A stretch of DNA of 37,224 nt, taken from positions 1 through 37,224 of the forward strand of contig CAJQLK010000097.1 in NCBI GenBank assembly GCA_905479165.1, in the 5' to 3' direction. A program made the translations under genes and the position numbers. This document shows positions 1 through 37,224 of the stretch, piece by piece. The notes under the pieces are model-generated. The model was not told where the DNA came from. It saw only the letters and a list, made by a program, of their open reading frames with translations, and ran no database searches. The DNA is from an uncultured Flavobacteriales bacterium. GTDB taxonomy: Bacteria; Bacteroidota; Bacteroidia; Flavobacteriales; BACL11. Within the stretch, counting starts at the first letter, position 1, and the number at the start of each line of letters is the position of its first letter.

Positions 1-3000
1 TTACCTTCAGTAGCCTTTATGTAATAACAGAACTTGCCATTTGTTTCTCCAAATTCTGTTACCTTATCAATAAACACTAATTCTTGATTTGAATTATTAA
101 ACATATTCCAAGTTTTGATAGGCAACATCACAAAAGGTTCATTGTTAATAGATCTAAATAATTCATATTTTAAGACATCCCCTAACCATTTATCATACTC
201 ATTAAAAGTAATTGTATTTGTATAATCACTTTCTAAGCTAGGAAAATTAGAATAATCTTTATTCACTTCTACTTCTAGCAATATTGATTGAGCATATGAA
301 ATATCATTAGCATAAGCCGGATCATCAACTGGCGGAACATTTAATGTAATACCGCAAGTATCTATAGGATAAGTTTTGTATAAATAGGAATAATTAGAAG
401 TAGATACCTCATTATCGATATAATAAATAGATGATGTTCCGTTAAAAGTTACATTATCAATAAGCTCTAAACCAACTCCAACTCCATTAACAATTTTACT
501 TCTATAAATATCATAATGATCAATCACTGCTTGATTATCAACATAACAATTTAACTCAATCAAACCATTTTCAGGATTTACTGAGACATACTCAATGTAA
601 TGAAACTTAGGCTTAGCTGCCAATGAAATATTAAAATCTAAAAGATTAGAAACCGCAACAAAAGAACCGTCAAAATTGTAAGCTTCAACATATATCTCAT
701 ATTGAGATGATGAAGTTAAGCCATCTAGCAAATACTCAGTAGCATTTGTTACTGTAATTACATCAGAAACCTCTACTCCATTCTCATCTATTTCATTTAT
801 GAATACATTAAAATGATGAGTACCTCCACTCCAATTAATATAATCATTCCAGTTTAGCTGAACAGAATTATCACATTCATCAACTAATTGTGCCAAATAA
901 ATTGAATTGTGTATTTCAGATCTCACTCTTGTATTTCCACAACTATCAAGAGCTCTCACAGTAAATTTTTCAGAATTAATTGTTGCATCTGAGTTAACAA
1001 ACTGATAACTATTAGTACCAAACAAAACTGTATCTAAAGTAATCCATGCACCGTTATCATCTTGTATGTAAACAATGTAAAAATCACTATCAGTAGAGAC
1101 ACTCCAACTTACAACTGATTTCCCATTAACATCAACTGAAATATCTTCAATAATTGGAGTAACAGGAGACAAACTATCTAGTAAATTTACTGAACTAATA
1201 GAAGATTTTGAGACACACCCACTAATATCAGGTATTTCTACATAAAACTGTGGAATATAGTCACATCTATCACCATCCATTTGAGCAAAGGTATCAGGTT
1301 GCACTGAAAGGATTACATCAACATTATCTGCATTTATATAATGTACATCATAATCTGTAGAAGAAGAGGGAATTAAAGGATTATGAGTAGGATTCCAATT
1401 TAAATCTGCAGTTATTCCCATGTTTACTGCTGTAGAAAGCATTAAAATAGTGCTTAATGTATCAGAATATAAAAGTGAATCATTTGATCCCCCAATGTTG
1501 GTTCCACAAGTAACGCTTCCTAAAAGATAATAATAACTTTTTGATGTATTAGCGTCTGATCCTGAGTGATAAAAAGTTGTATCAGGATAGAAAATACTAT
1601 CAAGTAATGAATAAGGTCCTGAAATTTGTTTAGAATGATATATATCATATTTAATATTTGTATCAATAACTCCATCAGGAAAAGAAAAAAATAAGTCAAC
1701 TCCTCCATTTGGATCAACAGCTAAGCATCTTAAGTCGGGTTGAGGTGGAATTACGTTTATTGTTATGGTAGCCATTTTTATTCCATTTGCTGGACAAAAG
1801 TCATCATAAGATTTAATGTTAAACGTATAAGCGCCTCCCTGCCTACCACATCCATAATCTTGCATATGGTCACAGTTAGATAGCCATTCAAAATCTCCTG
1901 AAATATTTCCTGGTGATGAAGATGTTACTGTAAAGGTTGCAGGATTACTAAGTGCTAACAATGGATCTAATTGGCCACCCTCAACCTCTAATGATAAATC
2001 TTGCATATTTCCAGTTGAATTAATATCACCATCAGTTGCAACTACAGAAAAATTGACCAATTCACCAGCCATAATTGTAGTTTCATATGATGGTAAACCT
2101 GTTGATGGGTTTAAAGTTGTGATCCAATTCTGACTTCCAACTGGAGCTGTAATAAGAGGAGGAGAATTTTGAGCGCCATTTGGCAAGGTTCCACAACCTA
2201 AGAGAGCTACATTTACATCCCTATATACTTCAGCAACTAATTGTCCACACTTAAATGCCGCTACCTTTACAACTGTAACAAAAACACCATTAGTCATTGA
2301 AAAGAAAGATATCTCTCCATTTTCATTATCAAGAGTAGGATTTCCTGGTATTGGAGATGTAACTGTATAACCTCCAATATACGGTATTGCCTGTGTACTT
2401 GGATTTGTATAATTATATGCAGTTGCGATATTCAAAGGTTCAGCCCAACTATAACTTAGTGAATCAAGCTCAACATCAAAAGCAAGATGACTATACGAAA
2501 ATGGATAACCAGAACATATAATTGTTTTAGGCTCTTCTTTAAAAATTGGAGAATTTTCATAACACTCACTACTATTAGGGAATATCGTTCCACTAGGGTC
2601 AGTATAAGGATACATCACAGATCGAACAGTCCAATCCATACTACCCGGCGTACCAATATTTGTTATATTTCCACTTCTACAACATGTCCCCCAAGTAAAA
2701 TGCCATCCGTCAGCTGATGGACTTCCAGTAATTATTGTAGGAGCTGAAGCATAATTCCATTGTTTAACAGCACCAAATGTTCCAAATGGCTGATTACCAC
2801 AGTCATAGCAAGGAACAGATCCAGGAACTCCAGTTGGAGAAATATCGACTGAAGAAACATAAGGTAAATTAATTGAGAATAATGATGGGTGGTTATGAAC
2901 GTCAATATTATAACCAGTCGTGCTGAAATCTATACCATCACAATCTTGATAAATTGTCATATAAAACGTATACTTTCCAAAATTTGGACTTAATGGATCC

Positions 3001-3098
3001 TTATCGCATTCCCAAGTAATTTCACCACCAATAAAGTGAGAAGCTAGAGAAGAAAAACTTAATAAGACAACAAAAAATAAAAATAATAACTTTTTCAT
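1..3098 (-). CDS. Partial large secreted surface protein, gliding-motility-associated/PKD-FnIII-like (C-terminus beyond window)
   Basis: Minus-strand frame open from ATG at 3098 through every part I translated, including the window edge: MKKLLFLFFVVLLSFSSLASHFIGGEITWECDKDPLSPNFGKYTFYMTIYQDCDG...; signal peptide and the 'HFIGGEITWEC' start typical of Bacteroidota gliding-motility-associated C-terminal-domain proteins; FnIII-like 'YYIKATEG' near the window edge. Confidence 0.8.
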   Translation of the reverse strand, partial: MKKLLFLFFVVLLSFSSLASHFIGGEITWECDKDPLSPNFGKYTFYMTIYQDCDGIDFSTTGYNIDVHNHPSLFSINLPYVSSVDISPTGVPGSVPCYDCGNQPFGTFGAVKQWNYASAPTIITGSPSADGWHFTWGTCCRSGNITNIGTPGSMDWTVRSVMYPYTDPSGTIFPNSSECYENSPIFKEEPKTIICSGYPFSYSHLAFDVELDSLSYSWAEPLNIATAYNYTNPSTQAIPYIGGYTVTSPIPGNPTLDNENGEISFFSMTNGVFVTVVKVAAFKCGQLVAEVYRDVNVALLGCGTLPNGAQNSPPLITAPVGSQNWITTLNPSTGLPSYETTIMAGELVNFSVVATDGDINSTGNMQDLSLEVEGGQLDPLLALSNPATFTVTSSSPGNISGDFEWLSNCDHMQDYGCGRQGGAYTFNIKSYDDFCPANGIKMATITINVIPPQPDLRCLAVDPNGGVDLFFSFPDGVIDTNIKYDIYHSKQISGPYSLLDSIFYPDTTFYHSGSDANTSKSYYYLLGSVTCGTNIGGSNDSLLYSDTLSTILMLSTAVNMGITADLNWNPTHNPLIPSSSTDYDVHYINADNVDVILSVQPDTFAQMDGDRCDYIPQFYVEIPDISGCVSKSSISSVNLLDSLSPVTPIIEDISVDVNGKSVVSWSVSTDSDFYIVYIQDDNGAWITLDTVLFGTNSYQFVNSDATINSEKFTVRALDSCGNTRVRSEIHNSIYLAQLVDECDNSVQLNWNDYINWSGGTHHFNVFINEIDENGVEVSDVITVTNATEYLLDGLTSSSQYEIYVEAYNFDGSFVAVSNLLDFNISLAAKPKFHYIEYVSVNPENGLIELNCYVDNQAVIDHYDIYRSKIVNGVGVGLELIDNVTFNGTSSIYYIDNEVSTSNYSYLYKTYPIDTCGITLNVPPVDDPAYANDISYAQSILLEVEVNKDYSNFPSLESDYTNTITFNEYDKWLGDVLKYELFRSINNEPFVMLPIKTWNMFNNSNQELVFIDKVTEFGETNGKFCYYIKATEG

Positions 3099-3175
3099 AA
3101 TGTATTTTATAATATCTACAAATTTATAAAAAAAAGTCAACATAGCACTAAAGAAAATACTTGCTTAAAAAAACC

Positions 3176-4120
3176 TTATAAATTAAAAGTGTGTAGATCA
3201 CTTTTTGCATTATTGAAATCATCAATAATTTCATCAATAATTTCTTTAGAAGTCTGCATTTTATTAATCATTGAAGAAACTTGTCCTATTTCCAATTCTC
3301 CTTCTGATAAATTTCCTTCAAACATCCCTTTTTTAGCCCTTCCCCTTCCTAACAATTCTTTTAATTCCTTAGTTGTTGCTTGTGCCAGATATGCTTCTTG
3401 TATTTTTTGGTAAAACTCATTTTTCAACAATCTTACAGCTGTTATTTCTTTTAAAGTTAAATCTGTTGCGCCATCCTTTGCATCAAAAACATAATTTTTA
3501 AAGTTTTCATGAGCAGAACTTTCTTTACAAACTGCAAATCTACTACCAATTTGCACCCCATCAGCTCCCAAGGTCATAGCAGCTAACATTGCACGCCCAT
3601 CACCAATACCTCCTGCAGCAATTACAGGAATATTTACTTCATCTGCTATTTTAGGAATTAAGCACATAGTCGTAATTTCATCTTTCCCATTATGCCCCCC
3701 AGCTTCAAATCCTTCTGCAACTATTGCATCAACCCCAGCTTCAACTGACTTTAAAGCAAAATTAGTATTTGCAATTACATGCACTACAATTACACCATTT
3801 TCATGTAAATAAGATGTGTATTTCTTTGGGTTTCCTGCTGATGAAAAAATAATCTTCACTCCTTCATCAATAATGATTTGAATATGCTCGTCAATATTCG
3901 AATAAATTAAAGGAATATTTACTCCAAAAGGCTTGTCAGTTGCTTTCTTGCATTTTTGGATATGCTCTCTTAAAACTTCGGGATACATTGAGCCTGACCC
4001 AATTAAACCTAATCCACCAGCATTACTTACAGCAGAGGCCAATTCCCAACCACTGCACCATATCATGCCACCCTGAATAATTGGATATTTTATTCCAAAA
4101 AGTTCCTTAATTCTATTCAT
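3176..4120 (-). CDS. Nitronate monooxygenase / FabK-like flavoprotein (2-nitropropane dioxygenase family)
   Basis: ORF 314 aa; IKYPIIQGGMIWCSG, VDAIVAEGFEAGGHNG, PVIAAGGIGDGRAMLAAMTLGADGVQIGSRF motifs. Confidence 0.9.
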   Translation of the reverse strand: MNRIKELFGIKYPIIQGGMIWCSGWELASAVSNAGGLGLIGSGSMYPEVLREHIQKCKKATDKPFGVNIPLIYSNIDEHIQIIIDEGVKIIFSSAGNPKKYTSYLHENGVIVVHVIANTNFALKSVEAGVDAIVAEGFEAGGHNGKDEITTMCLIPKIADEVNIPVIAAGGIGDGRAMLAAMTLGADGVQIGSRFAVCKESSAHENFKNYVFDAKDGATDLTLKEITAVRLLKNEFYQKIQEAYLAQATTKELKELLGRGRAKKGMFEGNLSEGELEIGQVSSMINKMQTSKEIIDEIIDDFNNAKSDLHTFNL

Positions 4121-4129
4121 AAATTTATA

Positions 4130-4137
4130 TATATTTG
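4130..4137 (+). promoter_or_regulatory. Bacteroidota -7 box TATATTTG upstream of glyA
   Basis: TAnnTTTG match 38 nt upstream of the ATG. Confidence 0.5.
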
Positions 4138-4174
4138 TTGCGTTACGAAAATAGAAATTTTAAAATAATATAAG

Positions 4175-5446
4175 ATGAAAAAAGATCAAATAATTTTTGA
4201 TTTAATAAATGAGGAAGATCAAAGACAAAGGAATGGAATTGAATTAATTGCATCAGAAAACTTTGTGAGTAATGAAGTAATGCAAGCAATGGGCTCATGC
4301 TTAACAAACAAATATGCTGAGGGATACCCTAGAAAAAGATATTATGGAGGATGTGAAGTTGTTGACAAAGTAGAACAATTAGCAATTGATAGAGCAAAAG
4401 AATTATTTGGTGTTGAGTATGTTAATGTACAACCCCACTCTGGATCACAAGCAAATGCAGCCGTAATGTTAGCTTGCCTTAATCCTGGAGATAAAATTTT
4501 AGGATTTAACCTCTCACACGGCGGGCACTTAACTCACGGATCTCCAGTAAATTTTTCAGGAAAGCTTTATAAAACTTCATTCTATAATGTTGAAGAATCA
4601 ACTGGTAAAGTTGATTATGATAAATTAGAAAAGACTGCTATTGCAGAACAGCCAAAATTAATTATTTGTGGAGGCTCTGCCTACTCACAAGACTGGGATT
4701 ATGCTCGTTTCAGAAAAATTGCAGATAAAGTTGGTGCGTTATTGATGGCTGATATTGCACATCCAGCAGGATTAATTGCTGCAAAATTATTAAATGACCC
4801 TGCTCCATATTGCCATATTTTAACTACTACTACTCACAAGACTTTAAGAGGTCCAAGAGGTGGAATGATTATGATGGGAAAAAACTTTGAAAACCCTTGG
4901 GGTCTAAAAACTCCAAAAGGAAAAACTAGAATGATGTCCGCAATATTAAATTCAGGCGTATTTCCTGGCACACAAGGAGGACCATTAGAGCATGTAATAG
5001 CTGGTAAAGCTATTGCTTTTGGTGAAGCATTAAAACCTGAATTCAAAACCTATGGAGAGCAAGTAATAAAAAACTCAAAACTAATGGCTGAGGAATTTGT
5101 TAATAAAGGATATAAAATTATTTCTGGAGGTACAGTAAATCACTGCATGCTTATTGATTTAAGAAATAAAAACATAACAGGTAAAGATGCTGAAATCGCA
5201 CTTGTAAAAGCAGATATTACTGCAAATAAAAACATGGTTCCTTTTGATACTCAGTCACCATTTATAACTTCAGGAATAAGATTTGGAACTCCAGCAATAA
5301 CTACAAGAGGTGTAAAAGAAAATACAATACCTACTATTGTTAATTTAATTGATAAAGTAATCATGAATTATGAAGATGAAAAAGTATTGTCTGAAGTAAG
5401 AAAAGAAGTAAATAAACTAATGAGTACTTACGCTATTTTTGCTTAA
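4175..5446 (+). CDS. glyA: Serine hydroxymethyltransferase
   Basis: ORF 423 aa; [45 protein letters not shown]-lysine motif. Confidence 0.97.
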
Positions 5447-5454
5447 ATTAATAG

Positions 5455-7650
5455 ATGCAACCAATAGATTTAGAACAAGAAAAAAAAGACATACTTAATA
5501 AGTATAAATCATTATTGCGTGCATGTTCTGACAAAACAAATAAAGCAGATAAAAAAGAAATTCGAAAAGCTTTTGATTTAGCAGTTGAAGCCCACAAAAC
5601 TCAAAGGAGAAAATCAGGAGAACCCTATATATACCACCCTATTGCTGTTGCTCACATTGCTGCAAAAGAAATTGGTCTAGGGACTACCTCTATTATATGT
5701 GCTTTACTGCATGATGTAGTTGAAGATACTGACTATACTCTAAAAGATATTGAAAAATTATTTGGAGAAAAAGTCGCTAAAATTATTGATGGATTAACTA
5801 AAATTGAGGACGTATTTGATAAGAATGTATCCACGCAAGCTGAGAATTTTAGGAAAATGTTGCTTACTCTATCTGATGATGTAAGAGTAATACTAATAAA
5901 GCTTGCTGATAGACTCCATAATATGAGAACTTTAGATGCAATGAAGAAGCCAAAACAGCTTAAAATTGCATCAGAAACACTTTACTTATATGCACCTCTC
6001 GCTCACAGATTAGGACTTTATACTATCAAAACTGAATTAGAAGACTTAGGACTTAAATTCACAAAACCAGAAGTATATAAAGCAATTGCTGAAGGACTAC
6101 AAGCTACAAAAGAAGAAAGAAATAAATATATCACAAAGTTTTGTAAACCAATCAGAACTAAATTAAAAGAAAATGAACTTTATTATTCTATAAAAGGTAG
6201 ACCAAAATCTATCTTTTCTATTAGACATAAAATGGTTACCAAGGGTGTTAATTTTGATAATATATTTGACAAATTTGCAGTTCGAATTATTGTTAAATCA
6301 TCACTAGAGAATGAGAAATCAGATTGCTGGAAAATCTATTCAATTGTTACTGATTTTTACAAACCAAATCCTGATAGATTGAGAGATTGGGTTTCAACTC
6401 CAAAAGCCAATGGATATGAATCCTTGCACACTACTGTAATGGGTGATAATGGTAAGTGGGTTGAAGTACAAATTAGAAGTAACCGAATGGACGATATTGC
6501 TGAAAAAGGGTATGCTGCACATTGGAAATACAAACAAGAAGGAAGTAAAGAAAACTCACTAGATGAATGGATCAATAATATCCGTGAGTTATTAGAAAAT
6601 CCTGAATCTAACGCACTTGATTTCATTGATGATTTTAAACTCAATCTTTATGCAGGAGAGATTTATGTTTTTACACCAAATGGAGAATTAAAAACATTAC
6701 CTAAAAAAGCTACTGCACTTGATTTTGCTTTTTCAATTCATACTGATATTGGACTTAAATGTATGGGAGTAAAAGTAAACGGGAAATTGGTCTCGTTAAG
6801 CCATCAGTTAGGTAGTGGCGATCAAGTTGAAGTTATCACATCTACAAAACAAAGGCCAAGAAAAGATTGGTTACGCTTTGTAATTACATCTAGGGCAAAA
6901 TCAAAAATAAAGGCTGCATTAAAAGAAGATAAAAAAAGAATTTCAGTAGTTGGAAAAGAGATTGCTGAAAGAAAACTAAAACACTTAAAACTTAAATTCA
7001 ATAAAAATACTGAAACTGAACTCATCAAGTATTTTGATACTGGAACTTCATTAGAACTTTATTTTCGTTTTGGTACTGGGGCTATTTCCAATACTGAAAT
7101 TAAGGAATATGTGAAAGTGAAAAACAGTGGTTGGTATCAAACAATCAAGAATAAAATTTATAATCCTAAAGCTAAAAAATCAGCTTTAAAAGTAGAAAAA
7201 GTAATTGTATTTAATGATGATGATGAAGTACTAGAATATCAGATGGGTAAGTGTTGTAATCCAATACCAGGAGATGTAATTTTTGGATTTTTAACAGTAG
7301 TTGATGGAATAAAAATTCATAGATCCGATTGTCCCAACGCAATTCAGCTTAGAGCCAATTACGCATATAGAATTCTAAAAGCAAACTGGGTAAATAAAAA
7401 TGAAATTGACTTTATTGCAACAATCAATATTAAAGGAATCGACAAAGTCGGACTTATGAACAATGTTACACAAATTATTTCCAACCAAATGAACGTAAAT
7501 ATTAAGAGTATTAACATCAGTAGTTCTGATGGTATATTTGAAGGTATTATTACCCTTAAAGTACATAATGTCACATTCTTAAAAGAACTAACTGATAAAC
7601 TTGGAAAAGTTGAAGCTATTTCATCAATTACAAGAACTTATAAACACTAG
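5455..7650 (+). CDS. RelA/SpoT bifunctional (p)ppGpp synthetase/hydrolase
   Basis: ORF 731 aa; HD domain (ALLHDVVEDT), synthetase (DRLRDWVSTPKANGYESLHTTV), TGS and ACT-like C-terminus. Confidence 0.95.
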   Translation: MQPIDLEQEKKDILNKYKSLLRACSDKTNKADKKEIRKAFDLAVEAHKTQRRKSGEPYIYHPIAVAHIAAKEIGLGTTSIICALLHDVVEDTDYTLKDIEKLFGEKVAKIIDGLTKIEDVFDKNVSTQAENFRKMLLTLSDDVRVILIKLADRLHNMRTLDAMKKPKQLKIASETLYLYAPLAHRLGLYTIKTELEDLGLKFTKPEVYKAIAEGLQATKEERNKYITKFCKPIRTKLKENELYYSIKGRPKSIFSIRHKMVTKGVNFDNIFDKFAVRIIVKSSLENEKSDCWKIYSIVTDFYKPNPDRLRDWVSTPKANGYESLHTTVMGDNGKWVEVQIRSNRMDDIAEKGYAAHWKYKQEGSKENSLDEWINNIRELLENPESNALDFIDDFKLNLYAGEIYVFTPNGELKTLPKKATALDFAFSIHTDIGLKCMGVKVNGKLVSLSHQLGSGDQVEVITSTKQRPRKDWLRFVITSRAKSKIKAALKEDKKRISVVGKEIAERKLKHLKLKFNKNTETELIKYFDTGTSLELYFRFGTGAISNTEIKEYVKVKNSGWYQTIKNKIYNPKAKKSALKVEKVIVFNDDDEVLEYQMGKCCNPIPGDVIFGFLTVVDGIKIHRSDCPNAIQLRANYAYRILKANWVNKNEIDFIATINIKGIDKVGLMNNVTQIISNQMNVNIKSINISSSDGIFEGIITLKVHNVTFLKELTDKLGKVEAISSITRTYKH

Positions 7651-7703
7651 AAAATTAGTGCATCTTTATTGTATTTTTATTGATGCTAAATAAGGATTTT
7701 TTA

Positions 7704-7711
7704 TAGTTTTG
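7704..7711 (+). promoter_or_regulatory. -7 box TAGTTTTG upstream of Fur-family gene
   Basis: TAnnTTTG match; overlaps the TTG start of the supplied ORF, which argues for the downstream GTG start at 7730. Confidence 0.45.
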
Positions 7712-7729
7712 TGTTTTAATAGCGCAAAA

Positions 7730-8188
7730 GTGTCAAACAAGAAAATAATTGAAACTGTAACTGAAATATTCACAGAATATTTAGTTATTAATAAGCACAG
7801 GAAAACTCCTGAGCGTTATGCAATCCTAAACGAAATTTACGAATTTGAAAATCATTTTGATATAGAGTCAATGTACATTAAGATGAAGAATAAAAACTAC
7901 CGTGTAAGTAGAGCAACTCTTTACAATACTGTTGATCTTCTACTAGATTGCCACTTAGTAAGAAAGCATCAGTTTGGAAAAGCACAAGCTCAATACGAAA
8001 AATCATATTCTAACAAACAGCACGATCATTTAATTTGCACAAATTGTGATAAAGTGATAGAGTTTTGCGACCCTAGAATACAAGGAATTAAGAATGTAAT
8101 TGGAGAAAGTATGAAGTTTAAAATCAACAGACATGCATTAAATTTATACGGCATTTGCAATGAATGTCAAGACAATATAACTAATTAG
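7730..8188 (+). CDS. Fur-family transcriptional regulator
   Basis: Supplied ORF 7709-8188, re-started at GTG 7730 (VSNKK...); [46 protein letters not shown] metal-binding motifs. Confidence 0.9.
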
Positions 8189-8203
8189 AAATTTCAACAA
8201 TAA

Positions 8204-9463
8204 ATGAAAGCAGATGTATTATTAGGACTCCAATGGGGAGATGAAGGAAAGGGAAAAATTGTTGATGTTTTAACATCAAAGTATGATATTATTGCAAGAT
8301 TTCAAGGAGGGCCTAATGCTGGTCACACTTTAGAATTTGATGGAATAAAACATGTATTACATACAATTCCTTCTGGAATTTTTCATACGGGAGTAATTAA
8401 TCTTATTGGAAATGGCGTAGTAATTGACCCTGTTATTTTTCAGAATGAAATTATTGGAATCTCTAAGTTAAATATTGAAATGTCCGAGCTTTTAATTTCT
8501 AAAAAAGCACATCTAATTTTACCTACACATAAACTAATTGATGCTGCATCAGAAAAAGCAAAGGGAAAGGAGAAAATTGGATCAACACTTAAAGGTATCG
8601 GACCAACTTATATGGATAAAACTGGACGTAATGGTCTTAGAGTTGGTGATATCTCAGCACCTGATTTTAAAGAAAAATACGAAAAGTTAAAAAGAAAACA
8701 CATTCAGATTCTTAACTTTTACGACTTTGAATATGAATTAGAAGAATTAGAAACTTCATGGTTTTCTAGTTTAGCAACTCTTAATAAATTCAAGCATATT
8801 GAAAGTGAGCATTACATACATAATGCCATGAGAGAAGGAAAGAAGATTTTAGCTGAGGGAGCTCAAGGAACATTATTAGATATTGATTTTGGATCTTACC
8901 CTTTTGTTACATCATCAAACACAATTACTGCTGGTGCTTGTACAGGGCTTGGAATTGCTCCTAATAAAATTGGAGAAGTTTTTGGTATATTTAAAGCTTA
9001 TTGTACTAGAGTTGGTAGTGGACCATTTCCATCAGAGCTATTTGATGAAGTTGGTTCAAGATTAGCTAAAATTGGGAATGAATTTGGCGCCACTACTGGC
9101 CGACCAAGAAGATGTGGTTGGATTGATATTCCTGCATTAAAATACGCAATCAATGTTAATGGTGTAACTCAATTAATGATGATGAAAGCTGATGTTTTAT
9201 CAGGAATTGACACTGTTAAAGCCTGTACACATTACGAATTAAATGGAGAGCAAATTGATTACTTACCATTTGAAGATAATGAAGGACTTACACCCTTTTA
9301 CAAAGAGCTTGAAGGATGGGATACAGATCTAATGCAATTAGAAAATTTATCAGAAGCACCCAAACCAGTACATGATTATATTACTTGGTTGGAGGATGTA
9401 TTAGAGACACCAATCTCAATTGTATCAGTAGGGCCAGATAGAAAACAAACTCTTTTCAGATAA
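8204..9463 (+). CDS. purA: Adenylosuccinate synthetase
   Basis: ORF 419 aa; LLGLQWGDEGKGKIVD, GPNAGHT, GATTGRPRRCGWID. Confidence 0.97.
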   Translation: MKADVLLGLQWGDEGKGKIVDVLTSKYDIIARFQGGPNAGHTLEFDGIKHVLHTIPSGIFHTGVINLIGNGVVIDPVIFQNEIIGISKLNIEMSELLISKKAHLILPTHKLIDAASEKAKGKEKIGSTLKGIGPTYMDKTGRNGLRVGDISAPDFKEKYEKLKRKHIQILNFYDFEYELEELETSWFSSLATLNKFKHIESEHYIHNAMREGKKILAEGAQGTLLDIDFGSYPFVTSSNTITAGACTGLGIAPNKIGEVFGIFKAYCTRVGSGPFPSELFDEVGSRLAKIGNEFGATTGRPRRCGWIDIPALKYAINVNGVTQLMMMKADVLSGIDTVKACTHYELNGEQIDYLPFEDNEGLTPFYKELEGWDTDLMQLENLSEAPKPVHDYITWLEDVLETPISIVSVGPDRKQTLFR

Positions 9464-9465
9464 AT

Positions 9466-10959
9466 TTGAAATTTCTTTTCCATATTTTACTACTTTTACT
9501 GAGTATCAGTACTATTGCTCAGAACAGTAAAAAAATTGAAATATTAAATGCTGACAATACTTACGCTAATGCTAACATTCATCCTAACTATTGGCGTTTA
9601 ATTGGGAGTGTTTCCTTTAAACAAAATGATGCAATAATGACTTGCGATTCAGCTTATCATTATACTGCTGAAAATAAAATGAAAGCCTTTGGGAAAATTA
9701 AAATTAACCAAGGCGACAGTATTACACTTACAGGGGAAATGCTTACTTATTTTGGGAAAGAGAACAAAGCTGACATAAAAGGAGATGTAGAGCTTATTGA
9801 TAAACATATGACCTTAAAAACCGAGCAAGTATTTTACAATTTAAGCACGAATATTGCCTCCTATCCTTATAAAGGAACTATTATTGATAATAAAAAAACT
9901 ATCAATTCTAAAAGAGGCGCTTACTATTCTAATATTCATAAGTTTATTTTTAAAGATTCAGTAGTTGTATTGGCTAAGGATTACAAAATACTTACCGATA
10001 ATATGCACTATAATTCCAACAGTGAAGTTACTTACTTTTTTGGTCCTTCCTTTATAATTTCGGACACCAAAACTATTTATTGTGAAAACGGTTGGTACAA
10101 TACCAAAAATAACATAGCACAGTTCAGGAAAAATTCTTATATAACTACTGATAACTACCTGCTAAAAGGAGATAGTCTATACTATAATAAAAACAAGCAA
10201 TACGGAAAAGCATTCAGTAATGTAGAGCTTATAGATACAGTTGAAAACATTACTATATATGGAGAGATTGCTGAATACTTTGAAGCAGAAGAAAAAGTAA
10301 TAATCAGTAAAAAACCTATATTGGAGTTACTGTTTGAAGAGGATACCCTATTTATGCATGCTAAGCAATTTGTTTCTCAGCAGAAAATAGGAGATAAAAA
10401 TGTGCTTGCTTACAATAATGTAAAGTTCTTTAAAACTAATTTTCAGGGGAAATGCGATTCATTAACCTATAATTTTACGGACTCATTAGTTGAGATGTAC
10501 AAAGAGCCAATATTATGGAGTAGTGAGTTTCAAATAACTGCTGACAGCATACAGTTCTTAGTCAAAAAAGGAAAGATTAGTATGATGTTCCTCCACCCTA
10601 GCCCAATGATAATAGCTCAAGAAGATTCATTGGATTACAATCAGATAAAAGGGAAAAATATGACTGCTTATTTTAATGATAATAAAATGAGGAGAATGGA
10701 TGTAGAAGGAAACGGACAAAGTATTTTTATAGTAACTGATGAGGAAACAAAAGATAAAATGGGTCTCAATTATACTGAGTGCACTGATTTGATACTCTAT
10801 TTTAAGGACAGTAAATTAGATGCTGTAAACTATGAAGTAAAACCCAACTCAGTAACTACACCTTACCAAGATGTAGAAGAAAAGAACCGCTACTTAAAAG
10901 GATTTAACTGGAGGGGAAGTGAACAGCCAAAATGCAAGGAGGATATTTTTATTGAATAA
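9466..10959 (+). CDS. OstA/LptA-like organic solvent tolerance family protein
   Basis: ORF 497 aa (TTG start), signal peptide, repeated LptA/OstA-like beta strands (GDSITLTGEMLTYFGKENKADIKGDVELID). Confidence 0.75.
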   Translation: MKFLFHILLLLLSISTIAQNSKKIEILNADNTYANANIHPNYWRLIGSVSFKQNDAIMTCDSAYHYTAENKMKAFGKIKINQGDSITLTGEMLTYFGKENKADIKGDVELIDKHMTLKTEQVFYNLSTNIASYPYKGTIIDNKKTINSKRGAYYSNIHKFIFKDSVVVLAKDYKILTDNMHYNSNSEVTYFFGPSFIISDTKTIYCENGWYNTKNNIAQFRKNSYITTDNYLLKGDSLYYNKNKQYGKAFSNVELIDTVENITIYGEIAEYFEAEEKVIISKKPILELLFEEDTLFMHAKQFVSQQKIGDKNVLAYNNVKFFKTNFQGKCDSLTYNFTDSLVEMYKEPILWSSEFQITADSIQFLVKKGKISMMFLHPSPMIIAQEDSLDYNQIKGKNMTAYFNDNKMRRMDVEGNGQSIFIVTDEETKDKMGLNYTECTDLILYFKDSKLDAVNYEVKPNSVTTPYQDVEEKNRYLKGFNWRGSEQPKCKEDIFIE

Positions 10960-12559
10960 CAAAAGAAGACCTTCTGTTTTCTGCCTTATTTTCTCCTAAA
11001 GGTTGAATCTCTCCATAACCTTTAAACCATAGAGTATTTGCAACTTTTGAACTGAGATATTCAAATACTACTTTGGCTCTTTTTTCTGATAGTCTTTGAT
11101 TGTCAAATTCACTACCAACATCATCTGTATGTCCTTGTATTTCAATTTTAAGACTAGGGTTCTTTATAAGGTAGTCAATAAGATTATCAAGCTCAATATA
11201 AGATTCTGAATTTATCTCAGCTGAATTAGATTCAAAACTTACATTTTGTAAGACAACCTCGTCTCCTGCTTTTTGAGAAATAATTTCTTTTTCTAAGTTA
11301 GAAATCTGTTCAGCTTGAACCTGTTTTGGTAACTCAAAAACAAAAATATCTTCTTGCCCATGTCCAGATTGATCAGAAGTATAATAAGCAGTTTTCCCAT
11401 CACTTGCAACTATTAAGGAATTCTCAGAATTATGAGTATTTATTGGAAAGCCCATGTTTTTAGGAGTATTCCATTGCTCATCAGTTTTCGTTCTTCTGCT
11501 TAGAAATAAATCATCACTACCCATACCTACATGCCCATCTGATGCAAAGTAAAGTGTTAAGTTATCAGGATGTAAAAAAGGAGACATTTCTGATTTAGAA
11601 GTATTGATACTACTACCTAGATTTTCTGCTTTTAAGAAACCTTCTTTTGTGATTTCTGAGCGCCAAATATCTTCTTGTCCCTCCCCTCCATTTCTACTAC
11701 TTATAAAGTACAAATATTTTCCATCAGGAGAAAAACAAGCTTGTGATTCCCACTTTTTTGAATTAACATTTTTACCTAAATTATATTCTTTTGTCCAGCC
11801 ATTTTTATCAGAATATTGCCTAATATATAAATCACATCCTCCAATAGAATTATCTCTATCACAAGCAGTATAGACATACATACTACCATCTGCAGAAACT
11901 GTAATTGCACCCTCATTATATTCAGTATTAAAAGGTAATTGACTCACTGATTGTTCGCTTATATCATAAAGAAATAAGTCTTCTTGATCTCTTTCTTTAC
12001 TAGCTTCAATTCTTCTGGTAAATAGCAATTTCTCTCCATCAACAGAAATAGCATTTACATACTCACTCATCTCAGAATTAATAAGTGCTCCAATATTATT
12101 AAACTTAATATCAGTTGGGTTTTTAATTGCCTCAATTGCAAACTTGCAACTTTTCATTTTTAATGAAGTAGCCATTGAAACAATTTGATACTTATCATCA
12201 CTATGATTTAAGGTACTTTTAAGATAGTAAAGAGCATCAGAATAATAGCCATTATTGTAATACAAATCAGCAACCACCTCAATTCCTTTCACATCATTAA
12301 GATTATACTCAGAATATACATTCAGCAAAAATTCAGCTGCTTTCTCAATGTTTTTTTCAGAAGCAAAAATACTTGCTAGCAATAAGTTTGGTTTGTTCCA
12401 CTCAGCACTTTTATTAAGTATTTTAAAAGCTAATTGCTTTGCTTTTTCATTATTTCCTTCATTATAATATTTTACTGCTTTATCATATGTTTTATAATCC
12501 TTCTTTTGTGCAAAGGAAATGGTAGGCAATAAAAATAATATCAGAATAAAAATTCTCAT
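10949..12559 (-). CDS. OmpA-family protein with PD40/WD40-like repeats
   Basis: ORF 536 aa; ACFSPDGKYLYFISSRNGGEGQEDIWRS repeats; C-terminal OmpA motif IEIQGHTDDVGSEFDNQRLSEKRAKVV; 3' end overlaps the convergent upstream gene by 11 bp. Confidence 0.9.
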   Translation of the reverse strand: MRIFILILFLLPTISFAQKKDYKTYDKAVKYYNEGNNEKAKQLAFKILNKSAEWNKPNLLLASIFASEKNIEKAAEFLLNVYSEYNLNDVKGIEVVADLYYNNGYYSDALYYLKSTLNHSDDKYQIVSMATSLKMKSCKFAIEAIKNPTDIKFNNIGALINSEMSEYVNAISVDGEKLLFTRRIEASKERDQEDLFLYDISEQSVSQLPFNTEYNEGAITVSADGSMYVYTACDRDNSIGGCDLYIRQYSDKNGWTKEYNLGKNVNSKKWESQACFSPDGKYLYFISSRNGGEGQEDIWRSEITKEGFLKAENLGSSINTSKSEMSPFLHPDNLTLYFASDGHVGMGSDDLFLSRRTKTDEQWNTPKNMGFPINTHNSENSLIVASDGKTAYYTSDQSGHGQEDIFVFELPKQVQAEQISNLEKEIISQKAGDEVVLQNVSFESNSAEINSESYIELDNLIDYLIKNPSLKIEIQGHTDDVGSEFDNQRLSEKRAKVVFEYLSSKVANTLWFKGYGEIQPLGENKAENRRSSFVIQ

Positions 12560-13188
12560 TAAGGAATATTCATGTATTTATGGCTTTGCAAGGATATTGT
12601 CCAATCTTTATTTTCTTTTACAAAATCAATAATCATTGGGATAACTTGCTCACGCTTACTCCACTCAGCTTGCAAATATAACTTACAATCATCTAGCAAA
12701 GCTCTTTGCTCCTCTGCCCAAATAAAGTCATGTTTATTATTCACTATAATTTTTAACTCATTAGCAAGTGGTTTTATTGCATCTAAAGGGGCTTGCATCT
12801 TTTTAGGAGATAAACACACCCAATCAAAATCACCACTATAAGGATAAGCACCAGAAGTTTCTAAATGAACTTTATAACCTTCATTTTTTAAGGCAGTAGT
12901 AAGTTTTGACATATCCCACATTAAAGGCTCCCCCCCTGTAATTACAACTGTATTCACAGCGTATTCAGCAATGCCCTTAAGTATATCAGCAATGGTAGTT
13001 GGAGGATGCAAATCAGCATTCCAACTTTCTTTTACATCACACCAATGGCAACCAACATCACAACCACCAATTCGCAAAAAATAAGCTGCAGTACCTGAGA
13101 AATATCCTTCCCCTTGTACTGTGTAAAAAGCTTCCATTAATGGAAGCATTTCTCCTTTATCTACTAATGATTTTGTTGATATATCCAT
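12559..13188 (-). CDS. queE: 7-carboxy-7-deazaguanine synthase
   Basis: ORF 209 aa; FYTVQGEGYFSGTAAYFLRIGGCDVGCHWCDVKESW radical-SAM motif, VVITGGEPLMWD; stop overlaps next ATG (TAATG). Confidence 0.9.
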   Translation of the reverse strand: MDISTKSLVDKGEMLPLMEAFYTVQGEGYFSGTAAYFLRIGGCDVGCHWCDVKESWNADLHPPTTIADILKGIAEYAVNTVVITGGEPLMWDMSKLTTALKNEGYKVHLETSGAYPYSGDFDWVCLSPKKMQAPLDAIKPLANELKIIVNNKHDFIWAEEQRALLDDCKLYLQAEWSKREQVIPMIIDFVKENKDWTISLQSHKYMNIP

Positions 13189-13192
13189 TTTA

Positions 13193-13200
13193 CAAAAGTA
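13193..13200 (-). promoter_or_regulatory. -7 box TACTTTTG for queE, near-leaderless spacing
   Basis: Reverse complement of caaaagta, 4 nt from the ATG at 13188. Confidence 0.45.
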
Positions 13201-13293
13201 ACTTAATTTGTTAATGTAATAATTAGATAATGTGCTTATTTCGGATAAGGAAAAAAACTAGTAACAATCAACTAACAACTAGTAACTAACAGC

Positions 13294-13301
13294 TATATTT
13301 G
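13294..13301 (+). promoter_or_regulatory. -7 box TATATTTG upstream of ftcD
   Basis: TAnnTTTG match 21 nt upstream of the ATG. Confidence 0.45.
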
Positions 13302-13322
13302 TCAAAATAAATTTAAAGAAAG

Positions 13323-15017
13323 ATGAGTAAGAAAATTATAGAATGTGTGCCTAACATTTCAGAAGGAAGAGATGAAGATAAAATAAGAATTATCTCGCAA
13401 ATAGTGGAAGAAGTTGATGGTGTGAAACTCCTAAATGTTGATCCGGGAAAAGCAACTAACCGTACGGTAATTACCTTTGTTGGAGAGCCTCAACAAGTAA
13501 TTGATGCTGCCTTCCTTTTGATACAAAAAGCACAGGAACTAATTGATATGAGCAAACACTCAGGAGAACACCCAAGAATGGGAGCTACTGATGTTTGTCC
13601 GCTAGTACCTATTGCAAATATTAGCATGAAAGAAACTGCTAAATGGGCACATAAACTAGGCGAAAGAGTAGGGACAGAGTTAGGAATTCCTGTTTACCAT
13701 TATGAAGCAGCAGCAAAAGAAGAAAAAAGAGTAAACCTTGCAAACTGTCGTCAAGGAGAATATGAAGGCTTATCCAAAAAATTAGTGGATGCGGATTGGA
13801 AGCCAGATTTTGGTCCTGCTGAATTTAACAAAACAGTTGAAAAATCAGGAGCAACAGGTATTTCGGCTCGAGACTTTTTAGTCGCTTATAATGTGAATCT
13901 AAATACTACTTCAACCAGAAGAGCAAATGCAGTAGCTTTTGATATTCGTGAAGGAGGAAGGATTAAAAGAGAAGGAGGAACTCTATTAGGAAAAATAATG
14001 AAAGATGCAGATGGAAATCCTTTAAAAACTCCAGGACTTTTTAAAGCAGTAAAAGGAATTGGCTGGTATATTGAAGAATATGGAGTTGCACAAATTTCTT
14101 ACAACTTAACTGACATTAACATCTCTCCTTTACATGAAGTATTTGACAAAACTTGTGAGCGTGCAATCGTTAGAGGTATGAGAGTAACAGGATCAGAATT
14201 AATTGGTTTAGTTCCTAAAAAAGTATTGATTGATGCTGGAAAACACTACCTTAAAAAACAAGAACGCTCTACAGGAATTAGCGAAAGTGAAATAATTAAA
14301 ATCGCGATTAAAACTTTAGGATTAGATGAATTAACCCCTTTTATCGCTGAAGAAAGAATAATAGAATACATGTTGGAAAGTGATGCCAACAAGCTACTTG
14401 TAAACATGAGCCTTACTGGTTTTGCAAACGAAACAGCAAGTGAAAGTCCTGCTCCAGGTGGAGGTTCTATTGCTGCTTATTGTGGAGCTATGGGAATTTC
14501 ATTAGGGGCAATGGTTGCGAACCTTTCTGCACATAAAAGAGGTTGGGATAACAGATGGGAAAAATTCTCAGAATGGGCAGAAAAAGGAATGGCTTACCAA
14601 AATACTTTGTTGGACTTAGTAGATGAGGATACCAATGCCTTTAATAAAATTATGGATGCTTTCCGTTTACCAAAAGATACTGAAGCGAATAATATAAAGA
14701 GACAAGAAGCAATACAAGCAGCAACCCAATATGCTATTACTACTCCTTTCAAGGTTATGGAAACAGCTTACAACTCAATGGAGGTAATGAAGGCCATGGC
14801 TGAATTTGGAAATCCTAATTCGGTAACAGATGCTGGGGTTGGTGCACTGTGTGCTAGAACTGCTGTAATTGGTGCTTTCCTGAATGTTAAAATTAACTGT
14901 GGCGATTGTGAGGACAAAGACTTTGTAGCTGATATTTTAGATAGAGGACAACAATTAGTTAATGATGCTTGTGCTTTGGAAGATGAGATTATGAAAATTA
15001 CGAATTCGAAAATATAA
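13323..15017 (+). CDS. ftcD: Bifunctional glutamate formimidoyltransferase / formimidotetrahydrofolate cyclodeaminase
   Basis: ORF 564 aa; IIECVPNISEGRD N-terminus and cyclodeaminase ASESPAPGGGSIAAYCGAMG C-terminal domain. Confidence 0.93.
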   Translation: MSKKIIECVPNISEGRDEDKIRIISQIVEEVDGVKLLNVDPGKATNRTVITFVGEPQQVIDAAFLLIQKAQELIDMSKHSGEHPRMGATDVCPLVPIANISMKETAKWAHKLGERVGTELGIPVYHYEAAAKEEKRVNLANCRQGEYEGLSKKLVDADWKPDFGPAEFNKTVEKSGATGISARDFLVAYNVNLNTTSTRRANAVAFDIREGGRIKREGGTLLGKIMKDADGNPLKTPGLFKAVKGIGWYIEEYGVAQISYNLTDINISPLHEVFDKTCERAIVRGMRVTGSELIGLVPKKVLIDAGKHYLKKQERSTGISESEIIKIAIKTLGLDELTPFIAEERIIEYMLESDANKLLVNMSLTGFANETASESPAPGGGSIAAYCGAMGISLGAMVANLSAHKRGWDNRWEKFSEWAEKGMAYQNTLLDLVDEDTNAFNKIMDAFRLPKDTEANNIKRQEAIQAATQYAITTPFKVMETAYNSMEVMKAMAEFGNPNSVTDAGVGALCARTAVIGAFLNVKINCGDCEDKDFVADILDRGQQLVNDACALEDEIMKITNSKI

Positions 15018-15022
15018 AAACT

Positions 15023-15364
15023 ATGTCAGAAGAAATGAAAGCTTGCCCAATATGTGAATCTCCTTATGGATATTGTACAGGTTTTGATTCCTACACTTGC
15101 CCAGAATGTTCAAATGAATGGAGTCCTAAGGAAGTAGAAATGGAAGGAGGAATAGTGGTATTGGACAGCAATGGAACTCGTTTACAAATTGGTGATAGCG
15201 TTATTGTTATCAAAAACCTTCCTGTAAAAGGTGCTCCTAAAACAGTAAAATCAGGTACTAAAGTAAAAAATATCCGCCTAACTGAAGGAGAACATAACAT
15301 CAACTGTAAAATTGATGGATTTGGTTCAATGCAACTGAAATCAGAATTTGTAAAGAAAGGTTAA
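15023..15364 (+). CDS. PhnA/YjdM-like zinc-ribbon protein
   Basis: ORF 113 aa; CPICESPYGYCTGFDSYTCPECSNEW, LQIGDSVIVIKNLPVKG. Confidence 0.88.
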   Translation: MSEEMKACPICESPYGYCTGFDSYTCPECSNEWSPKEVEMEGGIVVLDSNGTRLQIGDSVIVIKNLPVKGAPKTVKSGTKVKNIRLTEGEHNINCKIDGFGSMQLKSEFVKKG

Positions 15365-15365
15365 T

Positions 15366-16280
15366 ATGCCCGAAACCAAAAAACCAACTCTACACCCTAG
15401 AAACAAAAACAAAGGTCAGTATGATTTAAAGGCTTTAATAAAAGTTAATCCGGATTTAGCAAAGTATATAAAAACAAATAAGCTTGGAATAGATACTATT
15501 GACTTTACTAATCCTATTGCCGTAAAGCTACTTAACAAATCATTATTGAATCATTATTACGGAATTCAATTCTGGAAATTTCCTGACACTAACCTTTGCC
15601 CACCTATCCCAGGTAGAGCAGATTACATACACTACATGGCTGATTTACTGGGGAAAAATGACAACATTACTTGTTTGGATATTGGTGTTGGTGCAAGTTG
15701 TATTTACCCTATAATTGGGATAAGTGAATACAACTGGAATTTTATTGCATCCGATATTGACAGGAAATCAATTGCAACAGCTAAAAAAATAGTAAACTCA
15801 AATCCTAGCTTAAAAGACAAAGTTGACTTCCGTTTTCAAGAAAATAAAAACCAAATCTTTAAAGGTATTATTAATGAAGATGATAAAATGGACATAACAA
15901 TTTGCAACCCTCCATTTCATGCTTCAAAAAAAGATGCAGAAAAAGGAAGTATGCGAAAAGTAAGGAACCTTACAGGTGAAAAATTAAAAATAGTACAGCT
16001 TAACTTTTCTGGAATGGTAGATGAAATGATTTATGAAGGAGGAGAAAATCAGTTTATACAGAATATGATTATTGAAAGTGTAAACTATGCTGAAAACTGC
16101 CTATGGTTTAGCTCCTTAGTTTCCAATGAAAGAAACTTAAATAGGTTTTACAGTTCATTGGAAAAATATGGAGCAAAAGATGTAAAGACAATTCACATGA
16201 CTACAGCTAATAAAATTAGTAGAATTGTTGCTTGGACTTTCCAATCAGAAGAAAAGCAGAAACAATGGAAAAAGAAATAA
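15366..16280 (+). CDS. rlmF: 23S rRNA (adenine(1618)-N(6))-methyltransferase
   Basis: ORF 304 aa; LHPRNKNKGQYDLKAL, LDIGVGASCIYPIIG, TICNPPFHAS. Confidence 0.92.
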   Translation: MPETKKPTLHPRNKNKGQYDLKALIKVNPDLAKYIKTNKLGIDTIDFTNPIAVKLLNKSLLNHYYGIQFWKFPDTNLCPPIPGRADYIHYMADLLGKNDNITCLDIGVGASCIYPIIGISEYNWNFIASDIDRKSIATAKKIVNSNPSLKDKVDFRFQENKNQIFKGIINEDDKMDITICNPPFHASKKDAEKGSMRKVRNLTGEKLKIVQLNFSGMVDEMIYEGGENQFIQNMIIESVNYAENCLWFSSLVSNERNLNRFYSSLEKYGAKDVKTIHMTTANKISRIVAWTFQSEEKQKQWKKK

Positions 16281-16369
16281 CTAATTTCTTCTTTTTAACA
16301 TCTTTACGCAAAGTATGAGCTGGAAAATAAAAATACTATGCTTAGCATAAGACTTTATTTTTAACTAAT

Positions 16370-16377
16370 TATCTTTG
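16370..16377 (+). promoter_or_regulatory. -7 box TATCTTTG upstream of lipoprotein gene
   Basis: TAnnTTTG match 28 nt upstream of the ATG. Confidence 0.45.
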
Positions 16378-16405
16378 CAACATACTAACCAATACATATT
16401 TATTA

Positions 16406-16972
16406 ATGAAAAAAATATTTTACACTTTATTAACCGTTTCTATCATCTTTGCTGCCTGCAAAAAGGAAGAGGAAAACTCTATTGCTGCACCAACTGTTGG
16501 AATTGTAGGAGGAGCTTGGATTACAGACTCTGAAGAAATAACAATGCATGCAGTAGTTTCTATGGGTGGTATAGTTGTGATGGACACAACTATTACTGAA
16601 ATAGAAACAAATCAAGATTCAATGGAGACTGTAATACAAAAATTCTGGGACAATGGTGATTTTAACGCATGGGACAATAATAATAATCTTGTTGATATTG
16701 GTACTTGGGTGCAATCAGGCACTACTGTAACCATAACAACAGATACGGTAATTGTTGGGGAAATAATATCAGTAACTAAAACAAATTTAGTACATACAGT
16801 TGAAGGTACTGATAATTTTACTGAAGATGGTCTTGATTATGATGTCGACTATACTTTCACAGCCAATCATACTAGAGATGAAAATGGATTTACTACTAAC
16901 AACACAAACCAAAGAAAAGAAAATACTTCTTGGATTAACAAAAGAAGATTAATGAATATTATTAAGCGTTAA
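16406..16972 (+). CDS. Putative lipoprotein, lipocalin-like
   Basis: ORF 188 aa; MKKIFYTLLTVSIIFAACKKEEE lipobox. Confidence 0.7.
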   Translation: MKKIFYTLLTVSIIFAACKKEEENSIAAPTVGIVGGAWITDSEEITMHAVVSMGGIVVMDTTITEIETNQDSMETVIQKFWDNGDFNAWDNNNNLVDIGTWVQSGTTVTITTDTVIVGEIISVTKTNLVHTVEGTDNFTEDGLDYDVDYTFTANHTRDENGFTTNNTNQRKENTSWINKRRLMNIIKR

Positions 16973-17008
16973 TTTCAAACAAATAAGCAACCTCTGTGCT
17001 TACATCAT

Positions 17009-17044
17009 AAAAAGGAATGTCCAAACTAAGGCATTCCTTTTTTA
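17009..17044. terminator. Bidirectional rho-independent terminator between convergent genes
   Basis: AAAGGAATG (17011-17019) pairs with CATTCCTTT (17032-17040), with A/T tracts on both sides. Confidence 0.8.
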
Positions 17045-17869
17045 TTTGTTCGCTTTTGGTTTTAGATACTGATGAATTAATACTTTTTGTAATTTGGTAG
17101 AATGTTCGAAAGAAAAGAACTCAGTTTCTTCAACTCTTTTAACAGGAATAATACCACTTACAGCATTAGTAATAAATATTTCATCTGCATTTAAAATTAC
17201 TTTTTTTGATAAGGAATTTTCAATTACATTCTCATTATTCAAAACCCATCCCCTCATGGCACCGCTTACACACCCATCACTTAAAGCAGGAGTATAAATA
17301 ATATCTTCTTTAACTATAAAAATATTAGAGTTGGAACATTCAATCACTTTATCATCCGTGTTAAATAAAATAGCATTTTCAAAATTATTCTCTCTTGCAT
17401 AAATTGATGACAATACATAAACTAATGCATTACATGATTTAATTGTTGAAAGCTTATTTTTGGTTTTAATCTCATCAGTATAAAAACAAAGTTTAACTGG
17501 TTTTACAACATTAAACCCTTCTCCTTTATTTGTGATAATTAAAAGATTTACTTCTGATGAAAATGGTAAATATTTTCCTTTAGAATCTCTACTAAAATGT
17601 AATTTGACCGTACCATTAAAAATTTTGTTCTTTATAAGCAGTGTTTCTATAACTCTACTGAGTTCCTTCTCGCCATAATTAAAATCTAATGATAAAATAG
17701 AACAAGATTCTATTATCCTTAAATAATGAACAGAGAAATTAAAAATATTAGAATTTATAATCTTAACGGTCTCAAAAAAACCATCACCATAATTAAATGC
17801 TCTGTTTTCAATTGAAATTTTCACATCACTTGAATCAACATATTCTGAATTATAAAATACAATACTCAT
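17042..17869 (-). CDS. Class IV aminotransferase (branched-chain aminotransferase / ADC lyase-like)
   Basis: ORF 275 aa; NRAFNYGDGFFETVKI, SCNALVYVLSSIYA, ECSNSNIFIVKEDIIYTPALSDGCVSGAMR. Confidence 0.88.
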   Translation of the reverse strand: MSIVFYNSEYVDSSDVKISIENRAFNYGDGFFETVKIINSNIFNFSVHYLRIIESCSILSLDFNYGEKELSRVIETLLIKNKIFNGTVKLHFSRDSKGKYLPFSSEVNLLIITNKGEGFNVVKPVKLCFYTDEIKTKNKLSTIKSCNALVYVLSSIYARENNFENAILFNTDDKVIECSNSNIFIVKEDIIYTPALSDGCVSGAMRGWVLNNENVIENSLSKKVILNADEIFITNAVSGIIPVKRVEETEFFSFEHSTKLQKVLIHQYLKPKANK

Positions 17870-17893
17870 ACAAAATTATTAGAAATGCGAACT

Positions 17894-17926
17894 TATAAAA
17901 AAAGCCGAGCAAATGCTCAGCTTTTC
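17894..17926 (-). terminator. Rho-independent terminator of sucD
   Basis: Minus strand AAAGCTGAGCA-TT-TGCTCGGCTTTTTTT; 11-bp stem with one mismatch plus T tract. Confidence 0.8.
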
Positions 17927-17946
17927 TTTAATAAATTCAAATTTCA

Positions 17947-18825
17947 CTAAGCTGTAACACCCATTTTATCAGCCATTAATTTTCCAATTTCAGCAGGAGA
18001 TTCAGCAACAGTAATTCCACATTCTCTCATAATAGCCATCTTAGCTTCAGCAGTATCTTCAGCACCACCAACAATTGCACCAGCATGTCCCATTGTTCTT
18101 CCTGCTGGAGCAGTTTGCCCAGCAATAAATCCAACTACTGGCTTAGTACCATTCGCTTTAATCCATTTAGCAGCATCAGCTTCTAATTGTCCACCAATTT
18201 CACCAATCATAATAATTCCATCAGTTTCTGGGTCATTCATAAAAAGCTCAACAGCTTCCCTAGTAGTTGTTCCAATAATTGGATCACCACCAATACCAAT
18301 TGCAGTTGAGATTCCCATACCTGCTTTTACCACTTGATCAGCAGCTTCATAAGTTAAAGTTCCTGATTTTGATACAACACCAATTCTACCTTTTTTGAAA
18401 ACAAAACCTGGCATAATACCACATTTTGCTTCATCAGGTGTAATAACACCAGGACAGTTAGGCCCTACTAATCTACAATCCTTATCAGATAGATATTCTT
18501 TAACAATAATCATATCTCTTGTAGGAATTCCTTCTGTAATACAAATGATTACTTTTATTCCTGCCTCAGCAGCTTCCATAATTGCATCAGCAGCAAATGC
18601 TGGTGGTACAAATATCATTGAAGTATTAGCACCTGCTTTTTCAACAGCCTCAGTTACTGTATTAAAAACAGGTCTATCTAAATGAACTTGACCTCCTTTT
18701 CCAGGAGTAACACCCCCTACTACATTTGTTCCGTACTCAATCATTTGTCCTGCATGAAAAGTTCCTTCAGTTCCTGTAAAACCTTGTACAATTATTTTTG
18801 AATCCTTATTAACTAATACGCTCAT
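17947..18825 (-). CDS. sucD: Succinyl-CoA synthetase alpha subunit
   Basis: Supplied ORF begins at 19056, but the conserved start is [24 protein letters not shown] at 18825; GHAGAIVGG motif. Confidence 0.95.
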
Positions 18826-18849
18826 TGATTTGTTTTTTAATTTGGGTTG

Positions 18850-18857
18850 CAAAATTA
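18850..18857 (-). promoter_or_regulatory. -7 box TAATTTTG for sucD
   Basis: Reverse complement of caaaatta, 24 nt upstream of the sucD ATG; divergent to the mnmE promoter. Confidence 0.4.
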
Positions 18858-18889
18858 GAACATTATGGCTATTAACAAAGGATTTTAAA

Positions 18890-18897
18890 TACTTTTG
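18890..18897 (+). promoter_or_regulatory. -7 box TACTTTTG for mnmE, near-leaderless
   Basis: TAnnTTTG match 4 nt upstream of the ATG at 18902. Confidence 0.45.
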
Positions 18898-18901
18898 CAG
18901 C

Positions 18902-20259
18902 ATGAATAATTTATTGCAGGAAGATACTATTTGTGCACTAGCTACAGGAGGGGGTTTAAGTGCTATTGCTATCTTAAGATTATCAGGAAAAGAAGCTGTA
19001 AAAATTACAAATGCTGTTTTTAGCAAAGATATTTTAGCTTCAAAATCCCATACCATTCATTTTGGAACAATATCCGATAGCACTAAAATTATTGATGAAG
19101 TATTAGTTAGCATTTTTAAAGATGGAAAATCATATACAGGAGAGGAAACAGTAGAAATATCATGCCATGGCTCTACTTTTATACAGAATAAATTATTGCA
19201 ACTATTCATAACTGAAGGATGTAGAATGGCAACTGCTGGTGAGTTTACTATGCGAGCTTTCAGAAACGGAAAATTAGATTTATCACAAGCAGAATCAGTT
19301 GCTGACTTAATAGCTTCAGAAAGTGAAGCTGCCCACCAAACTGCACTAAAACAACTAAGAGGAGGATTTTCAAACAAACTACAAGAACTAAGAACAAAAC
19401 TCATTGATTTTGCAAGTTAATAGAACTTGAACTTGACTTTTCAGAAGAAGATGTTGAGTTTGCCGATAGAAAACAATTTGAAACTCTATTAGCTGCTATA
19501 AAAGAAGCATTAGAGAAATTAGTTCAATCGTTTAAATTAGGGAATGTAATTAAAAACGGAATTCCAGTTGCTATCTTAGGAGCACCAAATGTGGGAAAAT
19601 CTACCCTATTGAATACGCTACTGAATGAAGATAAAGCAATTGTATCTGATATTGCAGGAACTACCCGTGATGCTATTGAAGACGAACTAAATATTGAAGG
19701 TTTTAAATTCCGATTTATAGATACAGCAGGAATTAGGGAAACTACTGATACTGTTGAAAATTTAGGAATTAAAAAATCATTAGAAAAAGCAGGAATAGCA
19801 AATATTATTTTATTCCTCATTGATGCTGATGCTGACTTAGACTATCAATTGCTAGAGTTAGAAAAAATAAAAACTAGTGCTGGTGATAAATTATTACTAG
19901 TGATTAATAAAATAGACTTAAACCCTGATATTAAGGATAACTTTAAAGATGCTCTTTTCATTTCAGCAAAGAAGGATGAGGGCATTAAAATACTTAAAGA
20001 AAGGTTGTTAACTTTTGTAAATACGGAACAACTTTCCAATAATGAAACGATAGTAACTAACCTTAGGCATTATGAGGAATTACAACTTACATTACACGAA
20101 ATCAATTCAATTATTAATGGGTTAAATTCTGGATTAACAGGCGACTTTTTAGCCGTCAATATCCGTCAATCTCTCTTTCATTTAGGAAGCATAACTGGGG
20201 AAGTTACTACCGACACCCTACTCGGTAATATTTTTGGAAAGTTCTGTATCGGAAAGTAA
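18902..20259 (+). pseudogene. mnmE: tRNA uridine-5-carboxymethylaminomethyl GTPase MnmE, interrupted by a 1-nt frameshift (mutation or sequence error)
   Basis: N-terminal part 18902-19420 ([29 protein letters not shown]...LIDFAS*) and C-terminal part in another frame from ~19420 (LIELELDFSEEDVEFADR...VAILGAPNVGKSTLLN...KFCIGK*). Restoring one T at 19417/19418 rejoins the conserved FASLIELELDFSEEDV. Confidence 0.92.
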
Positions 20260-20303
20260 CGTTATTTGCTTTTATTATCCATTTTACTACTTATCCTCAG
20301 GTA
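20242..20303 (+). repeat. Left attachment repeat (attL): end of mnmE plus 44 bp downstream
   Basis: TTCTGTATCGGAAAGTAACGTTATTTGCTTTTATTATCCATTTTACTACTTATCCTCAGGTA; 61/62 identical to 27329-27390. Confidence 0.92.
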
Positions 20304-20355
20304 CATTAACCATTATTTACTGACAAGTTGATAAGTAGCTGCTTTTGTTTGCTAT

Positions 20356-20411
20356 TTTTTTGTTGCTGATTTTTAATTTTATTCATATTAATCAAAAACA
20401 GCAACAAAAAA
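20356..20411. repeat. Inverted repeat TTTTTTGTTGCTGATTTTT ... AAAAACAGCAACAAAAAA immediately before int (candidate integrase arm sites or int regulatory hairpin)
   Basis: Arms 20356-20374 and 20394-20411; the same motif recurs at 27246-27262. Confidence 0.7.
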
Positions 20412-21538
20412 TGACTATAACATTAAGGAAACGTAAATTAAAAAAAGGGAGAATTAAATTATATCTTGATATTTATAAAGGATATACTAAATCAGAGGAT
20501 GGAAAAATTCTCTCTATAAGAGATTATGTGGAATTAGACCTTTATTTGTATGAAAAAGCAAATAACCACACTAAGAAGCAACATAATAAACAAATGCTTC
20601 AATTAGCTAACTCAATTAAAGCTCAAAGAGAGCTCGATATTCAAAGCGGAAAATATGGCTTTAATAGTAAGGTAAAATCTAAAGCTAACTTTATTGAATA
20701 CTTTAATAAACTAACTGAAGAAAGATTTGAAAGTGAAGGTAATTATGGTAATTGGAAAAGCACATTAAAACATCTTATTGGATATACTTCAGGAAAAGTT
20801 TGTTTTAATGAAATAGATGAACAATTTTGTGAGAATTTTAAGAAATATCTAGTAAGTAAGCCACTAAAGAAAAATGGTGGACACCTATCAACATCTTCTA
20901 TTGCATCATATTTTAACAAATTTAGAGCGAGTTTAAAGCAAGCAGTAAAAGAACGCATAATATCATACAACCCAAGCACTGAGATTAAACTTCCTAAAAT
21001 AATTGAAAAAGACAGACAATACCTTACTTTAGAAGAACTTCAAAGATTGGATAAAGCAGAATGTAGATACCCTGTTTTGAAAAGGGCTTTCTTATTCTCT
21101 TGCCTTACAGGATTAAGATTTGGGGATGTTGAAAGTTTAACTTGGAGACAAATAAAAATATTTGATAATCAAGTAAAAATTCATCATCATCAAGAAAAAA
21201 CAAAATCACTTGAGTATCTTGATATAAATAATCAAGCTTTAGAATATCTAGGCAAAAGACAAAATGATGATGATTTAGTATTTATAGGACTTAGGTATTC
21301 TGATTACGTTAATGTAGCATTACTTCAATGGGTTTTAAGGGCAGGAATAACAAAACATATTACCTTTCATTGCAGTAGACATACATACGCCACTCTTCTA
21401 CTAACGTATGATGTAAAGTTATTTACTGTAAGTAAACTATTAGGGCATAAAAACATTAAAACCACACAAATCTATGGTAAGATAATTGATAAAAAGAAAA
21501 GAGAAGCAGTTAATAAACTTCCACAGATAAAAATATAA
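20411..21538 (+). CDS. Tyrosine recombinase / phage integrase with N-terminal arm-binding domain
   Basis: Re-started at ATG 20411 (MTITLRKRKLKKGRIKLYLDIYKGY); catalytic signatures TGLRFGD, HCSRHTYAT, LLGHKNIKTTQIYGKI. Confidence 0.95.
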   Translation: MTITLRKRKLKKGRIKLYLDIYKGYTKSEDGKILSIRDYVELDLYLYEKANNHTKKQHNKQMLQLANSIKAQRELDIQSGKYGFNSKVKSKANFIEYFNKLTEERFESEGNYGNWKSTLKHLIGYTSGKVCFNEIDEQFCENFKKYLVSKPLKKNGGHLSTSSIASYFNKFRASLKQAVKERIISYNPSTEIKLPKIIEKDRQYLTLEELQRLDKAECRYPVLKRAFLFSCLTGLRFGDVESLTWRQIKIFDNQVKIHHHQEKTKSLEYLDINNQALEYLGKRQNDDDLVFIGLRYSDYVNVALLQWVLRAGITKHITFHCSRHTYATLLLTYDVKLFTVSKLLGHKNIKTTQIYGKIIDKKKREAVNKLPQIKI

Positions 21539-21661
21539 CCAAAATACTTTTCAACATCATTTATCTGATTAAAAAGCAATTAAATAGATACAATCAGTAT
21601 CTAAAAAACAAATAAAAACAACTTCCGTCTATTATATATAGAAAATAATAAATAATAGAAA

Positions 21662-21970
21662 ATGAAAGAAACTACTGAACAAATTTTAAGCAAACAAATT
21701 GAAGCGTTAAAGTTGAAAATTGAGAGTATTGAAAAACTCTTTTTAACTCAAAAGAATGTATTGAACTTCTCTGAAGTAAAATCATACACTAAGCTATCGG
21801 AAAGTTATTTGTATCAACTTACTTCAAATGGAGGAATACCCTGCTATAAGCCAAATGGGAAGCTACTATACTTTAAAAGAGAAGAGGTTGAGGAATGGAT
21901 GCTAAGTAATAGAAGAGCAACAAATATAGAGTTAGATGAACTTGCCTCAACTCATATCTCTATAGCGTAG
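21662..21970 (+). CDS. Helix-turn-helix, excisionase-family DNA-binding protein
   Basis: ORF 102 aa; LNFSEVKSYTKLSESYLYQLTSNGGIPCYKPNGKLLYFKREEVEEWM = HTH_17/excisionase pattern, next to integrase. Confidence 0.85.
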   Translation: MKETTEQILSKQIEALKLKIESIEKLFLTQKNVLNFSEVKSYTKLSESYLYQLTSNGGIPCYKPNGKLLYFKREEVEEWMLSNRRATNIELDELASTHISIA

Positions 21971-21983
21971 TAGAAGGACATAA

Positions 21984-22025
21984 ATAGCAATAAGTGTTGG
22001 GTGTTTCACCCTTTAATACTTGCTA
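21984..22025. other. Extended imperfect hairpin between xis-like and rep-like genes
   Basis: ATAGCAATAAGT...GGGTG-TTT-CACCC...ACTTGCTAT; perfect inner stem 21999-22011. Confidence 0.5.
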
Positions 22026-22075
22026 TATCTAAAACTTAAAGTAAATAAATATAAACAACTAAAAATCAATAAATT

Positions 22076-22471
22076 ATGTACACACAACAACAAAGACAAA
22101 CTGTAATGAATTATGCTAATTGGTTAGCAGAAACTAAGTGGGATATATTCTCAACTATAACCTATAGATATGATGTTAAAGCTAAGCAGAACTATAAAGT
22201 TATGACTGACTTAGAAAGACACTTAATGACCTTAGACAAACCTTTTAATATGTTTTGGGTTACAGAGTTCACTAACTATGACTATAGCACTCATAACCAC
22301 CTCTTAGTTAAAGGAGACATTGTAGGAGATATAAACTATCATCTAAAGTCTAAAAGCCTTATAGGAGATCACGTTAAACACTTGCCTTATGAGAAGGGTG
22401 CTAGTATGTATGTAGCTAAGTATATCTGTGATACTAAGACTAATTGGGGAATAGTGAATAATATTTCTTAA
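22076..22471 (+). CDS. Small replication initiator-like protein (HUH endonuclease-like)
   Basis: ORF 131 aa; motif 1-like WDIFSTITYRYD, motif 2-like FWVTEFTNYDYSTHNHLLVKG, motif 3-like YVAKYICD; may be C-terminally shortened. Confidence 0.55.
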   Translation: MYTQQQRQTVMNYANWLAETKWDIFSTITYRYDVKAKQNYKVMTDLERHLMTLDKPFNMFWVTEFTNYDYSTHNHLLVKGDIVGDINYHLKSKSLIGDHVKHLPYEKGASMYVAKYICDTKTNWGIVNNIS

Positions 22472-22474
22472 GTT

Positions 22475-22568
22475 TACAGACTTTAAAACAATAGATTAAC
22501 AAACAACTAAGATTATGAAAAAACTACTACTTATATTACTTTGCTTACCTATGATTGGGTTTGGGCAG
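22475..22568 (+). repeat. Leader/signal-peptide repeat copy A
   Basis: TACAGACTTTAAAACAATAGATTAACAAACAACTAAGATTATGAAAAAACTACTACTTATATTACTTTGCTTACCTATGATTGGGTTTGGGCAGA. Confidence 0.85.
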
Positions 22569-23810
22569 AGTTGGGAGCGTTTCATCTCAATAGCAGACAG
22601 TAATAGTTACAGTTGTGTTTATGGAGAACAAACGCAAGATGGAGGATATATTATTACAGGTGGGGTTTCTAATTCGCCAACTAGTTTAGGCTCCCCAAAT
22701 GACCATTTGTTTTTGTTAAAAATAAATAATCAAGGAGATACGGTTTGGAATAAAACATATCCAAATATAAATGGAATAACAAATGGATTATGTGTAAGAC
22801 AAACTTTTGATAGTGGATTTATCATATCTGCTTACGAAGAAATAATTATAGATTCTATAGGCTGTCATCTTATAATTAAAACAAATTCTTTTGGAGATAC
22901 CTTATGGACTAAATATTATGATTGCAGCAACTCTATGCAAAATGGAGGTTATATCGAACAAACTACAGATAGCGGCTTTATAGCTAAACTTAACGGATAC
23001 ATAATCAAAACAGATTCTCAAGGGGATAGTTTATGGTCTAAAAATTTTCAGGGGATATCCTTATGGGGAAGAACTATAAATCAAACGAGCGATGGAGGAT
23101 ACATTTTTATTAGTACAGCACTAAACCTATCTACTTTTACTTCTGAAACATATTTAACTAAATTAAACTCACTAGGAGATACAATTTGGATGAAACTATT
23201 TAACTATGATGCTGCAGCATCTGTAGAACAAACTTCAGACGGAGGCTATATCATATCAGGAAATAAAAATTTTATATTTGGACAACCAACCATTCCATAT
23301 TTAACTAAAACAGATTCTCTCGGAAATATTATTTGGACAAAAACATACTCATTTTACCAAGGTATTGTGAATATAAGCTCTTCTCAACAAACTTCTGATG
23401 GTGGTTATATAAGTTCAATATGGCAAATGGATACAATTTCATACGAAACAGATATTTTATTACTTAAAACAAATAGTCTTGGAGACACAATATGGACTAA
23501 TAGAATTAAAGTTGGAGATAGTTTACAAGACCTCGCTCATATTGAACAAACTATAGATGGAGGATATTTTCTAGTTGCTAGTATTGAAGGGGCTGTAACA
23601 AAAGAAATTGGGAAGGGAATAATTTACTTAATTAAAACAGATGGAAATGGAAATATCACTTCAACTTTTCTTATTCATACAACAAAAACCTCAAAAGCAA
23701 AACTTATTAAAATAGTAGACCTATTAGGAAGAGAAACAAAACAAACCAATCAACCTCTCTTTTACATCTATGATGATGGAACAGTAGAGAAAAGAATAGT
23801 TATTAAATAA
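22515..23810 (+). CDS. Secreted 7-repeat (probable beta-propeller) protein with Type IX sorting-like C-terminus
   Basis: ORF 431 aa; signal peptide MKKLLLILLCLPMIGFGQ; seven Q-T-x-D-G/S-G-Y/F units; C-terminal DLLGRETKQTNQPLFYIYDDGTVEKRIVIK. Confidence 0.82.
   Translation: MKKLLLILLCLPMIGFGQSWERFISIADSNSYSCVYGEQTQDGGYIITGGVSNSPTSLGSPNDHLFLLKINNQGDTVWNKTYPNINGITNGLCVRQTFDSGFIISAYEEIIIDSIGCHLIIKTNSFGDTLWTKYYDCSNSMQNGGYIEQTTDSGFIAKLNGYIIKTDSQGDSLWSKNFQGISLWGRTINQTSDGGYIFISTALNLSTFTSETYLTKLNSLGDTIWMKLFNYDAAASVEQTSDGGYIISGNKNFIFGQPTIPYLTKTDSLGNIIWTKTYSFYQGIVNISSSQQTSDGGYISSIWQMDTISYETDILLLKTNSLGDTIWTNRIKVGDSLQDLAHIEQTIDGGYFLVASIEGAVTKEIGKGIIYLIKTDGNGNITSTFLIHTTKTSKAKLIKIVDLLGRETKQTNQPLFYIYDDGTVEKRIVIK
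23718..23810 (+). repeat. Shared 3' sorting-domain DNA segment, copy 1
   Basis: GACCTATTAGGAAGAGAAACAAAACAAACCAATCAACC...GATGATGGAACAGTAGAGAAAAGAATAGTTATTAAATAA; same length and near-identical to 25733-25825. Confidence 0.85.
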
Positions 23811-23866
23811 ACGATTAACAATGAACTAAGATGAAAAAATTACTATTTATATTACTGTGCTTGCCT
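23811..23866 (+). repeat. Leader/signal-peptide repeat copy B
   Basis: ACGATTAACAATGAACTAAGATGAAAAAATTACTATTTATATTACTGTGCTTGCCT. Confidence 0.75.
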
Positions 23867-24592
23867 TTACTATTTAGTTCTTGTATTGATTTGGATGGAA
23901 TACAATCAAAAGCAGAAGCAAATAAAGCAAAATACTCTAAGAATTATTTAGATTTAAAGATACCTAAGATTAATTATAATAATAAAAATGAATTAGATAG
24001 CTTAATTAAGATAACTCCTATTTCGAAAGACACAATATTTCTTGGCTTTATTATAGGAATGAATAAAAATGAATATAAAAGTCAAATTAAAAAACTACGC
24101 AACGAAGGAAAAACTATTACATATTCAAATTCAAATAGTTTTACAAGTGCTTATGGAACATTTAATCTTGGAGGAGGATATACGTTTGAAACCTCTATTT
24201 CACTTCAAGAAGGTAACAAAACAATTACAGGTTATGGAAGTTATTTTTTAGAGCCTAGTTATAATAATAATGGAGAACTAGCTAAATTAAATATTTTGCC
24301 AATTGAAAAATGGGATGAGACTAGAATTGGTTATAAAAATAAGGGGTGGCTAGAAAACAATATTCTAAAAAACTCAGAACGTATTAGAAATAATTATTTT
24401 AAAGAAGTAATTGAAGAAAATAATCTTATTTCATCTTCATTAGCATTGTTGCGTGTAAAGAATAATGTTCTAATATTTGAGTCATCACCAATTATCTCTT
24501 ATGTAGACCTTAAAACATTTTATTTAGAACTATTAGTTAAAGCTATTGAAAGAGATATTAAAATTAAAGAAAGTAAAAAAGTTACATTTTAA
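23831..24592 (+). CDS. Putative lipoprotein of unknown function (island cargo)
   Basis: ORF 253 aa; MKKLLFILLCLPLLFSSCIDLDG lipobox; conserved leader. Confidence 0.75.
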   Translation: MKKLLFILLCLPLLFSSCIDLDGIQSKAEANKAKYSKNYLDLKIPKINYNNKNELDSLIKITPISKDTIFLGFIIGMNKNEYKSQIKKLRNEGKTITYSNSNSFTSAYGTFNLGGGYTFETSISLQEGNKTITGYGSYFLEPSYNNNGELAKLNILPIEKWDETRIGYKNKGWLENNILKNSERIRNNYFKEVIEENNLISSSLALLRVKNNVLIFESSPIISYVDLKTFYLELLVKAIERDIKIKESKKVTF

Positions 24593-24626
24593 AACAATAA
24601 ACAAAGATGAAAAAACTACTTTATTT
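24591..24626 (+). repeat. Leader/signal-peptide repeat copy C (short)
   Basis: AAAACAATAAACAAAGATGAAAAAACTACTTTATTT. Confidence 0.55.
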
Positions 24627-25020
24627 TATTCCATTCTTATTCTTGTCTTGTGCAGACCCTGACGTTGATACATTGACACTGCAATCAGTTTATGCAGAAA
24701 TAGAAATTATAAATTGTCAAAACAGCACTTTTAATATTTGGGGTTCAGGAGGTACTGAGACAATAAATTGTAGTGGAAGCAACTATATACATACAACAAA
24801 TTTATATCAAGCAAGTGTAATTGAAAATACTTCTTTTGGCTTTGCGCTTCAAGTTGTACTGACTTCAGTTCCAATAAACTGTATTGATATTATCACAAGA
24901 GTGTATCATAATGGTGTTTTATACGAAACAAGAAATTATTCAGTTGGTGGCTATGTTGGGGGTGCGATGTGTGCAAACATTGGTGGGTTTACTGAGGGGT
25001 ATTCTATAATAGCTAATTAA
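24607..25020 (+). CDS. Putative lipoprotein (island cargo)
   Basis: ORF 137 aa; MKKLLYFIPFLFLSCADPDVD lipobox. Confidence 0.7.
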   Translation: MKKLLYFIPFLFLSCADPDVDTLTLQSVYAEIEIINCQNSTFNIWGSGGTETINCSGSNYIHTTNLYQASVIENTSFGFALQVVLTSVPINCIDIITRVYHNGVLYETRNYSVGGYVGGAMCANIGGFTEGYSIIAN

Positions 25021-25041
25021 CTGTATAATAATCTTCAAGAG

Positions 25042-25130
25042 TACAGACTTTAAAACAATAGATTAACAATAAACTAAGATGAAAAAAATACTACTGATAT
25101 TACTTTGCTTTCCTATGATTGGGTTTGGGC
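25042..25130 (+). repeat. Leader/signal-peptide repeat copy D
   Basis: TACAGACTTTAAAACAATAGATTAACAATAAACTAAGATGAAAAAAATACTACTGATATTACTTTGCTTTCCTATGATTGGGTTTGGGC; near-identical to copy A. Confidence 0.85.
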
Positions 25131-25825
25131 AAAATGTAAACATACCTGATGCTAACTTTAAAGCATATTTAGTTGGGAATACAGCTATTAATACAAATGG
25201 AGATGCTGAAATACAACTAAGTGAAGCCACTGCCTTTAATGGGGGTATTTTTTGTATTAATATGAATATTGCTGATTTAACAGGAATAGAAGCCTTTACT
25301 GCTTTAACTGATTTGTATTGTTATTATAATCAACTCACAAGCCTTGATGTAAGTCAAAATACTAATTTAACTTTAATGTGGTGTGATTATAATCAACTCA
25401 CAAACCTTGATGTAAGTCAAAATACTGCTTTAACTAATTTGCAATGTGGTAATAATCAACTCACAAGCCTTGATGTAAGTCAAAATACTGCTTTAACAGT
25501 TTTGGTTTGTGATACGAATCAGCTCACAATCCTTGATGTAAGAAATGGAAATAATACAAATATGTATTTGAATGCCTATACAAACCCTAATCTTTTTTGT
25601 ATTAATGTAGATAATACGACTTGGTCAACAAGCAATTGGACAATGATAGACCCTCAACATTACTTCAGTAATAACTGTAGTCCAAATAGTGTAGAAGAAC
25701 ACTCTATCAACAAAGAACTTCTTAAAGTAACAGACCTATTAGGTAGAGAAACAAAACAAACAAATCAACCCATACTCTACTTATACGATGATGGAACAGT
25801 AGAGAAAAGAATAGTTATAGAATAA
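25079..25825 (+). CDS. Secreted leucine-rich-repeat protein with Type IX sorting-like C-terminus
   Basis: ORF 248 aa; MKKILLILLCFPMIGFGQ; four 21-aa units (L..L.C..NQLTSLDVSQNTA); C-terminal DLLGRETKQTNQPILYLYDDGTVEKRIVIE. Confidence 0.85.
   Translation: MKKILLILLCFPMIGFGQNVNIPDANFKAYLVGNTAINTNGDAEIQLSEATAFNGGIFCINMNIADLTGIEAFTALTDLYCYYNQLTSLDVSQNTNLTLMWCDYNQLTNLDVSQNTALTNLQCGNNQLTSLDVSQNTALTVLVCDTNQLTILDVRNGNNTNMYLNAYTNPNLFCINVDNTTWSTSNWTMIDPQHYFSNNCSPNSVEEHSINKELLKVTDLLGRETKQTNQPILYLYDDGTVEKRIVIE
25304..25555 (+). repeat. Four 63-bp tandem units encoding LRRs
   Basis: Units start at 25304, 25367, 25430, 25493; core AATCAACTCACAAGCCTTGATGTAAGTCAAAATACT repeated. Confidence 0.85.
25733..25825 (+). 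repeat. Shared 3' sorting-domain DNA segment, copy 2
   Basis: GACCTATTAGGTAGAGAAACAAAACAAACAAATCAACCC...GATGATGGAACAGTAGAGAAAAGAATAGTTATAGAATAA. Confidence 0.85.
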
Positions 25826-25826
25826 A

Positions 25827-25876
25827 TCAATAGATTAACAATGAAAAAACTACTACTCATATTACTTTGCTTGCCT
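25827..25876 (+). repeat. Leader/signal-peptide repeat copy E
   Basis: CAATAGATTAACAATGAAAAAACTACTACTCATATTACTTTGCTTGCCTG. Confidence 0.8.
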
Positions 25877-25957
25877 GTGGTAAGTTATGGTGAATATTTA
25901 AATAATTTTATTGACAATATTATAGAACAAGAAAAATTAAGTAATAAAAAAAATTAA
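25841..25957 (+). CDS. 38-aa leader-derived micro-ORF (secreted peptide or truncated cassette)
   Basis: MKKLLLILLCLPVVSYGEYLNNFIDNIIEQEKLSNKKN*. Confidence 0.4.
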   Translation: MKKLLLILLCLPVVSYGEYLNNFIDNIIEQEKLSNKKN

Positions 25958-25964
25958 TACTATT

Positions 25965-25988
25965 ATGAAAAAACTACTACTTATATGA
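25965..25988 (+). repeat. Vestigial leader copy F (MKKLLLI*)
   Basis: ATGAAAAAACTACTACTTATATGA; stop overlaps the ATG of the next gene at 25985. Confidence 0.75.
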
Positions 25989-26374
25989 TTAGAAATATTT
26001 TAGCTGTTTTAGTTGGTTTAGTAGTTGGTAATATAGCAATTATGGGGTTGCATTATTTAGGAATGGTATTCTATCCTTTGCCTGAAGGCGTAAAAATGAA
26101 TGATATGAACGCAATTGCTGAATATATTAGTATAGCACCACTTGGGTCTTTGTTATTTGTAATGTTCGCTCATATAGGGGGAACCTTTATTGCAGGTATT
26201 TCTACTACATTAGTAAGTAAAAATATCATTCCAATTTATATAATAGGTAGTTTTTTCACTTTAGCAGGTATTTACAATTTATATATGCTACCACACCCAT
26301 TATGGTTCAATATTGAGATAATATTCTATTTTCCTGCTGCTATATATAGTCATAAGCTAATCAATAAACAATAG
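25985..26374 (+). CDS. Four-helix-type small integral membrane protein (island cargo)
   Basis: ORF 129 aa; MIRNILAVLVGLVVGNIAIMGLHYLGMVFYPLPEGVKMNDM...; several hydrophobic segments; resembles a family common in marine Bacteroidota. Confidence 0.75.
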   Translation: MIRNILAVLVGLVVGNIAIMGLHYLGMVFYPLPEGVKMNDMNAIAEYISIAPLGSLLFVMFAHIGGTFIAGISTTLVSKNIIPIYIIGSFFTLAGIYNLYMLPHPLWFNIEIIFYFPAAIYSHKLINKQ

Positions 26375-26395
26375 ATTAACAATAAACTAAATATG
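26368..26395 (+). repeat. Leader repeat copy G (5'UTR part only)
   Basis: AACAATAGATTAACAATAAACTAAATAT before ATG 26393. Confidence 0.6.
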
Positions 26396-26776
26396 AGACA
26401 AGTATCAATTCTAATCTTTGCCCTATTTTTCCTTAGTTCTTGCGAAAAGGAAACTTTTGTTGACTATTATATCGACAATCAATCTTCGAGTGTTATTTCA
26501 GTTGACGGCACAAACATTATTGCCTCAAGCGACATTGACAAAACGATTAATCCGAACGAAAAAAAAGACGTTGCAGTTTGGAGTAAACGTGGAAAACAAA
26601 CAGATTTTTTTGAACCAACTTCAATGTTCGGGAATGACCTAATTATTACAAATGCTTCAGGAGATACGTTGGCAAAAGATTATAAATTATTATCCAATTG
26701 GACTTCTGATGTTGATGACCAAAGAACAGTAGCAAATCACGAATACATTTTAGTCATTACTGACGCTGACTTTTAA
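26393..26776 (+). CDS. Putative lipoprotein (island cargo)
   Basis: ORF 127 aa; MRQVSILIFALFFLSSCEKETFVDYYIDNQSSS lipobox. Confidence 0.7.
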   Translation: MRQVSILIFALFFLSSCEKETFVDYYIDNQSSSVISVDGTNIIASSDIDKTINPNEKKDVAVWSKRGKQTDFFEPTSMFGNDLIITNASGDTLAKDYKLLSNWTSDVDDQRTVANHEYILVITDADF

Positions 26777-26869
26777 AAGAAGAATTTGAAATCCTGCTGT
26801 TAAAAACTTCCCATTTATTATAAAACAAATAAATGAGCATATTTTCTATTATATACTAAACGATATAAT

Positions 26870-27154
26870 ATGCCATTTAAGAAAGGAACAAGCGGAAACC
26901 CTATAGGAAGACCTAAAGGTTCAGTAAGCACTACTTCTAAGCTCATTAGAGAGCATATAAGCCAAGCAATTGACGGAAACAAGATAATGGAGATGTTAGA
27001 TAAGATAGACAGTCCTACAGAGTATATTAACGCCATCTCAAAACTCCTTCCTTATTCAATTGGAAAGGTAAAAGCTTATGAAGAGATTGAGGAAAGAGAG
27101 CCTATTAGTATTAACATTAACTTTGTAGATACTGAAGCTGAGGAAGATGAATAG
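26870..27154 (+). CDS. DUF5681-like protein, possible small-terminase/packaging-associated
   Basis: ORF 94 aa; N-terminal MPFKKGTSGNPIGRPKGSVSTTSKLIREH, the FKKGxSGNPxGRPKG signature often seen next to phage terminase genes. Confidence 0.55.
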   Translation: MPFKKGTSGNPIGRPKGSVSTTSKLIREHISQAIDGNKIMEMLDKIDSPTEYINAISKLLPYSIGKVKAYEEIEEREPISININFVDTEAEEDE

Positions 27155-27218
27155 ACCTCCTTCCCTATTCTATTTGCAAAAAAGAGGAAGAAAATGTAAA
27201 ACTAAACTTCATAGTTAT

Positions 27219-27226
27219 TAACTTTG
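27219..27226 (+). promoter_or_regulatory. Candidate outward -7 box TAACTTTG at right end of the element
   Basis: TAnnTTTG match with no downstream CDS before attR; no clear -33 box. Confidence 0.3.
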
Positions 27227-27245
27227 CAAGAACTAGAAAGAGTGC

Positions 27246-27270
27246 TTTTTGTTGCTGATTTTCAGTTTTA
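27246..27270 (+). repeat. Right subterminal copy of the arm-type motif TTTTTGTTGCTGATTTTCAGTTTTA
   Basis: 23/25 identical to 20357-20381 (TTTTTGTTGCTGATTTTTAATTTTA). Confidence 0.7.
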
Positions 27271-27328
27271 TATTAAAAAAAGATAGTTAAGTCACTATAA
27301 ATAAGATAGTTATATAAAATACTTTACT

Positions 27329-27390
27329 TTCTGTATCGGAAAGTAACGTTATTTGCTTTTATTATCTATTTTACTACTTATCCTCAGGTA
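27329..27390 (+). repeat. Right attachment repeat (attR)
   Basis: Direct repeat of 20242-20303; single C/T mismatch at 20280/27367; offset 7087 bp. Confidence 0.92.
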
Positions 27391-27461
27391 AATTATCTAT
27401 CATAGGTGACCAAGTTAAGCAATAGTGATAATTGAGGAATTATAAAGAAACAATTCTTAAG

Positions 27462-27575
27462 CTAGAACATTACTTTATAAAACACATATATAGCTATAGC
27501 TGAAAACGTTGCAAATACAAAAAACTTGGCATAGTCTCTAGCATTCATACTACCATCATCTTTATTAATTTCCAT
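27462..27575 (-). CDS. Possible 37-aa single-TM protein
   Basis: MEINKDDGSMNARDYAKFFVFATFSAIAIYVFYKVMF*; hydrophobic helix. Confidence 0.35.
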   Translation of the reverse strand: MEINKDDGSMNARDYAKFFVFATFSAIAIYVFYKVMF

Positions 27576-27742
27576 ACGTAAATTTAAGTACACTTATGAT
27601 ATGTAAGACTTTAGGGTATTATAGTTATTAACATTAGAGTTGTTATTTATTACAACTTTATGAATAACCATAAAGTCTAAGAAAAAGACAAGGGAGCTAA
27701 TTTTTATATTGCTAAATAAATTTATAAAGAGGTTGATTATGA

Positions 27743-27750
27743 TATCTTTG
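27743..27750 (+). promoter_or_regulatory. -7 box TATCTTTG immediately upstream of leader copy H
   Basis: TAnnTTTG match directly abutting GACTTTAAAACAATAAATTAAC. Confidence 0.5.
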
Positions 27751-27816
27751 GACTTTAAAACAATAAATTAACAATAAATTAAGATGAAAAAACTACTACT
27801 TATATTACCTGGCTTA
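27751..27816 (+). repeat. Leader/signal-peptide repeat copy H, outside attR
   Basis: GACTTTAAAACAATAAATTAACAATAAATTAAGATGAAAAAACTACTACTTATATTACCTGGCTTA. Confidence 0.8.
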
Positions 27817-27990
27817 TCTTTGGTAATTTGTGCTTCATTTCCAATATCAAGTAGTGTAGTTGTTAATTCTGAAACTTCAACTGATTCTTGGCTACCATTA
27901 ATTATCTCTTTTTGGTTATTAGTAATTATTATTCCAATTTTAATAATCAGATTTATTAGCAAAAGAATATTAAAAAAAATAAAACAATAG
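27784..27990 (+). CDS. Small secreted/membrane protein with the shared leader
   Basis: ORF 68 aa; MKKLLLILPGLSLVICASFPISS...LPLIISFWLLVIIIPILIIRFISKR. Confidence 0.6.
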   Translation: MKKLLLILPGLSLVICASFPISSSVVVNSETSTDSWLPLIISFWLLVIIIPILIIRFISKRILKKIKQ

Positions 27991-27996
27991 ATTAAC
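27981..27996 (+). repeat. Leader fragment copy I (AAAACAATAGATTAAC) without cargo
   Basis: Exact 16-nt match to the leader core, truncated before the sulfotransferase gene end. Confidence 0.55.
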
Positions 27997-28000
27997 GGTA

Positions 28001-29017
28001 CTATGACAAGATTCTTTTCAAAGAGGATTTAATTTGATTTACAAGCCTTCTTAAACTGTACTTAGGTATTCCTATTAAAGCATAAAGACAATCTAGCAAA
28101 GCTTTTCTTAGTAAGAAAATAAATTTAGATTCTTTATTCTGTTCAATATAATCTTTAAATATTATAGAATTATTCAATTCTTTTGAAAATAAGTAAAGTT
28201 GGAAATCTGAAAAATACTCATCAATATCATATATACTTTCAGTTAGTTTATCTCCAATTCTAGAGTGATGTTCTTGTTCTTCACCATCAGAAGAAACAGG
28301 GATATTTTTCTTTGAAATTTTTAAAAACTTACTGTTAACAACTGACGAATCAACTTCTAAGAATTTAAAAACCTTTGTTATAACTGCTAAAGGATCAGAT
28401 AATAAGTCCTCATACCTAATTGTAAGTAATGAATTATTATTCTTTGATTGAAACGAAACCAACTCATACTCTACCCTCCTTACATATTTAATATAAGTAA
28501 GTAATGAAAAATTACTAATCTGACAATTTTTTAATTTTTTAAACCTAGAAATAGCTGAAAAATAAGGATTTCTAATAATATTTATAACATTAATATCAGG
28601 AAACATTTTAGAAATAGCATTCAATCTTATTACATGACTTGGAGATTTTTCAGCCCAATATTTTTTACCCAGTATGTTAGAATAAGTAGATAATAAGAAA
28701 TCAAAATATTCAGCAACTGTTTCAATATTAGATAAATCTTTTTCAAGTTGAGGATCATTTAATAAATCGGGAACTTCAGATTCTGTTTTAAAAACATGAT
28801 CCAACAGTTGCAAATTATACTCTTGGTTATTCGAAAGCTGTAAATAATTATGATGAAAAAATTGTGTCTCTCCTATACAAGCAATATCTGGATGATTGTT
28901 AATAAGTAAACGCAATAAAGTTGTTCCAGAGCGAGCAGCTCCCACAACAAATATTCCTTTTCTCTCTACTATTCCTTTCTTTAAAGGAGCTAATCTTCCC
29001 ATTACACAAACATACAA
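28001..29017 (-). CDS. Sulfotransferase family protein
   Basis: ORF 338 aa; PAPS-binding P-loop FVVGAARSGTTLLRLLINNHPDIACIGE; true start may be internal MGRLAP. Confidence 0.88.
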   Translation of the reverse strand: MYVCVMGRLAPLKKGIVERKGIFVVGAARSGTTLLRLLINNHPDIACIGETQFFHHNYLQLSNNQEYNLQLLDHVFKTESEVPDLLNDPQLEKDLSNIETVAEYFDFLLSTYSNILGKKYWAEKSPSHVIRLNAISKMFPDINVINIIRNPYFSAISRFKKLKNCQISNFSLLTYIKYVRRVEYELVSFQSKNNNSLLTIRYEDLLSDPLAVITKVFKFLEVDSSVVNSKFLKISKKNIPVSSDGEEQEHHSRIGDKLTESIYDIDEYFSDFQLYLFSKELNNSIIFKDYIEQNKESKFIFLLRKALLDCLYALIGIPKYSLRRLVNQIKSSLKRILS

Positions 29018-29063
29018 ATAAAATCAAACCTTTTGAATTATCAATACTATCCAAAAATCATAA

Positions 29064-29093
29064 AAAAAGTTAGTTAGTGTTTACTAACTTTTT
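29064..29093. promoter_or_regulatory. Palindromic operator candidate upstream of the TetR gene
   Basis: AAAAAGTTAGT (29064-29074) - 8 nt - ACTAACTTTTT (29083-29093), perfect 11-bp inverted repeat; followed by -7 box TATTTTTG at 29095-29102. Confidence 0.7.
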
Positions 29094-29107
29094 ATATTTT
29101 TGCAGAC

Positions 29108-29689
29108 GTGATTTTTACAAAAAGGCAAATAGAAATAATTGATGCATCAAAGGATTTGATTGGTGAAAAAGGCGTACAGAACCTTACCATTAAGAATCTT
29201 GCTAAAAAGATGTCCTTTACTGAACCCGCACTTTATCGTCATTTTAAAGATAAAACTCAGATACTAAGTGGACTTCTACTTTTTCATAGAAAGGCAATAA
29301 AAAATGGAGTTTTTAAAATTTTAGATTCTGATAAAAATGCTTTAGAAAAAATTGAAGCGGTTTTAAAATTCAAATTTGCACACATAGAGAAAAATCCTGC
29401 ACTTGTAATGGTAATTTTCTCAGAAACTTCATTTCAATATTGCTCGGTACTATCTAAGGTGGTAAGGAAAATTTTAGATCAAAGAAAAAAGAAAATTATC
29501 TCATTAATTGAGAACGGGCAAAATGAAGGAAATATTCGTACAGATATTAATTCTCAGCAACTTGCTACTATTGTACTTGGAGGAATTAGAACAACTATTT
29601 TATCTTGGAGGCTTTCAGGCTTTGAATCAGATTTAAAAACTGAAGGAGAAAAATTATGGGAAACACTAGAAATATTATTTAAAAAATAA
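29108..29689 (+). CDS. TetR-family regulator of the downstream efflux operon
   Basis: ORF 193 aa (GTG start); IIDASKDLIGEKGVQNLTIKNLAKKMSFTEPALYRHFKDKTQIL. Confidence 0.92.
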   Translation: MIFTKRQIEIIDASKDLIGEKGVQNLTIKNLAKKMSFTEPALYRHFKDKTQILSGLLLFHRKAIKNGVFKILDSDKNALEKIEAVLKFKFAHIEKNPALVMVIFSETSFQYCSVLSKVVRKILDQRKKKIISLIENGQNEGNIRTDINSQQLATIVLGGIRTTILSWRLSGFESDLKTEGEKLWETLEILFKK

Positions 29690-29742
29690 ACTATGAATTT
29701 ATTAGCAATAACCTTAATACAAAAAATTATAACTAAACAACT

Positions 29743-30903
29743 ATGAACATCAGAAAAACATTAATCATAATAGTAAGTATTGTCATCCTACTTTTATTTG
29801 GGCTAGTTTCGTCTATCAGCTATAATTCTGGAATGAGTTATGGAGTAGATAATGCTGAAACAATTAGAGCTTCAAAAGCTAAAGCTGAAGAAACACATGA
29901 ACAGCTTGTAAAATCTGTGCTTGTTACAAAAATTACAAATTCTCAAATTAAGAATAAAATTAACAGTTCTGGTAGAGTTGTTTCTTTGAATAATATTACA
30001 ATTTCTTCTGAAGTACAAGGAAGATTAATTGGAGTTAATGCCTTTAAAAAAGGAACTGAAATTAAGAGAGGTGATGTGATTTTCTCAGTTAAAAATACAG
30101 ATATAAAACATTTAATTGATGCAAAGAAAAGTAGATTTATGAGTTTAGTCTCATCAAATTTAGCTGACATTAAACTGGATTACAATACTGAATACCCCAA
30201 ATGGGAAATCTTCTTTAATGCTATAAATATTGAAAATAATTTACCTGATTTTCCAGAAATGAGGAGCGCAAAAGAGAAAAATTATATTATTTCTCGTTCA
30301 ATTTTAGCTGAGTATTTATCAATAAAATCTGATGAAGAAAAATTAAGTAAATACACTGTTTATGCTCCATTTGATGGAACTATAACAAAGTCTTATTCTG
30401 ATATTGGCGGGAATGTAAATCCAGGAAGTCCTGTTATTGATTTTATCAGAAAAGGTAAAATGGAAATTGAACTTTCTGTTAATACCTCTGAAATTAACTT
30501 TATTAATATTGGTGACAAAGTAAATTTTATTGAAAATGGAAATACTTATAAAGGACAAGTTATCAGAAAAGGGAATTTTGTAAACTCAAGCACTCAAAAT
30601 ATCTCAGTATTTACATCAATAGATGTTGATGAAAATTCTTTATACAATGGCATGTATGTAAATGCAACTATCATTACTAAAGGAATTGATAATGTTTGTA
30701 AATTACCAAGAAGATCAATTTTTAAAAAAAACAAAGTTTTTATAATAAACAAGAACAATGAATTAAAAATTAAAGAAGTAAATATCATTTCTTATCAAGG
30801 TGATGATGTAGTAGTTGACAATTTATCAAACAATACATTAATTGTAAATGAACCACTTGTAAATATAAATGAGGGAACAATTGTAAAACCAATAAGCAAG
30901 TAA
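29743..30903 (+). CDS. RND efflux periplasmic adaptor (HlyD/AcrA family)
   Basis: ORF 386 aa; GRVVSLNNITISSEVQGRLIGV, YAPFDGTITKSYSDIGGNVNPGSPVIDF. Confidence 0.9.
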   Translation: MNIRKTLIIIVSIVILLLFGLVSSISYNSGMSYGVDNAETIRASKAKAEETHEQLVKSVLVTKITNSQIKNKINSSGRVVSLNNITISSEVQGRLIGVNAFKKGTEIKRGDVIFSVKNTDIKHLIDAKKSRFMSLVSSNLADIKLDYNTEYPKWEIFFNAINIENNLPDFPEMRSAKEKNYIISRSILAEYLSIKSDEEKLSKYTVYAPFDGTITKSYSDIGGNVNPGSPVIDFIRKGKMEIELSVNTSEINFINIGDKVNFIENGNTYKGQVIRKGNFVNSSTQNISVFTSIDVDENSLYNGMYVNATIITKGIDNVCKLPRRSIFKKNKVFIINKNNELKIKEVNIISYQGDDVVVDNLSNNTLIVNEPLVNINEGTIVKPISK

Positions 30904-30904
30904 A

Positions 30905-33900
30905 ATGAGAAAATTAATTTCCTATTTTATAAAGTACCCTATTTATGCTAATGCAATTATTATAATCACTGCAATAGCAGGAATTTTGAGCTTTACAATG
31001 ATGCCTAAATCATTTTTCCCTGAGCTACCACCAAATAAGATATACATAAATGTTTCTTACCCAGGAGCATCTCCTCAAGAAATAGAACATGGAATCACCA
31101 CTAGAATTGAAGAGTCTTTAAATGGCATTGAAGGTGTGGAAGAAATCACATCAACATCATCTGAAAACATTTCAAATATCACTGTAGAAGTAGGTGCTGG
31201 TTTTGAGATTGATGAGATATTACAGAACGTAAAGAATTCTGTAGATGAAATTAATTCATTTCCTAAAGGAGCAGAAAAACCATCTGTAGAAAAACAAAAA
31301 AGTAGAGGAATGGGAGGTATGGGTAATATGGTAGGCTATTACGCTCTTACTGGACCTAATGATCTCTTTTTATTAAAAGAAAAATCTGATAAAATTGAAA
31401 AAGCATTATTAAATGCAGAAGATATAAGTCAAATACAAGTGATTGGCTATGCTCCTATTATTATTTCAGTAGAAATTGATGAAACAGCTTTATTACGACA
31501 CAACATTAGCTTTGATGACATAAGCAATGTAATTAAACAGAGTAATATTGATATTTCAGGAGGAAGTGTAAAAACACAAAAAGAAGAAATAATTATTCGT
31601 TCTAATAACAGAAAAACTTCAAAAGAAGGAGTTGAAAATATTGTAATTATTGCGAACAAAAATGGTGACATATTAAAACTCAAAGATATTGGAAGTGTAA
31701 ATTTAGAATTTTCTGATATACCGATGAAATCATATGTTAATGGTAAAAGAGCAATTAGTTTCCTTATTAAAAAAACACCTGAAGAAGATATTAAAGAGAT
31801 TGCTAAATCAGTACAAAAATATATTTCCAACTTCAATAAAGAAAATCCAGAATATAAGATAATTACATTATTTCAATTTGCAGACATGCTAGATCAAAGA
31901 ATAGCAACTCTCAGCGAAAATTTAATACTAGGATTATTATTAGTATTAATTATTCTAGGATTCTTTCTTTCATTTAGATTATCAATGTGGGTAGCATTTG
32001 GGATACCTTTCTCATTTGTTGGAATGATTGCTATTGGAATATTCTATGGAATGACTATAAATATGATATCATTATTTGGAATGATATTAGTTGTAGGCAT
32101 CTTAGTGGATGATGGCATAGTAATTGCAGAGAATATATATGCTCATTTTGAAAAAGGAAAATCTCCAATGCAATCTGCTCTAGATGGAACAATGGAAGTG
32201 GTAACTCCTGTCTTCACATCAGTTATTACTACTGTATTTGCTTTCTCCACATTACTCTTTGTAGGCGGACAAATGGAAATGATGCAAGAGATGGCTTTTA
32301 GTGTCATTGCAGCGCTTCTATTTTCATTAATTGAAGCATTTTTAATACTACCAGCTCACTTATCATCTAAATCAGTGCTAGAAAAAGATACTACATCATA
32401 TTTTAGCAAAATTAAAGACAAAGTAGAGGAAAGAGTCATCAGCATGAGAAATGCCTACACTAAGTTAAATACAAAATTCATTAATAACTATCGCAAACAT
32501 GTTTGGACTCCAGTCTTACTAATTATTATTGTAATAGGTATGAGTGCATCTGGGCTAATTAGGTACACTTTTTTCCCATCTGTTCCTTTCAATGAGGTAA
32601 AGATTGAGTTTTGCTATAAACCTGGGGAAAGGGAATTTAGAACTGAAAACTTTCTTTGGTACGTTGATTCTATAATCAAGGATTATAATCATGAATTAAT
32701 AGAAAGATTTAATGATACAATATTTACTGACGTATCTTTAAATATTGGCTTTACTGAAGATCTAGGAGTGTCAGGATCTCACGCAGGAGGATTACGACTA
32801 GCAATTAAAGAAAATGACTTAATTTCAACAATAGAAATATCAAATGAACTGCAAAAAAGAATAGATCCAGACTCTATTGCCATGATGGAAAAGATATCAG
32901 TTGGAGGGTTTCAACAATTTGGAAAAGCTGTCTCTATATCATTACAATCAGAAAATGATAAAGAATTGAATAATGCTGCAAATTGGTTAAAAGAAAGAAT
33001 TAAATCAATCAACATGGTAAAAGAAGTCATGGACAATGCAGGAGTTGGGAGTCGAGAAATTCATATCAAACTTAAAGAAAAAGCGTATGCGCTTGGACTA
33101 AACCAAGCTAATATTATGAAACAAATACGACAAGGTTTCTTTGGAGAAGAAGTACAGCGTCTTATTATTGGAAGAGACGAAGTGAAAATATGGCTAAGAT
33201 ATCCAGAAAAAAATAGGAATAGTATTGATGATCTTGACAAAGTAAAAATAAAGACTATTAGTGGAGAAATGTATCCCCTTCAGGAGCTTGCAAGTTATCA
33301 GTTTAAAAGAGGGAAAGTTAATATAAATCATATAAATGGAACTAAAGAAATACGTGTTGATGCTAATCTCTACAATTCAGAATTCTCAGCAGATGTGAAT
33401 GAAAAAATTGAGCGAGAGTATTTAAAGATTATGAAAAATGAATTTCCCCAAGTGACATATAAAATAATGGGGCAAGCTGAAGAAGCTGCTGACAGTGGGA
33501 GAAGATTAGGAATTGCATTTTTAATAAGCTTAATACTCATTATACTTACCATATCGCTAAACTTTAAATCATTCTACCAAGCAAGATTAATTCTAATGGT
33601 TATTCCTATTGGTCTTTTCTCAGCGATTTTAGGTCATGGTATAATGGGGAGACCATTTTCAACATTAAGCGTTTGGGGAGTAATTGCTCTAATAGGAATA
33701 TTAGTTAATGACGCTGTAGTAATGCTTGACAAATATAATAGAAATTTAAAAAAGGGAATGGCAATGGATAATGCTGCAATATCAGCTGGAAAGAGTAGAT
33801 TCAGACCAATAATTCTTACAACCATTACAACCTTTGTAGGATTATTTCCCTTAATATTAGAAAGAAGTTTTCAAGCACAGTTCCTAATTCCAATGGCAAT

Positions 33901-34090
33901 ATCAGTAGCATTTGGTGTGCTCTTTGGAACTATCATACTACTACTCTACTTCCCTTCTTTAATTATGTATTTTAATGACTTAAGGCGTGTAAGATGGTGG
34001 TTATGGATTGGAGGAGAAACACCTCCTACTAAAATGGATGTTGAGCCAATTACAAAAATACAAATGAGACAAATTAATATAGAAAAATAA
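30905..34090 (+). CDS. RND efflux inner-membrane transporter (AcrB/MMPL family)
   Basis: ORF 1061 aa; MPKSFFPELPPNKIYINVSYPGASPQEIE, LVVGILVDDGIVIAENIYAHFEKG, GIALIGILVNDAVVMLDKYN-like signature. Confidence 0.95.
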   Translation: MRKLISYFIKYPIYANAIIIITAIAGILSFTMMPKSFFPELPPNKIYINVSYPGASPQEIEHGITTRIEESLNGIEGVEEITSTSSENISNITVEVGAGFEIDEILQNVKNSVDEINSFPKGAEKPSVEKQKSRGMGGMGNMVGYYALTGPNDLFLLKEKSDKIEKALLNAEDISQIQVIGYAPIIISVEIDETALLRHNISFDDISNVIKQSNIDISGGSVKTQKEEIIIRSNNRKTSKEGVENIVIIANKNGDILKLKDIGSVNLEFSDIPMKSYVNGKRAISFLIKKTPEEDIKEIAKSVQKYISNFNKENPEYKIITLFQFADMLDQRIATLSENLILGLLLVLIILGFFLSFRLSMWVAFGIPFSFVGMIAIGIFYGMTINMISLFGMILVVGILVDDGIVIAENIYAHFEKGKSPMQSALDGTMEVVTPVFTSVITTVFAFSTLLFVGGQMEMMQEMAFSVIAALLFSLIEAFLILPAHLSSKSVLEKDTTSYFSKIKDKVEERVISMRNAYTKLNTKFINNYRKHVWTPVLLIIIVIGMSASGLIRYTFFPSVPFNEVKIEFCYKPGEREFRTENFLWYVDSIIKDYNHELIERFNDTIFTDVSLNIGFTEDLGVSGSHAGGLRLAIKENDLISTIEISNELQKRIDPDSIAMMEKISVGGFQQFGKAVSISLQSENDKELNNAANWLKERIKSINMVKEVMDNAGVGSREIHIKLKEKAYALGLNQANIMKQIRQGFFGEEVQRLIIGRDEVKIWLRYPEKNRNSIDDLDKVKIKTISGEMYPLQELASYQFKRGKVNINHINGTKEIRVDANLYNSEFSADVNEKIEREYLKIMKNEFPQVTYKIMGQAEEAADSGRRLGIAFLISLILIILTISLNFKSFYQARLILMVIPIGLFSAILGHGIMGRPFSTLSVWGVIALIGILVNDAVVMLDKYNRNLKKGMAMDNAAISAGKSRFRPIILTTITTFVGLFPLILERSFQAQFLIPMAISVAFGVLFGTIILLLYFPSLIMYFNDLRRVRWWLWIGGETPPTKMDVEPITKIQMRQINIEK

Positions 34091-35406
34091 TGAAGAAAAT
34101 CATACTACTACTATTATTACTATCTAATATTCTTTATGGCCAAGACTCACTTAGCTTAATGGATGCAATTAAAATAGGACTTTGGAAAAATTATGATATA
34201 CAAATAAGTACAAAAAAACAGAATATTAATAAAATAAATAACAACTGGACTAATGCTGGCGCATTACCTGCTATAAACCTATCAGTAAGAAATGAAGAAT
34301 CTTTATCAGATCAATCTAATAATCCAGCCTCATTTATACAACAAGAGCTACGCTCTACTTCAATAAATGGAAGTGTTAATCTCAGCTGGACTCTCTTCAA
34401 TGGATTTGCAATTAGAGCAAACAAAGCTAAACTAAGAAATTTGGAAGAAATAAGTAGTAATAATGCAACACTAACCATAGAAAATACTATACAAGGAATC
34501 ATCCTACAATACTATAACTGTGTACTGCAAAAGGAAAGATTAGAATTATTACAAAAAGTTGTGCGTCTAGCAAATAATCGTCTGGAATATCTACAAACAA
34601 AATATGATATTGGAGTAAGTAGTAAAATTGATTTATTACAAATTGAAAATGCTATGCTTACAGATAGTTCAAATCTTATTATGCAAGAACTCAACTATAA
34701 TAATGCAATCAAAAACCTTAATCTTACTCTAGGAAAAGAAATTGAAACAACTTGGAGCTTTACTGATGAGATTAATACTGAAATACAATTATTTTCATAT
34801 GAGAACTTAAAAGCTAGCACACTTGATGATAATACAAACATCAAAAATCAGTATTACAACATACAACTAGCAAAGCAAGATATTCGCCTATCAAAAGCAG
34901 TATTTTACCCTATGATTTCAGTAAACTCAGGAGCTGCTTATAACGAGAGTACTTATGATATTGGAGAACTTAGTAATATTATGGACAACACTGGAGAAAG
35001 CATAAATTATTTTGCAAATTTCTCAGTTAATTTTCGATTATTTGATGGGGGTAAACTATACAGTACCTTAAGAAAGGTAAAAGTACAAAAGGAAATAAAC
35101 GATTTGGAATACGAAAAAGTTAAAAGAGAAGTCTTACATCAATTATCCTTAACAAATGATAAATATAACAGTAGAATATCAGCTCTTAGTTTAAACCAAA
35201 AAGCTTTTAAAATTGCTGAAACAAATTACACTCTAGCTAGAGATAAACAGAACAGAGGAGTTATCAATTCATTTATGTATAGGGATATTGAAATCGCTTT
35301 TATTACTTCAGGTATTAATGCACAGCAAGCTGCTTATAATTTAATGGAAAGCAAAATTGCGCTACTTAAAATTACTGGTGGAATTATTCAAAGTTATGAG
35401 CAGTAA
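34090..35406 (+). CDS. TolC-family outer membrane efflux protein
   Basis: ORF 438 aa; signal peptide, SLSLMDAIKIGLWKNYDIQI, repeated coiled-coil TolC pattern. Confidence 0.92.
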   Translation: MKKIILLLLLLSNILYGQDSLSLMDAIKIGLWKNYDIQISTKKQNINKINNNWTNAGALPAINLSVRNEESLSDQSNNPASFIQQELRSTSINGSVNLSWTLFNGFAIRANKAKLRNLEEISSNNATLTIENTIQGIILQYYNCVLQKERLELLQKVVRLANNRLEYLQTKYDIGVSSKIDLLQIENAMLTDSSNLIMQELNYNNAIKNLNLTLGKEIETTWSFTDEINTEIQLFSYENLKASTLDDNTNIKNQYYNIQLAKQDIRLSKAVFYPMISVNSGAAYNESTYDIGELSNIMDNTGESINYFANFSVNFRLFDGGKLYSTLRKVKVQKEINDLEYEKVKREVLHQLSLTNDKYNSRISALSLNQKAFKIAETNYTLARDKQNRGVINSFMYRDIEIAFITSGINAQQAAYNLMESKIALLKITGGIIQSYEQ

Positions 35407-35438
35407 GCTAATTCTTAAATAAGAATGTGCTTTTTAAT

Positions 35439-35446
35439 TACCTTTG
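35439..35446 (+). promoter_or_regulatory. -7 box TACCTTTG
   Basis: TAnnTTTG match 30 nt upstream of the ATG at 35477. Confidence 0.45.
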
Positions 35447-35476
35447 CCTAATATTATTAATAATATTAAATAACTA

Positions 35477-36304
35477 ATGAAGACACTTATCTTTTGTACA
35501 TCCTACTTTGATACGGAAGAATTATATCTAAAAAGGTACCAAAAATGGATTGATTATTATAATAATCATCCATTTACGAATGACAAGAATATGTATTTAA
35601 TTGATGATAGTTCTAATTTAGAAGTGATGACAGGTGATGCAGTGCATATTATAAAAGAGGGTAAATTAGGCAACTTTCAAGAAACAGATAAAATTAATTT
35701 ATATTCATTTAATAATAGAAAAGGATTGAACTGGTCTCATAACTCTGCAAATAATGAGGGTTGGTGGAGAAGCTTCTGTGCTGCACTAGAAATAGCTGAA
35801 GAATATAATTACGAAAAAATCGTGCATATTGAGGCTGACGCATTTTTAATTTCTAATAGGTTGTTTGATTATATAAATAATTTAAAGACCGGCTGGACTG
35901 GCTTATGGGCTAATAAGTACTGCTTTCCAGAGTCTTGTATTCAAGTAATCTGCAAAGATCAGTTTGATAAATTCAAAGATTTTGCATCTTGTGGCCCACA
36001 TAAGCTTTCTAAGATGGGGTTAGCTGAAAAAGTTATTCCATTTACTTATGTTGAGAGAAGGTTTCTAGGAGATAGATATGGAGAAAAAAGTAATATGCAG
36101 ATGGAGGGTCTAGATTATTTTTGTCAAACTAAATTAGATACAATTATTACACCAGAGGCTTTTGATAAATTACAAGCATCTAATATATATTTTTTTCGAA
36201 AGCTATGGAGTTTCCATTTAGTTCAATTTTTATGGAGAAATAGGTTAGAATTATTAATCCTATTAGTAATAATATCTATATTTCTATTGACTATAGAAAT
36301 ATAA
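35477..36304 (+). CDS. Glycosyltransferase-like hypothetical protein with C-terminal TM helix
   Basis: ORF 275 aa; IVHIEADAFLIS acidic motif; C-terminal LLILLVIISIFLLTI. Confidence 0.5.
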   Translation: MKTLIFCTSYFDTEELYLKRYQKWIDYYNNHPFTNDKNMYLIDDSSNLEVMTGDAVHIIKEGKLGNFQETDKINLYSFNNRKGLNWSHNSANNEGWWRSFCAALEIAEEYNYEKIVHIEADAFLISNRLFDYINNLKTGWTGLWANKYCFPESCIQVICKDQFDKFKDFASCGPHKLSKMGLAEKVIPFTYVERRFLGDRYGEKSNMQMEGLDYFCQTKLDTIITPEAFDKLQASNIYFFRKLWSFHLVQFLWRNRLELLILLVIISIFLLTIEI

Positions 36305-36420
36305 TGTTGTTTCTTAGAATCAGTCTTTTTGAGGTTGAGGCAATAGACTTTAGTTAATAAAAATCAGATCCAATAAATAGTAAATAATCAATTTTTTCCA
36401 TCACTTAATCAAAATAACGC

Positions 36421-37122
36421 CTAATCAATTAGAATAATCCTTACATTATTTATTTTAGAAATCTTCTCGATTTCACCTATATCATTTTTAAAGTCTAATC
36501 CATTAGTCCAGCAATGAATACTATAATTAGGAAACTTATTTGAATAGAACTTGACATTATGGTAAGAACAAGAAATAGCATCAGGTGTATAATTTTCTAA
36601 ATCATTTCTTATTTCATACACCTGAAAAATACTCTTGATTAAGTTAAAAGAAGGTAGCCAATAACTAATTTTGTAACCTGACTTCTTCAATTCATATAAC
36701 AGCTTAATATCTTTAGACTCAATAATTATTCTTTGCTTTGAAATGGTTTCTTTTGTAATTGAATCTAATCTTTTAATAACAGATGAGACATTAGAATAAT
36801 TTAGATTCTTTAGATCAACCCAAAAATACATGTCATTATTATTAATCTTTGAAAGATAAACAGAAAGAGAGTTATCCTTGAAACTACCATGATGCCGAAC
36901 ATCAAACAAGGATTTATCAGACTCAAAAAAAACATCTAACTCAACTCCATTATATTTAACAGATAAATCATTTGCGATTTGATGGTCTAATACTCTATGT
37001 GCCCAATATTTATTTGAATGATTGTAAAAAACTGGAACACTCTTCTCATATATAGAATAATTATAAAATACTAAATACAGAACAACAAATATTAAAACAC
37101 TAAATAACATCTTATTCCTCAT
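36421..37122 (-). CDS. Membrane-anchored GDPD/PLC-like phosphodiesterase family protein
   Basis: ORF 233 aa; WAHRVLDHQIA...YNGVELDVFFES...FDVRHHG resembles GDPD HR / ExD / H motifs. Confidence 0.6.
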   Translation of the reverse strand: MRNKMLFSVLIFVVLYLVFYNYSIYEKSVPVFYNHSNKYWAHRVLDHQIANDLSVKYNGVELDVFFESDKSLFDVRHHGSFKDNSLSVYLSKINNNDMYFWVDLKNLNYSNVSSVIKRLDSITKETISKQRIIIESKDIKLLYELKKSGYKISYWLPSFNLIKSIFQVYEIRNDLENYTPDAISCSYHNVKFYSNKFPNYSIHCWTNGLDFKNDIGEIEKISKINNVRIILID

Positions 37123-37125
37123 AAA

Positions 37126-37224
37126 TTAATAATTTAAATATCTGTCAAATGAATATTGTAAAAACATTTCAGCTTCAGACACAATACTACTATCATTAAA
37201 ATTACTTTCAATAAACTTATTATA
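37126..37224 (-). CDS. C-terminal fragment of a CDS truncated by the window edge
   Basis: Minus frame ...YNKFIESNFNDSSIVSEAEMFLQYSFDRYLNY*. Confidence 0.5.
   Translation of the reverse strand, partial: YNKFIESNFNDSSIVSEAEMFLQYSFDRYLNY

Follow-up and report, generated by a model that had tools for sequence, protein, structure and literature searches.

Probable remains of an older mnmE-targeting element beyond the right attachment site of an intact island in a marine Flavobacteriales genome

The DNA immediately to the right of an intact genomic island inserted at the 3' end of mnmE is likely to contain the remains of an older mnmE-targeting element, of which a copy of the left arm is the more heavily weighted part and a terminal cassette (H) with its closing repeat the other. 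The window, i.e. the whole stretch of DNA analysed (37,224 nt), is contig C97 of assembly G000 (genome of 1.47 Mb in 108 contigs), and its close relatives are uncultured marine Flavobacteriales assemblies (e.g. G001, CAJQJY01; G006, CAJQHO01; G008, CALSUJ01). The features concerned are, by window position and strand:

20242-20259, +, attL core, final 18 bp of mnmE (TTCTGTATCGGAAAGTAA); the same 18 bp end mnmE in relatives
20260-20344, +, left arm of the intact island, from core to integrase; conserved in G009, G018, G020, G063 and G014
20345-21538, +, tyrosine integrase of the intact island (PF00589, PF13102, PF17293)
21662-21970, +, HTH_17/excisionase-like protein
22076-22471, +, HUH-type Rep (REP_ORF2-G2P; PF23343, E 4e-7)
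22479-26780, +, cassette array of the intact island
26870-27154, +, DUF5681 gene, a recurrent right-end marker of islands and arrays
27329-27346, +, attR core
27347-27403, +, left-arm remnant, very probably of a second, older element; 52/57 identical to 20260-20316
27462-27575, -, small membrane ORF of 37 aa, with homologs at the edges of islands in G001 and G008
27743-27750, +, -7-like box of cassette H (TATCTTTG), a chance-level motif
27751-27783, +, cassette repeat and 5' leader of H
27784-27990, +, cassette H gene, 68 aa; 86% identical homolog in an array of G008
27981-27996, +, 3' boundary repeat of cassette H, kept against the sulfotransferase end
28001-29017, -, sulfotransferase gene (PF13469), the first DNA that the window has in common with G001 and G006 past the variable interval

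The intact island and the arm sequence outside attR

The tyrosine recombinase gene (PF00589, 20345-21538) adjoins attL, 85 nt from the core, and the 18 bp of the mnmE 3' end flank the island as a direct repeat (20242 and 27329). The repeat bounding the island measures 75 bp at 93% identity, of which only the first 18 bp belong to mnmE, and the mnmE stop codon marks the end of the sequence common to relatives. As attR consists of the 18-bp core followed by a 57-nt arm, the anomalous DNA to the right of the core, which the sequence-only reading had recognised from 27391 onwards, already starts at 27347.

The outer arm matched the island's own left arm at 52 of 57 positions (91%), a score reached by none of 500 shuffles, and with an E value of 7e-20 genome-wide. 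The order mnmE core, arm and integrase was found in G000, G009, G018 (another genus, with a truncated integrase) and G020, while in G063 and G014 the arm precedes a Rep tail and the integrase is deleted. Because G009, G018, G020, G063 and G014 have these 57 nt likewise placed, the segment at attL is the element's own arm, conserved across genera with the element and not with the host. A single insertion would not place such an element-borne arm outside its own attR, and the outer copy is very probably the left end of an older related element. The two arm copies of the window are about 91% alike and the closest arms elsewhere 87-91%; as they are thus as divergent from each other as from the arms of other genomes, they point to a separate older element rather than to a recent duplication. 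The earlier proposal of a previous insertion at the same att site is therefore strongly supported by the remnant at 27347-27403. In G006, the initial 8 nt of this arm (CGTTATTT) are present to the right of the attR core.

Just past the arm, the sequence weakly resembles the Rep 3' end and the start of the array (equalled in 2 of 500 shuffles), which is suggestive only, and no integrase or HTH remnant was found at 27404-27750. Homologs of the 37-aa ORF in this interval adjoin the third core of a tandem in G001 and a truncated DUF5681 gene in G008.

Several side observations concern the island and its site. The DUF5681 gene is often truncated after GNKIME where it is found at the right ends of islands and arrays. 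The Rep protein had no phage or plasmid relative in two collections. Two cassette genes (23701-23811 and 25716-25826) have 86% identical 3' ends encoding LLGRETKQTNQ...DDGTVEKRIVI, seen in many other arrays and possibly a type IX secretion tail; this C-terminal motif of several cassette products (LLGRETKQTNQ...IYDDGTVEKRIVIE), which we take to resemble type IX secretion sorting domains, matched no family model in the scans made. In G013 (L043), mnmE is closely followed by the glycerophosphodiesterase-like gene that ends the window (36421-37122), so the whole 16-kb stretch between them is variable. In G042 C2 (L112), DNA similar to a type I restriction enzyme gene adjoins the same mnmE core, so other island types may use the mnmE site.

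Cassette H and the sulfotransferase boundary

Copy H (27751-27816) was 88% identical to the leader at 25046 over 72 nt, and in the genome search the match was 91% over 65 nt, with an E value of 5e-20. The segment 27981-27996 is one of three exact copies of AAAACAATAGATTAAC in the window, holds the stop codon of H and ends 4 nt short of the sulfotransferase stop codon. Both segments are real cassette-repeat DNA, as had been read from the window itself. The -7 box ascribed to copy H is present at 27743-27750, but TAnnTTTG occurs at chance frequency in the window (62 observed, 65 expected), and the box was rejected as evidence. The H product, as read from the sequence, is a small protein with a hydrophobic segment, and unlike the cassette products with the type IX-like C-terminal motif it does not have that motif.

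The H homolog in the G008 array shows 92% identity across the whole unit, leader to closing repeat; it is flanked by a repeat at either end, and the neighbouring DNA is unrelated. This match from leader to repeat within unrelated flanks shows that H is a complete cassette and that 27981-27996 is its downstream boundary; the latter had previously been taken for a leader without cargo, and instead lies as a 3' boundary repeat beside the sulfotransferase gene in three genomes (G000, G001 and G006), with a different cassette before it in each. G000 and G006 are 99.4% identical from 27978 onwards and not homologous immediately to the left. In G006, the right end of the island and the core are followed by one different cassette and the closing repeat. 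In G001, which is without the island, the mnmE core is succeeded by other cassettes, which end in the same closing repeat beside the sulfotransferase gene; this interval contains neither the type-1 arm, an integrase nor a second core. This island-less relative thus carries different DNA in place of 27391-27997, and the segment is not conserved core sequence there. In G004, a Rep tail and then cassettes come after the mnmE core, with no integrase at this locus. Decayed islands at mnmE with a deleted or truncated integrase were found in G004, G014, G063 and G018.

A type-2 sequence follows the core in G001, G004, G042 and G058. It precedes the Rep tail in G004, is patchily distributed, and may be either native flanking DNA or an arm belonging to another lineage of elements; what is concluded on the window holds in either case. 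The TetR gene was rejected as an anchor for the ancestral order, as it does not adjoin mnmE in G008.

The repeat census covered the array loci of 12 genomes, with at most one mismatch in the 14-nt core, and gave 55 copies. The stop codon of the upstream ORF lies inside the repeat in 16 of these; of the other copies with an upstream ORF, most have it a short way ahead of the repeat. In its full form, as read from the sequence, the repeat has stop codons in all three frames and then the start codon of the next gene. The clearest array is that of G004 C41 (L086 966-4159), with eight repeats in 3.2 kb; between them lie single genes whose products are lipoproteins, small membrane proteins or LRR proteins, and no integrase is present on the contig. 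Cassettes were found in islands with unrelated integrases as well as in integrase-less arrays, and individual cassettes are common to arrays with unrelated neighbourhoods. The repeat folded no better than shuffled sequences on either strand, showing no hairpin, and none of 14 genomes had an integron integrase (TIGR02249) over the cut-off; an integron was rejected on these two results. The cassette repeat was absent from the viral contigs searched. In the literature searched, which takes in only a minority of subscription journals, no description of cassettes delimited by such repeats in Bacteroidota was found.

Cassette exchange would be most simply explained by homologous recombination across repeat and leader. 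A more speculative and rather unlikely possibility is a non-integron exchange system of marine Flavobacteriales, in which a 27-nt stop-plus-restart repeat (AAAACAATAGATTAACAATAAACTAAG-ATG) would bound single genes moved between islands with unrelated integrases by a dedicated enzyme, e.g. the HUH Rep of the islands.

Accretion, decay and the origin of the DNA beyond attR

Tandem accretion and decay were observed directly in sister islands. In G006 C23, the 16-bp end of a tRNA-Ser gene (TCCCTTCCTCACCGCA) occurs at the gene and again 6.8 kb away (L090 3159-3174 and 9942-9957). Between the two cores lies a complete island with integrase, HTH, Rep, cassettes and DUF5681, and beyond the far core lies the right end of another island. 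In G000 C103 (L103 5673-5760), the right end of that other island is directly at tRNA-Ser, with a single core and no integrase, so that G006 C23 and G000 C103 form a clean accretion pair; the integrase and site of the G006 tandem differ from those at mnmE. G001 C6 has three CCCGTCCAGACCGC cores around two integrases (L049 48-71, 9915-9938 and 15756-15779), and no tRNA was found at this locus. At trmE in Gammaproteobacteria, different islands in tandem are 'not a rare occurrence' (PMC7449626).

The history that best explains these data would begin with the integration of a first element at the mnmE 3' end. A related element would later have entered the core on the mnmE side, giving the order mnmE, core, new island, core, old island. 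Deletion would then have removed the integrase, HTH, Rep and right attachment site of the old element, sparing the left arm (27347-27403) and most likely also the last cassette H (27751-27990) with the closing repeat (27981-27996). Repeats of the AAAACAATAGATTAAC type bound single-gene cassettes, which would be replaced one by one, so that the terminal cassette varies from one close relative to another beside an unchanged closing repeat and sulfotransferase gene. Tandem accretion with loss of the distal end, as suggested by the sequence-only reading, is largely supported through the left arm. The third att core it had proposed to look for near 27998 is absent there and elsewhere in the window, where up to three mismatches to the 18-bp core were allowed, and the loss of the old right end is for this reason only inferred. 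In terms of tandem arrays, the end of a second element adjoins the att site of the first, and with its third core absent the arrangement is at best a decayed one. H and the closing repeat are somewhat more likely to be what is left of the tail of this same old element than part of a resident array. Besides the absent right core and the lack of integrase or HTH remnants at 27404-27750, two observations count against the account as a whole: the minus-strand ORF between arm and cassette, and the G001 cassettes that adjoin the sulfotransferase gene without the type-1 arm, which show that cassettes can sit there without this element.

The latter observation is also an argument for a chromosomal origin of the cassettes on the sulfotransferase side, in which case the island would have landed next to a resident array and only the 57-nt arm would record another insertion. 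G001 has cassettes and the same closing repeat at this position with no integrase or second core, and integrase-less arrays occur in G000 (C33 and C103) and, densely, on the 6.2-kb contig C41 of G004. However, the array of G000 C103, which DUF5681 and the tRNA-Ser core bring to a close, is an island remnant in its own right, and the Rep tail between mnmE and the cassettes of G004 indicates that arrays at this site derive from islands; a resident array is an unlikely source, though the foremost competitor of the old element.

Far less probable are two readings that dispense with a second island. The 75-bp identity could represent one long core, with an attB that included the arm and native chromosome beyond it, and the repeat pair does look like a usual attL and attR and flanks the island correctly. 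Yet the other relatives in which the 3' end of mnmE or the outer flank of attR was read share sequence only up to the mnmE stop codon, the 57 nt were found only beside an integrase or a Rep remnant, G006 keeps just 8 nt of them, and the arm follows the element across genera. An artefact, in which the assembly of this metagenome-derived contig was misjoined at the repeats, is the least plausible of all: the assembly is in 108 contigs, and cassette repeats form the ends of several contigs in these genomes, but the two arm copies differ at 5 positions, and in the separate assembly G006 the att core is again followed by cassette DNA, this closing repeat and the sulfotransferase gene.

Known systems and significance

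The island resembles SGI1-type and trmE (mnmE) islands (PMC7449626, PMC8409611, PMC6531882) in its tyrosine integrase, in the use of the 18-bp mnmE/trmE 3' end and in the tandem arrangement of different islands at that site. Unlike SGI1-type islands, it is a 7-kb element with a small HUH Rep, different cargo and a Bacteroidota host, and no mobilization or conjugation genes of the SGI1 family (mpsA, traG, traN) were found among the scanned island proteins. The cassettes are similar to those of integrons and of CALIN (attC clusters lacking an integrase), being single-gene units in one orientation with a repeated boundary each, and being common to otherwise different arrays. In contrast to these systems, the boundary is short, AT-rich and hairpin-free, the 5' leader and the start codon of the following gene form part of the repeat, and no integron integrase exceeded the cut-off.

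Tandem accretion at mnmE is known in Gammaproteobacteria; the present case, with a readable series of decay, adds small islands of marine Flavobacteriales whose genomes measure about 1.5 Mb. The observations suggest that such islands accumulate at a single site and exchange individual genes delimited by a short repeat. Genomes 99% identical alongside carry different units at one and the same boundary, each exactly delimited by this repeat, which makes the exchange mechanism directly testable; if an enzyme were involved, it would constitute a new gene-capture system.
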